Shown one piece after another: positions 1-64,000 of a DNA stretch of 64,000 nucleotides; the stretch's first letter is position 1, and each line of letters opens with the position of its first letter. The notes beneath the pieces were generated by a model, which saw only the letters and a program-made list of their open reading frames with translations, had not been told where the DNA came from and did not search any database. Both the position numbers and the translations under genes were made by a program. Source of the DNA: Haloferax marinisediminis (GTDB taxonomy: Archaea; Halobacteriota; Halobacteria; Halobacteriales; Haloferacaceae). The stretch spans positions 1,860,001 to 1,924,000 of the forward strand of contig NZ_WKJP01000001.1 of NCBI RefSeq assembly GCF_009674585.1, written 5' to 3'.

Positions 1-122
1 TAGTACTCTGTCTAACCACTTTACTTCATCTCTCGGGTAACTCGGTCATGAGCTGAAAACAACTATATAAAGCTAACTGCTATTTATACGTTGTGGCCAC
101 CCGCACCGTTCATTTATGTGTC

Positions 123-935
123 ATGAATGTCTCATCCACTGATATGGGTGGGTTCGACCTCGAAGAGGCGTTCGACGTGCTCAGGTCACGAGCAGCGTTG
201 CTCGCCGCGGTTGCCGACGCAGCGCAGACACCGGCCGACCTGGCCACCGAACTTGGAGTCTCCCGCTCGACTATCGACCGTGGTCTCAACGAGTTAGAGC
301 GCGTTGGCTTCGTCGAGACTGTCGGTGGGACCGTGTTACTCACACTCTCCGGACGAATGGCTCTCAGCACTCACACTCGGTTCGTCGACCAACTGAACGA
401 CGTTGGCGAGGCGGCCGATGTACTCGAGCCACTCGCTCCCGACGCACCGTTCGACCCGGTGCTGGTGGACGGAAGTGACGCTATCGTCGCGTCGGACCCG
501 GACGACGAGGAACCACTGAACAGGTTGACGTCGTTTATCGAGGACGCGAAGGCGGTACGCGGGTGCAAAATGGCCGCGCTCCCCGCCCAGGTCGACGCGT
601 ACTACCGACGTGTCACCACCGACACCATCTCGGTCCAACTCGTCGTCACGGAGGCAGTGGTCGAACGACTCGTCACCGAGTATCGGCCACAACTCGCCGA
701 ACTCTCCGCCATCGAATCCGTCTCGCTTCGGTCTATCGAGTCGCTTCCGTACGGTCTCCTCGTCGTCGAGCGACCGAGTGGGCCCGTCGCAGTCCTCTCG
801 ATATACAGTTCTGACGGACTCGTCGGTGTCGTTCACAACGACAGCACCGACGCTGTCTGCTGGGCACACTCACAAATCGACCGCTGGTGGGCGATGGCAG
901 ACCCACTTCCCGCTTCGACCACGTTCGAGGAGTGA
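123..935 (+). CDS. HTH transcriptional regulator (haloarchaeal two-domain type)
   Basis: Predicted DNA-binding regulator of about 270 residues. The N-terminal third carries a winged-helix fold: a helix rich in Ala/Leu, then LATELGVSRSTIDRGLNELE as helix-turn-helix, followed by a wing (VETVGGTVLLTLSG). The rest is an uncharacterised sensor-like domain ending in SIYSSDGLVGVV. The start is uncertain: ATG at 123, ATG at 144, or a GTG at 93 that lies about 27 nt after a TATA-like CTATATAAAG and would be leaderless. A second box, TATTTATA, at 81-88 favours 123. It stands alone upstream of an aminotransferase; its target is unknown. Confidence 0.75.
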   Translation: MNVSSTDMGGFDLEEAFDVLRSRAALLAAVADAAQTPADLATELGVSRSTIDRGLNELERVGFVETVGGTVLLTLSGRMALSTHTRFVDQLNDVGEAADVLEPLAPDAPFDPVLVDGSDAIVASDPDDEEPLNRLTSFIEDAKAVRGCKMAALPAQVDAYYRRVTTDTISVQLVVTEAVVERLVTEYRPQLAELSAIESVSLRSIESLPYGLLVVERPSGPVAVLSIYSSDGLVGVVHNDSTDAVCWAHSQIDRWWAMADPLPASTTFEE

Positions 936-994
936 ACTCATCTGTTCCGCCTGCCACCCCAACGACTTACGATAGCCGAATCGAAGAGGGTCCA

Positions 995-2140
995 ATGACG
1001 ACGACGTTTCCTAGAATTCCGTATCTGGAGTGGATTTCTGACCGCGCCGAGGAGGCGACGTTCGACCTCGCGACGAGCGACCTTCGCGTGGCCGAAGACG
1101 ACGACGCAATCGTCCCGCCTGTTCTCTCTTCGCTACCCGACCCCGAGGGCGAGACACTCGAAAGCCAACTCGCAGCCCGGTACGGCGTGCCCGAATCGTG
1201 GGTCCTGGTCACGTCGGGTGCGTCGAGTGCGAACTTCCTCGCAGCGTGTGCGCTGCTCGACGCTCCCACCGACGCCGACGCGGATGAAGACGAAACAGAC
1301 GCGACTGGTGACGACGACGAACCACGACCACAGGTCCTCGTCGAGAAACCGGGGTACCAACCGCTGTGTGCGGTTCCCGAAGCACTGGGCGCTCGTGTCG
1401 ATCGATTCGTCCGCCCGCCGGAGTACGACTACGATATCGAACCGCATCGAGTCGAAGCCGCAGCGTCCGAGTCGTTCGCGTACGCTGTCGTCACGAACCG
1501 ACACAACCCGTCGGGACGTCTCGCCTCGCGTGCGGAACTCGCTGAATTGGCGAAACACACCTCCGACGCTGGCGGCCACCTCCTCGTCGACGAAGTGTAC
1601 GCGCCGTACGTCGACCCTGCCCGCGACGGTCCGTTTGGCGGCGTGACTGCGGCAGGTCTCTCGAACGTCGTCACTACCGGGTCGTTGACGAAGTTCTACG
1701 GCCTCGGCGGCCTTCGAATCGGATGGATAATCGGCGACCCGGCCATCATCGACCGGGCACAGTCCGCATCGATGTACTTCCCGACGGTCGCACACCCGAG
1801 TCGGAACCTCGCGCGCCGCGCCCTTCACAACGCAGCCGAACTCGAACCAGCGGCCCGTGAGCACCTTTCGGCGAATCACGAACTGCTGGCGTCGTTCGTC
1901 TCTGACCGGCCACTGGTTTCGGGCCGAATCCACACCGGCGGGTCGTTCGCGTACCTCTCGCACGACGAACTCGATGGCGACGACGTCGCCGATGCCGCGT
2001 GGGAGGCAGGTGTGCTCGTCGTTCCCGGCCGCTTCTTCGACGCGCCAGCGTCGTTCAGAATCGCACTCGGCGGTGCCCCAGACGAGATGGCCGCCGGACT
2101 CGACGCGTTCGGAGACGTGCTGGACGAACTGTCGAACTGA
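995..2140 (+). CDS. PLP-dependent aminotransferase, class I/II
   Basis: Fold-type I aminotransferase of 381 residues, acting in the cytoplasm. Visible family features are the substrate/cofactor loop TNRHNPSGRL, the Asp-Glu-Val-Tyr stretch LLVDEVYAPYVDP, and SLTKFYGLGGLRIGW, whose Lys should form the Schiff base with pyridoxal phosphate. The start at 995 was chosen because it precedes the conserved region by a normal distance; an in-frame extension to 887 overlaps the previous gene. An acidic insert (about residues 90-108, DADADEDETDATGDDDE) is a halophile surface loop. Substrate cannot be told from sequence; aromatic, aspartate or alanine-type are all possible. Confidence 0.8.
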   Translation: MTTTFPRIPYLEWISDRAEEATFDLATSDLRVAEDDDAIVPPVLSSLPDPEGETLESQLAARYGVPESWVLVTSGASSANFLAACALLDAPTDADADEDETDATGDDDEPRPQVLVEKPGYQPLCAVPEALGARVDRFVRPPEYDYDIEPHRVEAAASESFAYAVVTNRHNPSGRLASRAELAELAKHTSDAGGHLLVDEVYAPYVDPARDGPFGGVTAAGLSNVVTTGSLTKFYGLGGLRIGWIIGDPAIIDRAQSASMYFPTVAHPSRNLARRALHNAAELEPAAREHLSANHELLASFVSDRPLVSGRIHTGGSFAYLSHDELDGDDVADAAWEAGVLVVPGRFFDAPASFRIALGGAPDEMAAGLDAFGDVLDELSN

Positions 2141-2289
2141 GGTATCTGGTCTCCTGTAGGCGCACCACGTTCTCGCCTAGGTGAGTTTCTTCGATGTCTG
2201 TGAATTCGCCGATAGAGGTCTCAGAACGCGGGAATCTCCAACTTCGACTAAGTAGCTCCCCCACGTCAGTTCGGGAGAGGTGAAGTGAG

Positions 2290-3018
2290 ATGCCAGACCC
2301 TTCTGAAGAACGACGAACCGACGACTCCGACGCACCCTCGACCCCGGCGTCCCGGACCCCGACTTTCCTACGCCGAGTTGGCCAACTTGCGGGTGTGGCC
2401 CTCGTGGGTGCCGCGTACTGGACAGTTATCAGGCCTCGAATGCTGAACTGGGGCGCAACACCCGCCGAGTCCCGGCGACCGCTCCCCGGTGATGCGCTGA
2501 TACCGGAACCCGATGGTGAGTCGACGATGGCCATCAGTATCGACGCGCCGCCAGAGGAAATCTGGCCGTGGCTTCGGCAACTCGGCCAAGGCCGAGGTGG
2601 GTTCTACAGTTACGAGTGGGCAGAGAACCTCGTCGGCCTCGACATCCACAACGCCGACGAACTCATCCCCGAGTATCAGGACCTCGACATCGGAGATACC
2701 GTTCGACTCGGTGACCCTGACCGGTTCCCCGACACCACACTCGAAGTCGTGGTACTCAGCCCCGAACAGGCGCTCGTCCTCCAGAGTCCGACGCAACCAC
2801 CGTGGTGGGTCTGGTCGTTCGTCCTCGACCCCGTGACCGAGACGGAGACGCGTCTCGTCGTCCGTTCGCGGATTCGACTCCCGCAGAACCCGGTCGTCCA
2901 GTTCGCGAGTCAAGCAGTGCTCGACCCGGTGACGTTCGTGATGACTCGCGGGATGCTGCTCGGAATCAAGACCCGTGTCGAATCGACCGCCCGTGAGGCC
3001 GCACTGCTCGACGCGTGA
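2290..3018 (+). CDS. SRPBCC-like protein with N-terminal membrane anchor
   Basis: Protein of 242 residues. After a charged N-terminus there is one hydrophobic segment (about 33-48, LAGVALVGAAYWTVI), then a domain beginning STMAISIDAPPEEIWPWLRQ, which is the typical first strand and helix of the SRPBCC/START (polyketide cyclase-like) ligand-binding fold. GQGRGGFYSYEWAENLVGLD fits the conserved helix of a family of membrane-linked SRPBCC proteins. A Shine-Dalgarno-like GAGGTGA at 2277-2283 supports the start. Ligand unknown. It is convergent with the dehydrogenase gene downstream. Confidence 0.65.
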   Translation: MPDPSEERRTDDSDAPSTPASRTPTFLRRVGQLAGVALVGAAYWTVIRPRMLNWGATPAESRRPLPGDALIPEPDGESTMAISIDAPPEEIWPWLRQLGQGRGGFYSYEWAENLVGLDIHNADELIPEYQDLDIGDTVRLGDPDRFPDTTLEVVVLSPEQALVLQSPTQPPWWVWSFVLDPVTETETRLVVRSRIRLPQNPVVQFASQAVLDPVTFVMTRGMLLGIKTRVESTAREAALLDA

Positions 3019-3163
3019 CGAGTGTCGAACGTCGAGATTCGGCCTCGAAGAAGAAACGACCGTCGAACGGACCAGCCCAGTCCGATTCGACGGGCATGTA
3101 GGGTACCGCGTTCCGTTTGCCCTGTTCACCGAACCCGTGCCGGTGTGAGAGTCGAGTCCGTTC

Positions 3164-6100
3164 CTACGCCCCGATGGCGCGGGCGAGCATCTCGACTGGG
3201 TGCGGCGGTTCCTCGTCGACGCCCATGTCTTCGAGTTGCGACCGGCAGGACGCGCCGGGGGCGACGACGACATCTCCCGGACTGTCTGCGACCTGACCGG
3301 AGAGGATGTCTCCGATGGCCATCGACATGGAGTAGTGTTCTGCCTCGTAGCCGAACGACCCGGACATGCCACAGCACGTCGAGTCCAGCGGGTCCACGTC
3401 GAATCCAGCGCGACGGAGGACGCCCACCGCGTGGTGGTCTTTCTTCGTGGACTTCTGGTGACAGTGACCGTGGTACGTCAGGTAATCGTTCTGCGGGAGG
3501 AACGAGAGGTTCTCGTCCAGTCGGAACGTGTCGAAGTACTCCATGATACCGAAGGAGTTGGCCGCGACGGCCTCCACGTCGTCGCCGGAGAGCAAGTCGA
3601 GGTAGTCCGACTGGAACATCACGGCATCCGATGGTTCACAGAGGACGATGTCCCAGTCCTCTTCGACGAAGGGTGCGAGCACCTCGACGTTCTGCTCCGC
3701 GTCGGCGCGGGCCTTGTCGAGGAAGCCCTTCGAGTGCGGCGGTCGGCCGGACCCGGCGACACCGTCGGGGATACGAACGTGGACGTTCGCGGCTTCGAGC
3801 GCTTCCACGGCCGCTTTCCCGACTTCTGGGTGGTTGTAGTTCGTGTAGGTGTCCGGGAACAACAGCACCTTCCGGTCGGCCTGTGCTTCTGCGATGCTCG
3901 CGGCGCCACGCGACTCGAACCACTCGACGAAGCTCGTCGAGTGGAACTTCGGCAGCGAGCGTTCTTTCGCGATACCGATGGTCTTCTCCATCAGTGTCCG
4001 CGCACCGGGAATCTTCGTCGCCGCGTTGGCGACTGGCGCGAACGCCGACCCATATGCAGACAGCGAGTCGATGTTGGCGAAAATCTTGTCGCGGAGGCTC
4101 GACCCGTTGCGCTGGTGGTACTCGTGCACCACTTCGGCTTTCATCTTCGCCATGTCGACGCCACTCGGGCAGTCTTTCGAACAGCCCTTACAGCCGACAC
4201 AGAGGTCCAGCACCTCGTGGACGAACTCGTCGGTGAACATCTCGTCTTCTGGGAGGCCACCGCTCATCGCCTGTCGGAGCATGTTGGCGCGGCCGCGTGT
4301 CGCCTGAATCTCCTCTTCGGCGGCACGGAACGTCGGACACATGACGCCGCCGACGGTCGACTGTTGACCGCGACAGCCAGCACACCCGTGACAGAGCTCG
4401 ACCATGCCTTCGAAGCCGTTGTCGTTGTCCCAGTTCAGCGCGGGGTCGAACCCAGCGTCGAAGTCGTAGTCGGGTGAGAACCGGAGGTTCTCGGTCAAAT
4501 CGTACTCTCCGCAGATGTTCCCCGGGTTGAGCAACCAGTCGGGGTCGAACTCGCTCTTCAGGTCGCGGAAGACGTTCCAGAGGTGGTCACCGTACAGTTT
4601 GCGGTTCCACTGGGTTCGGGCCCGACCGTCGCCGTGTTCACCAGAGACCGACCCACCGTACTTGACGACGAGGTCGGTCACTTCGTCCGCGATGGCTTCG
4701 TACGTCTCGACGCCTTCGACGGTCTTCGTGTTGATGAGCGGGCGGATGTGGAGGACGCCCGGACCGGCGTGTGCGTAGTACGACGCGAAGGTGTCGTGTT
4801 CGTCGAGGATGTCCTGGAAGTCAGAGACGTAGTCGGGGAGGTTCTCCGCCGGGATGGCGGTGTCCTCGATGTACGCGATGTGCTTCTCGTCGGTCGTCCG
4901 CGAGAGCAGAATCGGGAGTCCCGACTTGCGCATCTTCCAGAACTTCGCGCGGGTGTCGGCGTCGTGTGCCTCCATGAAGTCGGTCGCGCGACGTTCTTTG
5001 TCGGTCACCGAGGCGGACCCACCGTTGGGTTCGAACTCGGTCCCGTCGGGGTCGATGACGCGGTCTTCGATGAGGTCTGCGACTTTCTGTTTGCCATCCT
5101 CGTCGGAGTCCGCGTAGAACTCGACGAGGAGCGTGGAGTCCGTTCCCTCCGGAAGCATCCCGACCACGTCGGCGAACTCGGCCGTGTCGCGCGCCAAGTC
5201 GAGGAGCACGTCGTCCATGACCTCGACGGCCGCGGGTTCGTGTTCGAGGATGGGCGCGACGTCGTGCATCGCGTCGATGACGTCGTCGTAGGTGAGAAGT
5301 GCGACCGACGCCGTCTCCGGGATGGTCTCCAGCGAGACAGTTGCCTTCGTGACGATTGCCAGCGTCCCTTCGCTCCCCGCGATGAGGCGACCGAGGTTGA
5401 CGGTCCCTGCTTCCCACTCGTCGTCGATGCCGGTGTCGTCGGGAGTCCGACGTTCACCGCGCATCTCGTCGACGAGCATGTCGAGGTTGTACCCCGAGAC
5501 GTTGCGTTTGAGGTCAGGGTACCGTTCGGATATCTCGTCTGCCTCTTCGTCGAGAATCTGGGCGACTTTCGCGTAGATTCGCTCTTCGAGCGTGCCTTCG
5601 GGGTCGCCTGCTTCACGAAGCTCGTCGACGCTCACTTCTCCGAGCGTCGTCACCGTCCCGTCTGCGAGGACGACTTCGAGTTCTTCGATGTAGTAGTCGG
5701 TCTTGCCGTACTTCAGGGAGTGTGCCCCGGTCGAGTTGTTGCCGATTGCGCCACCGAGGGCGGAGCGGTCACCCCACGCCGGGTCGGGCGCGAACTTCAG
5801 GCCGTGTGGCGCCAGTTCTTCGTTCAGTTCGCCGAGACGGACACCGACCTGTGCGGTCGCCGTTCGTGTGTCGGGGTTGACGTCGGTGACCTCGCCCATG
5901 TGACGAACGAGGTCGAGGACGACGGCCTCGTTGACCGTCTGCCCGGCGAGACTCGTGCCGCCGCCTCGCGGGAGGACGGGTATCTCTCGCTCGGCGCAGT
6001 ACTCCATCACCGCCGCCACGTCTGCCGTCGATTTCGGCATGACGACGCCGATGGGCATCTTCTCGTACGCCGAGGCGTCCGTGGCGTACAGCGTTCTCGT

Positions 6101-6241
6101 GTAGGTGTCGAATCGCACGTCGCCCTCGACGATAGATTCGAGGTCTTCGACCAGCCCTGGCCGCTCTACGTCGTCGCTGACGTAGTCGTAGTTCCCCTCC
6201 AGCGAAGGGTCAGCGGCCGCTTCGTGCGTGTTAGATGCCAT
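3164..6241 (-). CDS. dld: D-lactate/glycolate dehydrogenase, FAD + Fe-S + CCG fusion
   Basis: Very long oxidoreductase (1025 residues) that fuses what are separate GlcD and GlcF/GlpC subunits in many bacteria. FAD-binding type 4 domain near residues 60-220 (PRGGGTSLAGQ at 91-101, GNNSTGAHSLKYG), FAD-oxidase C-terminal domain to about 560, then two ferredoxin-type clusters (CHGCAGCRG near 617; CVGCKGCSKDCP near 684), then a cysteine-rich CCG domain (YHGHCHQK near 924; STCCGMSGSFG near 954; GASCRSQ). It should oxidise D-lactate or glycolate and pass electrons to the membrane chain. A lactate permease lies just upstream on the same strand, which favours lactate. TATA-like CTTTATTG near 6281 gives a short leader. 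Confidence 0.85.
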   Translation of the reverse strand: MASNTHEAAADPSLEGNYDYVSDDVERPGLVEDLESIVEGDVRFDTYTRTLYATDASAYEKMPIGVVMPKSTADVAAVMEYCAEREIPVLPRGGGTSLAGQTVNEAVVLDLVRHMGEVTDVNPDTRTATAQVGVRLGELNEELAPHGLKFAPDPAWGDRSALGGAIGNNSTGAHSLKYGKTDYYIEELEVVLADGTVTTLGEVSVDELREAGDPEGTLEERIYAKVAQILDEEADEISERYPDLKRNVSGYNLDMLVDEMRGERRTPDDTGIDDEWEAGTVNLGRLIAGSEGTLAIVTKATVSLETIPETASVALLTYDDVIDAMHDVAPILEHEPAAVEVMDDVLLDLARDTAEFADVVGMLPEGTDSTLLVEFYADSDEDGKQKVADLIEDRVIDPDGTEFEPNGGSASVTDKERRATDFMEAHDADTRAKFWKMRKSGLPILLSRTTDEKHIAYIEDTAIPAENLPDYVSDFQDILDEHDTFASYYAHAGPGVLHIRPLINTKTVEGVETYEAIADEVTDLVVKYGGSVSGEHGDGRARTQWNRKLYGDHLWNVFRDLKSEFDPDWLLNPGNICGEYDLTENLRFSPDYDFDAGFDPALNWDNDNGFEGMVELCHGCAGCRGQQSTVGGVMCPTFRAAEEEIQATRGRANMLRQAMSGGLPEDEMFTDEFVHEVLDLCVGCKGCSKDCPSGVDMAKMKAEVVHEYHQRNGSSLRDKIFANIDSLSAYGSAFAPVANAATKIPGARTLMEKTIGIAKERSLPKFHSTSFVEWFESRGAASIAEAQADRKVLLFPDTYTNYNHPEVGKAAVEALEAANVHVRIPDGVAGSGRPPHSKGFLDKARADAEQNVEVLAPFVEEDWDIVLCEPSDAVMFQSDYLDLLSGDDVEAVAANSFGIMEYFDTFRLDENLSFLPQNDYLTYHGHCHQKSTKKDHHAVGVLRRAGFDVDPLDSTCCGMSGSFGYEAEHYSMSMAIGDILSGQVADSPGDVVVAPGASCRSQLEDMGVDEEPPHPVEMLARAIGA

Positions 6242-6283
6242 TGATTAGTCTCTCTAGTAGTGGATTTGTGTGAAACAATAAAG

Positions 6284-6301
6284 ACACCCGGAAACGGGTG
6301 T
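6284..6301 (-). promoter_or_regulatory. Perfect hairpin between lctP and dld, beside the dld TATA box
   Basis: ACACCCG-GAAA-CGGGTGT is a perfect 7-bp inverted repeat with a 4-nt loop. It lies between the end of lctP and the start of dld, directly next to the dld TATA-like element (minus strand CTTTATTG). On the minus strand it is followed by a T-rich stretch, so it could end lctP transcripts, or be an operator at the dld promoter. Confidence 0.5.
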
Positions 6302-6346
6302 TTGTATTTTCATTCGTGAACGATTCTCCGTCCGAACGTCCACTGT

Positions 6347-8092
6347 TCAGAACACGCCGGGGAACAGCACGTAGCTGAACAGGAGCGTCAGGATGCCAGT
6401 GGCAGTGCCGTAGTAGACGAGCGGGATGAGTTCGAGACGGATGACGCGACCCTCTTCGCCGACGAGGCCGACGACCGCGAGCGCGGCGACGACGTTGTGG
6501 ACGGCGATGAGGTTACCGATGGCACCACCGACTGCCTGCGCACCAAGCATGATGGTCTTCGGCGTGCCAATCGAGTCTGCGACACCGTACTGGAAGGTAC
6601 CGAACAGGATGTCGGAGACGGTGTTCGACCCTGCGAGGAACGCACCGAACGCGCCCACGTACGCGGCGAAGAACGGGTAAGCCGAGCCAGCGACGCTCGC
6701 CATGCCCTCGGAGAGGACGATGAGCATGCTGTCCGAACCGGTTGCTGCGCCGGACTGGAGCATAATCTGCACCGTCGCGACGGCGAACAGCAGTGCGACG
6801 ACTGCGGGTGCGACCTTCTCGACGGTCTCTGCCCACGAGGCCTTGATCTCTTCACTCCGCATTCCGTGAATCGGAATCGTCACGAGGTGCACTGCGATGA
6901 ACACTGCACCGGGGAGGTAGAGGAACGCGAAGTCGTTTCCGAGACCCGTTCCGAGGATGTTGCTCCATCCAACGACGAACAGGTCACTCGTGATGAAGGC
7001 CTTGACAGGGTCGGCGACGCGGGTAACGACGAGCAGGAGCGCGACGAGCGCGTACGGCGTCCACGCCTTCAGGAGCGACATCTGACCGGCAGACGCCGGC
7101 ATGCTGGACTGAACCGACCCACCGTCGGCGGCGACGGTGACGTTGTCGTTCGTCGACTCGCCGGGCTCGATGTCACCAACCCAGTGGTCGGGCCACGACG
7201 ATTCTGGGGCGAAGTCCCACTCTTCGTCGGGGTGGAAGAGGCCAGCCTTGAGCGCGCTGACCGTCACGGCGAGACCGACCATCGACCCGAGAAGACCCGG
7301 GAACTCCGGTCCGAGGAAGTACGCGGTGAGGAAGTACGGAACCGAGAAGGACGCCCACGCGAACAGCGTCAGGGGAAGCACTTCGAGTGCCGGCTTGATG
7401 GACTTCTCTTCACCGAAGAAGCGCGTCATCATGGCGACACCGATGAACGGAAGCGCGATACCGACGACGACGTGGTGCATGGCAGCGAACACTGCGATTT
7501 CGCTGACCCACGCGGCGATGGACTCGTAGCCTCCAGCACCGAGAACTGTGGTGCTGATCGTCTCGACGCCCTCGAAGATGTCGATCATCCCGATGATGAG
7601 CGGCGTCCCGACGGCACCGAACGTAATCGCCATGAGGTTACCCGTGAGGGCGACAACGACGGCGGCCAGCGGCGGGAAGCCAAGGCCGACGAGGAGCGGG
7701 CCGACGATTGCTGCGGGCGTCCCGAAGCCGGCGGCCGACTCGATGAACGATCCCATGAGGAAGACGAGCAGGACGACCTGCACGCGACGGTCCTCACTGA
7801 TGGATGCGAAGCCGTTGTTGATGGAGTCGAACGCGCCCGTCTGCTTGAGCGTGTACAGAAGTAGGATTGCGCCGAAAACGATGTACAGGATGTTCGCCGC
7901 AGTGATGAACCCGTTAATCGTCGCAGCAGCAATCCACGTCGGGGTCATGCCCCAGCCGACGACACCAGCGCCGATCGCGACCAACCACGCGACCGGCATC
8001 GCCCGCGTCGCGGGCCAATACCGACCGACCATGAGGTATGCGATGGTCAGAAGCGGCAGCAGCGCGATGAGTGCATCGGTCGCACTAACCAT
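6347..8092 (-). CDS. lctP: Lactate permease, LctP family
   Basis: Polytopic membrane protein of about 581 residues, the usual length for the LctP/LldP family, with twelve or more hydrophobic segments. Family signatures are [19 protein letters not shown] in the N-terminal half and [18 protein letters not shown] in the C-terminal half. The family moves L- or D-lactate (also glycolate) with protons or sodium. A soluble acidic loop occurs near residues 285-335. ATG at 8107 gives a five-residue longer form. The minus-strand TATA-like ATATTTAT near 8189 implies a leader of about 60-70 nt. It is upstream of dld, and divergent from an HTH gene with which it shares a regulatory region. Confidence 0.9.
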
Positions 8093-8107
8093 GCTGCTCA
8101 CCTCCAC

Positions 8108-8465
8108 AGTTCGTCCCAGCCATTTCCGTTCCAGATTCGTGCCTGATGCAGAGCATCGTGGAATCTGCTACACAACTTTTGTGATAAATATCTATCGTTC
8201 GTCGCTATTCATGACATATCTTGCTCTCGGACCAGTTCGGTGGTTCGACACCCAGTACACTCGTGTGTAAGTGAGCCAAGTATCGGTTAAAACCCCAATT
8301 TCGGCCAGTTCAGAGGCTCTGGATACCATTTGATTTTTCGTGTCTTTTTGCTGAGAGTGGGACTCGAACGACCGATTCATTCGTGTGAATTGGCCAGTAT
8401 ATACGAGTGCATTGGTGTTTCAGTCGTGTGCAAAGGCTTATACACTCGTGTGTAAAGGTCAACTC
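8108..8465. promoter_or_regulatory. Divergent regulatory region with five operator-like sites
   Basis: This 358-nt region between lctP and the HTH gene holds no ORF. A 14-nt element of form TnCAnTCGTnTnnA recurs: TACACTCGTGTGTA at 8256-8269, TTCATTCGTGTGAA at 8376-8389, TTCAGTCGTGTGCA at 8419-8432, TACACTCGTGTGTA at 8441-8454 (its 15-nt core plus A is identical to the first), and on the minus strand TGCACTCGTATATA at 8398-8411. Each is a dyad around TCGT (TACAC/GTGTA). The site at 8441 overlaps the TATA element TTATAC of the HTH gene, placing the start codon about 26 nt downstream; the outer site faces the lctP promoter (TATA-like near 8189). Confidence 0.7.
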
Positions 8466-9113
8466 ATGGAAGAGGAGTCTCGCGCGCGTTCCCGAAACGA
8501 GCACGGCCAGTACGTGGGGCGCATCCCACTGGAGGCGGTTCTGGAGGTGTTCGACGAACGGGACGACGCCGCTCGGCCACTCACTGCGGCCGACGTGATG
8601 GAGGCACTCGACTGCTCTCGCCGGACGGCGCACAACAAACTGAACGAACTCGAAGAACAGGGCGACCTCGCGACCAGAAAAGTCGGGGCCCGGAGTCGCG
8701 TCTGGTGGGTTCCGTTGACTGGTGAGTCTCACCGTGCACGTGCGTCCTCGGAATCGAGTACCGACCAGTCGGCGACGGACGATGCGACAGCGACTGGCGT
8801 CGACGTCGAGGATACTCGACGCGTCGTCGACCACCCACCTGCAGTTTCGAACGCAATCGAACAGGCCGACTTGCCGGGGAGTGGGCCGATGCTGGACGCC
8901 CGACGCGAAGCACTCTCAGCGGCGTACGACTATCTAACCGACCATCCCGAGGCGAAGAAGGCAGATTTCCTTCGTGACGTGTACTTCCAGTACCCGGCAG
9001 GATTCGAATCCGCAGAAGGGTGGTGGAACGCGATTCAACCCGCACTCAAGCAACTCCCCGGTGTCGACCCACCGGAAGAGCGTGGTCACATCTGGCACTT
9101 CCTCGGTGGGTAA
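8466..9113 (+). CDS. HTH regulator, probable autoregulator of the lactate island
   Basis: Protein of 215 residues. A winged helix near residues 18-75 (TAADVMEALDCSRRTAHNKL as helix-turn-helix, then ATRKVGARSRVWWVP as wing), an acidic low-complexity linker (about 80-135), and a C-terminal domain (DARREALSAAYDYLTDHPEA through GHIWHFLGG) seen in haloarchaeal regulators. ATG at 8466 follows TTATAC by about 26 nt, so the mRNA is probably leaderless. Operator-like dyads overlap that TATA box, which suggests self-repression. By position it most likely also controls lctP; binding of lactate or another ligand is a guess. Confidence 0.75.
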   Translation: MEEESRARSRNEHGQYVGRIPLEAVLEVFDERDDAARPLTAADVMEALDCSRRTAHNKLNELEEQGDLATRKVGARSRVWWVPLTGESHRARASSESSTDQSATDDATATGVDVEDTRRVVDHPPAVSNAIEQADLPGSGPMLDARREALSAAYDYLTDHPEAKKADFLRDVYFQYPAGFESAEGWWNAIQPALKQLPGVDPPEERGHIWHFLGG

Positions 9114-9186
9114 GCACGACTCGGCGTGGACTGCTGCACCCTACGAATTTATACCGCATCAGGCCACAGTCTCGGCCAACGTATCG

Positions 9187-9240
9187 ATGTCAATCGATTC
9201 ACCGGCCGATAGAACCGTCGTGGAGTGGGTCACTCGATGA
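9187..9240 (+). CDS. Possible 17-codon leader ORF coupled to the Nramp-like gene
   Basis: Reads MSIDSPADRTVVEWVTR and ends in TGA that overlaps the next start codon as ATGA. A good TATA element (TTTATAC, centre 9151) predicts transcription from about 9177, so this ORF would be the first one on the message, with a leader of about 10 nt. It may couple or regulate translation of the transporter. No homology can be claimed for such a short peptide. Confidence 0.35.
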   Translation: MSIDSPADRTVVEWVTR

Positions 9241-11081
9241 GTGACGGTCACGTCGCCCCCGACCCTGCCGACCGGCCACAGATGGAATCGACTGACGACG
9301 ACGACCCGAGCGACGAATCGTCACCGAATCGAAGCACCGCAGAAGAGGCGGACGTTCGAGGTGTCTCCGGTGGCGACGACGTGTACGCCTCGGAAATCGA
9401 AGGAAAACAGTATCGCGGCACGTGGTACCTCCCGCTTCGCTACGACACCTTAGACGAGTCTCCCGACTCAGACGAGTACCCCGAACAAGGCACCGGCGGG
9501 TCGTTCCGCCTCACCGACCTTCCGCGCGTTCCACGCGTCGGCCACGTCGTGGGGCCGTCGGCGATAATGCTCGGTGCCTCGCTCGGAAGTGGTGAGACGC
9601 TCTTTTGGCCCGTCTTGACCGCACAGTTCGGCTGGCTGGTGTTCTGGGCGTTCATCATCGGCGTCTTCACCCAGTTCGTCATCAACACGGAACTTCAGCG
9701 CTGGACGCTCGCGACTGGTGAGAGCATCTTTCGCGCGTTCGCACGCGTGGGGACCTACTGGCCGTGGGCGTTCTTGTTCGGTGGCCTCGTCAGTCTCGGC
9801 TGGCCCGGATGGGCCGCTGGGGCCGCACAGGTCGCTGCGACAGCACTCGGATTGAGTGGGTCGGTCAGCTTCCTCGGGTTCTCCATCGCCACGTGGAAAC
9901 TCATCGCTGTCGGCCTGATGGCGCTCATCTGGCTCTCGTATCAGACCTCGTCTGTCATGTACAACGCCGTCGAGGTGTTCCAGATTGGGCTCCTGTTCGT
10001 CGCCATCGGTGCGACGTTGATGCTCGTCGGTGTCACCGGCTCGTGGGTCGAATTCTCCACCGTCCCCGACGCTGCGCAGTCGATTGGGAGTCTCCCGGCA
10101 GGCGTCGACATCGCCGTCTTCCTCGGCGGCCTCGCCTTCGCTGGCGCTGGCGGGTATCTCAACCTCTCGCAGAGTCTCTGGATGCGAGAGAAAGGATACG
10201 GGATGGGCAACTACCAAGGGCGAGTGAAGAATCCACTCCGCGGCGACGACCCGGAACCCATCGAACGCGACGGGTTCACCTTCCGTCCGACGGTGACGAA
10301 CCTTCGGCGATGGCGTGGGTGGTGGCGCGTCGTCCAACTCGAACACCTGCTAACGTTCGTTCTCGGACTCCTCGTCGTCGCACCCGCGCTCATGAGTGTC
10401 GCCATGAAGTACGCCCCCGGGACGACGACCGACGCCATCCAGATGTGGTTGGGTGACGTCGTTCCCCTCCTCGGTCCTGTCGGGTCGTTCCTCGTCTTCG
10501 CCATCCTCTTCGTCGCGCTCTTCACGACCGAATACGCCATCGTCGAATCGTTCGTCCGCAACAGTGCCGACGCGCTCTACGAGTCCTACGGCCGTGAAGC
10601 TGGGTGGGACCTCCCGAAGCTGTTCTGGCGACTGCTCACCGCGTTCTGCGTCTGGGGCGTCGTCATCATCCTCGTGTTCACGTCACCGTTCGAGGGCCGC
10701 GAACCGTTCTTCTTCCTCGTCGTCGGCGCAGCGATGTCTGGCGTGATGATGTGGCCGTACACCGCACTCGTCCTCGTGATGAACACGACGCGACTCCCCG
10801 AACACATCCAACCCGGATGGGGCCGCGTCGTGGCGATGTGGTGGGCGACTGGGTTCTACGGGTACTTCTCGGTCCTCCTCGTTGGGACGACGTTGGCCGA
10901 ATTCGGACTCACGGCGTTCGAGACGGCCCCGTCGATTCTCGGCAGCAGCGTCGGCGGGTACGCCCTCTGGGCCGTCTACTTCGTCGTCCAAGCGTACACG
11001 GTCGGGAAGTCCGCCGCTGGCAAACGTGCCGCTTCCGGGACCGTCCCCGACGCAGCGGAGGCCAGCGGATGGTTCTCATAA
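9237..11081 (+). CDS. Nramp-superfamily transporter lacking the metal motif
   Basis: Membrane protein of 614 residues with an acidic cytoplasmic N-terminus (about 95 residues) and eleven or so hydrophobic segments. GHVVGPSAIMLGASLGSGE resembles the first helix of the Nramp fold, but the DPGN metal-binding motif reads GSGE, and no MPH motif is seen in the sixth helix region (GAGGYLNLSQSLWMREKGYG). Metal transport of the MntH type is therefore unlikely. Lying between the lactate permease/regulator and the lut genes, it may carry an organic acid or another solute linked to lactate use (inference). Start at 9237 overlaps the stop of a tiny upstream ORF. Confidence 0.75.
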   Translation: MSDGHVAPDPADRPQMESTDDDDPSDESSPNRSTAEEADVRGVSGGDDVYASEIEGKQYRGTWYLPLRYDTLDESPDSDEYPEQGTGGSFRLTDLPRVPRVGHVVGPSAIMLGASLGSGETLFWPVLTAQFGWLVFWAFIIGVFTQFVINTELQRWTLATGESIFRAFARVGTYWPWAFLFGGLVSLGWPGWAAGAAQVAATALGLSGSVSFLGFSIATWKLIAVGLMALIWLSYQTSSVMYNAVEVFQIGLLFVAIGATLMLVGVTGSWVEFSTVPDAAQSIGSLPAGVDIAVFLGGLAFAGAGGYLNLSQSLWMREKGYGMGNYQGRVKNPLRGDDPEPIERDGFTFRPTVTNLRRWRGWWRVVQLEHLLTFVLGLLVVAPALMSVAMKYAPGTTTDAIQMWLGDVVPLLGPVGSFLVFAILFVALFTTEYAIVESFVRNSADALYESYGREAGWDLPKLFWRLLTAFCVWGVVIILVFTSPFEGREPFFFLVVGAAMSGVMMWPYTALVLVMNTTRLPEHIQPGWGRVVAMWWATGFYGYFSVLLVGTTLAEFGLTAFETAPSILGSSVGGYALWAVYFVVQAYTVGKSAAGKRAASGTVPDAAEASGWFS

Positions 11082-11162
11082 CTCTCGATATCCTTCATCA
11101 TTAACCGTAGTAGGGCTGTTTGAACCCGAAGAACGATTATGTAGAACGCGCAAGCCGTGAAT

Positions 11163-11666
11163 ATGTCAACCGGCACGGTTGCGACGTTCGAGGACTCACT
11201 CGAACGACTCGAAGTAGGCTGGACACACACGTCTTCGGGAGAGTTGTCCACAGTCCTTCGCGAGGTCTGTGACGACCCTGCTGTTGGCGTCGAACTTCCG
11301 TACGACGGTGTCGAACTCCCGCCGTGGGTGAACACCGACCCGACACCTGCCGACCTCCGAGCGGCGAACGTCGGCATCACGGCGGCAGGAATCGCGATTG
11401 CAGACTACGGGAGCGTCGTCGTGCAGGGCACGCCCGACGGCGTCGAACCCGTGAGTCTGTTCGGCGACCTCCACGTCGCCGTCCTCCGGAAGTCAGACAT
11501 CGTCTCGGGCATGCCCGAGGCGTTCGAATGGCTCGGCGAGGAGTTCCGGACGGGCCACGACTCTGCGATTATCGCCACCGGTCCGAGCGCGACTGCCGAC
11601 ATGGGTGCGCTGGTGAAGGGTGCGCACGGCCCAAAAGACGTCCACGTGGTGATTCTCGATGAGTAA
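11163..11666 (+). CDS. lutC: LUD-domain protein, LutC-like
   Basis: Protein of 167 residues with one LUD domain: GITAAGIAIADYGSVVVQG, LHVAVLRKSDIVSGMPEAF and the terminal GPSATADMGALVKGAHGP, all typical of LutC/YkgG. In bacteria LutABC oxidises L-lactate to pyruvate by an Fe-S route. ATG at 11163 lies about 25 nt after a TATA-like GATTATG, fitting a leaderless start; a GTG at 11157 is less likely. It overlaps the next gene by 8 nt, so the two are co-translated in one operon. Confidence 0.88.
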   Translation: MSTGTVATFEDSLERLEVGWTHTSSGELSTVLREVCDDPAVGVELPYDGVELPPWVNTDPTPADLRAANVGITAAGIAIADYGSVVVQGTPDGVEPVSLFGDLHVAVLRKSDIVSGMPEAFEWLGEEFRTGHDSAIIATGPSATADMGALVKGAHGPKDVHVVILDE

Positions 11667-13860
11667 GGCACGCGAAGCGAAGGCGGCGAAGATTCGCCAG
11701 TTGATGGAGACCGAAGGCGACGCCGTCAACACGAGTACGAGCGGATTCAACGAGGGCCGATACCAGGCGGTCCAGACGCTCGACGATTACGAGGGGCTGA
11801 AAGCCGAGGCTCGAGCGATCAAAGAAGACGCCATCGAGCGACTCCCCGACCTTCTCGACCAACTCCGAGAGACCATCGAGGAGAACGGCGGGACGATGTA
11901 CATCGCCGACGACGCCGCGGACGCGAACCGCTACATCCGGGAGGTGTGCGAGGACAAAGATGCCGAACGCGTCGTCAAGTCGAAGTCGATGACCTCCGAG
12001 GAGATCGAGGTCAACGACGAACTCGAAGCAGCGGACGTCGACGTGGTCGAGACGGACCTCGGTGAGTGGGTCCTCCAGGTCGCCGACGAGGCACCCTCGC
12101 ACATCGTCGCCCCCGCCATCCACAAGTCGCGGGAGGCCATCGCCGACCTGTTCAACGAGACGTTCGAACCCGACGAACCGCTGCAGACGGCAGAAGAACT
12201 CACGATGTTCGCCCGCCAGCAACTCGGCGAACTCATCGAAGGTGCCGACGTGGGCATGACCGGTGCCAACTTCATCACCGCCGACACGGGGACGATGGCG
12301 CTCGTCACCTCTGAAGGGAACGCCCGAAAGACGGCCGTCGTTCCGGACACGCACGTCGCCGTCGCCGGCGTCGAGAAAGTCGTCCCGGCGGTCGAAGACC
12401 TCCAGCCCTTCATCGAACTCATCGGCAAGTCGGGCACGGGGCAGAACATCACCTCTTACATCTCGCTTCTCACGCCGCCTGTGGAGTCGCCGACGGTCGA
12501 TTTCGACGACCCTGACACTCCAATCACTGAGAACGAGACCGACCGCGACTTCCACCTCGTCCTCATCGACAACGGTCGCCTCGACATGCGCGACGACGAG
12601 CAGTTGCGCGAGACGCTCTACTGCATCCGATGTTCGGCCTGTTCGAACGTCTGCGCCAACTTCCAGCACGTCGGCGGTCACGCCTTCGGTGGCGAGACGT
12701 ACTCCGGCGGCATCGGAACCGGGTGGGAAGCCGGTGTCGAAGGCCTCGACTCTGCTGCGGAGTTCAACGACCTCTGTACCGGGTGTAGCCGGTGTACCAC
12801 TGCCTGCCCGGTCAACATCGACATCCCGTGGATAAACACGGTCGTTCGCGACCGGGTGAACCGTGGTGAGGTGTCGGAAGTCGATTGGCTCGTCGACGGA
12901 CTCACCCCCGACGAAGAACCCGGTGGCGTCAGCCTCCAGAAACGCTTCTTCGGCAACTTCGAGACGGCCGCGAAGGTCGGGAGCACCTTCGCTCCCGTCT
13001 CCAACTGGGTCACTCAGACGTCCGTCTCTCGGAACCTCATGGAACGGTTCCTCGGCATCGACGCTCGCCGCGAACTCCCCTCGTTCCAGCGCGAGACGCT
13101 GAAAGACTGGTTCGACGCGCGTGACTCACACGTCCAGAACCCGACGCGAACCGCCGTGCTCTACCCCGACGTGTACACGAACCACGTGCAGGTCGAACGC
13201 GGGAAGGCGGCGGTCCGCACCCTCGAAGCCCTCGGTGTCGACGTGGTCGTCCCCGACGTTCGCTCGTCGGGTCGCGCTCCGCTGTCGCAGGGGATGATTG
13301 CCACCGCCGAAGACCACGCGCACGACGTGTACGCCGGCCTCGCAGAGTACATCGACGAGGGTCGCGACATCGTCGTCATCGAACCCTCGGACCTCGCGAT
13401 GTTCGACAACGAGTACGAGAAGTTCCTCTCCGAGAAGTCGTTCCAGCGCCTCTCCGACAGTAGCTTCGAGGTGATGGAGTACGTCTTCGGCCTGCTCGAA
13501 AACGGTGCGCCGACCGACGCCCTCGAATCGACCGACAGCGAGGAAGTCGCCTACCACAGTCACTGCCAGCAGCGAACCCTCGGCCTCGAAGGCTACACCG
13601 AGGCGGTCCTCGCTGACCTCGGCTACGACGTGGCCACTTCCGACGTGGAGTGCTGCGGGATGGCCGGGTCGTTCGGCTACAAATCGGAGTACTACGAACT
13701 GAGTATGGACGTTGGCTCTGAACTGCAAGGGCAGTTCCAGACCGACGAGACGCGAAATCGGACGGTCGTCGCCAGCGGCACCTCCTGTCTCGAACAACTC
13801 GACTCACTGCTTCGCCGGCCGTCGCGACACCCGGTCGAGCTCATCGCACCGCGGCGATAA
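11659..13860 (+). CDS. lutB: LutB-LutA fusion: LUD + 4Fe-4S + CCG domains
   Basis: Protein of 733 residues. N-terminal LUD domain as in LutB (about 60-310; GADVGMTGANFITADTGTMA), two 4Fe-4S motifs (CIRCSACSNVC near 321; CTGCSRCTTACP near 373), and a C-terminal cysteine-rich CCG region like LutA (DVYTNH, YHSHCQQ near 632, ECCGMAGSFGY near 664, ASGTSCLEQL). In most bacteria LutA and LutB are separate chains; here they are one. With LutC it should form an L-lactate dehydrogenase complex giving pyruvate. The CCG half resembles that of the giant dehydrogenase at 3164-6241. Confidence 0.88.
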   Translation: MSKAREAKAAKIRQLMETEGDAVNTSTSGFNEGRYQAVQTLDDYEGLKAEARAIKEDAIERLPDLLDQLRETIEENGGTMYIADDAADANRYIREVCEDKDAERVVKSKSMTSEEIEVNDELEAADVDVVETDLGEWVLQVADEAPSHIVAPAIHKSREAIADLFNETFEPDEPLQTAEELTMFARQQLGELIEGADVGMTGANFITADTGTMALVTSEGNARKTAVVPDTHVAVAGVEKVVPAVEDLQPFIELIGKSGTGQNITSYISLLTPPVESPTVDFDDPDTPITENETDRDFHLVLIDNGRLDMRDDEQLRETLYCIRCSACSNVCANFQHVGGHAFGGETYSGGIGTGWEAGVEGLDSAAEFNDLCTGCSRCTTACPVNIDIPWINTVVRDRVNRGEVSEVDWLVDGLTPDEEPGGVSLQKRFFGNFETAAKVGSTFAPVSNWVTQTSVSRNLMERFLGIDARRELPSFQRETLKDWFDARDSHVQNPTRTAVLYPDVYTNHVQVERGKAAVRTLEALGVDVVVPDVRSSGRAPLSQGMIATAEDHAHDVYAGLAEYIDEGRDIVVIEPSDLAMFDNEYEKFLSEKSFQRLSDSSFEVMEYVFGLLENGAPTDALESTDSEEVAYHSHCQQRTLGLEGYTEAVLADLGYDVATSDVECCGMAGSFGYKSEYYELSMDVGSELQGQFQTDETRNRTVVASGTSCLEQLDSLLRRPSRHPVELIAPRR

Positions 13861-13974
13861 TCCTCCCCGCGGTTCGATTGTTTCGCTTCGATGTCCGACG
13901 CCCGTCAGCCACGTGTCTGCGCCCGCTGTCGAACGCTACGAACTATTAAGACCCGGCATCCCAATTTGGCGGAT

Positions 13975-14268
13975 ATGGACGGGACGCCCGAAGAGATTAC
14001 GACGCTCGTAGGCCGTGAGGTCTACTCGAACAACGGTGTGTTCGTCGGCGAGGTCGAAGACGTCCGCCTCGACTTAGACCACGAGACGGTCACTGGACTC
14101 GCGCTGACGGCCCTGAACAACGAACTGTTCCGAAACCAAATCGAACCCGGCAAGGGTGTACTCATCCCGTATCGATGGGTCCGCGCGGTCGGTGACGTCA
14201 TCCTCATCAACGACGTTATCGAGCGACTGAAAAATCCCGAAGAAGACGAAGAGTCGCTCCTCGCCTGA
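13975..14268 (+). CDS. PRC-barrel domain protein
   Basis: Small protein of 97 residues that is essentially one PRC-barrel (EVYSNNGVFVGEVEDVRLDL, then ALNNELFRN and LIPYRWVRAVGDVILI). Such barrels are found alone in many archaea and in CdvA and RimM; they bind other proteins or RNA. ATG at 13975 sits about 28 nt after a TATA-like ACTATTAAG at 13942-13950, so a leaderless message is likely. It is convergent with the DHH gene, with only 4 nt between stop codons. Confidence 0.8.
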   Translation: MDGTPEEITTLVGREVYSNNGVFVGEVEDVRLDLDHETVTGLALTALNNELFRNQIEPGKGVLIPYRWVRAVGDVILINDVIERLKNPEEDEESLLA

Positions 14269-14272
14269 GTTC

Positions 14273-15730
14273 TTAACTCCCGTTTCCGCTCTCGCCGCTC
14301 TCCACACCCATCGCCTGGAAGAGCTTGCGCTTTACCGCTTCTTCGGTGAGCTGCAAGAGCGTGTCCCGGTTGTCGTCGTTCGTCTCGATACCGGTGAAGA
14401 TGCCGAGTGGAATCTCGACAGACCCTTGCGTCGAGTGGCCGCCCGCTTCGCCGATACCCGTGAACGCATCGCTCAGAATTTTTCCGATGTTCATGCGGAT
14501 GTCCTTCGAGCGAGCGGCGAGATAGATGGTGTCGTCGGCGATGCCGAAGACGGCCGTCGTCGTGATGCCTTCGAGATTCAGCAGGTGTTGGGCCGCTTGC
14601 GTGAGCGCGTCTCGGTCACGGATGAACCCCGCGTTCGAGACGAGGTGCGACCCCTGTACGTCTCGATTCTGGATGGCTTCGGCGAGCACGTCCAGCGTCT
14701 CGGGCGACATCGACGGCGACTCGACTTTCTCTAAGGTGTCGTGGTCGGCGAAGGGATACAGGTACGCCGCAGCGGTCAGGTCCGCAGGCGTCGTATCTCG
14801 CTTGAAGTCCAGCGTCTCGGCGCGGATTCCGTACAGAAGCGCCGTGGCGACTGCTTTCGAGGGACTCAGGTCGAACTCCTGGATGTACTTGGTGAGGATG
14901 GTCGACGTCGACGAGACGTTCGGGCGGATGTCGGTAAAGCGGGCGTCGATGCCCTCGTCGGGTTCGAAGTGGTCGATGAACACCGTGATTTCGGCCTCGC
15001 CGAGGTCGGGCATCCCGGACTTCATGTGGTCGACGAGTGCGACTGCGCCGTACTCTTCGAGCGGTTTCGCGTCCGACCGCGGCGTGAGTTCGATACCGAG
15101 GATGTTCACGAACGCCCGGTTCTCTTGGTGGCCCATGTCACCCGAGTAGAGGATGTCGGCCTCGATGTCGTACTCGCGAGCGATGGCCTGCAGGGCGATT
15201 GCCGACGCGAGTGAGTCCGGGTCGGGATTGTCGTGTGTGAGAATCGCCAGCCCGTGGTCTGTCTCACGCAGGATGTCGGCGAGTTGCCGGGCTTTGTACT
15301 CCAGTTCGCCGGATTCGACGCTCCGGAGTGCGGAGTCGGCGATGACCTCCGAGGGGTTGATGACTACGTCGGCGCCGAGTTGCGTCAGTTCGTCTTCGGA
15401 GACTGGGTCCGACGCACGGACGACGATGAACTTGTCGTCACCGCGGTCGCGCATGGTGGACACCGCGGCTTTGTTCGCTTCGACGTCCGACGAGAGGATG
15501 AGGACGACGTCCCGGTCTGCGACGACTTCGGCCAGTTCTGGCTCGGAGATATCGGTTGTCTGCGCGTTCAGGTCCTGGTCGCGCAGGGATTCGACGCGGC
15601 TTTCGTCCTTGTCGAGGATGAGGACATCTTTGCCCTCGTCCGCCAGCTCTTCGGCCACGGCGTGCCCGACGCTCCCACAGCCGAGAATCGCATACGTGGA
15701 CATCGAAGAGACACTGACGCCTGCACTCAT
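14273..15730 (-). CDS. TrkA-N / DHH-DHHA1 protein, candidate phosphodiesterase
   Basis: Protein of 485 residues. Residues about 10-125 form a TrkA-N (RCK N-terminal) nucleotide-binding Rossmann domain (AILGCGSVGHAVAEEL). Residues about 160-320 form a DHH phosphoesterase domain: motif I HDNPDPDSLASA, motif II VDHM, motif III FIDHFEPDE, then SSTSTILTKYI. A DHHA1-type C-terminal domain ends in GGHSTQGSVEIPLG. The usual DHH triad reads DHF here. DHH-DHHA1 enzymes cleave c-di-AMP, pApA or oligonucleotides; with a diadenylate cyclase in the same window, c-di-AMP turnover is a fair guess but not shown. A start at 15703 (MSTYAILG) is the alternative. Confidence 0.8.
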   Translation of the reverse strand: MSAGVSVSSMSTYAILGCGSVGHAVAEELADEGKDVLILDKDESRVESLRDQDLNAQTTDISEPELAEVVADRDVVLILSSDVEANKAAVSTMRDRGDDKFIVVRASDPVSEDELTQLGADVVINPSEVIADSALRSVESGELEYKARQLADILRETDHGLAILTHDNPDPDSLASAIALQAIAREYDIEADILYSGDMGHQENRAFVNILGIELTPRSDAKPLEEYGAVALVDHMKSGMPDLGEAEITVFIDHFEPDEGIDARFTDIRPNVSSTSTILTKYIQEFDLSPSKAVATALLYGIRAETLDFKRDTTPADLTAAAYLYPFADHDTLEKVESPSMSPETLDVLAEAIQNRDVQGSHLVSNAGFIRDRDALTQAAQHLLNLEGITTTAVFGIADDTIYLAARSKDIRMNIGKILSDAFTGIGEAGGHSTQGSVEIPLGIFTGIETNDDNRDTLLQLTEEAVKRKLFQAMGVESGESGNGS

Positions 15731-15866
15731 TGTTGCCCGCTACTCGGCTAGGGCGACACTTAACACCCACCGTTTGTCACCACTCTGTGAGTGTGTGCGT
15801 CTGTGCCGTCGTCGTACAGAAAGGAAAGTCATTTTACCTACCACGGGTTACGGGAAATTGCAGCAA

Positions 15867-15940
15867 GGGCCGGTAGCTCAGTTAGGCAGAGCGTCTGACT
15901 CTTAATCAGACGGTCGCGTGTTCAAATCGCGTCCGGCCCA
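15867..15940 (+). tRNA. tRNA-Lys (CTT)
   Basis: A 74-nt cloverleaf: acceptor GGGCCGG/CCGGCCC plus discriminator A, D arm GCTC..GAGC, anticodon stem TCTGA/TCAGA with loop CTCTTAA (anticodon CTT), and T loop TTCAAAT. CCA is not encoded. The T stem contains two G-U pairs. The gene lies between two minus-strand genes and has no nearby tRNA. Confidence 0.96.
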
Positions 15941-16011
15941 CTTCCTTCCTTCCCGAAGCAACACGACGAGCGCTGAGTGTCGTCTCTGGACGACAACTGT
16001 CTGCAGCGAAC

Positions 16012-16404
16012 TCACCTGACGAATTCTTCGAACTCTATCGACTCTGGCAGAACGTCTATGAACACACCTTTCGCGTCTGTTTTCTCCTCGTCAGCGAACT
16101 CGTACGTTCCTTCTGGGCCGTTTTCGACTGCGAGATGGATTCGGGTCGTTTCCCCTCCGACGACCTCTTTGTACGCTTTTTTCGATGTATATTCCTCTGG
16201 CCCGCCTGGTGGGAGTGTAAACGCGTCTCGAAGCAGCTGTTTCCCGTCGGAGAGACGCGTAACTTCGAGTGTCGCATCGACTGCTGCCGTCGTTTTATTC
16301 ACAATCGAAATGTCTGCCTGATGGTCGGTGATGGCCGAACAGCCTGCAACTCCGCCCATTCCGAGTCCAAGACCGGCGACAATCTGCCGTCTCGTGAAAT
16401 CCAC
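16012..16404 (-). CDS. Small Tat-exported lipoprotein
   Basis: Protein of 130 residues starting at GTG 16404. N-terminus DFTRRQIVAGLGLGMG is a twin-arginine signal, followed by the lipobox GVAGC, so it should be exported folded and anchored by a lipid on Cys. The mature part (ADISIVNKTTAAVDATLEVT) looks like one beta-sandwich domain with Ig-like strands. A TATA-like element near 16433 puts the transcript start at the GTG. Function unknown; the longer upstream reading frame is not coding-like. Confidence 0.7.
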   Translation of the reverse strand: MDFTRRQIVAGLGLGMGGVAGCSAITDHQADISIVNKTTAAVDATLEVTRLSDGKQLLRDAFTLPPGGPEEYTSKKAYKEVVGGETTRIHLAVENGPEGTYEFADEEKTDAKGVFIDVLPESIEFEEFVR

Positions 16405-16542
16405 AGCTGGTCTCGCTTCTCCCGGTCTAAATGTTTTCTGCCAATCACGATGGCCGGTCCTCCCCCGTCTGCGTCCGTCTGTTGGGGAACTCGGCTCGTT
16501 CGCGTCGGGTGACTTATCTCCCACCACGGTGAGCGTCAGCGT

Positions 16543-16773
16543 ATGACCCAGCGCGACCGAACCGAACTCACGCTCCTCGTCATCACACTCCTCGTGTCGG
16601 TCGTGTTTGGCTTCGCTGTCGGGGTCAACGACCACTTCGACCTCGACCGATTCGTCGCCGCACTGACGCCCGACTTCGGGGTGCTGTTCGGTTCGGACGT
16701 CGTTGCAGGCGCGGTGCTCTTCGTGCTGTTCGCCGTCCTCGCCACCGGTGCGAAGGTCCTCTTCGACCCCTAA
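16543..16773 (+). CDS. Small two-helix membrane protein
   Basis: Protein of 76 residues with two hydrophobic stretches (LTLLVITLLVSVVFGFAVGV and VVAGAVLFVLFAVLATGA) joined by a polar loop. A TATA-like ACTTATC about 27 nt before the ATG supports expression. Its stop codon overlaps the stop of the convergent gene at 16770. No function recognised. Confidence 0.6.
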   Translation: MTQRDRTELTLLVITLLVSVVFGFAVGVNDHFDLDRFVAALTPDFGVLFGSDVVAGAVLFVLFAVLATGAKVLFDP

Positions 16774-17021
16774 CTTCGCAGGACCACCCACGAGTTGCCA
16801 CGTCCCGGTGCTGGGGCGAAGCGGAGCGGCAGCTCCATGCCTGCTCGTGCCTTCTCCAGTTGCTCACGAAGGCTGGGCGACTCGTATTCGACAACCGTCC
16901 TGAGTTCACCCGTCTCGACGACGCGGACAGTCATCGCGCCGTGGTCGTTCATCTCTCGCTCTATCTCCACTAACCGTGTTTCGGCACCCCCCACCAGAGG
17001 GCTCCCACCAAGCTGTGCCAT
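16770..17021 (-). CDS. Hypothetical protein, 83 residues
   Basis: Short soluble protein beginning MAQLGGSPLVGGAETRLVEI. ATG 17021 follows a TATA-like TTTTACATG by about 27 nt. The body (MTVRVVETGELRTVVEYESP then GMELPLRFAPAPG) alternates strands and helices. I do not recognise the family. An 18-residue N-terminal extension to 17075 is possible but would run over the TATA box. Confidence 0.55.
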   Translation of the reverse strand: MAQLGGSPLVGGAETRLVEIEREMNDHGAMTVRVVETGELRTVVEYESPSLREQLEKARAGMELPLRFAPAPGRGNSWVVLRS

Positions 17022-17219
17022 ATGTGCACATGGTACTGGAACATGTAAAATCGAACCCCTCGTATCGACGGCCATTTATGTCGTTCCGATTTCACTCGCC
17101 GTCGTCGATGGTGCTCGTTCGACTGCGACGACGACGAGGGAACTCGCTCTCACTGGGAGTGTGCTGCACCCGGCGGGTCGTTTCGGTACCTCTTTTCGGC
17201 AGTTCTCCACACACCACGT

Positions 17220-18527
17220 ATGAACCGTACCCGTCTGAGGTTCTGGGCGTTGTACCTCACCCGTTTCGCCGGTGGATTCGGGTTCATCACGCTCGTGACC
17301 CTCCTCCCGAAGTATATCAACGAGTTGGACCCGACGGCCCTCGTGCTGCCGGAACTCGCCATCGGCGGACTCGTCCTTGGTGGTCTCACGCTCTCGAAGG
17401 GTTTCGTCATCGGCATGTACACCACTGGGTTCACACTCGCACAGACCGTCGCCGTCGTCCCCCTCGCGTGGGCGGGTGACAGATACGACAAACGTCTCGT
17501 TCTCGCGGGAACTGTCGGCCTCGGCGCAGTCGTCTACGCACTGTTCCCGCTCGTCGACTCGAGTCTCTCGTTCGTCGTCGCTCGCGCGGCACAGGGCATC
17601 GCAGTCACTGGTGCGGGACTGATGTCGCTCGCACTCGTCGGCGAACTCGCTCGCGAGGGAACACGTGCGAACCACATCGGCAAAGCGAACGCCGCACGGT
17701 TCGCGGCATCTATCCTCGGCAGTATCAGCGCTGGATTCCTCTACGACGCCTTCGGCTTCACGCCTATCTTCATCGTCATCACGATTCTCCTGACCATCGC
17801 CGTCGTCGCCGTCTGGGTGTTTCTCCCACCGGACGAGACGACGGTCCACGGCTTTCCGTTCACGAACCTCGCGCTCAACGAGCGTATTCTGACGATGGCG
17901 ACGTTCCGCGTCCAGTACTCCGTCGCCGTCACGCTCGTTCGGACGTGGGTGCCGATTTACGCTGGCGTCTCGGCGGCGTCGGGTGGCCTCGCCTACGGTG
18001 GGATTGCCGTCGCTGCAACCGTCGTCGCGGAGAAGTTCACCAACATGCTCTGTCAGCCGTACACCGGCCGCATCTCCGACCAGTACGGCCGCGCGCGCTT
18101 CGTCTTCGTCGGGGGCGGCCTCTACGGCCTCATCGCACTCGCAGTCCCCTTCTCGCCTGCAATCGGGGAAGCGCTCGCGCTTCCCGCCGCCTTCCCGATT
18201 CTCGGCCCGCTTTCACCAGCGTTCCTCCCACTCGTCGGACTCGCAGGACTTCTCGGTGTCGCGGACAGCCTCCGCGAACCCGCCAGTATGGCTCTCTTCG
18301 CCGACGAAGGGACTGACGGCGCAGGTGTCGCCAGTAGTTTCGGCATTCGCGAACTTCTCTGGCGCCCGGGAAGCGTCGCCGCACCGCTTCTGGGTGGCTA
18401 CCTCATGGCCGATGTCGGCATGGAGTGGGTGTTCTACGTCGGCGGCGCCTCTGCGATTACCGGTGTTCTCGCGTTCCTCGGTGTTCTCGTGTGGTCCCAC
18501 GGGACGAGTGCGTTGACGCAATGGTAA
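17220..18527 (+). CDS. MFS transporter
   Basis: Membrane protein of 435 residues with about twelve hydrophobic segments. The loop after the second helix reads PLAWAGDRYDKRLVL, a match to the MFS motif GxxxDRxGRR, and a second copy after the central loop reads GRISDQYGRARFVF. Central cytoplasmic loop near residues 200-220. Substrate unknown; drug or sugar efflux and uptake are all possible. A run of T follows the stop at 18533-18538 and may end transcription. Confidence 0.8.
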   Translation: MNRTRLRFWALYLTRFAGGFGFITLVTLLPKYINELDPTALVLPELAIGGLVLGGLTLSKGFVIGMYTTGFTLAQTVAVVPLAWAGDRYDKRLVLAGTVGLGAVVYALFPLVDSSLSFVVARAAQGIAVTGAGLMSLALVGELAREGTRANHIGKANAARFAASILGSISAGFLYDAFGFTPIFIVITILLTIAVVAVWVFLPPDETTVHGFPFTNLALNERILTMATFRVQYSVAVTLVRTWVPIYAGVSAASGGLAYGGIAVAATVVAEKFTNMLCQPYTGRISDQYGRARFVFVGGGLYGLIALAVPFSPAIGEALALPAAFPILGPLSPAFLPLVGLAGLLGVADSLREPASMALFADEGTDGAGVASSFGIRELLWRPGSVAAPLLGGYLMADVGMEWVFYVGGASAITGVLAFLGVLVWSHGTSALTQW

Positions 18528-18532
18528 TCGCG

Positions 18533-18538
18533 TTTTTT
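18533..18538 (+). terminator. T-tract after the MFS gene
   Basis: TTTTTT, six nt after the stop codon. Oligo-T tracts terminate archaeal RNA polymerase; no hairpin is needed. Confidence 0.35.
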
Positions 18539-18608
18539 GTCTCTCGAAGTCGTCTCTCGGTGAATCTGGAGCAGAGACGCCTCGCAATGGGTTAACCCGT
18601 TTTTCATT

Positions 18609-18655
18609 CGGTTCCTACCGACACAGAATTTCCACCGGTTCCTACCGACACAGAA
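18609..18655 (+). repeat. Tandem palindromic repeat before the DapA-family gene
   Basis: CGGTTCCTACCGACACAGAA occurs twice without mismatch, at 18609-18628 and 18636-18655, with a 27-nt period. Each copy begins with the dyad CGGT-TCCT-ACCG. They end 34 nt before the ATG at 18690. A further palindrome, GGGTTAACCC, lies at 18589-18598. Together these look like operator sites. Confidence 0.6.
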
Positions 18656-18689
18656 AGTTCCAACACGCACCCGTGAGATGAGACAACAC

Positions 18690-19571
18690 ATGTCGAAAAA
18701 TTCGTTCCACGGTGTCCTCTGCCCACTCGTCACTCCCTTCGCAGACGGGACTGTCGACGAAGCGAGTCTGTCGACACTGGTCGATTGGCTCATCGAACAC
18801 GATATCGACGGTGTCGTCCCCTGCGGGACGACTGGCGAGTTCGCGAGCCTTTCGCCCGCAGAGTTTCGAACGGTCATCGAGACGACTGTGGACGCTGCCG
18901 AGGGACGCGTCCCCGTCGTGGCTGGCGTCGCGGGAACCGATATCCAGACGGTGAGCGAACGAATCGAGTTCGCCGCCAGCGCTGGCGCCGACGCAGTCCT
19001 CCTCACGCAACCGTACTTCCACACTGCACCGACGCCCGCGGGCAACCAGCAGTTCTTCGAGACGGTCGCCGATGGAAGTCCGCTCCCACTCGTCCTCTAC
19101 AACATCCCCGCCTGCACGGGCCAGCCAATCGCACCCGAGACAGTCGCCGCCGTCGCCGACCACGACGCAATCGTGGGCCTCAAAGATTCCAGCGGCGACT
19201 TCGACTACTTCCTCGAACTGCTGCGCGTGACCGACGACGAGTTCACCCTCCTCGAAGGCTACGACCAGCACTTCGTCTCTGGGGTTCACGCCGGCAGCGA
19301 CGGCGGAATCAACGCCCTCTCGAACGTCGTCCCCGAGGTGTTCGCCGAGATTCGTGACGAGGCGTTCGGGGGAGACACGCACACAGCGCTCGAACGCGAG
19401 CAGGAGGCGTTCCCCGACTTATTCGGTTACTGCATGGAGTACGGGTTCGCGACAGTTGCGAAAGCCGGCCTCGAACACCGAGGCGTCATCGACTCGGCCG
19501 AGGTTCGGCCGCCGTTGGTGTCGCTTCCAGACGACGTCGTTACCGACATCCACCACCTCGTCGGTAACTGA
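18690..19571 (+). CDS. DapA/NAL-family aldolase or lyase
   Basis: Protein of 293 residues with the TIM-barrel family pattern: GVLCPLVTPF at the start, PCGTTGEFASLS (the GTTGE carboxylate-binding loop), YNIPACTG with the catalytic Tyr, and GLKDSSGDFDY with the Schiff-base Lys. Members make dihydrodipicolinate, cleave KDPG/KDG or N-acetylneuraminate, or handle other 2-keto acids. The lone setting and the operator-like repeats upstream fit a catabolic enzyme better than lysine synthesis (inference). Start at 18690 instead of 18678 keeps the family N-terminus. Confidence 0.8.
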   Translation: MSKNSFHGVLCPLVTPFADGTVDEASLSTLVDWLIEHDIDGVVPCGTTGEFASLSPAEFRTVIETTVDAAEGRVPVVAGVAGTDIQTVSERIEFAASAGADAVLLTQPYFHTAPTPAGNQQFFETVADGSPLPLVLYNIPACTGQPIAPETVAAVADHDAIVGLKDSSGDFDYFLELLRVTDDEFTLLEGYDQHFVSGVHAGSDGGINALSNVVPEVFAEIRDEAFGGDTHTALEREQEAFPDLFGYCMEYGFATVAKAGLEHRGVIDSAEVRPPLVSLPDDVVTDIHHLVGN

Positions 19572-19601
19572 CGACTTTCTCGACCCGTTTCTGCCACGAG
19601 T

Positions 19602-19613
19602 ACTCACGTGAGT
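19602..19613. promoter_or_regulatory. 12-bp perfect palindrome
   Basis: ACTCACGTGAGT lies 30 nt after the DapA-family stop, well upstream of the hydrolase gene. It could be a protein-binding site or part of a terminator; its role is not clear. Confidence 0.3.
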
Positions 19614-19754
19614 GCCGACGGTTCGTCGATTCAGTGTGGAGAGGTCTCTTAGAAGATGATACCAGCGTCAGCAACCATTTCATATAGCAGAATACGATTT
19701 ATTTGTCCCAGTTCGCCCAGTTCTCACCTCCTGACAGTCCGGGCTAGGGTCAAT

Positions 19755-21215
19755 ATGGTGTCAACCGTATCACACGCTATGGACCACCTCGAGACACCGG
19801 CCGTTCATCGGATGATGACGTCCCCTGCCGGCCGACTGTTCACCTCCCGCGTCTTCGAGACCATCAAGATGCGGTCGCTCCCCCGCGAGTTCGCCGTCGT
19901 CCGCGCCCGTGCTGCTGCAGACGTGGCCCTCGGAGAAGGCCCCGAGGCGTACCTCCGAGAAGTGGGCGCGCCACCTGCACCACACCTCCACGACAGAATC
20001 GAACGTGCCCTCGCCCAGTACGCGCAGGTCCGCGAGGAGTACGACGAGACGATGGCGCGATGGGACAGCGTGTTCTGGGGCGGGTACGAGTCGCTTCCGG
20101 ACGAACGCGTCGCCATCGAACGCGACCGGCGAGAAATCTCGCAAGAACGCGCCAAACCGAGCGACATCTTCGGGTTCCTCGCGAAAGACCACCTCGTCCC
20201 GCCGGTGAAGTTCCAGACGCCCGACCCCGACGACGCGCTGACTCGTTGGCACCACGAACTGGCCGAACCCGAGCGACTGTATGCGTTCGCCGAATCCCGT
20301 GCCTCCGAGGAGTTCCCCCGAGTCGAACGCTCTGCGACCGTCCGCGGACCGGGAACGGTCGAGTTCCTCCTCCGATTTACGTCGCCGTCGCCACACCTCT
20401 CGGACAAAGCCACCGCTCGGGTGTACGAACCGGCCGACGTGGACGGCGACCTGCCGACGATTATCTTCCACTCCGGGTGGGGGATGTTCGACGACCAGCT
20501 CGTCTACTGGCCCGAAGAAGAGTACCTCGCACGGACACTCGCACCGGCAGGCTATCGCGTCATCCTCCCCGACGCGCCGTGGCACGGCCGGCGCGAACCA
20601 CTCGGTCACTATAGCGGCGAACCCTACATCGCCCGTGCACCAGTCGGGTTGTTCACGCTGTATTCGGCCGCGGCACTCGAAACCGGTGTCCTCGTCGATT
20701 GGGCGCGCACCGAGGGCGCACCCGTCGTCGGCGTCGGCGGTGTCAGTCTCGGCGGTACGATTACCCTCCACGTCGGGGGTCGGTGTGGTGACTGGCCCGA
20801 ATCGATGCGACCTGACCTCCTCTTCCCTGTCGGGATGCCCGGTGCCATCGACCAGACGCTCCTCTCGGGCGACCTCACCACACTCCTCGATATCGACAAA
20901 TCGCTCGATGCCGCCGGGTGGACGGGCGAGAAACTCCACGAACTTGCACCACTGCTCAACCCGCCGAAGACCTCACACCTCGCTCCCGACCACGTCTTCT
21001 CGTTCATCGGTAGCCGCGACGAGATGGCACCGACACGGACGGCACAGATACTGCTCGACGAGTGGGGTGTCCCGCAGCAGAACCGCCACGAGTGGGACTG
21101 TGGGCACTTCGGCGTGGTGGCGAACCTGATTCGCCGCGACGAGTTCCAACAGACAGTCGCACGAGAACTCGACCGGGCAACGCACGACGTACAGACGAAA
21201 ACAGTCTCGACCTGA
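19755..21215 (+). CDS. Alpha/beta hydrolase
   Basis: Protein of 486 residues (478 if it starts at 19779, MDHLETPAVH). An N-terminal helical part of about 200 residues precedes the hydrolase fold. Oxyanion/first strand region TIIFHSGWGMFDDQ, nucleophile elbow GGVSLGGT (Ser), acid SRDEMAPT (Asp), and WDCGHFGV (His) give the full triad. The long N-terminal extension is unusual. Substrate unknown; no partner is nearby. Confidence 0.75.
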   Translation: MVSTVSHAMDHLETPAVHRMMTSPAGRLFTSRVFETIKMRSLPREFAVVRARAAADVALGEGPEAYLREVGAPPAPHLHDRIERALAQYAQVREEYDETMARWDSVFWGGYESLPDERVAIERDRREISQERAKPSDIFGFLAKDHLVPPVKFQTPDPDDALTRWHHELAEPERLYAFAESRASEEFPRVERSATVRGPGTVEFLLRFTSPSPHLSDKATARVYEPADVDGDLPTIIFHSGWGMFDDQLVYWPEEEYLARTLAPAGYRVILPDAPWHGRREPLGHYSGEPYIARAPVGLFTLYSAAALETGVLVDWARTEGAPVVGVGGVSLGGTITLHVGGRCGDWPESMRPDLLFPVGMPGAIDQTLLSGDLTTLLDIDKSLDAAGWTGEKLHELAPLLNPPKTSHLAPDHVFSFIGSRDEMAPTRTAQILLDEWGVPQQNRHEWDCGHFGVVANLIRRDEFQQTVARELDRATHDVQTKTVST

Positions 21216-21237
21216 GAACCGCCCGCCGGCGGGTGGC

Positions 21238-23166
21238 TTACTCGTCGTCGAGGAAGTCGGGTTCGGGACGCTTCTCTTCGTTCTCGCTCCGGAGGTGGTC
21301 GCGGAACTCCTCGACCGTCACGTCCTGTGCTTCGCGCTCTTTGCGGTCACGAACGGAGATGGTTCCTGCTTCTTCCTCGTCGCCGCCGACGATGACCATG
21401 TACGGAACGCGGTCCGTCTGGGCTTCGCGAATCTTCCGACCGAGCGTCCACGAGCGGTCTTCGATGGTGACACGGAAGTCTTCGAGTTCGTACTGCAGCT
21501 TCTTGGCGTAGCCAATCTGGTCGTCCGAGATGGGAAGGATGCGGACCTGCTCGGGGGCGAGCCAGAACGGGAACTTGCCGTTGTAGTGCTCGATGAGCAC
21601 CATGAAGAACCGCTCGAACGACCCGTAGAGGGCGCGGTGAATCATCACCGGGCGGTGGTCTTCGTTGTCCTCGCCCGTGTACGAGAGTTCGAACCGCTCG
21701 GGCATGTTGAAGTCGAGTTGGACCGTCGGGCCGTCCCACTTCCGTCCGAGCGCGTCTTCGAACGCGAAGTCGATTTTCGGGCCGTAGAAAGCGCCGTCGC
21801 CCTCTTCGACGATGTAGTCCATCTTCGAGGCGTCGAGGACGGATTCGAGTTGCGACTCGGCTTGCTCCCAGATTTCGTCCGATCCCACGGACTTCTCGGG
21901 GCGCGTCGCGAGTGCGACTTCGTAGTCGAGGTCGAACGTCTCGAGGACTTCGAGGATGATGTTCATGATGTCCTCGACTTCCTGTTCGATCTGGTCGGGG
22001 CGGACGAACAGGTGACCGTCGTCGATGGTGAACGCCCACACGCGCGAGAGACCGGAGAGTTCACCGCGCTGCTCTTTGCGGTAGACCTTCCCGTTTTCGG
22101 CGTAGCGAACCGGCAGGTCACGGTAACTCCAACTGCCCTGCTTGAAGATGGTCGCGTGACCCGGGCAGTTCATCGGCTTCAGGCCGTACTCCTCGTCGTT
22201 GACGTCGAGGAGGAACATGTCGTCCTGGTAGTTGTCGTAGTGGCCCGACTGCTTCCACAGTTCCGTCCGGAACAGGTGCGGCGTCTCGACGTAGTCGTAG
22301 CCGTAGTCCTCGTTCAGGTCGCGGCCGTACGTCTCCAGCGCCTGCAGGACCTTCTTCCCGTTGGGGTGGTACAGTGGGAGGCCCGGCCCCGTGACGCTCG
22401 GGATGGAGAACAGGTCGAGTTCGCGCCCGAGTTTGCGGTGGTCACGCTCTTCGGCCTCGGCACGCATCTCGAGGAAGTCTTCGAGGTCAGATTCGGACTC
22501 GAAGGCCGTCCCGTAGACACGCGTTAGCGTGTCGTTCTCCTCGTCACCGCGCCAGTAGGCCGCGGAGATGTTGAGGAGTTTGACGGCGCCGATGTCGCCC
22601 GTCGACTCGACGTGCGGTCCCTTACAGAGGTCCTCGAACTCGCCCTGTTCGTAGAACGAAAGCTCGTCGTCGCCTGCGGCCTCGGTTTCGAGGATGTCAC
22701 GCTTGTAGGGGTTGTCGGCGTACTTTTCGAGTGCCTCTTCGCGGTCGACGAGCACGCGCTCGATGTCGAGGTCTTCCTCGATGATGTTGTGCATCTCGTC
22801 TTCGATGGCATCGAGGTTCTCCTGTTCGAGGTCGACGTTCGTCACGTCGTAGTAGAACCCGTCGTCCGTCCACGGGCCGATGGTCAGTTTGGCCTCGGGG
22901 TGGAGGCGCTGAAGGGCCTGTGCGAAGACGTGAGCCGCCGAGTGGCGCAGCACGTCCAGATACTCGTCGGACTGGTCGGTGACGATGACGAGTTTCGCGC
23001 CGTCTTCGAGCGGCGTCTCTTTGTCTACGAGTTCGCCATCGACGACGCCGGCAACGGTGTCCTTTCCGAGACCGGGGCCGATTGCGAACGCGGCGTCTCG
23101 CACCGTCGCACCCTCCTCGACGGAAAGTTCCGTTCCGTCTGGGAGGATGACAGCGATATCACTCAT
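21238..23166 (-). CDS. thrS: Threonine--tRNA ligase, bacterial architecture
   Basis: Protein of 642 residues charging tRNA-Thr. Domains in order: TGS (residues 1-65), the editing/SAD domain ([11 protein letters not shown] with the HxxxH zinc motif, then [13 protein letters not shown]), class II catalytic core (motif 2 near [12 protein letters not shown], zinc ligands around [11 protein letters not shown]), and the anticodon-binding domain ([17 protein letters not shown]). Presence of TGS plus SAD is the bacterial layout; the classical archaeal enzyme has a deacylase-like N-terminus. ATG 23166 follows TTATTC by about 27 nt, so probably leaderless. Divergent from malQ. Confidence 0.95.
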
Positions 23167-23322
23167 ACGCGCACGAAACCGACGGGGGAGAATAAGTGTT
23201 GTTGAGACGGGGCGAGAATGACCGCTCACGACGCCGATTTCGTGCGAATTGATAGCACGTCTTCTGTCGAAGTCCTGTCCCGACCCAAAGTACCAACAGG
23301 GTTGCACACCGAACCCGAGTAT

Positions 23323-24813
23323 ATGCACTTCTCTCGACAGAGTGGCGTCTTCATGCACATCACGTCGCTCCCGGGTTCACACGGTATTGGAGACCTCGGC
23401 GACGGCGCGCGCGAGTTCGTCGACTTTCTCGCCGATGCAGACCAGTCCATGTGGCAGTTCTGCCCGCTCGGCCCGACGTCGCCCGCGCACGCGAACTCAC
23501 CGTACCAATCGTCGTCGTCGTTCGCCGGTAATCCGCTGTTCGTCGACCTCACCGACCTCCAAGAACGTGGTTGGTTGACCGAAGACGACCTCGAACCGGT
23601 CCCCGAGTTCGACGACCACGCCGTCGAGTACGAACGCGTCGGCAACTACAAGCGCTCGCGCCTCCGGGCCGCCTTCGAGCGCTTCGAGGCCGAGGCGTCC
23701 GAAGACGACCACGCCGCGTTCGACGCGTTCCGCGAGCGCGAAGACAGTTGGCTCGAAGATTACGCGCTGTTCGCCTCGCTGAAAGACGAGTACGAGGGCG
23801 CGTGGATCGACTGGCCCGAGGAGTTGAAGACGCGCGACCCTGACGCGTTGGCTCACGCCCGCGACGAACACGCAGACGAGATTCGCTACCGCGAGTTCGT
23901 GCAGTTCTGTTTCGACGCGCAGTGGCACGAGTTGGCCGCGTACGCCGAAGAGAAAGGAATCACGCTCGTCGGCGACCTCCCAATCTACGTCGCCCTCGAC
24001 AGCGCCGACGTGTGGGCCGCCCCCGAAGCGTTCGACCTCTCGGACGCGCACGAACCGGCCGTCGTCGCAGGCGTTCCGCCGAATCCGAACGACGACGGAC
24101 AGCGCTGGGGTAACCCGCTGTACGACTGGGAGACGCTCCGTGAGGACGGCTACGGGTGGTGGCTCGACCGTCTCCGTCGGCTGTTCGACCTCGTCGACGT
24201 GACCCGCATCGACCACTTCAAAGGCTTCGACGAGTACTGGGCCATCGACGCAAACTCGGACAACCCAGGAGACGGCGAGTGGCGAGATGCACCGGGTCAC
24301 GACTTCTTCGAGACGGTCGAACGCGAACTGGGCGAACTCCCGTTCATCGTCGAGGACCTCGGCTTCCTCGACGTGTCACTCGTGGACCTCCGCGACCGAT
24401 TCGCGTTCCCCGGGATGCGCGTCCCACAGTACGCCGACTGGTGCCGTGAGGGCGACATGTACCAACCGATGCACTACCCAGAGAACTCCGTCGCCTACAC
24501 CTCGACGCACGACACCGACACCTTCGTCGGATACTACCAGTCGCTGGACGACCACACGCGCGACTGCCTGCACTACAACATCGGTGCCGACGGGACGGAC
24601 ATCCACTGGTCTATCATCGACGCCGTCTGGAACTCGGCGTCCGTCCTCGCCTTCACGACGATGCAGGACGTTCTCGGCCTCGACTCCCACGCCCGGTTCA
24701 ACACGCCCGGCACCCAGACCGGGAACTGGGAGTGGCGCGTCACCGACGAGGGACTCGACGACAGCGTCGCGAGCCAACTCGCCAACCTGACCGACCTCCA
24801 CATCCGGAACTGA
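23323..24813 (+). CDS. malQ: 4-alpha-glucanotransferase (amylomaltase)
   Basis: GH77 enzyme of 496 residues that moves maltodextrin segments between glucans. The family N-terminus [18 protein letters not shown] fixes the start at 23323, although the frame is open to 23218. Conserved blocks: [32 protein letters not shown] (catalytic Asp in the RIDHF block), [10 protein letters not shown] (acid/base Glu), and [10 protein letters not shown]. Acts in glycogen or maltodextrin turnover in the cytoplasm. No other carbohydrate genes adjoin it. Confidence 0.93.
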
Positions 24814-24902
24814 GGCCAACCGCACTGGTCGTCTTCCGTCTCATTCTCGATTGCAGACCACTCACGTCGGGTGTTATCCCGTCTGCGAGCGTACTGTCTC
24901 CA

Positions 24903-25298
24903 ATGAACCCTGAAGACACGACGAGCACCGGGTCTCACGAGATAGACGTCGAAGCGACCGAACGGCGGTTCGTCTCGCCACTCGAATCCATCGTCAGCGC
25001 AGACGCACGAACCGTCTACGGCGACCCCGTCACTGTCGGCGAGCGAACGATCGTTCCCGTCGCGCGCATCGCATACGGCATCGGCATGGGTGGCGGGTCT
25101 GGAACCGACGAGACGGGCCAAGAGGGAGGTGAAGGGTTCGGTGGCGGCGGTGGCATGCAAGCGACCCCACTGGGCGTCGTCGAAGTGACCCCTGACGAGA
25201 CGCGATTCCTCAGATTCGGCACTGGTCGCCGACTCGTGGGTGTCCTCGCCCTCGGAATCGGCCTCGGACTCGCTCTCGGGCGTCTCCTGCGCCGCTGA
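24903..25298 (+). CDS. GerW/YtfJ-like protein
   Basis: Protein of 131 residues. The core FVSPLESIVSADARTVYGDP then TIVPVARIAYGIGMGGG is the GerW (YtfJ) domain, here with a glycine-rich loop and a C-terminal hydrophobic tail (LVGVLALGIGLGLALGRLL). In Bacillus the relative is linked to spore function; in archaea the role is unknown. ATG at 24903 has a TATA-like GTTATC about 27 nt before it. Confidence 0.7.
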   Translation: MNPEDTTSTGSHEIDVEATERRFVSPLESIVSADARTVYGDPVTVGERTIVPVARIAYGIGMGGGSGTDETGQEGGEGFGGGGGMQATPLGVVEVTPDETRFLRFGTGRRLVGVLALGIGLGLALGRLLRR

Positions 25299-25354
25299 AT
25301 CACCGACAGAGCATCGACTACACCTTTTTCTGGCACCGACCCAACAACACCGGT

Positions 25355-26299
25355 ATGTCTCGCCGTTTCGGTCTCGGTGCCTTCGTCATCGGGATGCTCG
25401 CTGCGGTTCTCGCTGCTTTGGTTCGGGCCACGATGCCTCTCGCGGACCTCGCTGTCCCCGACGCTGACGTCCTCCTCGCAAAGGGATTGTCGGCACTCGC
25501 TGTGTTGCTTATCACCTACGGCGTCTACCGGTTCTTGATGGGCGTCCTCGTCTCTCGAATCTCCGATAGACGGCGCGCACACGACCTCCGAAACGTTCTC
25601 AGACTCGTCCTCGGCCTCGTCGGCCTCGTCGGTATCCTCGGCGCGTTCACAGAACAGTGGCTCGGTGTCCTCGTCTCGTTCGGTGTCATCGGGTTCGCCG
25701 TCACCTTTGCCCTCCAGCAACCGATTCTCTCGCTCATCGGCTGGGTCTACGTCGTCATCAAGCGCCCGTACGTCGTCGGAGACCGCGTCACCATCGCCAA
25801 CGTCTCCGGTGACGTCGCAGAGGTCGACTTCCTCGTCACTACGCTCTGGGAGACCGGTGGCGGCCTCACGTCGAACCAACCCTCGGGTCGGACAGTCACC
25901 GTTCCGAACTCGCTCGTCCTCTCGTCGGAAGTCGTCAACCACGGGGCGCTGTTCGACCGCATCTGGACCGAAGTTCCGATTCAGGCGTCGTTCGAGACCG
26001 ACATTCCGTTCGTCCGCGACCTGATGCTCGAGGTGGCCGAAGACGAATTCGGCGACGAGATTCGCGCTGCGATGGAGCGATACCAGTCCCGTCTCGACCA
26101 GTCGCCGCTGGAGTTGAACGTTCCTAGCGGTGCTTCTGTCAACATCGCACAGGAGGAGTCGTGGGTCGTGTTCAAACTCCGCGTCCTCGTCCCGCCGACT
26201 GCCGCCCAGAGGGCCCGGAACCGCCTGTACGAACGCATCCTGACTCGACTCGCCGAACATCCAGACCGCGTTAGCTTCCCGGTCAGTCGGAACCGGTGA
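25355..26299 (+). CDS. MscS-type mechanosensitive channel
   Basis: Membrane protein of 314 residues with four N-terminal hydrophobic segments and the MscS core: GVIGFAVTFALQQPILSLIG (pore helix and its end), then KRPYVVGDRVTIANVSGDV (beta domain) and TVTVPNSLVLSS. Opens under membrane tension to release solutes on dilution stress. The C-terminal soluble domain is complete. A T-rich box CTTTTTC about 27 nt before the ATG may be the TATA element. Confidence 0.87.
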   Translation: MSRRFGLGAFVIGMLAAVLAALVRATMPLADLAVPDADVLLAKGLSALAVLLITYGVYRFLMGVLVSRISDRRRAHDLRNVLRLVLGLVGLVGILGAFTEQWLGVLVSFGVIGFAVTFALQQPILSLIGWVYVVIKRPYVVGDRVTIANVSGDVAEVDFLVTTLWETGGGLTSNQPSGRTVTVPNSLVLSSEVVNHGALFDRIWTEVPIQASFETDIPFVRDLMLEVAEDEFGDEIRAAMERYQSRLDQSPLELNVPSGASVNIAQEESWVVFKLRVLVPPTAAQRARNRLYERILTRLAEHPDRVSFPVSRNR

Positions 26300-26349
26300 G
26301 GGAACGCCACTACCTGTCTCCCATCGAAACCCGCAAATCCCCCGCGCCC

Positions 26350-26358
26350 AAGGAGGAA
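26350..26358 (+). promoter_or_regulatory. Strong Shine-Dalgarno before the DNA glycosylase
   Basis: AAGGAGGAA, with AGGAGG ending 5 nt before ATG 26362. Most starts in this window look leaderless, so this site decides the start and hints that the gene is read from a longer message, perhaps with the mscS gene 62 nt upstream. Confidence 0.55.
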
Positions 26359-26361
26359 CCG

Positions 26362-27276
26362 ATGGAAACGGGTGTCATCGACCTCGCGGACCTCGACGGA
26401 GCGTTCGACCTCCAGTCGACGCTCGAAAGCGGTCAGTCGTACCTCTGGGACCGGCCAGACGGTCGAATGTACGAACGCGACGCGGCCTACGGTGGCGACG
26501 CGTGGTACCAGACGGTCGTCCCACCGCTCGACGGTGTCTCCGACGAGACGGCCGTCGTTCGGGTGCGTCAGACCGACGGCACGCTCGCGTGGCAGTCAAA
26601 CGTCGATGCCGTCCCGATTCTGACGCACCTGCTCCGCCTCGACGACGACTTAGACGCCATCGTCGAGCAGATGCCCGACGAACCGCTCGTGAACCGGGCG
26701 TACGACGCCTATCCCGGAATGCGAATCGTTCGGGACCCACCGTTTGGCTGTCTCGTCTCGTTCATCTGCTCTGCGCAGATGCGTGTCTCACGAATCTTCG
26801 GGATGCAGTCGCGCCTCCGCGAGACGTACGGTGAGCAGGTCGAGTTCGACGGGGAGACGCACTTCGCGTACCCCACCGCAGAACGTCTCGCCGAAGCAAC
26901 CGAGGACGAACTCCGTGACCTCAGTCTGGGCTACCGCGCACCCTACGTGCAGCGAACCGCCGAGATGGTTGCGTCGGGCGAGGCGACGCCTTCTGCGGCA
27001 CTCGGACGCGACTACGAGGACGCCCGCGACTACCTGACGAACTTCGTCGGCGTCGGCGACAAGGTCGCAGACTGTGTCCTCTTGTTTTCGCTCGGCTATC
27101 TCGAAGCCGTCCCGCTCGACACGTGGATTCGGTCGGCAATCGAGGACCACTACCCAGATTGTGACCGCGGAAACTACACGGAGACGTCGCGGGCGATTCG
27201 TGACCGTCTCGGTGGGGCGTACGCCGGCTACACACAGACGTACGTGTTCCACTATCTCCGGTCCGGCGGCGAGTAG
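26362..27276 (+). CDS. ogg: 8-oxoguanine DNA glycosylase, Ogg family
   Basis: Protein of 304 residues for base-excision repair. N-terminal Ogg domain begins FDLQSTLESGQSYLWDR. The HhH-GPD part has CSAQMRVSRIFGMQ, then the hairpin FVGVGDKVADCVLLFSLG with the catalytic Lys, and VPLDTWIR with the catalytic Asp. Removes 8-oxoG and nicks the strand by beta-elimination in known members. Gene order gives no partner. Confidence 0.85.
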   Translation: METGVIDLADLDGAFDLQSTLESGQSYLWDRPDGRMYERDAAYGGDAWYQTVVPPLDGVSDETAVVRVRQTDGTLAWQSNVDAVPILTHLLRLDDDLDAIVEQMPDEPLVNRAYDAYPGMRIVRDPPFGCLVSFICSAQMRVSRIFGMQSRLRETYGEQVEFDGETHFAYPTAERLAEATEDELRDLSLGYRAPYVQRTAEMVASGEATPSAALGRDYEDARDYLTNFVGVGDKVADCVLLFSLGYLEAVPLDTWIRSAIEDHYPDCDRGNYTETSRAIRDRLGGAYAGYTQTYVFHYLRSGGE

Positions 27277-27380
27277 AACAGCCGGTTCGACGGGCAGGAG
27301 TGGCCATCGTCAGCCATCGATTGCCCACGTCGCACACCGGGTGGCAAGAAGGTTGATACCGCTCGCGGCACAAGTTCACG

Positions 27381-27800
27381 ATGACCATGGACTGCAGAGT
27401 CGTCGTCGAGGCCGCGGTCCCAGTGTACGACGTAGAGACAGAAGACGAGGCGATTCGCATCGCCATCTCCAAGACGGGTGAGATGCTCAACCCGGACCTG
27501 AAATACGTCGAGATAAACATGGGTTCCCGTACCTCCCCTGGTGGTGAGACGCTCCCGCCGGCGTTCATCGCCGCAGACGAAGCCCTCGTCGCCCTCGAAC
27601 TGGAGATGACCGTCTTCAACGTCGAACAAGAAGAACACGCGTCGCGAATCGCCCGCAAAGAGATTGGACAGCGTCTCGAACACATTCCGCTGAAGATACT
27701 CTCGGTCGAGGTGCTCGACGACGAACCGACCGATACCGATGGGAACGGAGACGACAAAGAACTCATCCCCGAGTTCGACGACCTCGTCGACGACCGCTAG
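27381..27800 (+). CDS. UPF0212/DUF555 protein
   Basis: Protein of 139 residues: MDCRVVVEAAVPVYDVETED then AISKTGEMLNPDLKYVEIN and GGETLPPAFIAADEALVAL. This is the archaeal DUF555 family, function unknown. The C-terminal tail is acidic. Start could be 27381 or the second ATG at 27387. Confidence 0.8.
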   Translation: MTMDCRVVVEAAVPVYDVETEDEAIRIAISKTGEMLNPDLKYVEINMGSRTSPGGETLPPAFIAADEALVALELEMTVFNVEQEEHASRIARKEIGQRLEHIPLKILSVEVLDDEPTDTDGNGDDKELIPEFDDLVDDR

Positions 27801-27937
27801 ACAGACTGCTCTCCTTTTTCGGCAGTGCTCGCGTCGTACAGTGAGTTCGCGTCGTACAGCAGGTACGTCAGGAGAGAGTGCAGTCGCTCGTGGTCTGTTG
27901 CTTCGTGGAGGAGAACGCTACTGTTGTTCGTGCTGGT
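27801..27937 (-). other. In-frame open stretch after the UPF0058 stop, with 18-nt tandem repeat
   Basis: After the TGA of the UPF0058 gene the same frame stays open for 46 codons and reads protein-like: LLHEATDHERLHSLLTYLL, then YDANSLYDAS, ending at TAG 27798-27800. It has no ATG, GTG or TTG start. TCGCGTCGTACAG is repeated at 27829-27841 and 27847-27859 (18-nt period, six codons). It may be a gene remnant or a readthrough extension. Confidence 0.35.
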
Positions 27938-28174
27938 TCAGTCGGCTTGTGCAGCGACTGGCTCTGGTTCTGCTTCACGCATTGCCCCAGTGATTCCCTT
28001 TGCCAGTTTAAACACGGCTGCCTTGTGGTCTGTCTTAGATTTGTGGATGGACGTCGGTCGGACGCCGAGCGTGTCGTACTCCGTGAGCTCGATGTCTTCG
28101 TCTTCCCACGCTTCAATCTGTGTGTGTACTTCGGCGAGCAGGCCGTGCAGATGGATGAGTTCCTGCTTCTTCAT
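27938..28174 (-). CDS. UPF0058 family protein
   Basis: Protein of 78 residues: MKKQELIHLHGLLAEVHTQI, then LGVRPTSIHKSKTDHKAAVF. This is the archaeal UPF0058 family with a conserved HKSKTDHK block; function unknown. ATG 28174 follows a TATA-like ATACTATATC by about 28 nt. A stop codon is followed by further open frame (see the neighbouring entry). Confidence 0.8.
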   Translation of the reverse strand: MKKQELIHLHGLLAEVHTQIEAWEDEDIELTEYDTLGVRPTSIHKSKTDHKAAVFKLAKGITGAMREAEPEPVAAQAD

Positions 28175-28424
28175 GAGCAAACACGGCTTGAAACCGAGGG
28201 GATATAGTATTATCTTGAGTCACGTTAGCACTCGACTCCCTTAAACGGCCGATTATCGGGGTCTCAGGCAGAATTTCGTGTTCGTCTGTTTTCAATTTGG
28301 TTTATGTTTCCGGTATTGATTCCCCAAACGACCAGAAATCTATCGAGTACTTTATACCAGTATGTAGCGCGCACCTCGGTGAGGGTCGTGAATATTTTAC
28401 GCACTGCCAAATGTACAGTCGCGT

Positions 28425-28832
28425 ATGGACTACGACGAGCAACTGAAACGGGCGCTTTCGGAGGCTCCAGACGTCAGCGAGGGTAGCGACCGATTCACTG
28501 TTCCCGACCCGGTGGTCCGCCAAGAGGGGAACGCAACGGTCTACGAGAACTTTGCTGAGACGCACGACCGATTGGCGCGCGCGCCGGACCACCTCCAGAA
28601 GTTCCTCCAGTCCGAGCTGGGGACGAGCGCCCAACTCGACGACAAGGGTCGCGTCCGATTCACCGGCGAGTTCAAACAGCGACGTGTCGCCGAGGCACTC
28701 GACGACTACGTCGAGTCGTTCGTACTGTGCAGTGAGTGTGACTCGCCAGACACGCGGTTGGTCACCGAACAGGGCGCAAAAGTACTGAAGTGTGACGCGT
28801 GCGGTGCGCTCTCGGCAATTCCTGACCTGTAA
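28425..28832 (+). CDS. Translation initiation factor aIF2 beta
   Basis: Protein of 135 residues, the usual size. Central domain ALDDYVESFVLCSECDSPDT is the aIF2 beta/eIF5 fold and its C-terminal zinc ribbon has Cys pairs in LCSEC and KCDAC. It is a subunit of aIF2, which brings initiator tRNA to the ribosome. TATA-like GAATATTTTAC about 28 nt before ATG 28425 indicates a leaderless message. Confidence 0.93.
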   Translation: MDYDEQLKRALSEAPDVSEGSDRFTVPDPVVRQEGNATVYENFAETHDRLARAPDHLQKFLQSELGTSAQLDDKGRVRFTGEFKQRRVAEALDDYVESFVLCSECDSPDTRLVTEQGAKVLKCDACGALSAIPDL

Positions 28833-28856
28833 ACACGACCCAGAGTCAGTCCGTTC

Positions 28857-29036
28857 TTAGTCGAACTGCTTGAGCGTCTGTAGGTCGCGTTCTGTCCGCA
28901 TGAACTCAGCAGTACGCCGTGTCGCACCACAGGATTGACACGAGAAGTTGTCCCGATGAGCCGGGAGCGACGTCGGATTTGTCTCCCAGTCTTTTCCACA
29001 TTCGGGGCATAAGAGCCGGACGAACGCTTCGACCAT
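28857..29036 (-). CDS. CPxCG-type zinc-finger micro-protein, 59 residues
   Basis: Starts MVEAFVRLLCPECGKDWETN and has a second pair in SCQSCGATRR, so two CxxC(G) knuckles that should bind one zinc. ATG 29036 lies about 28 nt after AGATTTATCC. Haloarchaea have many such small proteins; their partners are mostly unknown. Lies 90 nt downstream of the tfb stop on the same strand. Confidence 0.75.
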   Translation of the reverse strand: MVEAFVRLLCPECGKDWETNPTSLPAHRDNFSCQSCGATRRTAEFMRTERDLQTLKQFD

Positions 29037-29126
29037 ACTCAGATATGCTTCGGGAGTGCGGATAAATCTTGTTACGGTTTGGCACATTTTAGAAAAAGCG
29101 TGGGCTCCCACCCCCACCGAAACCGC

Positions 29127-30125
29127 TCAGGCGAACAGGCTCTCGTCCTGTACTTCGAGGAGTTCTTTGTATCGGTTGCGGATGGTGACCTCTGAGATGT
29201 CTGCGACTTTCGAGACTTCGCTCTGCGTCACCTTCTCGTTGGTGAGCAGCGCGGCCGCGTAGACGGCGGCGGCAGCGAGGCCGACCGGCGACTTCCCTGA
29301 GTGGACGCCCGTCTCTTTCGCCCCACGGAGCAGTTGACGTGCCTGTCGTTCTGCTTCGTCCGAGAGGCCGAGTTCACTGGCGAACCGTGGAACGTACTGC
29401 TCGGGGTCCGCGGGCTTGATTTCGAGCTTCAGTTCGCGGACGACGTAGCGGTACGTCCGGGTCAGTTCCATCTTGTCCACGCGGGAGACCTTCTCCAGTT
29501 CGTCCAGTGACCGGGGCGTTCCGGCCATGCGGGCCGCGGCGTAGAGGGACGCGGTGGCGACGCCCTCGATGGAGCGGCCGGGGAGCAGGTCGTCGTTGAG
29601 TGCGCGGCGGTAGATGACCGAGGCAGTCTCACGGACGTTCTCGGGGAGACCGAGGGCCGATGCCATCCGGTCGATTTCACCGAGTGCCTGCTTCAGGTTG
29701 CGCTCCTTGGAGTCGCGGGTGCGGAAGCGTTCGTTCCACGTGCGAAGACGCTGCATCTGCTCACGCTGTCGGGGAGACAGGGACTTCCCGTAGGCGTCCT
29801 TGTTCTGCCAACCGATGTTGGTCGACAGTCCCTTGTCGTGCATCATCTTCGTCGTCGGGGCACCGACGCGGGACTTGCTGTCTCGCTCGGCGGAGTCGAA
29901 GGCGCGCCATTCGGGGCCGCGGTCGACGACGGTGTCCTCGACGACGAGACCACACTCACGGCAGACGGTCTCACCGTGTTCGGAGTCGTGCACGAGTTGA
30001 CCGCTGCACTCGGGGCACACCTGCTCTTCGTCTCGCTGTCGCTCGTCTCGCTCGGACTCACGAGACTGTACGTCTCGGGCCTTCGCGTCGGTGCTGTAGG
30101 TTCGGGTGGTGGTGGTATCGCTCAT
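29127..30125 (-). CDS. tfb: Transcription initiation factor TFB
   Basis: TFIIB homologue of 332 residues that links TBP-bound promoters to RNA polymerase. Zinc ribbon CPECSGQL..CRECG at about 37-59, B-reader/linker region with GPEWRAFDSAERDSKSRVG, then two cyclin repeats (LPENVRETASVIYRRAL, and SDEAERQARQLLRGAKETG) and the DNA-recognition helix VTQSEVSKVADISEVTIRN. All parts are intact. Haloarchaea carry several TFBs; which one this is cannot be told. Its leader is about 80 nt, and an inverted repeat lies at its promoter. Confidence 0.95.
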   Translation of the reverse strand: MSDTTTTRTYSTDAKARDVQSRESERDERQRDEEQVCPECSGQLVHDSEHGETVCRECGLVVEDTVVDRGPEWRAFDSAERDSKSRVGAPTTKMMHDKGLSTNIGWQNKDAYGKSLSPRQREQMQRLRTWNERFRTRDSKERNLKQALGEIDRMASALGLPENVRETASVIYRRALNDDLLPGRSIEGVATASLYAAARMAGTPRSLDELEKVSRVDKMELTRTYRYVVRELKLEIKPADPEQYVPRFASELGLSDEAERQARQLLRGAKETGVHSGKSPVGLAAAAVYAAALLTNEKVTQSEVSKVADISEVTIRNRYKELLEVQDESLFA

Positions 30126-30198
30126 TATGAGTTGGGAGGCGTCGACACGTCTCGGCCGGGAGAGGATGAGAAGACGAAAGAACTATCCGGCGGGGACG

Positions 30199-30233
30199 GG
30201 CCTTACCAACAGTAAGGCCGAAAAGCATATAAA
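30199..30233 (-). promoter_or_regulatory. tfb promoter with inverted repeat at the transcription start
   Basis: On the minus strand the TATA box TTTATAT (centre about 30230) predicts a start near 30204. GGCCTTAC-CAACA-GTAAGGCC, a perfect 8-bp dyad, spans 30199-30219, that is between the TATA box and the start. This position suits a repressor, possibly TFB-linked autoregulation. A T-rich stretch just upstream of TATA may act as BRE. Confidence 0.55.
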
Positions 30234-30346
30234 TTTTTCGCTGATTTACGACGGGTAATCGCACGATGTGAACGAATTGTCGTGAAGGTAAGGACACGAA
30301 GTCGCGTTCTCGGTGGCGAATGGAATAATAAATCACTTTCGTCCAA

Positions 30347-31330
30347 TTAGAGCCAGCTTTCGTGCCGAAAATAGACCAATAAGATACCAGAGACTGCGGC
30401 CATCCCCAGCATCGTCGCGGCGTAGCCGTACTTCCATCCAAGTTCGGGCATGTTGAACGCAGAGACGGCGGGGTCGAAGTTCATCCCGAAGATACCGACG
30501 ACGAGCGTAAGGGGCAGGATGATGGTGGCGACGACTGTGAGCGTCTTCATCACCTCGTTGGTGGACTGTGAGAGCGTGTTGAGGTAGATATCACGCGCAC
30601 CACGTGCGAGGTCTCTGTAGGTCTCTGTGAGGTCGACGAGTTCGACGAGGTGGTCGTACACGTCGCGGTAGTACTTCTCCGTCACCTCACGAACGAAGTC
30701 GGGGTCGCCGCGAGCGAGAACACTGGCGGCCTCGCGGGTCGGCCACACCGTCTTTCGGAACGAGAGCAAGTCGCGTCGAATCTCGTTCAGACCTTCCAAA
30801 ATCGTCGGGTCCGGTCCGTCGAAGATGGTGTCCTCGATGGCTTCTATCTCCTCTCCAACCTCGTCTAAGAGGTCGAAGTAGTCGTCGACGACTCGGTCGA
30901 TGACGTGGTAGGCCACGAAGTCGGGGCCGAAGCGGAGAAATCGCGTCTCTCCCGACTCGACGGAGTCCCACACCCGGTCGATTGGGGAGAGGCTCCGACG
31001 AGTCAGCGTCACGAGCCAGTCGTCGCCGAAACAGAGTCCGATTGGCCTGGTCAGGACCTCGTCTTCGAACACCTGTTCCCCTGCTCGAAGCGCCGCTTTC
31101 CGGAGGATGACGAAGGTGTAGTCGTCGTACATCTCCGTCTTGGGTCGGGCATCGTTGCGGACGTCTTCGACCGTGAGCGGGTGGATTCCGAACGCGTCCG
31201 CGACGCGAGCGAAGTCTGCTTCCTCGGTGGCGCGGACCCACGTCGTTCCGTCGGCATCACGCGCCTCCGTCAGTTCGGCTTCGTCGTAGGTGGTCACCCC
31301 GCCGTCGTCGTAGACGAGCGCGGAGATCAC
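30347..31330 (-). CDS. corA: CorA-family Mg2+ transporter
   Basis: Protein of 327 residues with a large N-terminal cytoplasmic domain and two C-terminal helices; the first ends in the signature GMNF (VVGIFGMNFDPAVSAF), as in CorA. Channels Mg2+ (or Co2+/Ni2+) inward. Start taken as GTG 31330 because the stop of a 50-codon ORF overlaps it as GTGA; a GTG at 31351 is the longer option. The C-terminus, YFRHESWL, is normal. Confidence 0.88.
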   Translation of the reverse strand: MISALVYDDGGVTTYDEAELTEARDADGTTWVRATEEADFARVADAFGIHPLTVEDVRNDARPKTEMYDDYTFVILRKAALRAGEQVFEDEVLTRPIGLCFGDDWLVTLTRRSLSPIDRVWDSVESGETRFLRFGPDFVAYHVIDRVVDDYFDLLDEVGEEIEAIEDTIFDGPDPTILEGLNEIRRDLLSFRKTVWPTREAASVLARGDPDFVREVTEKYYRDVYDHLVELVDLTETYRDLARGARDIYLNTLSQSTNEVMKTLTVVATIILPLTLVVGIFGMNFDPAVSAFNMPELGWKYGYAATMLGMAAVSGILLVYFRHESWL

Positions 31331-31479
31331 GTCTGCCCTCCGACGGCCCACAGGGTGATGCCGACCATGACAGCCGTCAACGAGAACGCACGACCCGGAT
31401 AGGCGACGAGTGTTCCAGCGACGTAGCCGACGACGCCAAGTATCGTCGTGGCGATTCCAGTCGTTCGAAGGCGATTCAT
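31327..31479 (-). CDS. 50-residue membrane micro-protein upstream of corA
   Basis: Translates to MNRLRTTGIATTILGVVGYV, a short loop AYPGRAF, then SLTAVMVGITLWAVGGQ. Two hydrophobic helices with a basic N-terminus. Its TGA overlaps the GTG start of corA by two bases (GTGA), a strong sign of translational coupling and of a joint role. It is not similar to anything I know. Confidence 0.6.
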   Translation of the reverse strand: MNRLRTTGIATTILGVVGYVAGTLVAYPGRAFSLTAVMVGITLWAVGGQT

Positions 31480-31561
31480 AGAACCACGGACCCGTGCCTG
31501 CGAGAAAAAGTCTCGCCCGACGACACCTCGGTGACGGGCGGTGTGCGGAACTGCCGAGTAG

Positions 31562-32212
31562 TTACGCTTCGGACGGATGCTCGATGGAACGCATCAGTTC
31601 GAGGATGTTGTCTTCTTCACCATCGAGTTGCTGCGGGTAGACGCCGATGGCGACGATGAAGTCGTCGCCGTCACGGACTTTGGTCACGTGGACGTAGACG
31701 TCGACCTGTCTGTCGTTGGCGAACGTCGCTTTGGCGCTGTACTTCGTCACGTTGGCGGTTTCACCGAGAATCTGGACGTTCCGCGAGTTCACCTGTTCGA
31801 CGTCGGTGAGGCCCCGGTACTGACTCTGGACGAGGCCAATCAACTGGTCGTTGGAGTAGTCGCCGATGGGGTTCAGCGTCTCGCCGGCGACTTCCACTGC
31901 TGGCGTCGAGATGACGCTGAACACGCCCAGTTTTGCTTCGAAGAAGCCGAGGTCGATCTTCTTCTCGTACGTCGTGATGTGGTTGCTCGCGACGACCTGG
32001 CGCTCTTGGCCGGCGACCGAGAAGGTTCGGTTCACTTCGAGCGTCCGTGTTCCGTTCGTCTCGTAGCCGGCGTTGGACGCGACTGTCGCGTCGGTCGCGG
32101 CAGGCTCAGATTCGAACGTCAACGACTCTTCACCGGTGAGCACGCCGAGGCACCCACTCGTGAGAACGAGCGCTGCGAACGCGAACGCAGCGAGTGCGTG
32201 TTTGGAGACCAT
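31562..32212 (-). CDS. Haloarchaeal lipoprotein
   Basis: Protein of 216 residues. Signal peptide MVSKHALAAFAFAALVLTSG ends in the lipobox TSGC, so it is probably a lipid-anchored extracellular protein. The mature domain, NRTFSVAGQERQVVASNHIT through VDVYVHVTKVRDGDDFIVAI, resembles the haloarchaeal DUF6517 group (from memory, moderate certainty). Function unknown. Confidence 0.7.
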   Translation of the reverse strand: MVSKHALAAFAFAALVLTSGCLGVLTGEESLTFESEPAATDATVASNAGYETNGTRTLEVNRTFSVAGQERQVVASNHITTYEKKIDLGFFEAKLGVFSVISTPAVEVAGETLNPIGDYSNDQLIGLVQSQYRGLTDVEQVNSRNVQILGETANVTKYSAKATFANDRQVDVYVHVTKVRDGDDFIVAIGVYPQQLDGEEDNILELMRSIEHPSEA

Positions 32213-32255
32213 TACTCCGAATGTCCGTCTCTCCGGCTATAAGTTAGGTGGCTTG

Positions 32256-32627
32256 TTAGTCAGCAAGTCCACGAGATTCGTTCTCGCGGCGGATGACGCG
32301 TCCGCTGTAGAGGTAGTACAGCGGGGCGACGAACGGGAGCGCGAACGACGCCCCGAACCAGAGGTGTCGCGAGGCTCCCCAGTCGATGCCCTGACTCCGA
32401 AGCGACTTGATGTCTGCGCGGATGAGGCCCGCGTAGAACAGGTGTGTGACCACGTAGACGGTGAACGCCGGTTCCGGGCCGATGAACAGCGAGACGCCGG
32501 TGAAGATGACGAACCCAATGGCGTAGATGACGGGTATCACGCCCCGGTACCGGCCGCGTGCTTTGCGCTGTTTCTGTTGGCGCTCGCGCTCGACCTCCCT
32601 CCCACGGCGGTACTCGTCGGTGCTCAT
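32256..32627 (-). CDS. Membrane protein, 123 residues
   Basis: A highly charged N-terminus (RRGREVERERQQKQRKARGR) is followed by three hydrophobic segments: VIPVIYAIGFVIFTGVSLFI, FTVYVVTHLFYAGLI, and FGASFALPFVAPLYYLYSG. Function unknown. Its stop lies 43 nt from the start of the lipoprotein gene and both face the same way, so they may be one operon. Confidence 0.6.
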   Translation of the reverse strand: MSTDEYRRGREVERERQQKQRKARGRYRGVIPVIYAIGFVIFTGVSLFIGPEPAFTVYVVTHLFYAGLIRADIKSLRSQGIDWGASRHLWFGASFALPFVAPLYYLYSGRVIRRENESRGLAD

Positions 32628-32679
32628 GTACGCACCGAAGTATCGGCACCGAAAAAGTGGTTCGCTCCGCTGACTCGCC

Positions 32680-33048
32680 TCACCCGAGGTACTTCACGTC
32701 GACGGTGTGGCCCGCTCTCGTCGGGAACTCCACGGTGTCGCGGAGGTGGGACCGAACCGCCGTGCGCCACTCGGTGACTGCGTTCGTGTGGTGTTCGTGA
32801 TGCGTCTCCAGTTCGTATGGTTCGGGACGCGTGTCGTCGACTTCGGGATACGTCGGGACCGCCTCGTCGAAGAAGACCTCGGGGTCGAGGTGAATCGGCG
32901 ACGGGTCGACGTAATCAGTCCCTTCTCCACCGGTCAGGTGGATGCGCGCTCGCATGCGTCCGTAAAATGGCGGTGTTACCCGGAGGACGACCGGCCGGTT
33001 GGCTCTTCGGTTCGCTTCGAACGCCGAGACGAGGTCGTCGGTTGTCAC
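32680..33048 (-). CDS. Hypothetical haloarchaeal protein, 122 residues
   Basis: Likely begins at GTG 33048 (TTDDLVSAFEANRRANRPVV). The conserved-looking parts are RVTPPFYGRMRARIHLTG, then the acidic YPEVDDTRPEPYELETHHEH and VEFPTRAGHTVDVKYLG. Longer starts are possible (GTG 33063, or 33201, which would overlap the zinc-ribbon gene in another frame). Family not recognised. Sits 48 nt after the zinc-ribbon micro-gene on the same strand, probably co-transcribed. Confidence 0.55.
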   Translation of the reverse strand: MTTDDLVSAFEANRRANRPVVLRVTPPFYGRMRARIHLTGGEGTDYVDPSPIHLDPEVFFDEAVPTYPEVDDTRPEPYELETHHEHHTNAVTEWRTAVRSHLRDTVEFPTRAGHTVDVKYLG

Positions 33049-33095
33049 TGCAATCGAGCGCACGACACTCGGGTCGGACGACCCGTACGTCTCGT

Positions 33096-33230
33096 TCAAT
33101 CGCCGGCCCGACGTCGGCCAGTCACCGACGAGGGTCGAAGTTCGCCGCTGCACTCGGGACACGTGGCACGGTACGATGCAGGGCTCACTGTCGTTTGACA
33201 CTCACGACAAACGTACGATGTCCTCTCCAT
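33096..33230 (-). CDS. Rubrerythrin-like zinc-ribbon micro-protein, 44 residues
   Basis: Starts MERTSYVCRECQTTVSPASY and continues RATCPECSGELRP: two CxxC pairs, 15 residues apart, as in the small haloarchaeal rubrerythrin-like (DUF7129-type) proteins. ATG 33230 has TTTTAAC about 31 nt upstream. It overlaps the start of a longer false frame for the next gene. Likely binds Zn or Fe; role unknown. Confidence 0.65.
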   Translation of the reverse strand: MERTSYVCRECQTTVSPASYRATCPECSGELRPSSVTGRRRAGD

Positions 33231-33357
33231 CGACAAGTGGTAAGGCACTGGTCATGTTAAAACTTACCATGGGTGTTTCCCACATACAACCGCCACAGAC
33301 GGCACGCTCGCCCGGCGGTCCGTGCCCTTTTACCTGAATGGGACGCAACCCGCCACC

Positions 33358-34197
33358 ATGACAGACGCATGGTTCGCCGACGCGAACCCAGACGACCCCG
33401 CGTCCGGGGCACACAGCATCCGCGAGGGGCGTGCCGACGCCCCCGCGGAGTGGCCGGCCGTGGCCGTCGAGAGCGGATTCGCTGCCGACGAGGACGACTA
33501 CTACGAGAAACTTCGTGAGGCGACACTCGCCGCTGCCAGTGCGGAAGTTGCCGAACGCGAACGCGCCGACGACCTCCAACTCGCACACGCAGTCCGCGCG
33601 ATGGACGACGCCGAGCGAACTGCGAACGAACTCGCAGAGCGAGTCGTCGAGTGGGCCGGAACGCTGTACGACGACGTTCCCCGTGGCCTCGATGGCGTCC
33701 GCGACATCGCTGCCCGCGACCCGACGACGGCCGCCGAAGAGCGCGTGGTCTCCTACGCGACGCGTGCTATCGACCTCCTTGACGAGCGTGACGACCTCCG
33801 GACCTTCATCGAAGAACGTGCGCCAGCAGTCGCACCGAACCTCTCGGAGATGGCCGGTCCAGTCCTCACCGCGCGACTCATCTCGCTCGCGGGGAGTCTC
33901 GACCGCCTCGCCAAAGCACCGAGCGGGACGGTGCAGGTACTCGGCGCCGAGGACGCCCTGTTCGCCCACCTGAAGGGCCGTGCGACGTCGCCGAAACACG
34001 GCGTCATCTTCACCCACGAGTACGTTCGCGGGACGCGTCCGCAGGACCGCGGGTCGGCCGCGCGCGCGTTCGCAGGGAAACTCTCCATCGCGGCCCGTAT
34101 CGACTACTACTCGGGCGACTACCGTCCCGAGATTCACACCGAACTCGCCGAGCGAATGGCGACGATTCGCGCTCGCGCCGAGGAGGGAGACGAATGA
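33358..34197 (+). CDS. nop5: Nop5/Nop56-like C/D box sRNP core protein
   Basis: Protein of 279 residues. N-terminal coiled region, then the Nop domain: ISLAGSLDRLAKAPSGTVQV, LGAEDALFAHL and HGVIFTHEYVRGTRPQDRGS. It bridges L7Ae-bound C/D box guide RNA and fibrillarin for 2'-O-methylation of rRNA and tRNA. Start at 33358 is about 26 nt after a T-rich TATA-like CCTTTTTACC. Four-base overlap (ATGA) with the fibrillarin gene. Confidence 0.93.
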   Translation: MTDAWFADANPDDPASGAHSIREGRADAPAEWPAVAVESGFAADEDDYYEKLREATLAAASAEVAERERADDLQLAHAVRAMDDAERTANELAERVVEWAGTLYDDVPRGLDGVRDIAARDPTTAAEERVVSYATRAIDLLDERDDLRTFIEERAPAVAPNLSEMAGPVLTARLISLAGSLDRLAKAPSGTVQVLGAEDALFAHLKGRATSPKHGVIFTHEYVRGTRPQDRGSAARAFAGKLSIAARIDYYSGDYRPEIHTELAERMATIRARAEEGDE

Positions 34198-34832
34198 GCG
34201 ACGACCTCCCTGCCGGCGTCGAACGCCGGACCTTCGATGGACGCGAGCGACTCTCCACACAGGGTGCGCCGGTGTACGGCGAACCAACCGACGCAGACGG
34301 ATGGCGCGCGTGGGACGCTGGTCGCTCGAAACTCGGCGGAATGCTCGAACTCGGGATGGACACGGGCCTCGTCGGCGGCGAGACGGTCCTCTACCTCGGT
34401 GCCGCGGCGGGGACGACAGTCTCGCACGTCGCAGACTTCGCCGGGCCGACGTACGCCGTCGAGTTCGCACCGCGTCCAGTTCGTGACCTCGTGGGCGTGG
34501 CCGAGGACCGCGACAATCTCTTCCCACTGCTGAAAGACGCGCGCGACCCAGAATCGTACGCGCACGTCGTCGAATCCGACGTCGATGCGCTCGTGATGGA
34601 CGTTGCAACCCGCGGACAGGCGACTGTAGCGCTCCGCAACGAACAGTTCTTGGCGGACGACGGCCGCCTCCTCATGGCAGTCAAGGCCCGAAGTGAGGAC
34701 GTGACTGCCGACCCCGACGACGTGTTCGACGACGTCCTCGCTACCCTCGAATCGGGATACGAAATCCTCGAAACCGCCCGACTGGACCGGTTCCACGCCG
34801 ACCACCTCGGCATCGTAGCCCGCCCGAAGTGA
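34194..34832 (+). CDS. flpA: Fibrillarin-like rRNA/tRNA 2'-O-methyltransferase
   Basis: Protein of 212 residues. SAM-binding region VLYLGAAAGTTVSHVADFAG, then YAVEFAPRPVRDLV, VVESDVDALVMDVATRGQ and LMAVKARSEDVT, all typical of fibrillarin. It methylates ribose sites picked by C/D box guides, in a complex with the Nop5 protein encoded just before it. Start overlaps the nop5 stop as ATGA. Confidence 0.94.
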   Translation: MSDDLPAGVERRTFDGRERLSTQGAPVYGEPTDADGWRAWDAGRSKLGGMLELGMDTGLVGGETVLYLGAAAGTTVSHVADFAGPTYAVEFAPRPVRDLVGVAEDRDNLFPLLKDARDPESYAHVVESDVDALVMDVATRGQATVALRNEQFLADDGRLLMAVKARSEDVTADPDDVFDDVLATLESGYEILETARLDRFHADHLGIVARPK

Positions 34833-34969
34833 CGGCAGTTGACGCGCTCACCTCGTCGGCGTAGTCGTCAGCGACCTATCACCATCCGCCGTTTCGACCA
34901 CTCGGAGTCGTGCGACGCGTTCGCCGGGGTCCACTGCGTTTTTAATTAGGGGCATCTTACGCGGTTGCG

Positions 34970-36046
34970 ATGGAACTAGGGTCGGCGGATGCCTTCGACC
35001 GAATGGGGACGCTCGGCGTCGAAGAGGAGTTCTATATCGTCGATGCCGACGGTCGCCCCACGTCGGGTATCGACGATTTGGTCTATGGACCGGAACCCCC
35101 GGAACCGCTCGTTGGGCGACTCGACCACGAACTGTTCGAGTTCACTATCGAAACACAGACGCCCCTCATCGAGGACCCCTCTGCGGTCGCGGACGCCATC
35201 GCGTCGGTTCGTGCGGCACTCGTCGAACACGCAGCAGACCACGGGTATCGCATCGCTGCGGCGGGTCTGCACCCGGCGGCGAAGTGGCGAGAACTCGACC
35301 ACGCGACGAAACCGCGCTATCAGGCGCAACTCGACCGGATTCAGTACCCACAGCACCGAAATACGACTGCGGGCCTGCACGTCCACGTCGGCGTCGACGA
35401 CGCCGACAAGGCGGTCTGGATTGCCAACGAACTCCGGTGGTACCTCGCGCCACTCCTCGCCCTCTCGGCGAACTCTCCGTTCTGGAACGGATTCGACACC
35501 GGCCTCGCATCTGCGCGGGCCAAGATTTTCGAGAACCTCCCCAACACAGGGATGCCGACGGCGTTCGACGACTTCGAGGACTTCCAGACGTTCGAACGCC
35601 GGATGGTCGAGTACGGGTCGATAGACGACCGCGGCGAACTCTGGTACGACGTTCGCCCCCACACGGGCCACGGGACGGTCGAGATTCGAACGCCGGACGG
35701 CCAGACCGACCCGCAACGAGTGGCCGACTTCGTCGAGTACGTCCACGCACTCGTCTTGGATCTCGCCGACCGATACGAGTCGGGCGAGGCAGGGCACGAG
35801 ATTCGACGTGAGATACTCGACGAGAACAAGTGGCGGGCGACGCGCTACGGCCGAGAGGCGAGTTTCATGACGCCCGACGCTGAGAACACCATCGACCTCG
35901 AAACGTTCGTCGAAGACGAGTCCGAGCGTCTCGGTGTGGACGGTCTCCGGTCACTCTTCGACGCCGAATCGGGGACCGAAATCCAACGCCGCATCCACGA
36001 GGAGTCTGGACTCGACGCGCTGTGTGAGTACCTGACGCTCGACTAG
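34970..36046 (+). CDS. gshA: Glutamate--cysteine ligase (gamma-glutamylcysteine)
   Basis: Protein of 358 residues of the GCS2 carboxylate-amine ligase family: [14 protein letters not shown] at the start, [32 protein letters not shown] and [19 protein letters not shown]. Haloarchaea use gamma-glutamylcysteine as main small thiol, made by this ATP-dependent enzyme. TTTTTAATTAG about 27 nt before ATG 34970 supports a leaderless message. No glutathione synthetase gene adjoins it, as expected. Confidence 0.9.
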
Positions 36047-36152
36047 GGACACTCGGGAACGGCCTCTCGAACTACGGGCGCACGAAAACAATAGCGAGAC
36101 TTGACAGGAAACATTTTTTACCGCCTGTGATTTGTCCTTTTTCGTAGCACAA

Positions 36153-36617
36153 ATGTCTGCGGATCAGAGCACTGAGGGGCAAGTCGAATCGACAGACGAA
36201 GAGCACACTGACGGGCCAGCAGACTGCGCCGTCTCCGAATTCGACGATGGGTTGGTGGACCTTCTCGCGTGGATTCTCGACACCGAAACACGAGCGCGCA
36301 TCTACGTCTTCCTCCGACAGAACCCCTACTCGACGAGCGAAGAGGTCGCCGAAGGGACTGGACTGTACCCGAGTACGGTTCGAGAGGCGCTCGCGGAACT
36401 CACCGACGACGAGACGGTCGAACGTCGCAAGCGGAAGAGTTCCGGCGCCGGAAACAACCCGTACGAGTACGTCGCAATCGTACCGAGCGAACTCGTCAAG
36501 GGCGTCACGAGTCAGGTTCAATCGCAGTTGAACGCCGTGTTCAACCTGGACCGACGACTCGGCACGGATGGCTCAGACGAGACCGACCCGGTCACCATCA
36601 CAGTTCGAGAAGAGTGA
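36153..36617 (+). CDS. HTH transcriptional regulator
   Basis: Protein of 154 residues. Acidic N-terminus, then a winged helix: LAWILDTETRARIYVFLRQN, EEVAEGTGLYPSTVREALAE as helix-turn-helix, and a wing VERRKRKSSGAGNNPYEYVA. TrmB- or MarR-like; no sensor domain beyond a short C-terminal helix, so it may simply bind DNA as a dimer. ATG at 36153 has ATTTTTTACC 30-40 nt upstream. Target unknown. Confidence 0.75.
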   Translation: MSADQSTEGQVESTDEEHTDGPADCAVSEFDDGLVDLLAWILDTETRARIYVFLRQNPYSTSEEVAEGTGLYPSTVREALAELTDDETVERRKRKSSGAGNNPYEYVAIVPSELVKGVTSQVQSQLNAVFNLDRRLGTDGSDETDPVTITVREE

Positions 36618-36708
36618 CGACTTCGTTCTGCGTCTCCAGGCGTCCGGGACGTACTCAGTACTAGTCTAACCCGACCCGCTTAAGTCACGGGGCCTCCACC
36701 GCGAGAGT

Positions 36709-37212
36709 ATGCACGTCGCGCTGGGCGGGACCTTCGACCCTGTCCACGATGGACATATCGCGCTGTTCGAGCGCGCATTCGAGTTGGGCGACGTCACGGT
36801 GGGGCTCACGAGCGACGAACTCGCACCGAAAACCCGGCACGTCGACCGGTACGTCCGTCCCTACGAGACCAGGAAGGCCGACCTCGAAGCGGAGCTACGG
36901 CCGCTGGCGGAAGAACACGACCGCGAGTTCGACATTCGTGTTCTCGAAGAACCGACTGGTATCGCGACCGAACCGGGATTCGACATCCTCATCGTCTCAC
37001 CCGAGACGCAGTCCGGCGGCAACCGAGTCAACCAAATCCGCGAAGACCGCGGGCTGAAACCGCTCGACATCGAAGTCGTCGAGCACGTCCCTGCGGAAGA
37101 CGGTGACCGCATCTCTTCGACTCGCATCGTGATGGGCGAAATCGACCGTCACGGCAACCTCACACCGAACCGCGAGGGCCGCGGCCGAACCCCACCCGGC
37201 ACCGAGGAATAA
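36709..37212 (+). CDS. coaD: Phosphopantetheine adenylyltransferase, archaeal type
   Basis: Protein of 167 residues, nucleotidyltransferase fold. MHVALGGTFDPVHDGHIALF holds the HxGH-like motif; VGLTSDELAPKTRHVDRYVR and ISSTRIVMGEIDRHGNL (the ISSTR phosphate-binding motif) fit the archaeal enzyme. It makes dephospho-CoA from pantetheine phosphate and ATP. The tail is polar and not conserved. Confidence 0.92.
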   Translation: MHVALGGTFDPVHDGHIALFERAFELGDVTVGLTSDELAPKTRHVDRYVRPYETRKADLEAELRPLAEEHDREFDIRVLEEPTGIATEPGFDILIVSPETQSGGNRVNQIREDRGLKPLDIEVVEHVPAEDGDRISSTRIVMGEIDRHGNLTPNREGRGRTPPGTEE

Positions 37213-37241
37213 TTTTCACGCCGGCGGTCGTACTGTCGCCT

Positions 37242-37451
37242 ATGCGCCACCCGCTCCTCGCGAGTTTCGCGGTTGGTATCCCCGCCGCCCTCCTCGTCGG
37301 CATCGCCGTCACCGAAGTTGCCTCTCACTGGATATTCTTCTCGCTCTTCGTCGGAATCCCGGCAGGTATCCTCGCAGGCATCATCGCCATCGCCGCCACC
37401 TACGCAGTGCTTACTCGGCAAGGACTCTCGCCGACCGAAACGAGCGACTGA
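37242..37451 (+). CDS. Small two-helix membrane protein
   Basis: Protein of 69 residues with two hydrophobic helices, LLASFAVGIPAALLVGIAV and FFSLFVGIPAGILAGIIA, carrying a repeated VGIPA motif. Follows coaD by 29 nt and could be co-transcribed. Convergent with the TFB-like gene: the stop codons abut. Function unknown. Confidence 0.6.
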   Translation: MRHPLLASFAVGIPAALLVGIAVTEVASHWIFFSLFVGIPAGILAGIIAIAATYAVLTRQGLSPTETSD

Positions 37452-37760
37452 CTACCAACTCGGCGGGCGGAAGCCAGCCTCGGTGAGAAGGTCCTTCCAG
37501 CGTTGCTGGATACTGAGTCGTGAGACGTCCATGGCATCGGCGACGGCGGACTGCGACCGTTCTTCCCCTGCGATGAGTGCGCCGGCGTAGAGACTCGCGG
37601 CGGCCACTGCCTTCTTCGAGCGGTCTTCGTCGGGGAGTTGCGTGAGGAACATGTCCGAGGCGTACGAGCGTGCCTCGCTACCGAGTTCGAGACTGTCGGC
37701 GGCGGCGTCGATGCGGGCCAGCCACTCTTCGTTGTCTCGCTGGTCTCGGGCGCTGTACAT
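37452..37760 (-). CDS. Single-cyclin TFB-like protein
   Basis: Protein of 102 residues that resembles one TFIIB cyclin repeat: WLARIDAAADSLELGSEARS, KKAVAAASLYAGALIAGEER, and the helix-turn-helix AVADAMDVSRLSIQQRWKDL. It lacks the zinc ribbon, the B-reader and the other cyclin repeat. It could compete with TFBs, or be a DNA-binding factor of its own. A TATA-like GGTTATG about 27 nt before ATG 37760 suggests a leaderless message. Confidence 0.75.
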   Translation of the reverse strand: MYSARDQRDNEEWLARIDAAADSLELGSEARSYASDMFLTQLPDEDRSKKAVAAASLYAGALIAGEERSQSAVADAMDVSRLSIQQRWKDLLTEAGFRPPSW

Positions 37761-37840
37761 ACTCGGCGTTGTGGGTGGAGGGACATAACCTCCGCGGCGA
37801 ACGACAACTTGATAGGTTGTTTGTGGTAACGTGGAACTGC

Positions 37841-37923
37841 GCGCGGGTAGCCAAGTGGCCAAAGGCGCAGCGCTTAGGACGCTGTGGTGTAGACCTTCGC
37901 AGGTTCGAACCCTGTCCCGCGCA
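37841..37923 (+). tRNA. tRNA-Leu (TAG)
   Basis: An 83-nt cloverleaf with long variable arm: acceptor GCGCGGG/CCCGCGC plus discriminator A, anticodon stem CAGCG/CGCTG with loop CTTAGGA (anticodon TAG), and T loop TTCGAAC. No CCA encoded. The last 22 nt are copied again 120 nt downstream. Confidence 0.96.
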
Positions 37924-38255
37924 TTTTCTGTCCGAACCATCGCGAACGGAGTGAGCGACAGTGAGGACGAAACTCGTAACACAGGGTTCCGAATCAGGGA
38001 GCGACTGAAAGGAGCGACCGTGGTTCGAACCCTATCCCGCGCATGTATCCCGGAACACCGTGAGAGACGTGTCTTCGCACCGCTCCCGAAATTCGTCTCA
38101 AACCCTCTCTCCCCACTTTGTTCCCCAATCCCAGATTTCACAACGAATAACGACCCGGATGTATCAGGCACTCTGCTCGACTCACGCCCGAGAATCGCAC
38201 GCCACACGTCTGACGCGTCACAACCCTTTTTCTCACCCGGTGTGTGTGTCCACCA
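37924..38255. other. Intergenic region with a copy of the tRNA-Leu 3' end
   Basis: No credible gene in this 332-nt stretch. At 38022-38043 the last 22 nt of tRNA-Leu (T arm plus acceptor strand) recur with one change (CTGT to CTAT). The 98 nt between the two copies look low in complexity, with GGAGCGAC repeated. Such 3' tRNA copies mark integration sites; nothing like an integrase is present, so it may be a scar. A T-rich TATA-like box at 38226-38232 serves dacZ. Confidence 0.6.
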
Positions 38256-39065
38256 ATGGCGGCGTTATCCGAATTATTAGGCGACATCGTGACAGATGTC
38301 GATGGGCTATTCCTCTTCACACCGAGCCACTCGCACTACGAGCGGTTCGCAGAGGCGGATGTTCCGACCATCGTCATCGCTCCCGAGAACACAGTCGACG
38401 CCGAGACGTTCGTCGAACTTCCGCTCCAGTTCCAGAACGTCAAAGACCGCATTCGGTTCGGTGTCGAGGGTGCGATGGAACAGAGTCTCGTCGAGGCGGG
38501 CGACACCATCGCCTGCAACGTCGGCATCTTCGGCGGTGACCCCGACTCGGTCGTCCGTGTCCGCGTGAAAGAGAACATGCGCTCTGGAATCTACGACCTC
38601 TTCGCCAACTCACGGGCCGACCCCGGCGTCATTCGTGACGTGTTCGAGGTTGCCATCGAACTGGGGAAGAAAGGCCAGAAGGGCGAACCAGTCGGTGCGC
38701 TGTTCATCGTCGGCGACGCCGGCAAGGTGATGAACAAGTCGCGGCCGCTGTCGTACAACCCCTTCGAGAAGTCGCACGTCTACGTCGGCGACCCCATCGT
38801 GAACGTGATGCTCAAGGAGTTCTCGCGACTCGACGGTGCGTTCGTCATCTCCGACTCGGGCAAAATCGTCTCCGCGTACCGCTACCTCGAACCCTCCGCC
38901 GAGGGCGTAGACATTCCGAAGGGCCTCGGCGCACGGCACATGGCAGGGGGCGCTATCACCCGCGACACCAACGCCACCGCCATCGTCCTCTCCGAATCTG
39001 ACGGCCTCGTCCGGGCGTTCAAGGGCGGAAAGATGATTCTCGAAATCGACCCGGAGGACTACTAA
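38256..39065 (+). CDS. dacZ: Diadenylate cyclase DacZ (c-di-AMP synthase)
   Basis: Protein of 269 residues. N-terminal part is archaeal-specific, then a DAC domain: FSRLDGAFVISDSGKIVSAY holds the DGA motif and GLGARHMAGGAITRDTNATA the RHR-type motif (here RHM), ending in AFKGGKMILEI. It joins two ATP into c-di-AMP, which controls osmotic and ion balance. Likely leaderless: CCTTTTTCTC about 26 nt before ATG 38256. A channel gene follows after one nt. Confidence 0.9.
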   Translation: MAALSELLGDIVTDVDGLFLFTPSHSHYERFAEADVPTIVIAPENTVDAETFVELPLQFQNVKDRIRFGVEGAMEQSLVEAGDTIACNVGIFGGDPDSVVRVRVKENMRSGIYDLFANSRADPGVIRDVFEVAIELGKKGQKGEPVGALFIVGDAGKVMNKSRPLSYNPFEKSHVYVGDPIVNVMLKEFSRLDGAFVISDSGKIVSAYRYLEPSAEGVDIPKGLGARHMAGGAITRDTNATAIVLSESDGLVRAFKGGKMILEIDPEDY

Positions 39066-39066
39066 G

Positions 39067-39879
39067 ATGATGGGGTCCGCCTCGCCCCTTCCTCTCCAGT
39101 CTGTCGGGAGCGTCGTCGAACGACTCGTCCAGACGGTCGGCCTTCGATTTCTCGGCGTCGTCGCCATCCTCGCACTCGGGTTGGTTCTCGCGTACGTCGC
39201 TGGGTCGCTCGTCCAACGGCTACTCGTCGGTATCGGCGTCCCCGACGCCATCGAGGGGACCGCCTTCGAGCGGACCGCTCGCGACTTCGATACGTCGACG
39301 ATAGAGATACTGTCGTGGTTGACCCGGTACTTCGTGCTCGGCCTCGCCCTCTTTGCCGCACTCTCGTTCGTCGGCGTCAACTACGTCGACCGGTTCTGGG
39401 CACTCGTCATCGCCATCCTCCCGCAACTGTTCATCGCCATCTTGGTCCTCATCGTGGGCGTCGTCATCGGCGACAAGGTCGAACTCCTCGTCGCCGAGCG
39501 ATTCCGTGGAGTGAAACTGCCGCAGGTCAACATCCTCCCGTCGCTCGCGAAGTACACCGTCTTCTTCCTCGCCTCGCTCATCGCACTCTCACAGGTCGGG
39601 GTCGCAATCGCCGCACTCATCGTCCTCCTCGGTGCTTACCTGTTCGGACTCATCGTCCTCAGTGCAGTCGCGTTCCACGACCTCCTCAAGTCGGGTGCTG
39701 CGGGAACCTATCTCCTGTTCACGCAACCGTACAGCATCGGCGACGAGATCGTCGTCGGTGAGGTTCAAGGTGTCGTCCAGGAGTTCGATATGTTCGTCAC
39801 CTACGTCGAGGCCGAAGAACAGGAGTACATCCTTCCGAACGCACGCGTCTTCGACGAAGGTATCGGACGAGTCCGCTGA
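39067..39879 (+). CDS. MscS-like membrane protein next to dacZ
   Basis: Protein of 270 residues with about five hydrophobic helices: FLGVVAILALGLVLAYVAG, YFVLGLALFAALSFVGV, FIAILVLIVGVVIGDKV, VFFLASLIALSQVGVAIAAL. The C-terminal part (LFTQPYSIGDEIVVGEVQ then QEYILPNARVFDEG) is a short MscS beta domain. It starts one nt after the dacZ stop, so it is very likely read with dacZ, and may be a c-di-AMP or tension-linked ion path (inference). Confidence 0.78.
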   Translation: MMGSASPLPLQSVGSVVERLVQTVGLRFLGVVAILALGLVLAYVAGSLVQRLLVGIGVPDAIEGTAFERTARDFDTSTIEILSWLTRYFVLGLALFAALSFVGVNYVDRFWALVIAILPQLFIAILVLIVGVVIGDKVELLVAERFRGVKLPQVNILPSLAKYTVFFLASLIALSQVGVAIAALIVLLGAYLFGLIVLSAVAFHDLLKSGAAGTYLLFTQPYSIGDEIVVGEVQGVVQEFDMFVTYVEAEEQEYILPNARVFDEGIGRVR

Positions 39880-39978
39880 CCACCGATTAGGCAGACTCGA
39901 CGCTTCTCCTCTTAGCATTCCGCCATAACAGTTTAGAAGTGGACCAGAGATTGTTTCGTATCGGATTCCCTGAATACG

Positions 39979-40686
39979 ATGACGAGAAATCTCCCCACAA
40001 TCCACGTTTCAACCCCCTCCACGCGCGCCATCGAGGCCGCTGAGACCCTTCTCAGAGGGTTTCACCATCAGGATATGCGGGAAACGTATCTCGTCGAGTG
40101 CGACTTCGACGCGGCGAACACTGCCGCAACACGTGCGACGGAGTACATGTCAAACGCGTTCAAAATCGACTTCCCGGACGCCGACCCAAACCGTGCCGAA
40201 CGCGCCGGCGAACTGTTCATGCGCGCACTGTTCTTGCAAGACGAAATCGAAAACCGGGCGGCGTTCTACGACTGCCTGTCGCGGCCTGTTCCCGAGGGGA
40301 CCTTCGTCGACGCTGCCGAGGCAGTACCCGACCTGTCTATCAACGACGACCCTCGGTGGCGCGACGTTCGGATACTCCTCGAATCGGTGTGCGAGGAAAT
40401 CGACATCAGCACCGAGTACGCGGTCCTGCACGCACGATTCTGGCGCCTTCATGGACAACGCCGCGATGGGTGGCGGTCCATCGCGCGGCGTGCACACCGC
40501 ATCAAACTCGCACGAATGATTCCGTCAGCGACCGCCGCCGACATCGAAAATCTGGCCGAGTACTTCGTCGCTGGTGTGGAACAGCACGACGACTGGCATC
40601 GCAACAGTCCCGAACGCGACATCTCTTCGACGGTCGATATCGTCGCTCGCTATTACCAGCGCGTGTTCGACCTGCGAGGCCACTGA
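39979..40686 (+). CDS. Hypothetical haloarchaeal protein, 235 residues
   Basis: Mostly helical, soluble protein with no family I recognise. Notable pieces are VECDFDAANTAATRATEYMS, LFMRALFLQDEIENRAAFYD, and a basic patch WRSIARRAHRIKLARM. Codon use matches the window, so it is a real gene. It stands alone, before a PAS histidine kinase, and no regulatory site is apparent. Confidence 0.6.
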   Translation: MTRNLPTIHVSTPSTRAIEAAETLLRGFHHQDMRETYLVECDFDAANTAATRATEYMSNAFKIDFPDADPNRAERAGELFMRALFLQDEIENRAAFYDCLSRPVPEGTFVDAAEAVPDLSINDDPRWRDVRILLESVCEEIDISTEYAVLHARFWRLHGQRRDGWRSIARRAHRIKLARMIPSATAADIENLAEYFVAGVEQHDDWHRNSPERDISSTVDIVARYYQRVFDLRGH

Positions 40687-40689
40687 CAC

Positions 40690-40695
40690 TTTTTT
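40690..40695 (+). terminator. T-tract after the 235-residue gene
   Basis: TTTTTT four nt after the stop codon, as expected for intrinsic archaeal termination. Confidence 0.35.
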
Positions 40696-40753
40696 CGGTC
40701 AAACGACCGCTGAAGATAAGTATCCGTGCCGTGATTCTCTCGCAAGACGTCAC

Positions 40754-41782
40754 ATGGTGGATACTGACGCTGAACTCTATCGTGAAGCCTTCCGAAGCGC
40801 GGATATCCCCATGTTGATTGCAGACACGAACTTCGCATTTCAGGACATCAACGACGCTGGACTGGACTTTCTGGGGTACGAGTACGACGAGATAATCGGC
40901 GAACCGGTTGGCCTCATCGCGGGAAACGAAGAGGTGTACTACGAAATCATCGAGCACATGCTCGCGGGAGAGACGTGGTCAGGTGAGTTCGTCGTGCGAC
41001 GAACGGACGACCGGGTCGTCTACGGCAACGGCTTTGCCACGCCAGTCGTAGTCGGTGGCGACGTCCAGGGGTTCCTCGCGTTCTTCCTCGACACCACGAA
41101 ACAACGCCAGTACGAGAACGTCTCGGACGTGCTCAGTCGCCTCCTTCGGCACGACCTCCGGAACGAGTTGAACATCATCTACGGCTACACACAACAGGTC
41201 GCGAGTCGAATCGACGACGAAGACACACTCGAAGAACTCCACCTCGTACAGGACACCGTCCTCGACATCGTCCACAAATCCGAACGAGCGCGTGACCTCC
41301 GTGACTTGCTCGAACGGTCACACGGGCGCTCGAACCGCCCTGTCCGTCTCGACGTCATCTTGCAGAAGAAGATCGTCGACGCCACGATCGAGTACCCCGA
41401 CGCAGAGTTCGAGTTCGAGAACGTCCCCAAAGTGGAAGTTATCGCCGACGACTTGCTCGGCGAAGCAATCGAGTGCCTCCTCGAAAATGGAGTCACTCAC
41501 AACGACAAGGAGACACCGAGAGTCGAGATATCTGTCGAACGAGCCGACGGAAACGTCTTCATTCGCGTCGCAGACAACGGACCGGGCGTCCCCGAAGGAC
41601 AGCGAGACCTCATCTTCGGGCGCGAGGAGTACGACCAACTCCACCACGGGACGGGAATCAGCCTCTTTTTCGCCGACAACGTCATCTCGTCGTACAACGG
41701 CGACCTCTGGGTCGAAGACACCGACGACGACGAGGGCGCAGTCTTCTGTCTCTGTCTGGAAGAACGAGTCACCGACGAGTGA
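40754..41782 (+). CDS. PAS-domain sensor histidine kinase
   Basis: Protein of 342 residues with no membrane helix, so cytoplasmic. A PAS domain occupies about 8-115 (ADIPMLIADTNFAFQDINDA). The H box is LLRHDLRNELNIIYGYTQQV (phospho-His in RHDLR), the N box CLLENGVTHNDK, and the G boxes DNGPGVPE and HGTGISLFF. TATA-like GATAAGTATCC about 30 nt before the ATG. No response regulator gene adjoins it, which is common for haloarchaeal kinases. Confidence 0.88.
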   Translation: MVDTDAELYREAFRSADIPMLIADTNFAFQDINDAGLDFLGYEYDEIIGEPVGLIAGNEEVYYEIIEHMLAGETWSGEFVVRRTDDRVVYGNGFATPVVVGGDVQGFLAFFLDTTKQRQYENVSDVLSRLLRHDLRNELNIIYGYTQQVASRIDDEDTLEELHLVQDTVLDIVHKSERARDLRDLLERSHGRSNRPVRLDVILQKKIVDATIEYPDAEFEFENVPKVEVIADDLLGEAIECLLENGVTHNDKETPRVEISVERADGNVFIRVADNGPGVPEGQRDLIFGREEYDQLHHGTGISLFFADNVISSYNGDLWVEDTDDDEGAVFCLCLEERVTDE

Positions 41783-41808
41783 CGACCGCCCGATGTGTCC
41801 TGCGTCGG

Positions 41809-42318
41809 TCAGTCGGAGTCTGACATCGGCCGCGCCGGGACGCCGGCGACGGTGGTTCCCGGTGGAACGTCACGGGTGACGAGCGAGTTCGCCGCGACCT
41901 GCGCGCCGGCACCGATACGAACGCCCGGCAGGATAGTCGCCTTCGCACCAATCATCGCGCCCTCACCGACGACGACTTCGCCGGTTCGATACTCGTCTTG
42001 GAGGAACTCGTGGCAGAGGATAACCGAGTCGTACCCGATTATCGCGTGGTCTTCGATGGTGATGAGTTCCGGCCAGAACACGTCTGGCGTCGCTTCGAGT
42101 CCCCACGAGACGCCGGTTCCGACGGTCACACCGATTCGTCTGAGCGCCCAGCTTCGAATCCGGAGCGAGGGAGCGATGCGGGCGACGAGGACGAACAGAT
42201 AGTTGAGCATGACGCGCCAGACCGGTTTTGCGTCTGTCCAGTGCTGGAGCGAGTTTCGCGGCCCGGGTGTCGGGTGGTGGTCGATGCGGTCGTGTCGCGG
42301 GGTCGTCTCGTCGGTCAC
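41809..42318 (-). CDS. Hexapeptide-repeat acyltransferase
   Basis: Protein of 169 residues starting at a GTG about 28 nt after CTTTTATCC. It has the left-handed beta-helix repeat: ITIEDHAIIGYDSVILCHEF, GEVVVGEGAMIGAKATILPG and IGAGAQVAANSLVTRDVPPG, with the usual VAGVPAR end. Probably an O-acetyl- or other acyltransferase on a sugar or metabolite; substrate unknown. Confidence 0.8.
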   Translation of the reverse strand: MTDETTPRHDRIDHHPTPGPRNSLQHWTDAKPVWRVMLNYLFVLVARIAPSLRIRSWALRRIGVTVGTGVSWGLEATPDVFWPELITIEDHAIIGYDSVILCHEFLQDEYRTGEVVVGEGAMIGAKATILPGVRIGAGAQVAANSLVTRDVPPGTTVAGVPARPMSDSD

Positions 42319-42414
42319 GACACTCGATTAGTCCGGCAGGATAAAAGCGCCCACGCCGTGCGGCGGGGCAGTGGGTCGTCGGTGCGTGGTCGATGGGTCG
42401 CCGACTCGTGTCGG

Positions 42415-43701
42415 TTACTCGCCGCGAATCTCGGCCATGTGGTCGATGCGACGCTGGACGAGCGCTTCGGTGCCGATGTCGTGGCGGATGTGGAACCCGT
42501 CACCTGCGTCGGCGAGGGCGTTCTCGGCTATCTGCTCGGCCTGTGAGATGGTCTCTGCGTGGCCGACGACAGCGAACGACCGTGAGGTGGTCGTGTAGAG
42601 GCCGTCGTCTCGTGCATCGACGCTCGCGTAGAACAGGAGCGCGCCACTGTCTTCGTCCACATCGACCGTAATCTTCGCTCCGGCTTTGGGGTCCGTCGGG
42701 TAGCCTTCGGGGACGGCGTACTTGCAGACGGTCGCTTTCTCGGCGAACTCGAGTTCGGGAAGTGCCTCACCCTCGCGCGCAGCGACGATGACGTCGAGGA
42801 ACGGCGTTTCGAGGACTGGCAGTGTGTTCATCGCCTCTGGGTCGCCGAAGCGGGCGTTGAACTCGATGACTTTGGGCCCCTCGCTCGTGAGCATGAACTG
42901 CCCGTAGAGGATGCCCTTGTAGTCGGGCATCGCCTCGACCACTGCGTCGATGACTTCGACAGCCGCCTCGTAGTCGCCGTCGGCCATGAACGGAAGCGAC
43001 GGCGTCACGTCGGTGTAACTGCCCATCCCACCGGTGTTCGGGCCTTCGTCGCCCTCGTAGGCACGCTTGTGGTCCTGTACGGCCGGACTGACGCGGAACT
43101 CGCCGTTGGCGACGAACGCCTGAATGGTGAACTCCTCGCCGACGAGTCGCTCTTCGAGGACGACGCGTTCGTAGTCGGAGTCACGAAGGTACGCTTTGGC
43201 CTCCTCGGGCGTCACCTGGTCGCCGATGACTTTCACGCCCTTTCCACCGGTCAGCCCCGCGGGCTTGACCGCGAGGTCGCCGTCGTACTCGTCGATGTAG
43301 TCGCACGCCGACTCCATGTCGTCGAAGGTTGCGAAGTCGGGATTGCCCGGAATGTCGTTTTCGCGCATGAACTGCCGCTGGAACGCCTTGTCCGTCTCGA
43401 TGCGGGCCTCGGCCTCTTGCGGACCGAACGTGTAGATTCCCGCCGCGTCGAGGGCGTCGGAGACACCCGCCGCCAGACCCGATTCCGGGCCGACGATTGC
43501 GAGCGTTGCACCGACGGACTCGGCGTAGTCGACGATGTCGTCTGCTGCCGTCTCGGAGATGGTCTCGAAGTCCTCGGCGAGGTCGGCGATACCGGGATTT
43601 CGGTTGCTCGCACAGGCGTACAGGTCACAGTCGGGGGCCAGCGCACGGGCAATCGCGTGCTCACGGCCGCCGCCACCGACGAGAAGGACGGTCTCGCTCA
43701 T
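42415..43701 (-). CDS. purD: Phosphoribosylamine--glycine ligase
   Basis: GAR synthetase of 428 residues, second step of purine synthesis. Pre-ATP-grasp start VLLVGGGGREHAIARALAPD, ATP-grasp region DGDLAVKPAGLTGGKGVKVI, and EFNARFGDPEAMNTLPVLE as the conserved metal-binding C-terminal stretch. A possible 16-codon ORF overlaps its start as ATGA. Confidence 0.94.
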   Translation of the reverse strand: MSETVLLVGGGGREHAIARALAPDCDLYACASNRNPGIADLAEDFETISETAADDIVDYAESVGATLAIVGPESGLAAGVSDALDAAGIYTFGPQEAEARIETDKAFQRQFMRENDIPGNPDFATFDDMESACDYIDEYDGDLAVKPAGLTGGKGVKVIGDQVTPEEAKAYLRDSDYERVVLEERLVGEEFTIQAFVANGEFRVSPAVQDHKRAYEGDEGPNTGGMGSYTDVTPSLPFMADGDYEAAVEVIDAVVEAMPDYKGILYGQFMLTSEGPKVIEFNARFGDPEAMNTLPVLETPFLDVIVAAREGEALPELEFAEKATVCKYAVPEGYPTDPKAGAKITVDVDEDSGALLFYASVDARDDGLYTTTSRSFAVVGHAETISQAEQIAENALADAGDGFHIRHDIGTEALVQRRIDHMAEIRGE

Positions 43702-43748
43702 ATTCGCATACCCTGCGCACGGGAGTGTAAAGATTGCTCTTCACTCAT
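43698..43748 (-). CDS. Possible 16-codon ORF coupled to purD
   Basis: Reads MSEEQSLHSRAQGMRI with its TGA overlapping the purD ATG as ATGA. A TATA-like TGTATAC near 43771 is about 24 nt before its ATG, so a leaderless message could begin here. A second TATA-like box (ATCTTTAC near 43730) could instead start at purD itself. Uncertain. Confidence 0.3.
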   Translation of the reverse strand: MSEEQSLHSRAQGMRI

Positions 43749-43812
43749 GGAAAAATAGTCACGTTTGTGTATACATCTGCGCCCAACGAGTGAATCATCG
43801 TCTCGAACCACC

Positions 43813-43830
43813 ACGGTCGCAAACGACCGT
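43813..43830. promoter_or_regulatory. Inverted repeat before the DUF255 gene promoter
   Basis: ACGGTCG-CAAA-CGACCGT, a perfect 7-bp dyad, sits just upstream of the TATA-like GTTTTAG (about 43840-43846) of the gene at 43871. Position suits an activator or repressor site. Confidence 0.4.
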
Positions 43831-43870
43831 CTCCACGCCGTTTTAGTTCTCGGAGTGCCCTACTCGAACT

Positions 43871-45988
43871 ATGACCGACCCGGTGGGACGCAACCGACTC
43901 GACGAGGAGCAAAGCCCGTACCTCCGCCAGCACGCGGACAACCCGGTCAACTGGCAGCCGTGGGACGAGACGGCGCTCGAAGCGGCCCGCGAGCAGGACA
44001 AACCCATCTTCCTCTCTGTCGGCTACTCGGCGTGTCACTGGTGTCACGTCATGGCCGACGAGAGCTTCTCTGACCCCGAAATCGCCGAGGTTCTCAACGA
44101 ACACTTCGTCCCAGTAAAAGTCGACCGCGAAGAGCGACCGGACCTCGACCGAATCTACCAGACTATCTGCCAACTGGTCACCGGTGGCGGCGGGTGGCCC
44201 CTCTCTGTGTGGTTGACCCCGGAAGGGAAACCGTTCTTCGTCGGGACATACTTTCCACCGGAACCACGCCGCGGCGCGCCCGGCTTCCGCGACATCGTCG
44301 AGAGTTTCGCGGAGTCGTGGCAAACCGACCGAAACGAGATAGAAAACCGTGCGACGCAGTGGACTCGTGCCATCACCGACCAGTTAGAGGAGACGCCCGA
44401 CGTTCCCGGTGAGGCACCGGGTTCGGAGGTCCTCGACCAGACAGTACAGGCAGCACTTCGCGCCGCCGACCGCGACCACGGCGGATTCGGCAGTGGCGGC
44501 CCCAAATTCCCGCAACCCGGACGTATCGACGCACTCCTCCGTGGGTACGCCATCACCGGTCGCCGCGACGCACTCGACGTGGCGGTCGAAGGACTCGACG
44601 CGATGGCGAACGGCGGCCTCCGCGACCACCTCGGCGGCGGATTCCACCGTTACTGCGTCGACCGAGAGTGGACCGTCCCGCACTTCGAAAAGATGCTCTA
44701 CGACCAGGCGGGACTCGCGCCACGCTACCTCGACGCCTATCGCCTGACCGGAACCGAGGAGTACGCGACTGTCGCTGCCGAGACGTTCGAATTCGTCCGT
44801 CGTGAACTCAGCCACGACGACGGCGGCTTTTATTCGACGCTCGACGCCCAGTCCGGCGGCGAGGAAGGAACGTTCTACGTCTGGACGCCCGAGGACGTTC
44901 GTGAACTCGTCCCGGAACTCGAAGCAGACCTGTTCTGTGACCGGTACGGCGTCACTCCCGGCGGGAACTTCGAGCACAAGACGACTGTGCTGAACGTCTC
45001 GGCGACGACTGCGGACCTCGCCGAAGAGTACGACCTCAGTGAGTCCGAGGTGGAAGAACGCCTCGAAAAAGTCCACAAAGCCCTCTTCGCGGCCCGTGAG
45101 GGGCGAGAACACCCCGCCCGTGACGAGAAGATTCTCGCGGGATGGAACGGCCTGATGATTTCGGCGTTCGCACAGGGTGCTGTCGCACTCGAAGACGACT
45201 CGCTCGCAGCAGATGCACGCCGCGCCCTCGACTTCGTGCGCGAGAACCTCTGGAACGAAGAGACACAGACACTCTCCCGGCGCGTGATGAACGGCGAAGT
45301 CAAAGGCGACGGCTACCTCGAAGACTACGCCTTCCTCGCGCGCGGCGCGTTCGACCTGTATCAGGCGACGGGTGACATCGAACCGCTCGCGTTCGCGCTC
45401 GACCTCGCGCGGGCGACGCTTCGAGAGTTCTACGACGACGACGCCGGGACGCTTTACTTCACGCCCGAGAGCGGCGAAGCACTCGTCACACGCCCACAGG
45501 AGGCCACAGACCAATCGACGCCTTCCAGTCTCGGTGTCGCCACGTCGCTGTTCTTGGACCTCGAACACGTCGCGCCCGACGCTGGCTTCGGCGAAGCGGC
45601 CGACGCCGTCCTCGAAAGCTACGCGAACCGCATCCGAGGGAGTCCGCTCGAACACGTCTCGCTCGCACTCGCTGCCGAGAAAGCGGCGAGCGGCGTCCCC
45701 GAACTCACCATCGCAGCAGACGAGATTCCCGACGAGTGGCGCGAGACCCTCGCCTCACGGTACTTCCCGGGACTCGTCGTCTCCCGGCGACCCGGCACCG
45801 ACGACGAACTCGACGCGTGGCTAGACGAACTTGGACTGGACGAAGCGCCGCCGATTTGGGCTGCCCGCGAGGCGACCGACGGCGAACCGACCGTCTACGC
45901 CTGTGAGGGCTTCACCTGTTCGGCGCCGACCCACGACTTAGACGAGGCACTCGCGTGGTTCACGGCGGGCGGCGAAAACGAAGCGTGA
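43871..45988 (+). CDS. DUF255/YyaL-type thioredoxin-domain protein
   Basis: Protein of 705 residues. N-terminal thioredoxin-like DUF255 domain: SPYLRQHADNPVNWQPWDET, then SVGYSACHWCHVMADESF with a CHWC motif, FVPVKVDREERPDLDRIYQ and GGGGWPLSVWLTPEGKPFF. The rest is an (alpha/alpha)6 barrel like cellobiose epimerase/GH88 folds (GGFHRYCVDREWTVPHFEKM). Known in all domains (SPATA20-like); reaction unknown. TATA-like GTTTTAG about 28 nt upstream gives a leaderless start. Confidence 0.88.
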   Translation: MTDPVGRNRLDEEQSPYLRQHADNPVNWQPWDETALEAAREQDKPIFLSVGYSACHWCHVMADESFSDPEIAEVLNEHFVPVKVDREERPDLDRIYQTICQLVTGGGGWPLSVWLTPEGKPFFVGTYFPPEPRRGAPGFRDIVESFAESWQTDRNEIENRATQWTRAITDQLEETPDVPGEAPGSEVLDQTVQAALRAADRDHGGFGSGGPKFPQPGRIDALLRGYAITGRRDALDVAVEGLDAMANGGLRDHLGGGFHRYCVDREWTVPHFEKMLYDQAGLAPRYLDAYRLTGTEEYATVAAETFEFVRRELSHDDGGFYSTLDAQSGGEEGTFYVWTPEDVRELVPELEADLFCDRYGVTPGGNFEHKTTVLNVSATTADLAEEYDLSESEVEERLEKVHKALFAAREGREHPARDEKILAGWNGLMISAFAQGAVALEDDSLAADARRALDFVRENLWNEETQTLSRRVMNGEVKGDGYLEDYAFLARGAFDLYQATGDIEPLAFALDLARATLREFYDDDAGTLYFTPESGEALVTRPQEATDQSTPSSLGVATSLFLDLEHVAPDAGFGEAADAVLESYANRIRGSPLEHVSLALAAEKAASGVPELTIAADEIPDEWRETLASRYFPGLVVSRRPGTDDELDAWLDELGLDEAPPIWAAREATDGEPTVYACEGFTCSAPTHDLDEALAWFTAGGENEA

Positions 45989-45996
45989 CGCAGTAG

Positions 45997-46374
45997 TTAG
46001 GAGAGTTGGTCGGCGAGGAAGACGGCAATCGGGACGGCTTCCTCTTCGACGAATCGCGCGACTTCGTCGCCGTCTTTTTCGACGACGACGGTCGGAATGA
46101 GTTCGATGTCGTACTCGTCGACGAGTGGGCCAATCTTCGACCCGTCGCCGGCTTTCTCGACTGGGTAGTGTTCGATGTGTTCGTCTGCGACACCGGCGGC
46201 GTCGAGTGCGGCGGCGAAGTCGGGGAGTTGTCGACGGCAGTCACCACACCAGTCACCGCCCCAGACCTTGAACGTGTAGTCGGCTGCGCCGAGGGTTGCG
46301 ACGGCGTCCTCGTAGGACGCGGCGTCCCACGCCGGATTCGGTTGCATCGTTTCGAGCGTCTCTGCTTCGGCCAT
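45997..46374 (-). CDS. Thioredoxin-family protein
   Basis: Protein of 125 residues with one thioredoxin fold. The active site reads VWGGDWCGDCRRQLPDF (CGDC), with the cis-Pro in ELIPTVVVEKDGD. CGDC is not the usual CGPC and may change redox potential or substrate. Convergent with the DUF255 gene: 8 nt separate them. Confidence 0.85.
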   Translation of the reverse strand: MAEAETLETMQPNPAWDAASYEDAVATLGAADYTFKVWGGDWCGDCRRQLPDFAAALDAAGVADEHIEHYPVEKAGDGSKIGPLVDEYDIELIPTVVVEKDGDEVARFVEEEAVPIAVFLADQLS

Positions 46375-46523
46375 GCGCCGGTGTAACGCGCGGACTGATT
46401 TAACGGGTGCGCTCGCGGCGGCGTTCGCCGCTCACGACGAGCGAGGATGCCGAGTCTCCCAGACAGTGGCCGATTCCACCGACTCCGCCAGTCGTTTACG
46501 CACGCACTGAGTACTGCGGGTCG

Positions 46524-47441
46524 ATGGACGACAGTATCCTCGATGCTATCGGGTCGCCGCTGGTCCGTGTCGACTCTCCCGACGGGTCGACCATCGCGGC
46601 GAAGATAGAGTCCAAGAACCCCGGCGGGTCGGCGAAAGACCGCCCGGCACTGGCGATGGTCGAGGCGGCCGAAGACGCCGGCGACATCGAACCGGGTGAC
46701 AAACTCGTCGAACCCACCTCTGGGAACACGGGAATCGGACTCTCGGTCGTCGCCGCAGCGAAAGGGTACGACCTGACGATCGTCATGTCCGAATCGATGT
46801 CACCGGAGCGCCGTCAGATTATGCGCGCCTACGGTGCCACCATCGAACTCGTCGAGGGCGACATCTCCGACGCGAAAGACCGGGCCGACGAACTCGAAGA
46901 GGAGGAAGGGATGTACCAACTCCGCCAGTTCGAGAACCCAGCGAATCCGAACGCCCACTATCGGACGACTGCAGAGGAGATTCTCGACCAGATTGGTGAC
47001 CGAGAAATCGACGCGTTCGTCGCCGGTATCGGCACCGGTGGCACCATCTCCGGGAACGGACGACGACTCAAAGAAGAGTTCCCGTCGATGCAGGTCGTGG
47101 GCGTCGAACCCGCAGCCAGCGCCGTCCTCTCGGGCGGAGAAGTCGACAACAACGAGTTCCAGGGCATGGGTCCCGGATTCGTCAGTCCGAACCTCGACAC
47201 TGACCTCATCGACGACGTCGAAGTCGTCGAGTTCGACGACGCCGTCGCGGAGTGCCGCCGACTCGCCCGGGAAGAGGGTATCCTCGTCGGGCAGTCGTCC
47301 GGGGCATCACTCCTCGCGGCGAAACGGGTCGCAGAGCGACTCGCAGACCTCAATGCGGCAGAAGGAGAGGAACCGCTCGTCGTCACCGTCTTTTGGGACT
47401 CTGGCGAGCGCTACATGTCGACCGGTATGTTCGACGAATAA
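46524..47441 (+). CDS. cysK: Cysteine synthase / CBS-family PLP enzyme
   Basis: Fold-type II PLP enzyme of 305 residues. ESKNPGGSAKDRPALAM contains the Schiff-base Lys, PTSGNTGIGLSVVAA the substrate loop, and GIGTGGTISGNGRRLKE the phosphate loop; the C-terminal SGASLLAA completes the site. Makes cysteine from O-acetylserine (or related donors) and sulfide; no CBS or other extra domain. Leaderless start at 46524 after GTTTACG. Confidence 0.87.
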   Translation: MDDSILDAIGSPLVRVDSPDGSTIAAKIESKNPGGSAKDRPALAMVEAAEDAGDIEPGDKLVEPTSGNTGIGLSVVAAAKGYDLTIVMSESMSPERRQIMRAYGATIELVEGDISDAKDRADELEEEEGMYQLRQFENPANPNAHYRTTAEEILDQIGDREIDAFVAGIGTGGTISGNGRRLKEEFPSMQVVGVEPAASAVLSGGEVDNNEFQGMGPGFVSPNLDTDLIDDVEVVEFDDAVAECRRLAREEGILVGQSSGASLLAAKRVAERLADLNAAEGEEPLVVTVFWDSGERYMSTGMFDE

Positions 47442-47456
47442 GCGAGGGCGGACGAA

Positions 47457-47909
47457 CTAGCGGCCGAATTCGTCTTCCGCCACGCGGACGACGACTGTCT
47501 CTTCGACGTCTCGCAAGTCGTACGAGGGAACCGACCCGTCGACGCGAGTGACGTACATCGGTTCAACGAGACGCCCGTCTTCGACGCCGTAGATTGCGAG
47601 GTGGTCTCCCGTCTCTTCTGGGCGAACTTCGCCATCTCGGACCTGTCGGGCGAGGTCTCGAGAGAGCCATTCGTCTTCGGAGATAGACGGTTGGAGCACG
47701 AGAGAGAACGCTGCAAAGCGAACGAGATACCAGTTGAGGTCGTTCAGAAGTGAGACTGCCGCACCGATACTCACCGTATCGACGGCTAGCGAGTTCTCGA
47801 ACGGTTCGGAGATGTCGTACGTCGAGAGGGCCGCACGCGCGGTGTCTCGCGACAACAACTCGTACTGGAGGTGACTCTCTTCCTTCCCGACGATACAGAC
47901 CTGCGTCAC
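47457..47909 (-). CDS. Haloarchaeal DUF5804-like protein
   Basis: Protein of 150 residues: TQVCIVGKEESHLQYELLSR, FENSLAVDTVSIGAAVSLLN then DLNWYLVRFAAFSLV. I take it to be the DUF5804 family from memory; function unknown. It is soluble with a conserved central hydrophobic helix. Follows thiI on the same strand by 53 nt. Confidence 0.6.
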   Translation of the reverse strand: MTQVCIVGKEESHLQYELLSRDTARAALSTYDISEPFENSLAVDTVSIGAAVSLLNDLNWYLVRFAAFSLVLQPSISEDEWLSRDLARQVRDGEVRPEETGDHLAIYGVEDGRLVEPMYVTRVDGSVPSYDLRDVEETVVVRVAEDEFGR

Positions 47910-47962
47910 GTCGAAATGGACGGTTGTGGTTCGGTAAAGCGGTTCCGGTACTCTGGCGTGGG

Positions 47963-49138
47963 TCAGTCCTGCGTCACCGACACGAGCCGTCGGTCACGTG
48001 CGGCCGCGGCCGCGAGGTCGAACAAGTCGTCTGGTTCGGCCGCTTCGACGGCAGACAACGAGGCGTTCGTCTCGGGGAACGACGGCGCGACACGCTCGCA
48101 CCCGACGGGAAGCGTCGAGTCGGTGTACGTCCCGAGTGCTCGCGCTTCGTCCACGATTGCCGTCTTGTCGCGCGTGAAGAGCGGCCTGTGGACGGGATAG
48201 TCGACGGCGGCCTCTGTGACGGCGATATTCTCGCCGGTCTGACTCGACTTCTGTCCGAGTGATTCGCCGGTCACGATGGAGTGGGCACCTTCGTCCTCGG
48301 CGACTTCGGCCGCAATCGCGAGCATCACACGGCGAAGCGAGAGCATTCGGGTATCGTCGATGGTGTCCATCAACCGCTGGACGACGTCGTCGCCGGGGAC
48401 GACGTGGACGCGTATGTCGAAGTTCGGGGCGCGACGCGCGATAGTTCGGACGGTCTCGATAGCCCGTGCGCGGTGGTCTGCACCGCCGAAGTCACCTAAA
48501 TCGACATAGACAGGGACGATTTCGCAGCCGCGACGCATCATCTCCCACGTCGCGACGGGCGAGTCGATGCCGCCGGAGATGAGGGCGACTGCTTTTCCTT
48601 GCGTGCCGAGCGGCAGCCCACCGGGGCCGTCGAATCGACGGACTGCGACGTAGGCCGCGTCCTCTCGGCACTCGACGCGATACGTCACCGTTGGATTGTC
48701 GAGGTCGACGGGTGCGCCGGTCACGTCGACGACGGCAGACCCCGCCTCTCGTGCGATGTCTGGCCCCGAGAAGTCGTGGGCGTCTTTCGGGCCGACGCGG
48801 TCTTCGTCGATGGCGAAACTCGCACCGTCCGGATGGTCTGCAGCGAGGTCGCGGCAGACGGCGACTATCTCGTCGAGGTCGGGGTCACAGACGACGCTGG
48901 GGCGCGCCCAGACGACGCCCGGGACCTCGGCACACGCGGCGGCAACTGCGTCGGGGTCGTCCGGGTCGCGGACGAGAATCCGCGACCACTCTCGTTCGAC
49001 CCGACCCGAGAGCGACCGGTCGTCGAGGACTGCTTGCACGTTCTCCCGAAGGCGTTCTTCCATCTTCGCTCGAACGCTCGAACTCTTGGTTCCCACCTCG
49101 CCGTATCCGACGAGGACGACGTGCGCCGTCTCGTTCAC
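47963..49138 (-). CDS. thiI: tRNA 4-thiouridine synthetase ThiI
   Basis: Protein of 391 residues. N-terminal NFLD/THUMP region (VVLVGYGEVGTKSSSVRAKM), then the PP-loop ATPase: KAVALISGGIDSPVATWEMM. Makes s4U8 in tRNA and takes part in thiazole sulfur transfer in some taxa. There is no rhodanese domain, as usual in archaea, so the sulfur route differs. Starts at GTG 49138. Confidence 0.9.
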   Translation of the reverse strand: MNETAHVVLVGYGEVGTKSSSVRAKMEERLRENVQAVLDDRSLSGRVEREWSRILVRDPDDPDAVAAACAEVPGVVWARPSVVCDPDLDEIVAVCRDLAADHPDGASFAIDEDRVGPKDAHDFSGPDIAREAGSAVVDVTGAPVDLDNPTVTYRVECREDAAYVAVRRFDGPGGLPLGTQGKAVALISGGIDSPVATWEMMRRGCEIVPVYVDLGDFGGADHRARAIETVRTIARRAPNFDIRVHVVPGDDVVQRLMDTIDDTRMLSLRRVMLAIAAEVAEDEGAHSIVTGESLGQKSSQTGENIAVTEAAVDYPVHRPLFTRDKTAIVDEARALGTYTDSTLPVGCERVAPSFPETNASLSAVEAAEPDDLFDLAAAAARDRRLVSVTQD

Positions 49139-49264
49139 ACGCTCCGTTCTGTGTGGGTACTCTTCAGCGTCTCGCTTCCGGGGGCGGCGAGAGACCTGTG
49201 GCTACGTGATACTGCTACGTAACTCAGCTCTCTGCAGAAAAACGGCGTGCGAAGTGCGCGCCCG

Positions 49265-50473
49265 TCAGAAGGTCGAAAGCTCGCCTTCGATGGTGCGGCG
49301 AGTGATGTCCGTCACGTTCGCGAGTTCGCGGTCGATGATTTCGACGACTTCCGCTTCGATGTCGGCGACGGTGACGCCGTCTTCGGTGATGACCTTCGCG
49401 TCGGCGACGTGTGGTTCGTCGATGGGACGGCCAATCTGCGAGAGCAGGCGGACCTGCAGGTCGCGGATGCCGTCGACTTCGGCGACGACGGTTTCGGCGA
49501 TGTGGGTCGAAAGCAGGTTGTAAATCTTCCCGATGTGGTTGACGGGGTTCTTGCCAGAGGTCGCTTCCATGCTCATCGGGCGGTTCGGCGTGATGAGGCC
49601 GTTGGCGCGGTTGCCACGGCCGACCGACCCGTCGTCACCCTGCTCGGCGGAGGTGCCAGTCGTCGTCAGGTAGATAGAGCCTTCTTCGTAGTCGTCGGCG
49701 GTGTTGACCTCGACGTTGACCTCGCGGTCGGTGTACTCGCCTGCGAGTTCGGTGACGAATTCGCGAACGTCGTCGACGGCGGCGATGTAGTCGTCGATGT
49801 CGTCGATGTAGGAGTCGACCATCGCGGCGGCGACGGTGACGTCGATGACGTCGCCTTCGCGCTTGCCCATGAGCTTGATGTCCTGTCCGAGTTCGGGGTG
49901 GTCGTCGCCGTAGCGTGCACCGTTGAGGGCGCGCTCCGCTTCGAGGACGATTTGTTCGGTCTCGGTGAGTGGGGCGTGACCGACGCCGAAACTCGTGTCG
50001 TTGGCCATCGGGACTTCCTGGGTCTCCTCGCCGAAGACATCCTGGAGGTCACCGGAGCCTTCGCCGAGCTTCACGTCGACGATGATGTCGGTGCCGACGT
50101 CGAGTTCGGGAATGTTCTCGTTGAGGTACTCGCGGGCGGCGCGGAGTGCGGCCGAGTCGACGGGGAGCTTCTTTCCGTCGTACTCTTTGGTCGCGCGGCC
50201 GACGATGAGCAGATAGATTGGCTCGATGACCTCGCCGCCACCGAAGGCGGGTGCGGCGGTCCCGGCCACGAGTTGTGTCTCGTCGGTGTTGTAGTGGAGC
50301 ACCTTGCCGACGCGTTCGAGGTAGAGGTTCGAGAGCGCGCGAGAGACGCTCTCGGCGATGCCGTCACAGATAGAGTCGGGATGACCGATTCCCTTCCGCT
50401 CGACGATTTCGACCTCCTGATCCTCGACCGCGCGCTTCTCGGCGGATTCGAGGCGGATGTTTCGGTCAGTCAT
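49265..50473 (-). CDS. mat: Archaeal S-adenosylmethionine synthetase
   Basis: Protein of 402 residues of the archaeal MAT family, distinct from bacterial MetK. Starts with [20 protein letters not shown]; also [20 protein letters not shown] and [20 protein letters not shown] and [20 protein letters not shown]. Makes SAM from Met and ATP. ATG 50473 has GTTATAG about 30 nt upstream; a longer frame to 50527 is not needed. Confidence 0.94.
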
Positions 50474-50582
50474 TACGGATACGTTCCCAGTGGGCGGTTC
50501 TATAACTTGCGGAAACCTTGCAGTCACTGTGTATTACTACCACGTATCTCCCTCCCGCCGGTGAGGCGGTTCCGCACTGGCG

Positions 50583-51140
50583 TCACTCCTCGGGCGCACC
50601 GAGCAGCATCCCGAGGTAGGACGTTCGAATCTGGTCGTCTGGGTCGAGGCCGAGTGTGTCGAGAACGGCAAATGCCCCCTCGCGCGCATCGTCCACACCG
50701 GATTCGACCTCGATTTCGACTTCGACGAACTCGCCGAGGCCGGAGACAGCGTCGAGCGAGACGGTGTAGCCATCGACGGTAAATCGCTCGCGTTCTTTTT
50801 CGACCGTCGCGGCGGGTTCGAAGCCGACGGCGGTGCAAATCGTGTCCATCGTGTCGCCGTCTTCGATGCCGGTTTCGTACTCGCGGCGGGTCTTCGAGGA
50901 CTCGTCGACGAGTGGGCCCTTGTAGGTGATGTTGGTCTCTTCGGAGACGACGTCGCCCGCTTCGTACCGTGACTCGCGCCGAAGTCGGAGCGCTTCGTCA
51001 GTCTCGGCGAAGTCCTTGTGTGGTGCGTCGTAGTAGGTGTCCGTCTGTGTGACTCGGTTCACCTGCGTCGCGTCCACCGCTTCGAGTCGCTCCCGGACGA
51101 CGCTGTGGTCCGCGCGGACCTTGACCTCGACTTCGTACAT
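50583..51140 (-). CDS. CYTH-domain protein (CyaB-like)
   Basis: Protein of 185 residues with the CYTH/triphosphate tunnel fold: YEVEVKVRADHS holds the ExExK motif, TDTYYDAPHKDFAETDEALR and RRREYETGIEDGDTMDTI follow, and GLGEFVEVEIEVESGVDDAR ends the barrel. Known members are class IV adenylyl cyclases or triphosphatases; in archaea the activity is mostly unknown. TATA-like CTTTTGTC about 28 nt upstream of ATG 51140. Confidence 0.85.
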   Translation of the reverse strand: MYEVEVKVRADHSVVRERLEAVDATQVNRVTQTDTYYDAPHKDFAETDEALRLRRESRYEAGDVVSEETNITYKGPLVDESSKTRREYETGIEDGDTMDTICTAVGFEPAATVEKERERFTVDGYTVSLDAVSGLGEFVEVEIEVESGVDDAREGAFAVLDTLGLDPDDQIRTSYLGMLLGAPEE

Positions 51141-51344
51141 ACTCGCGGCGAGGTGTGACATCGACAAAAGGGTGGCCTCTCTGGGTCACCGTCGAGTGCG
51201 TGGTCTGCCCCGCCGAGCGGTGTGGTATCGGGTCTCGTCGGCGCTTCTGGGCCTTCCTCTCCCGGATACGACGCATCTGGAGGTGCACCCACGTCTGCGG
51301 CGGGAAACGTGATTCTTAAGGGTCACACGAATCACGTAGCGTGT

Positions 51345-52277
51345 ATGAGCGACGAACAGCAGGCGGAGGCCGAGCAGGTCGATGAAGAGGTCGAGTCCGG
51401 TATTCAGGACGGCGACTTCGTTCGCCTCGCATACACGGTTCGAACGGTCGAAGACGGCGACGTCGTCGACACCACGAGTAAAGAAGTGGCCGAAGAGGCC
51501 GAAATCGACGTCGAGGGCTACGAGTTCGAGCCTCGCGTCGTCATCATCGGTGCGGGTCACGTCTTCCCCGAAGTCGACGACGCCCTCGTAGGCGCCGAAG
51601 TCGGCGACGAAGGCACCGTCGAAATCCCGGCCGCCGACGCGTTCGGCGAGTACGACGACGACGAGGTGCGCACGGTCAGCGCCAACAAGATCAGCGAAGA
51701 CGACCGCTACCCCGGTGCACAGGTCCAGATCGACGGCGAGCAGGGCCGTCTGGAGACCATCATCGGCGGTCGCGCCCGCGTCAACTTCAACCACCCCCTC
51801 GCGGGCAAGGACCTCGAATACGAGTACGAGGTTCTCGACCTCGTCGACGACCGCGAAGAGCAGGCCGCTGGCCTCCTCGGCATGTACCTCCAGCAGGCAC
51901 CCGAGGTGTGGGTCCAGACGGACGAAGTCGAAGAAGAGCAGGTCGTCGAGTCTGACGACGACGAGGACGAAGACGCAGAGCCTGAGACGGAGACGGTCAC
52001 CGTCGAGAAGGACACGCTCTACATCGAGGCAACGCCGCAGATGACGATGAACCAGCAGTGGATGTTCTCCAAGCAGCAGATTGCGCAGGACATCATGCAG
52101 CGTCTGGACATCGACCGCGTCATCGTCCAAGAGACCATCGAGGGCGGCATGGGCGGTATGGGCGGCCTCGGCGGTATGATGGGCGGCGCCGGCGGTGCCG
52201 ACATCGAAGAGGCCATCGAGGACGTCGACATCGACGCCGAAGAGCTCGCCGCGGAACTCGACGCGGACGAAGAGTAA
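51345..52277 (+). CDS. FKBP-type peptidyl-prolyl isomerase (SlyD-like)
   Basis: Protein of 310 residues. FKBP domain near 15-170 with the inserted chaperone flap: GDFVRLAYTVRTVEDGDVVD, VVIIGAGHVFPEVDDALVGA, NFNHPLAGKDLEYEYEVLDL. An acidic linker (DDDEDEDAEPETE) joins a C-terminal domain unique to archaea, with a Gly/Met run GGMGGMGGLGGMMGG. Folds proteins at prolines in the cytoplasm. TATA-like ATTCTTAAG about 28 nt before ATG 51345. Confidence 0.9.
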   Translation: MSDEQQAEAEQVDEEVESGIQDGDFVRLAYTVRTVEDGDVVDTTSKEVAEEAEIDVEGYEFEPRVVIIGAGHVFPEVDDALVGAEVGDEGTVEIPAADAFGEYDDDEVRTVSANKISEDDRYPGAQVQIDGEQGRLETIIGGRARVNFNHPLAGKDLEYEYEVLDLVDDREEQAAGLLGMYLQQAPEVWVQTDEVEEEQVVESDDDEDEDAEPETETVTVEKDTLYIEATPQMTMNQQWMFSKQQIAQDIMQRLDIDRVIVQETIEGGMGGMGGLGGMMGGAGGADIEEAIEDVDIDAEELAAELDADEE

Positions 52278-52346
52278 GCGAGCACCTCCGCCGCTTCTCG
52301 TGAATCGGCGGCTTCTTGATACTCGCCTTCCGACCGCCTCGTAGCT

Positions 52347-52610
52347 ATGGCTTCGTCAGACGCGTCGGCGTTCGAGTCGCTCGACTTCTCCGACGTGACG
52401 GTCGCGCTCGTCGCTGGACTCTGTACTGTCGGACTGACGCTGGCGCTGGAGTTCGGCGTCGGTGTCGAAGTTTCGTTCGTCTACCGACTCATCCCGCTCG
52501 TCCCGTACTTCGGTTACGTCTTCACGCGCGGTGCGGGCCTCTCTGTTCGCGTGTGGTCGGCGCTCGTCGCGGCCGTCACACTCGCGACGTTTGGTTTCTT
52601 CGCGCTCTAA
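52347..52610 (+). CDS. Small membrane protein, 87 residues
   Basis: Three hydrophobic segments: VALVAGLCTVGLTLALEFGV, FVYRLIPLVPYFGYVFT and VWSALVAAVTLATFGFFAL. Polar N-terminus of 17 residues. Function unknown; follows the FKBP gene by 69 nt and may share its message. Convergent with the RAD55-like gene. Confidence 0.6.
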   Translation: MASSDASAFESLDFSDVTVALVAGLCTVGLTLALEFGVGVEVSFVYRLIPLVPYFGYVFTRGAGLSVRVWSALVAAVTLATFGFFAL

Positions 52611-52648
52611 GAACGGCACCGCGACAGTCGGGTTCGCCCCTCGTCGAT

Positions 52649-53272
52649 TCAGGCGATGTCGCGACTGGTGTCGACGGTGACCTGGTCGGCGAGGCGGAGT
52701 TTGATGGTCTCGTTGAGGGCCTGCCCGCCACGGAACTTCGGAACCGCGAGTCGGTTTTCTATCTCCGACCCCGCGATTTTCGTATCGAGGTCGAACACGA
52801 TGTCGGCCATGTGTTCTGTCAGGTCACGGTTCTGCGGGACTGACTCACCTTTGAGGCCGTGGAGGATGGTGAGCCCACGCGTGTTGACCATGTGCGTCTG
52901 GAGGCCGTTGAGGAACTTCCGGTAGCGTGGGGCTTCGTTTCGTTCCAGGATGTCGACCACGTCGATGATGAGGTTCGCCCCTTCGGGTAAGTCGCGGACG
53001 AGCTTGTTCGCCGTATCCAGTGGGGCATCACCGCCCACGTCGCGGATGGTTGGGTTCCCCGTTGGGCTCATACAGCGGTCGAGCGCGTCGCTGACGGCAA
53101 CCTCGGAACGGAGGGTCGTAATCCACAGCGTCCCGCGGGTCGTCGTCAACTCGTTCAAGAAGAGCTCTGACTGGCTTGCTGGGTCGGCCGCGAGGAGGAC
53201 GACACTCCCTGCGGGGATGCCACCGCCGAGTTGACGGTCGAGCACGTCGATACCAGTTGCCAGCCGAGACAT
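52649..53272 (-). CDS. RAD55/KaiC-like ATPase with degenerate P-loop
   Basis: Protein of 207 residues of the RecA superfamily: LATGIDVLDRQLGGGIPAGS is the KaiC/RadB-type start, but the Walker A position reads LLAADPASQSELF, without GKT. Walker B-like ANLIIDVVDILERNE is present, and residues AGSEIENRLAVPKFRGGQAL follow. It probably binds but does not hydrolyse ATP, if at all. Its own AT-rich promoter lies at the MinD-like gene's end. Confidence 0.75.
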   Translation of the reverse strand: MSRLATGIDVLDRQLGGGIPAGSVVLLAADPASQSELFLNELTTTRGTLWITTLRSEVAVSDALDRCMSPTGNPTIRDVGGDAPLDTANKLVRDLPEGANLIIDVVDILERNEAPRYRKFLNGLQTHMVNTRGLTILHGLKGESVPQNRDLTEHMADIVFDLDTKIAGSEIENRLAVPKFRGGQALNETIKLRLADQVTVDTSRDIA

Positions 53273-53301
53273 ACACCAATAAATGAAGGTCAGTCATATT
53301 A

Positions 53302-53895
53302 TTAATTACGGCCTAACGTGTCCGAAATCCGACGATACGCGGCTCGAACTGTTGGCTGGGCCAGAACCGGTGAGGACTCAGGTGGAACAGTGCCGAGCAC
53401 TGGCGCACCGACGAGTTCGGCAACCGAATCGGGGGCGACCCGCGCGCGGGAGACGACACATCCAACGACGGGTGTCCCGAGGGCGCGCGCCATCGCCGCC
53501 GTCTTCGCCGCGTCGCGGAGTGCGGGGGCACACAAGGGTGTGACGACGACGACGGCGTCGGCGACGCGGAGTGGGACGACAGCGTCGGGACCTGCACCAG
53601 CAGGGCAGTCGACGACAGCGAGATGGGTGTCCGCTGCGACCGACCGAAGCCACTCCTCGAAGGCGCGATCGTCGATACCGGACGGCGGTGAACGCACGGA
53701 CACTGTCGGGTCGTCCGGGTGCTGTGGGTTCTCAGTGTCCTCATTGTCGCACCGGTCGACACCGGCCATCGCGTGCAAGTTGGGCATGTCTCGGTCCGCA
53801 TCGACTGCGAGGACGTGGCCGTCGAACGCCCGCGCCAGTCCGAGTGTGGTGGTCGTCTTCCCACTGCCGCCTTTGCCGCTCGCGATTGCCAACAT
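53302..53895 (-). CDS. MinD/ParA-like P-loop ATPase
   Basis: Protein of 197 residues with the deviant Walker A motif LAIASGKGGSGKTTTTLGLA and a Walker B/switch region HLAVVDCPAGAGPDAVVPLR. It is shorter than MinD and lacks the C-terminal membrane helix, so it may not be a division-site protein. ATG 53895 has AAATACG about 26 nt upstream. A RAD55-like gene follows after 29 nt on the same strand. Confidence 0.82.
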   Translation of the reverse strand: MLAIASGKGGSGKTTTTLGLARAFDGHVLAVDADRDMPNLHAMAGVDRCDNEDTENPQHPDDPTVSVRSPPSGIDDRAFEEWLRSVAADTHLAVVDCPAGAGPDAVVPLRVADAVVVVTPLCAPALRDAAKTAAMARALGTPVVGCVVSRARVAPDSVAELVGAPVLGTVPPESSPVLAQPTVRAAYRRISDTLGRN

Positions 53896-54007
53896 AGCAC
53901 GGGCTGGTCCCGTGTTCGTATTTGAACCTCCGCCCGGGTGTGAAAACAGTGCAGTCGGCTCCGGTCGACAGCAGCGGAGGACTCGGTTGCTGTTCAGTCG
54001 GTGCCGC

Positions 54008-54382
54008 TCAGTCGTTACAGCAACCGCCTGCTTCCCCGCCGAAGTCGACAGCGAGCGGTTCGGAGATGGCTTCGTTGACCTTCTCGAGTTCGCCGACCAT
54101 CTCTGCTTGTGCGAGGAGGTACTCCTCCATCACGGGCAGTGAGTGGAGTTCGTCCTGTGCGGCCTGCACCTTCTGGAGGCCCTCTTGTGTCGCCTCGCCC
54201 ATCTGTCGAGCGACGTTGAACTCCTCGCGGAGTTGGTTGAACTCGGTGATGAGCTCTTGGGCTTCGTCGTCGGCTTCGACCGCTGCCTTCGCCGACTCGT
54301 ACGCTTCGTACTTCGGGTGGTCGGCGATGGCTTCGCCAAGTTCACGGCCGAGTTCTTCGAGCCGCGTCGTCTGCGTGCTCAT
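54008..54382 (-). CDS. YlbF/YmcA family protein with C-terminal Cys tail
   Basis: Protein of 124 residues, all helical: ELGEAIADHPKYEAYESAKA, AQELITEFNQLREEFNVARQ. This is the YlbF/YmcA fold, which in Bacillus forms the Y-complex (Fe-S linked, RNA decay and competence). A C-terminal tail ends GGCCND; in the Y-complex terminal cysteines carry Fe-S clusters, so the tail is of interest. Confidence 0.78.
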   Translation of the reverse strand: MSTQTTRLEELGRELGEAIADHPKYEAYESAKAAVEADDEAQELITEFNQLREEFNVARQMGEATQEGLQKVQAAQDELHSLPVMEEYLLAQAEMVGELEKVNEAISEPLAVDFGGEAGGCCND

Positions 54383-54440
54383 ACCCGCGGGTTAGGAGTC
54401 GAACGGTTTCAACCTGCCGAAGGGGGGCCTATTGGCGGGT

Positions 54441-55094
54441 TCAGGCGTGCGTTTCGACGAACGAAACGACGGCCGCCAGTTCGTCAGGTCCAACGCCGTG
54501 AGGTGCGTCGTACACCTGTGCAGTCACGTCGGCACCGAGTTCACGGAGGCGGTCAGCGGCGTGCTGCGCCCGCGACGCGGGGATAATTCGGTCCATCGAC
54601 CCCGCTCCGACGAAGACCGGTTTCCCCGCAATCCCGTCGGGTTGGTGAGTGGCGTGAGTCTCGGCGAGGTAGCCGTGGAGCGCCACGACCCACGCGTAGT
54701 TTTCGGGGTTCTCGATGAGAAGTGAGAGGCTCGTAATCGCCCCCTGACTGAATCCGAGGAGGCCGATTCGGTCGGGGCCGAGGCCGTACTCGGAAATCGC
54801 CGCGTCGATGGATTCGCGGACGAGTTCGCGGGAGCGCTCGAACTGTTCTGTGTGCGGTTGACTCTGGTGGAGTCCGCCGGCCGAGAGGTCGAGTTCGTAC
54901 CACGTGTAGCCGCCTTGCAAACGGTCAGGAGCGCGGAGGCTCACGACGTGGAGGTGGTCCGGGAAGTGCTGCGTGAGAGAAAGAAGGTCCTGTTCGTTCG
55001 ACCCACGGCCGTGGAGCAAGACGACGGCGGGTGCCTCCCCGTCGGCCGGTTCTGATGGCTCGACGTAGACGTGTTCGAGTGGAATGTCGGTCAT
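54441..55094 (-). CDS. Carboxylesterase / phospholipase-like alpha/beta hydrolase
   Basis: Protein of 217 residues. Family start VVLLHGRGSNEQDLLSLTQH, nucleophile elbow IGLLGFSQGAITSL (Ser), then PVFVGAGSMDRIIPASRAQ (Asp) and VYDAPHGVGPDELAAV (His). Hydrolyses short esters in known members; true substrate unknown. Starts from ATG 55094. Confidence 0.83.
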   Translation of the reverse strand: MTDIPLEHVYVEPSEPADGEAPAVVLLHGRGSNEQDLLSLTQHFPDHLHVVSLRAPDRLQGGYTWYELDLSAGGLHQSQPHTEQFERSRELVRESIDAAISEYGLGPDRIGLLGFSQGAITSLSLLIENPENYAWVVALHGYLAETHATHQPDGIAGKPVFVGAGSMDRIIPASRAQHAADRLRELGADVTAQVYDAPHGVGPDELAAVVSFVETHA

Positions 55095-55191
55095 GGACGC
55101 CGCTAGGCCGTCGGCGTTCTTGAATCCCCGAGTGACGGGAGGGTAACCGGGTGGGACGACTGTCTCGTGACCGTTTCGACCACCATGCTTC

Positions 55192-55222
55192 GTCGGATTA
55201 CGCCTGTTGTCGGATTACGCCT
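55192..55222. repeat. Short tandem repeat at a gene end
   Basis: GTCGGATTACGCCT occurs at 55192-55205 and 55209-55222, a 17-nt period. The second copy covers the stop codon of the minus-strand zinc-finger gene. Confidence 0.5.
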
Positions 55223-55475
55223 TTCGTCGGCGGACGCCGAGTGTCGCACCGCACCCTTTGCACATCCAGAGGTCGTTCGGTTGGCGGCCAACCATGACTT
55301 TGCGACTGTCGACTCTCGTCAGTTCGGGAACTTCCTCACCGCGTTCGAGGTCGTCGGCACCCCTGATGGGTCTCCCACACGCCGGACACTCGGTGAGTTC
55401 GTGGTCGTCACTCTCCTCGTGAATGTGTTCTTCGTGCATGTGCTCGTCGTCGTGTGTATTGGTCTCGCTTGACAT
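55215..55475 (-). CDS. His-rich CPxCG zinc-finger protein
   Basis: Protein of 86 residues. A His/Glu-rich start (HDDEHMHEEHIHEESDDHE) is followed by ECPACGRPIRGADDLERGEE and WMCKGCGATLGVRR, giving two CxxCG knuckles. Metal binding by both parts is likely; the His-rich region may store or pass metal. ATG 55475 has ATTACTTG about 25 nt upstream. Role unknown. Confidence 0.7.
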   Translation of the reverse strand: MSSETNTHDDEHMHEEHIHEESDDHELTECPACGRPIRGADDLERGEEVPELTRVDSRKVMVGRQPNDLWMCKGCGATLGVRRRKA

Positions 55476-55557
55476 GGGCAGTATACGACACCCATCAAGT
55501 AATGCGCACTGCGGTCTGGTTCAGGTGATGCACGACACCTTCCGGTAGCCTGATTGG

Positions 55558-55571
55558 CCGGACGCGTCCGG
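55558..55571. promoter_or_regulatory. 14-bp perfect palindrome
   Basis: CCGGACGCGTCCGG lies between the zinc-finger gene and dph2, about 70 nt before the dph2 TATA box (TTATAC near 55640). Could be a regulator site. Confidence 0.35.
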
Positions 55572-55667
55572 TTTACTCTCTTGGAGAAATGGGTCGTATG
55601 TGGGTGTGTGACGCCCAATCGTAGGGAAGCGCCGCCGTTATACCTCTTCATCGGTAAGGGGGCGTCA

Positions 55668-56702
55668 ATGAGTCAGGACGCCTCTTCGGAGGGAGACCTT
55701 CGAAACACCGGGATGTCGCTCAAACACGACCGGGAGTGGGACTACGAACTCGAACGAATCATCGACGCCATCGAAGAGCGCGACGCGAAGCGAGTCGGCC
55801 TGCAGTTCCCCGAAGGGCTGAAGCGCCGCGGCCCGGCCGTCGCAGACGACCTTCGACAGCTCTGTGACGACGACGTGACGTTCATGCTCTCTGGGCAACC
55901 GTGCTACGGTGCCTGCGACCTCGACACCTACCTCATGCGCCGGACCGACGTGTTCGTCCACTTCGGTCACTCGCCGATGAAGGAGTCGGACAAGATTATC
56001 TACGTCCCGCTGTTCTCCAACGTCGACCCGTTCCCCATCATGGAGGACGCCTTAGAGGAGATTCAGGGCGACGAGGTGGGCCTCGTCACCACCGCTCAGC
56101 ACATGAACCGCTTCGACGACATGTGTGATTGGCTCGAAGAGCGCGGCTACACCGTCCAGACCCGCAAGGGTGACGACCGCCTCACCTTCGAAGGGCAGGT
56201 TCTCGGGTGCAACTACGCCTCTGCAGACATCCCTGCGGACGACGTGCTCTACGTCGGTGGCGGGAAGTTCCACCCACTCGGCCTCGCGATGGAACACCCC
56301 GAGAAGAACGTCGTCATCGCCGACCCCGTCAACAACGTGGTCACCCTCGCCGACACGCGGAAGTTCATGAAACAGCGCTACGCCTCGGTACACAAGGCGA
56401 TGGACGCCGAGAAGTGGGGCGTCATCTTCTGTACCAAGATTGGGCAGGGCCGCATGGAGATTGCCGAGAAGATTCTCGAAGACAACGACAACGCGTACCT
56501 CATCACCATGGACGAAGTGACGCCTGATAGGCTCAGAAACTTCGACATGGACGCGTTCGTCAACACGGGCTGCCCGCGCATCACGACCGACGACGGCCCG
56601 CGATTCCACAAGCCGATGCTCACGCCACAGGAGTACCGCATCGCCGTCGGCGACGAACCGCTGGACTCCCTCAAGTTCGACACCTTCCACGGCACGTGGT
56701 AA
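55668..56702 (+). CDS. dph2: Diphthamide synthesis protein Dph2
   Basis: Protein of 344 residues, radical-SAM-like enzyme that starts diphthamide formation on aEF2. Three cysteines expected for the 4Fe-4S cluster appear in QPCYGACDLDT, GCNYASADIP and NTGCPRITTDDG. HFGHSPMKESDKIIYVPLF is a family block. TATA-like GTTATACC about 27 nt before ATG 55668. Dph5/Dph6 are not in the window. Confidence 0.93.
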   Translation: MSQDASSEGDLRNTGMSLKHDREWDYELERIIDAIEERDAKRVGLQFPEGLKRRGPAVADDLRQLCDDDVTFMLSGQPCYGACDLDTYLMRRTDVFVHFGHSPMKESDKIIYVPLFSNVDPFPIMEDALEEIQGDEVGLVTTAQHMNRFDDMCDWLEERGYTVQTRKGDDRLTFEGQVLGCNYASADIPADDVLYVGGGKFHPLGLAMEHPEKNVVIADPVNNVVTLADTRKFMKQRYASVHKAMDAEKWGVIFCTKIGQGRMEIAEKILEDNDNAYLITMDEVTPDRLRNFDMDAFVNTGCPRITTDDGPRFHKPMLTPQEYRIAVGDEPLDSLKFDTFHGTW

Positions 56703-56741
56703 TCCCGTTCGACACCGTCCACACGAGACGGTAATCGGGCG

Positions 56742-56875
56742 TCCACTCTCTGTTCTCACACTCTCTCCCCTCCTCTCCTCTCACCTTTCACGTCTCACTC
56801 TCTCATCTCACCCCTCAGCTTTCGCTCTCAATCCTCCCACCCCTCAGTTCTCACTCTCTCCTCCCACCTCGCTCG
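56742..56875 (+). repeat. Polypyrimidine tract
   Basis: About 130 nt made almost only of C and T on the plus strand, with repeated pieces: CACCCCTCAG at 56810 and 56839, TCTCACTCTCTC at 56794 and 56850. Nothing codes here. It may be a terminator zone, a strand-biased low-complexity repeat, or a non-B DNA region. It lies between dph2 and the CARF-like gene. Confidence 0.6.
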
Positions 56876-56917
56876 TCGGCGTCGTCGGGCGGAGCATCTC
56901 CCCTCGTGGTCCTGAAA

Positions 56918-56932
56918 AATAGGCACTATTTG
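56918..56932. promoter_or_regulatory. AT-rich inverted repeat before the CARF-like gene
   Basis: AAATAG-GCA-CTATTT, a perfect 6-bp dyad, about 62 nt before the ATG. CTATTT could be a TATA element; the dyad would then overlap it as an operator. Confidence 0.4.
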
Positions 56933-56993
56933 ACACGTTCACGGCACGAGTCACCACAACATTCAGGGTACCGGTAGCGAATGACTCAGAAAG

Positions 56994-58574
56994 ATGCCGA
57001 CGACCCACCTCTCCGTCCTCGGACTCGACGTCCAGCGGGTCGTCACCCCGCTCGAAACTGGTGACTTCGACGCCGACCGGGTTCGTCTGGTCCGTGACGA
57101 GGCCGACCCCGAGCAGGGTCGCGACCCGGACGACTGCGCCGCCGGTGCGCAGCGAGCGCGTGCACGCGTCGCACGGACAGTCTCTGAAACACTCTCGACC
57201 CGTCTCGACGCCTCTATCGACGAAGCACGACTCCCGTTCAGCGCGTCGTTCGAAACCTTGTACGCCGAGACGACCGACCTCTTGCGTGAGTCGGTCGCTG
57301 CTGGCACTGTCGAGGTGAACCTCACGAGCGCCCCGCCACAGGTCGCTGCCGCGTTCTACGCCGCGCGAACCGCACTCGTCGACTCCGGTGCGACCACCCA
57401 CGACGCGATTACGCTCGTTACGGTTCCTGCGGACGAGCGTCTCGACTTGGCGACCATCTCCGACCTCCGAACGGTTGTGTCCGGCGTCGAGACGGCGACC
57501 GCCGCCCTCGACGAGTTCCGTCGCGTCGCGGACGGCCCTGCGGCGGATGCCGTCGCGCGTCCACTTCGAATCGCGCTTTCTGACCTTCGGGCCGCCCTCG
57601 CCGACGCGAGTGGTGATTCGAGTGTGAAACGGCGCCGCCGCACCGCGTACGCGAGGGGGTCGAAAGACGACTCTCCGTTGACTTCGATGTCGTCGTACGT
57701 CGGTCGTGCCCGCGAACAACTCGCGGACCTCGTCGACGCCGACCAACAGCGCCCGTCGCCAGAAGACACGCGCGACCCGAACGCCGTCCTCGACGCGCTC
57801 GACGAGTGGTTGGACGCCGAAATTGGCCTCCTCTCGCCGGTCGAAAACGACCCACACGACCTGCTCGCTCGCTTCCGCGAGAGTTGTGAGGCCCGGTTCG
57901 GGAAGTTCCAGGACGACGCGACGATAACCCTGTTCGACACCATCGACCGCTTCGGCGCGCAACTCGACGCCTATCTCGACGCTCGAACACACCTCTCGGA
58001 AGCGTCGCTCCCCGTCACCGAGTCGACGACGGAACTCTCACGACAGGCCGACGCAGCGGCAGCGTTGCTCGCACAACTCGAAGACGACGGCATCGCCCAG
58101 GGTTCGACGCCGCTCACACTCGCTGGGCATTCACTCACGCCTCTCGGTGACCTCGAAGCAATCGCACTCCACGTGCTGACGACGGGTCCGCCGCGCTCAC
58201 GCCCCCGTACACGACGCGCGGTCACTGCCGAACTTCGTGAGCGCGCAGAACACCACGGAATCGTCGCAGGCGCACGCGAGGAGGATTCGTGGTCCGCGTT
58301 CGACGCGTTCTGTGTCGATATCGCGCGCAACAGCGACGAAGGCGACGCCTTCGAGAAGCGTCTGTCGAACGGCCTTCGCCCCCGTCTCGACGTCGCCGTC
58401 GAAGCGCTACTCGCGAACGGATACGTCCAGACGCGACAGCGCGACACCGGTCGAGACGCCCTCGAACCGACCGACGCGGCGCGACTCTGGGCCGAGACGA
58501 CCGAGTGGGACGAGTTCCGCGAGACAGTCGTCGACGACGTGCTCCGAGACTGCGTCGAACGAGAACTCGACTGA
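56994..58574 (+). CDS. CARF-like (DUF6293/HFX_2341-like) sensor protein
   Basis: Protein of 526 residues. Residues 4-20 (THLSVLGLDVQRVVTPL) and 27-40 (DADRVRLVRDEADP) match the start of the haloarchaeal HFX_2341/DUF6293 domain, and 104-126 (TVEVNLTSAPPQVAAAF) its second signature, which is the CARF-type Rossmann core. Middle about 150-380 is helical, with a basic run KRRRR near 212. C-terminal part ends with a winged-helix look (RLDVAVEALLANGYVQTRQR then LEPTDAARLW). It may sense a cyclic nucleotide and bind DNA. There is no CRISPR or nuclease gene near. Confidence 0.65.
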   Translation: MPTTHLSVLGLDVQRVVTPLETGDFDADRVRLVRDEADPEQGRDPDDCAAGAQRARARVARTVSETLSTRLDASIDEARLPFSASFETLYAETTDLLRESVAAGTVEVNLTSAPPQVAAAFYAARTALVDSGATTHDAITLVTVPADERLDLATISDLRTVVSGVETATAALDEFRRVADGPAADAVARPLRIALSDLRAALADASGDSSVKRRRRTAYARGSKDDSPLTSMSSYVGRAREQLADLVDADQQRPSPEDTRDPNAVLDALDEWLDAEIGLLSPVENDPHDLLARFRESCEARFGKFQDDATITLFDTIDRFGAQLDAYLDARTHLSEASLPVTESTTELSRQADAAAALLAQLEDDGIAQGSTPLTLAGHSLTPLGDLEAIALHVLTTGPPRSRPRTRRAVTAELRERAEHHGIVAGAREEDSWSAFDAFCVDIARNSDEGDAFEKRLSNGLRPRLDVAVEALLANGYVQTRQRDTGRDALEPTDAARLWAETTEWDEFRETVVDDVLRDCVERELD

Positions 58575-58633
58575 CCGGTCTCTCATCCTCTGGTCTCCCT
58601 CCTCCTCGTTTTCTCTGTGCGCCGCTCGTGCGC

Positions 58634-59083
58634 CTACACCTCTCGTTCGATGTACTTGACGGCCTCTTCCGGTGTCTTACACGCCTGATAGCGGTCGAGC
58701 GTCCCGAGGTTGTGGGTTCTGATTCCGGCGATTGGGCGGTCGTAGACGTTGCCGAATCCAATCTCTGAGAGTGTTCCACCGGACCCGTCGATAGCGATGA
58801 CCGCGTCTCCGTTCATCACCACGAGTGCGTTTCTGGCGTGGCCGAGTCCGGTGGCGATGCTGATGTCGACGTACTCGTTCGCTTCGTCTCGGTCTTCTCC
58901 CGGGAGGATGCCGATCGTCTCTCCGCCCGCGTTTTTCGCGCCGCGGCAGACGGCCTCCATGGCTCCACCGAGGCCACCACAGACGACGGTGTGGCCACGC
59001 TGGGCGAGGAGTCGACCAACGTCCTCTGCAAGTTCTTCGACCGGGTCGGGAACGACGCTTCCACCGACGACACTCACACGCAT
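58634..59083 (-). CDS. TIGR00725/LOG-family nucleotide-binding protein
   Basis: Protein of 149 residues: MRVSVVGGSVVPDPVEELAE, TVVCGGLGGAMEAVCRGAKN, ILPGEDRDEANEYVDI and AVIAIDGSGGTLSEIGFG. This is the LOG/MoCo-carrier-like Rossmann fold; LOG enzymes release cytokinin ribose phosphate, and the short TIGR00725 group has no proven reaction. The GGxGT motif is GGLGGAME here. An upstream 23-codon ORF overlaps its start. Confidence 0.83.
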   Translation of the reverse strand: MRVSVVGGSVVPDPVEELAEDVGRLLAQRGHTVVCGGLGGAMEAVCRGAKNAGGETIGILPGEDRDEANEYVDISIATGLGHARNALVVMNGDAVIAIDGSGGTLSEIGFGNVYDRPIAGIRTHNLGTLDRYQACKTPEEAVKYIEREV

Positions 59084-59145
59084 GGGGTACCTCTGTCGTC
59101 GATGGTGGAGAACGTCGTCTCTCCGTCGGTGTTGAGCTTGTTCAT
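59074..59145 (-). CDS. Leaderless 23-codon upstream ORF
   Basis: Starts MNKLNTDGETTFSTI and ends TPCV, with its TGA lying 10 nt inside the next gene's reading frame. The TATA box TTTTATAC (centre about 59173) sits 28 nt before its ATG, so the message begins right at this ORF. The LOG-family gene start at 59083 would then be about 64 nt into the transcript, reached by coupling or re-initiation. Confidence 0.4.
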   Translation of the reverse strand: MNKLNTDGETTFSTIDDRGTPCV

Positions 59146-59220
59146 GCAGAACAGCACTCCGCCAACGTGTATAAAATCGGGGCCGATTCGACAGACAGCC
59201 CGGAGAAAAGCGACGTTATA

Positions 59221-59343
59221 TCAGAAATCGTCCATACGGTATACATCGTCTTGGAGTGGGGAGACTGGTTCCCACGAACCACATGCACGCATCGTTCGGG
59301 CCATTGCAGAGAAATCTGCGGTCCGTTTGTGAGGACTTGACAT
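59221..59343 (-). CDS. 40-residue micro-protein
   Basis: Starts MSSPHKRTADFSAMARTMRA and ends SPLQDDVYRMDDF. ATG 59343 lies about 30 nt after the TATA-like AGATATTTAG. The codon use and acidic end look like a real haloarchaeal protein. It stands between the LOG-family gene and the MBL gene, in what would otherwise be a long empty stretch. No known domain. Confidence 0.55.
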   Translation of the reverse strand: MSSPHKRTADFSAMARTMRACGSWEPVSPLQDDVYRMDDF

Positions 59344-59533
59344 GGTATTCGAAATGACGGGTGCCAGTACTAAATATCTTCTCGGGGGGAGGACCTTATA
59401 TTTCCAATACTGTTTGGTATACTATTGTGGAATAAATTGACCCGAATCTGCTGTTCTGGCACCGCGGCTCGGTCTGTCGTCTCGTATCGCCGAGAGCGCA
59501 ACGCTTAGTCCCCTCGCGGAAGGATTCGTGTGC

Positions 59534-60367
59534 ATGACGCGCAGTGATTGGAGCGACTGGCTTCCACGGGCGGTCGAAGCGGCCGACCCCGAGACAGTCG
59601 CCATCTGGTATCTGGGTTGTAACGGCTTCGTACTCAAGGGAAGCGAGGGAACGACAGTGTTTATCGACCCGTACGTCGGCATTGGCTCTCCGCCACGGAC
59701 GGTTCGCATGGTCCCCATCCCGTTCGACCCCGAGGACGTGACCGAGGCCGACGCAGTCCTCGCAACGCACGAACACACTGACCACGTCCACGGCCCGAGT
59801 CAGGCACCCATCCTCGAGAACACGGGTGCGACGTTCGTCGCCCCCGACGACTCGCTTTCGGTCGCGTACGACGACGAAGCGTGGTTCGACGACTACGACC
59901 TCTCTGACGACCAGTTCGAAGAAGTCACCGAGGGCGACACCGTCGAAATCGGCGAGTTCACCATCCACGTCGAACCCGCGTACGACCCCGACGCGACCCA
60001 CCCGGTCTCGTACGTCTTCGAACACGAGTCGGGGACGTTCTTCCACGGCGGCGACACCAAGCCCGCAGAGGAGTTCACCGACGTTGGCGAACGGTACGAT
60101 ATCGACCTCGGTGTTCTCGCGTTCGGGACCGTCGGCAACATCGCCGACAAGGAGACGGGCGAACCCGTCCGGACGAAGTGGTACAACGACGAAAACCAGA
60201 TTATCGAGGCCGCGAGTGACCTCGACCTCGACAGACTCCTGCCGTCACACTGGGATATGTGGAAAGGCATGACGTCGGACCCGAAGGTGCTCCACCACCA
60301 CGCCAAGAGTTTCGCTGCGCCGCGGTCGCTCGAAATCGTCGAGATTGGCGACCGAGTCGACCTCTAA
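59534..60367 (+). CDS. MBL-fold metallohydrolase (UlaG-like)
   Basis: Protein of 277 residues. The metal motif is THEHTDHVHGP (HxHxDH), with further ligands in SGTFFHGGDTKP and LLPSHWDMWKG. The start AIWYLGCNGFVLKGSEGTTV is the UlaG/RNase Z-like beginning. UlaG acts on L-ascorbate-6-phosphate; here the substrate is unknown. TATA-like ACGCTTAG about 27 nt before ATG 59534. Confidence 0.85.
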   Translation: MTRSDWSDWLPRAVEAADPETVAIWYLGCNGFVLKGSEGTTVFIDPYVGIGSPPRTVRMVPIPFDPEDVTEADAVLATHEHTDHVHGPSQAPILENTGATFVAPDDSLSVAYDDEAWFDDYDLSDDQFEEVTEGDTVEIGEFTIHVEPAYDPDATHPVSYVFEHESGTFFHGGDTKPAEEFTDVGERYDIDLGVLAFGTVGNIADKETGEPVRTKWYNDENQIIEAASDLDLDRLLPSHWDMWKGMTSDPKVLHHHAKSFAAPRSLEIVEIGDRVDL

Positions 60368-60496
60368 ATCGGCGTTCCCTACTCTGTCGGCATTCGAAGA
60401 ATGTCACAGATTGAAAAACATCGAATCGACAGGCGGCGTCGAGATTCGGTGTAACTCCCCGGTTGTTTTATAATGTTTGTACTGAAAGTGGCGGCC

Positions 60497-62560
60497 ATGA
60501 GCCACGAGCCCGAAGGGGTAATCTCCGTCTCTGATGGTGAGGTCACAGTCGAAAAGACCTTCGCCGCGGACGAGTTCCCCGTTCCTGCGATAAAATTCGT
60601 CATCACCTCGACGCGCGACGAAGCGACGCGTGTCCGAGTCATCGACCGAATCCCCGAATCGTTCACGATGGAGAGCGTCGGGTTCCACCCGGACTACGAC
60701 AGTGAGAACTGGACGGCGTACAAGGACCACCGCGTCGAGTACGAACGGACGCTCGACCCAGACGAAGAAGTCGTCACAGTTTACGGCATTCGCCTGACCG
60801 ACGGACACCAGCGCGAGGACTTCCTCGAAGAACCGACCCTCGAACGCATCCCAGTCGACAGCGGTATCGACCCGGAAGATATCGACGACATCCTCGGCGA
60901 AGACCGAAGCCAACTCGTCCGCGACGTTCTCGCTGGCAACCGCGAACCGCTTCGCGACGGCGTCGAGGACTTCGACGGCCAAATCGACGAGGACGGCGAG
61001 TTCGGCGAACCCCCGTCTGACGAGGACCTCGCGGCAGCGTTCGAGAGCGTTGGCGACGAAGAGGACGCGGAACCCGAGGACGAAGTCGATGCCGACGCGG
61101 ACGACGACGCTGGTGACCAAGAGGCAGAGGCAGACGATGTATCTGAAGAAGACGTCGTCGCGCTCGGCGCGGCCGAGGAAGACGGTGCAGAGATTCTCGG
61201 CGAGGAAGACGATGCGGAGGTTCTCGGCGAAGAGGACGATGGAGATGATATCGAACTCCTCGACGAACAAGCAGACGATGCGGAACCGGCCGGCCCACGG
61301 AGCGTCGACGAGGACACGACCGCTGCGGTGTCCACTCACGTCGAAGACCCGGTCGAGTCCGGTGACGAGAGCGAAGACGAAGACGTCGCTGCCGAGGTAG
61401 ACACCGACGACGAACCTGTCGTGGATTCGGACGTCGACGAGTCAGACATCGACGAGTCGACCGCCGAAGAGACCGAAGTCGAGGTCGACGCCGAGGCCGA
61501 CGAAGACGTCACGTCTGTCGACGCTGACCAGACCGACTCGGACGACACCACAGCGTCCCCCGACGACAGCACCACTGTCGCCGTCGACGCAGACGGTGGT
61601 CTCGTCGCGGCCCTCGCCACGGAGATTCGCGAGGGAACCGCCGACGACGAGGACCTCGCTGTCGTCCGAGAGGCCGTCGAAACCGAAGCACGCCGAAGCA
61701 CCGACGTGCGCGTTCGACGCCTCCAATCGCAGATGGAAGACCTCGCGGCGTACTCTGACGCACTCGCCGACTTTATCGACGAAGAGGGGACGGGCGAAGA
61801 ACTCATCACGGAGTTCCGCAGTGAGATGGAAGACTTCCGTGCGGACATCGAAGCGCTCGATACGATGGTCGACCAGGCAGTCGTGTCTGTCGACGACGCC
61901 GCATCGCGTCTCGACTCGGCCGAAGAGACGCTCGCGACGGTCGACGAACGGAGCGACCGCGTCGAATCGAAGGTCGAAACCGTCGACAGTCGCCTCGACG
62001 ACCACGACGGTCATTTCGAAGACCTCTCTACCGGACTCGAAGACCACGACAACCGCCTCCACGACCACCACGAACGGTTGGAAGACCACGACAGTCGTAT
62101 CGACGCCGCGTCGCGCAACATCGACGCTGGTGCCGCGCGCCTCGATTCGGTCGAAGAGACGCTCGCCGAACGGTCCGAGGAACTCGATTCGATTCACGGA
62201 ACGCTCGACGAACTCGCCGGTCGTATCGACGAGACGGCCGAGCGACTCGACAGCGTCCAAAGCGACACCGAAGATGCGAACCAGACGGTCTCGACGCTCA
62301 ACGAGGAGATTGGCGAGATTCGAGAAGACATCGCATCCCTCGACGGAGACATCGTCAGCACCCGTGATTCGCTCGAATCACGCCTCGAAGACGTACAGGC
62401 TGGCATCGAAGACGCCGCCGCCGAAGAGGAACTCGCGTCGCTCCGCGACGACATCGACGAGCTGAACGACACTGTCGCAGAACTCGACACCTTCCGCGAG
62501 CGCCTCGCAGGCGCGTTCGGAACCGGAATGGACGGCCAACCGCAAGACGACGACGAATAG
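60497..62560 (+). CDS. Acidic coiled-coil protein with N-terminal beta domain
   Basis: Protein of 687 residues. N-terminal domain (about 1-110: VTVEKTFAADEFPVPAIKFV, VRVIDRIPESF) looks like a beta-sandwich. An Asp/Glu-rich linker (about 150-370) precedes a long coiled coil (370-670) with heptads, including LEDHDNRLHDHHERLEDHDS. No membrane segment. Strong TATA GTTTTATAA about 28 nt before ATG 60497. Could be a scaffold or cytoskeleton-like protein; function unknown. Confidence 0.7.
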   Translation: MSHEPEGVISVSDGEVTVEKTFAADEFPVPAIKFVITSTRDEATRVRVIDRIPESFTMESVGFHPDYDSENWTAYKDHRVEYERTLDPDEEVVTVYGIRLTDGHQREDFLEEPTLERIPVDSGIDPEDIDDILGEDRSQLVRDVLAGNREPLRDGVEDFDGQIDEDGEFGEPPSDEDLAAAFESVGDEEDAEPEDEVDADADDDAGDQEAEADDVSEEDVVALGAAEEDGAEILGEEDDAEVLGEEDDGDDIELLDEQADDAEPAGPRSVDEDTTAAVSTHVEDPVESGDESEDEDVAAEVDTDDEPVVDSDVDESDIDESTAEETEVEVDAEADEDVTSVDADQTDSDDTTASPDDSTTVAVDADGGLVAALATEIREGTADDEDLAVVREAVETEARRSTDVRVRRLQSQMEDLAAYSDALADFIDEEGTGEELITEFRSEMEDFRADIEALDTMVDQAVVSVDDAASRLDSAEETLATVDERSDRVESKVETVDSRLDDHDGHFEDLSTGLEDHDNRLHDHHERLEDHDSRIDAASRNIDAGAARLDSVEETLAERSEELDSIHGTLDELAGRIDETAERLDSVQSDTEDANQTVSTLNEEIGEIREDIASLDGDIVSTRDSLESRLEDVQAGIEDAAAEEELASLRDDIDELNDTVAELDTFRERLAGAFGTGMDGQPQDDDE

Positions 62561-62634
62561 TCGACCCTCGATTTTTCTCGCGAGAGACGTTTTCCCGAAG
62601 CGCAACCTGTTTAGCGGGCCACCACGACCATCCG

Positions 62635-63534
62635 ATGATGACAGAGACGGTGCGCGTCGCCGTTCCGCGGAAGGGACGCCCCCTCGAAGCGGTGCTCGAA
62701 CGGTTCGCCACGACCGACAGCATTGCCGAGGTGGCAGACGAAATCACCTCGACTCTCAGGTACGAGAAGTCGGTCACGAAGGGCCATGCCCATCCGGAAC
62801 GAGACGTGTACGAACGACTCGCTGATTACAGCGACCTCTCGGACCCCACGTCCCCCGAGTACACACTCTTGCGCGACGACCGAGAGGGGATGCCACGCCG
62901 AATCGTCTTCGACAGCGTCTCCTTCGAAATCGACGGCGTGGACATCCATCTCGTCGGCCGCGAAGAGCCGTTTCGCGCCCTCAGAACCCACGAATTTGGC
63001 CTCGGATTCGACAGTGCGGACCTCGTTCTCGAAGAGGTCGTCACACTCGAACCCGACGGCATCGGCAGTATCGAGGACGTGAACGCCCGAATCGACCCGA
63101 TGGACACAGACGTTCGGGTCGTCTCCGGCCTCGGCGATACGGTCTATCACACACTCATGGCCGACCCCGAGATTCTGCCACCGGGTGCGGACCTCGACCG
63201 AGATTTCGTCGCCGACTACGCAGGTGACCTCTGTATCTCGCCACGGTACGAACGTCTCGTGGAAGCAGTGCTCGGCACGCGGTGTCTCGACGACGTGTCG
63301 TTCGCGTATCCCAGCGAAGGGCCCGAAGAAGAGGCCGCCATCGCAGAAGTCGGTCTCGGCGTCTACCTCACGATGACCGGGTCGACCGCACGCGAACACG
63401 GTCTCGTCCTCGGAGAACACCTCTTCCCGAGCGAGACGGTGTTGATGGAGAACGTCGCGGAAGCGACCGACGCCGCCGAGACGGTCAAAGACGCCATCGA
63501 GTCGCCCGATTTAGAGACGGAACTTCGGGTCTGA
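62635..63534 (+). CDS. HisG-like binding-fold protein, function unknown
   Basis: Protein of 299 residues. VRVAVPRKGRPLEAVLERF mirrors the start of ATP phosphoribosyltransferase HisG (IAVPxKGR), and the later FRALRTHEFGLGFDSADLVL mirrors its ADLGITGxDLVLE block, but the PRPP loop of HisG is not seen and the C-terminal half (SSP-like EVGLGVYLTMTGSTAREHGL) is different. ATG 62638 is an alternative. Probably binds a nucleotide or sugar phosphate. It follows the coiled-coil gene by 74 nt. Confidence 0.65.
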   Translation: MMTETVRVAVPRKGRPLEAVLERFATTDSIAEVADEITSTLRYEKSVTKGHAHPERDVYERLADYSDLSDPTSPEYTLLRDDREGMPRRIVFDSVSFEIDGVDIHLVGREEPFRALRTHEFGLGFDSADLVLEEVVTLEPDGIGSIEDVNARIDPMDTDVRVVSGLGDTVYHTLMADPEILPPGADLDRDFVADYAGDLCISPRYERLVEAVLGTRCLDDVSFAYPSEGPEEEAAIAEVGLGVYLTMTGSTAREHGLVLGEHLFPSETVLMENVAEATDAAETVKDAIESPDLETELRV

Positions 63535-63642
63535 GACGGGACCCACAGCACAGCCGACTCCCACGGATTTTTGGCGACACACAGTGTCGGGTGTGAAACT
63601 TTTCTGCTGTAGATACTGTGTCGGAACAGGCGATATGTCGAC

Positions 63643-64000
63643 TCACTCGTCAGAGCGTTTTGTGTCCCCCTCCTGCTCGCTGAACGGGACGGGACAACGG
63701 AGGACGATTTGACAGTCACAACTGGTGAACGACCGGCCGACCGCTCCCTGTGGCCGAACCGTTTCCACAGACGTGTCGACGGACGGGTCAGAGTTGTTGA
63801 TGATGACTTCCTCTCCTGCGAGGTTGGTAATCGTCGTGTTCTCGAGTGAGAGATTCGTCGACCCCAGGACTGCAATACCGACGCTGACGCCCGAGCCGAC
63901 CGTGTTCGAGACGGTAACCACGTCTGAGTCGATGACAGAGATTCCGATAAGCGAGAGCCACGTCACCTCTGCGTCGTCGATTTGGACGGTCTCAGAACCA
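63643..64000 (-). CDS. Surface protein, C-terminal end (partial)
   Basis: The frame is open to the window edge, so only the last 118 or so residues are seen. Repeated short strands rich in Val, Thr, Ser, Asn (VVTVSNTVGSGVSVGIAVLG, NLSLENTTITNLAGEEVIIN) suggest a right-handed beta-helix or surface adhesin-type fold. A cysteine pair occurs in FTSCDCQIVL near the end. Nothing more can be said without the missing part. Confidence 0.6.
   Translation of the reverse strand, partial: GSETVQIDDAEVTWLSLIGISVIDSDVVTVSNTVGSGVSVGIAVLGSTNLSLENTTITNLAGEEVIINNSDPSVDTSVETVRPQGAVGRSFTSCDCQIVLRCPVPFSEQEGDTKRSDE

Follow-up and report, generated by a model that had tools for sequence, protein, structure and literature searches.

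LldR and LutR, the bacterial lactate regulators, belong to the GntR-FCD family. GdhR of Neisseria is a GntR-type regulator that acts at lctP (PMC6957213). In archaea, Ss-LrpB of Saccharolobus (Sulfolobus) solfataricus recognizes evenly spaced palindromes in front of its own gene, set at a pitch of whole helical turns beside the promoter, and its further targets include permease genes (PMC2995911). Lrs14 of Sulfolobus exerts negative autoregulation by covering its promoter (PMC2995911). In Hfx. volcanii, deletion of ludBC impairs growth on rhamnose, a lactate source (PMC8305020), lctP and dld form a bicistronic unit, and knock-down of endA induced lctP more strongly than any other gene (log2 7.0; PMC7714728); the expression range of lctP is therefore wide. 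In the literature searched, no description was found of the archaeal regulation of lactate uptake and oxidation, of a regulator or operator at the Hfx. volcanii lactate locus (HVO_1692-HVO_1697), of HVO_1695 studied as a regulator, or of its DNA code.

The same gene cluster is present in the window (the whole 64-kb stretch of DNA analyzed here), where five predicted operators lie between lctP and a divergent regulator gene:

3164..6241, minus strand: gene for a dld-like FAD/Fe-S oxidoreductase, following lctP (HVO_1697)
6347..8092, minus strand: lctP, L-lactate permease family (HVO_1696)
8183..8192, minus strand: lctP TATA box, GATATTTATC
8252..8273: predicted operator O1, core 8256-8269 (plus), TACACTCGTGTGTA; solitary, about 60 bp upstream of the lctP TATA box
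8372..8393: predicted operator O2, core 8376-8389 (plus), TTCATTCGTGTGAA; first in the tiled array
8394..8415: predicted operator O3, core 8398-8411 (minus), read on the minus strand as TGCACTCGTATATA
8415..8436: predicted operator O4, core 8419-8432 (plus), TTCAGTCGTGTGCA; over the BRE region
8437..8458: predicted operator O5, core 8441-8454 (plus), TACACTCGTGTGTA; includes the regulator-gene TATA box
8437..8443, plus strand: regulator-gene TATA box CTTATAC, read from the sequence, its centre about 26 bp before the ATG
8466..9113, plus strand: regulator gene, 215 aa (HVO_1695 in Hfx. volcanii by gene order)
9225..11081, plus strand: gene for an Nramp-related transporter, the most constant neighbour of the regulator gene
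11157..13860, plus strand: ludC (11157-11666) and ludB (11659-13860), NAD-independent L-lactate dehydrogenase genes (HVO_1693 and HVO_1692)

The Hfx. volcanii order, HVO_1697 (dld-like), HVO_1696 (lctP), HVO_1695, HVO_1694, HVO_1693 (ludC) and HVO_1692 (ludB), is that of the window, and from this order we infer that the HTH gene corresponds to HVO_1695 and the Nramp gene to HVO_1694.

The window contains exactly five copies of the word TnCAnTCGTnTnnA, all of them within 8256-8454. An earlier note on this DNA had reported five 14-nt dyads here, and all of its coordinates were right: five copies were found against a mean of 0.39 in 100 shuffles, none of which reached five. The whole 3.49-Mb genome holds 16 copies, five of them in the lctP-regulator intergenic region, against four for the reversed control pattern. 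The copies at 8256-8269 and 8441-8454 match exactly, as had been noted. Comparison of the upstream regions of 40 orthologous loci gave TnCACWCGWGTGnA as the consensus of the core and revealed an outer CC/GG at a fixed distance, which extends it to the 22-bp palindrome CCnnTnCACWCGWGTGnAnnGG. By this comparison the five 14-mers are degenerate copies of the longer palindrome. The reported strands, four plus and one minus, are as listed above, but orientation carries little meaning because the word is palindromic. Four of the 22-bp sites tile edge to edge at a pitch of 22, 21 and 22 bp across 8372-8458, immediately before the winged-helix gene, so that several helically phased, conserved operators stand at the regulator's own promoter. 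The overlap of one copy with the TATA box of the HTH gene also held up: CTTATAC shares 3 nt with the 14-mer and lies wholly within the 22-bp site. O5 had the highest profile score of the five sites, and O4 was the best conserved in Haloferax (mean pairwise identity of 0.91). Phased palindromic sites at the promoter of a regulator's own gene recall Ss-LrpB; the operators here differ in being longer, contiguous, TATA-containing and nearly confined to one locus.

Conservation of the array extends well beyond this genome. The earlier note would have been contradicted by absence of the motif from other Haloferax; instead, the array occupies the same positions in the 12 further species that have the gene. 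Its offsets of -90, -68, -47 and -25 from the ATG are kept without gaps in 13 Haloferax genomes, and these genomes nearly always have a fifth site at -209 to -212. Across most Haloferax and several further genera this fifth site is conserved at -209 to -214 relative to the start of the HTH gene. Mean pairwise identity within Haloferax was 0.70-0.91 for the sites vs. 0.52 for the spacer that separates O1 from the array. This spacer (8274-8371) keeps its length while its sequence diverges, with site starts 119-122 bp apart in Haloferax and some other genera, which hints at a constraint on distance such as looping or wrapping. Among 40 haloarchaeal loci, the 12 kb in front of the HTH gene contained 79 dyads vs. 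9 in 532 kb elsewhere, a 389-fold enrichment; each of 19 dyads with a permuted half-site gave 0 or 1 at the same loci and showed no enrichment. In a further 31 loci, left out of the motif definition and mostly from other haloarchaeal families, the 10.5 kb upstream of the gene held 30 dyads and the other 98 kb held none. A neighbouring site lay 20-23 bp away in 84 of 118 cases, and in 29 of 41 loci a site that covers the TATA region begins between -14 and -27. In Natrialbaceae and Haloarcula this TATA-overlapping site is often the sole one retained. The far orthologues L097, L099 and L100 have few or no sites although their recognition helix is invariant; in the distant genomes L099 and L100 the HTH gene lies between two diverged lctP genes and recognizable operators are almost absent. 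Single dyads matching at 9 of 10 positions are not rare in the genome (125 places vs. 83 for the reversed control), as chance repetition or a decayed mobile-element repeat would have it, but clustering, phasing, conservation across genera, the shuffles, the permuted dyads and the out-of-sample loci exclude such an origin, whose probability we regard as negligible.

The sites are nearly specific to the locus. A profile search of the genome at E<=10 returned all five sites and one other place (2213262-2213276), and a search of 15 Haloferax genomes at E<=1 returned the regulator locus and just two other places; since only the top first-pass candidates are scored, weak sites or weak members of a regulon may be missed. 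Two of these 15 genomes lack the regulator, and both gave no profile match at E<=1 and also lack a close lctP orthologue. Across 119 genomes of the family, a match at E<=0.3 was present in 23 of 38 genomes with the regulator (called at E<=about 1e-25) vs. 6 of 81 without it (Fisher p 1.2e-9). A wider regulon was considered for the best extra dyads of the genome, at 538274, 41557 and 2213262, which were treated as chance occurrences because they lie inside open frames or are isolated. On these comparisons, the array is real, conserved and nearly locus-specific.

A conserved motif that adjoins a regulator gene does not prove binding by that regulator, and the array might be the target of a protein encoded elsewhere, with the HTH gene as one target among others. 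We consider this quite improbable: across genera and families the gene and the motif occur together and disappear together, L098 retains the motif at the HTH-Nramp pair with neither lctP nor a lud gene near, and a genome nearly free of further sites is what is expected of a local regulator.

The protein of 8466-9113 has the recognition helix and beta wing of a winged-helix protein. Residues 22-81 are confidently modelled by AlphaFold as this fold (H22-31, H41-48, H52-65, E69-73 and E77-81; pLDDT 80-87), with sub-threshold Pfam matches to HTH_20/HTH_11 and a profile match to the CodY wHTH (E=0.003). The recognition helix CSRRTAHNKL is invariant in 41 orthologues. A variable, disordered linker follows and leads to an all-helical C-terminal domain that is better conserved than the rest. 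This domain matched nothing in Pfam or the PDB; searched alone with Foldseek, its best hit was the Spo0A C-terminal domain at a non-significant E of 0.5, and the full-model fold search for an effector domain reached an E of 2e-3 at best, a value due to the winged helix. With no known effector or sensor domain matched, lactate is a putative signal, suggested by gene neighbourhood and by the candidate operators at detached lctP genes. An Lrp/AsnC identity was rejected because Pfam and NCBIfam gave no match and the C-terminus is all-helical, not a beta-alpha-beta RAM fold; in lacking an Lrp/RAM domain by Pfam the regulator departs from Ss-LrpB. It resembles LldR/LutR and GdhR, which are often encoded adjacent to their targets, as a putative regulator of lactate permease and dehydrogenase genes, but it has no GntR or FCD match and the logic proposed for it is archaeal TATA occlusion. 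The absence of these matches, with no significant Foldseek match for the C-terminal domain, likewise excluded a GntR-FCD protein of the LldR type, and a TrmB identity was dropped as there was no PF01978 match at E<=0.001. A list of putative iron-sulfur proteins that are reduced in iron-starved cells includes HVO_1695 (PMC11349517). The regulator has a single conserved Cys, located in CSRRTAHNKL, so its inclusion appears to be an error of numbering or annotation, or else points to an unexpected iron link.

The five words are very probably, on the comparative evidence, the switch for the regulator's own gene and for lactate uptake. We propose that they are operators for the winged-helix protein, with a dimer binding each 22-bp palindrome. 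The pitch of 21-22 bp, two helical turns, and the edge-to-edge arrangement would place the dimers of the array on one face of the DNA, probably in contact. The distance between TATA box and start follows an established haloarchaeal promoter geometry, and with the TATA box centred about 26 bp before the ATG the regulator mRNA should be leaderless. A role of the palindromes at the RNA level was rejected because the array lies upstream of this expected start and hence outside the regulator mRNA. Because O5 contains the TATA box and O4 covers the BRE, a filled array would exclude TBP/TFB and shut the regulator's own leaderless gene, giving negative autoregulation. The presence of a TATA-overlapping site in most loci, in Natrialbaceae and Haloarcula often as the sole site, makes such occlusion the best-supported action. 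Exclusion of TBP/TFB from the regulator's own promoter is also the logic of Lrs14, which differs in protein family and operator; in the present case the palindromes are several and tiled, and lctP would be a second target. The solitary operator, possibly with the array, would set transcription of lctP-dld, and binding may respond to a small metabolite from the lactate pathway, in the simplest case lactate itself. The reading as a whole, a locus-specific autoregulator that represses itself by covering its TATA box and also controls lctP, appears likely from sequence comparison. That the array serves an HTH autoregulator, as the earlier note had proposed, is supported by a motif that follows the HTH gene, and lctP where lctP has moved. 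A fuller version is rather doubtful in its entirety: cooperative dimers on the edge-to-edge row, direct sensing of lactate or a close metabolite, an occluding self-repressor that activates lctP from upstream, a C-terminal fold unmatched in the PDB and a haloarchaea-wide family.

Control of lctP appears to differ from that of the regulator gene. In all loci examined the candidate lctP operators lie upstream of the core promoter, the nearest starting at -153 from the start codon; because they are never over the lctP core promoter, simple occlusion cannot explain lctP control. Bound upstream, the regulator may activate lctP, or it may repress it through contacts made with the array. A concentration-dependent dual switch as in Ss-LrpB would have O4, and O1 for lctP, activate and a filled O5 repress, which would make the regulator an activator of lctP and not a repressor. 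This is quite possible without being probable. In all loci examined, the lctP operators stand clear of the TATA box, upstream of it by 30-70 bp or more; activators of the archaeal Lrp family bind directly upstream of the BRE, and the autoregulation of Ss-LrpB passes from positive to negative with concentration (PMC2995911). However, Natrialbaceae and other loci keep the TATA-overlapping site alone, which makes occlusion the common denominator. The lctP promoter and leader have an identity of 0.91 within Haloferax, above that of most operators. The leader contains CCACGATGCnnnGCATCAGGCACGAATCTGGAACGG just downstream of the lctP TATA box (8120-8175, minus strand), a block conserved across genera and frequently forming an inverted repeat TGCCA...TGGCA with a variable loop; it could be a second regulator site or an RNA leader element. 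A further element conserved in several genera, TCACGAAnAGCGAnnAACGATAGATATATATC (8183-8215, minus strand), extends over the TATA box of lctP on its upstream side and is a possible site for a separate activator.

The sites might instead serve primarily the Nramp-related transporter, with another substrate and a secondary tie to lactate. HTH-Nramp is the most constant pair, and in L092-L098 the other genes are farther away, inverted or absent nearby; the pair retains its upstream sites where lctP is several kb away or not nearby (L078, L092, L093 and L098). Nevertheless, lud genes are close by in most loci, and dyads occur upstream of lctP genes that have become detached from the pair. These dyads are at -350, -328, -306 and -188 in L172 and at -343, -321 and -299, again 22 bp apart, in L173; single or paired dyads are found in L174 (-326), L177 (-305 and -153) and L178 (-305 and -154). 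Detached lctP genes in L175 and L176 have only weak dyads and none at 9 of 10 positions. We regard a primary role at the Nramp gene as unlikely, and the sites appear to serve both the HTH gene and lctP, each of which is preceded by dyads in several genomes where lctP has relocated. The Nramp-related protein itself carries GASLGSGETLFWP instead of the DPGN motif in its first predicted membrane helix and GAGGYLNLSQ in place of the usual MPH, and it may therefore not carry metal ions.

The earlier note had also described a weaker copy of the dyad at dld (6262-6275). Read on the dld strand as TTCACACAAATCCA, it has one good half-site, and near the TATA-like box of dld other Haloferax keep just this half, TCACnC; the copy was left uncounted because the second half-site is not conserved. 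Expression of dld can come from the lctP promoter. Between lctP and dld in Haloferax there is a terminator-like hairpin, ACACCCGnnnnCGGGTGT, followed by CTTTAT (6276-6300, minus strand). The T-run of this hairpin is also the TATA-like box, 40 nt before dld, and the half-site TCACnC comes after it.

Phased multi-site autoregulation is already known from archaeal Lrp proteins; the regulator described here and its code appear to be new in the literature searched. The data supply an exact DNA code, point to a candidate protein and mark a target that is nearly unique in the genome, in a genus whose genetics are well developed. The edge-to-edge row with a TATA-containing member is a well-defined natural system in which to test promoter occlusion and cooperative autoregulation in archaea, and the array is a possible inducible promoter for haloarchaea.
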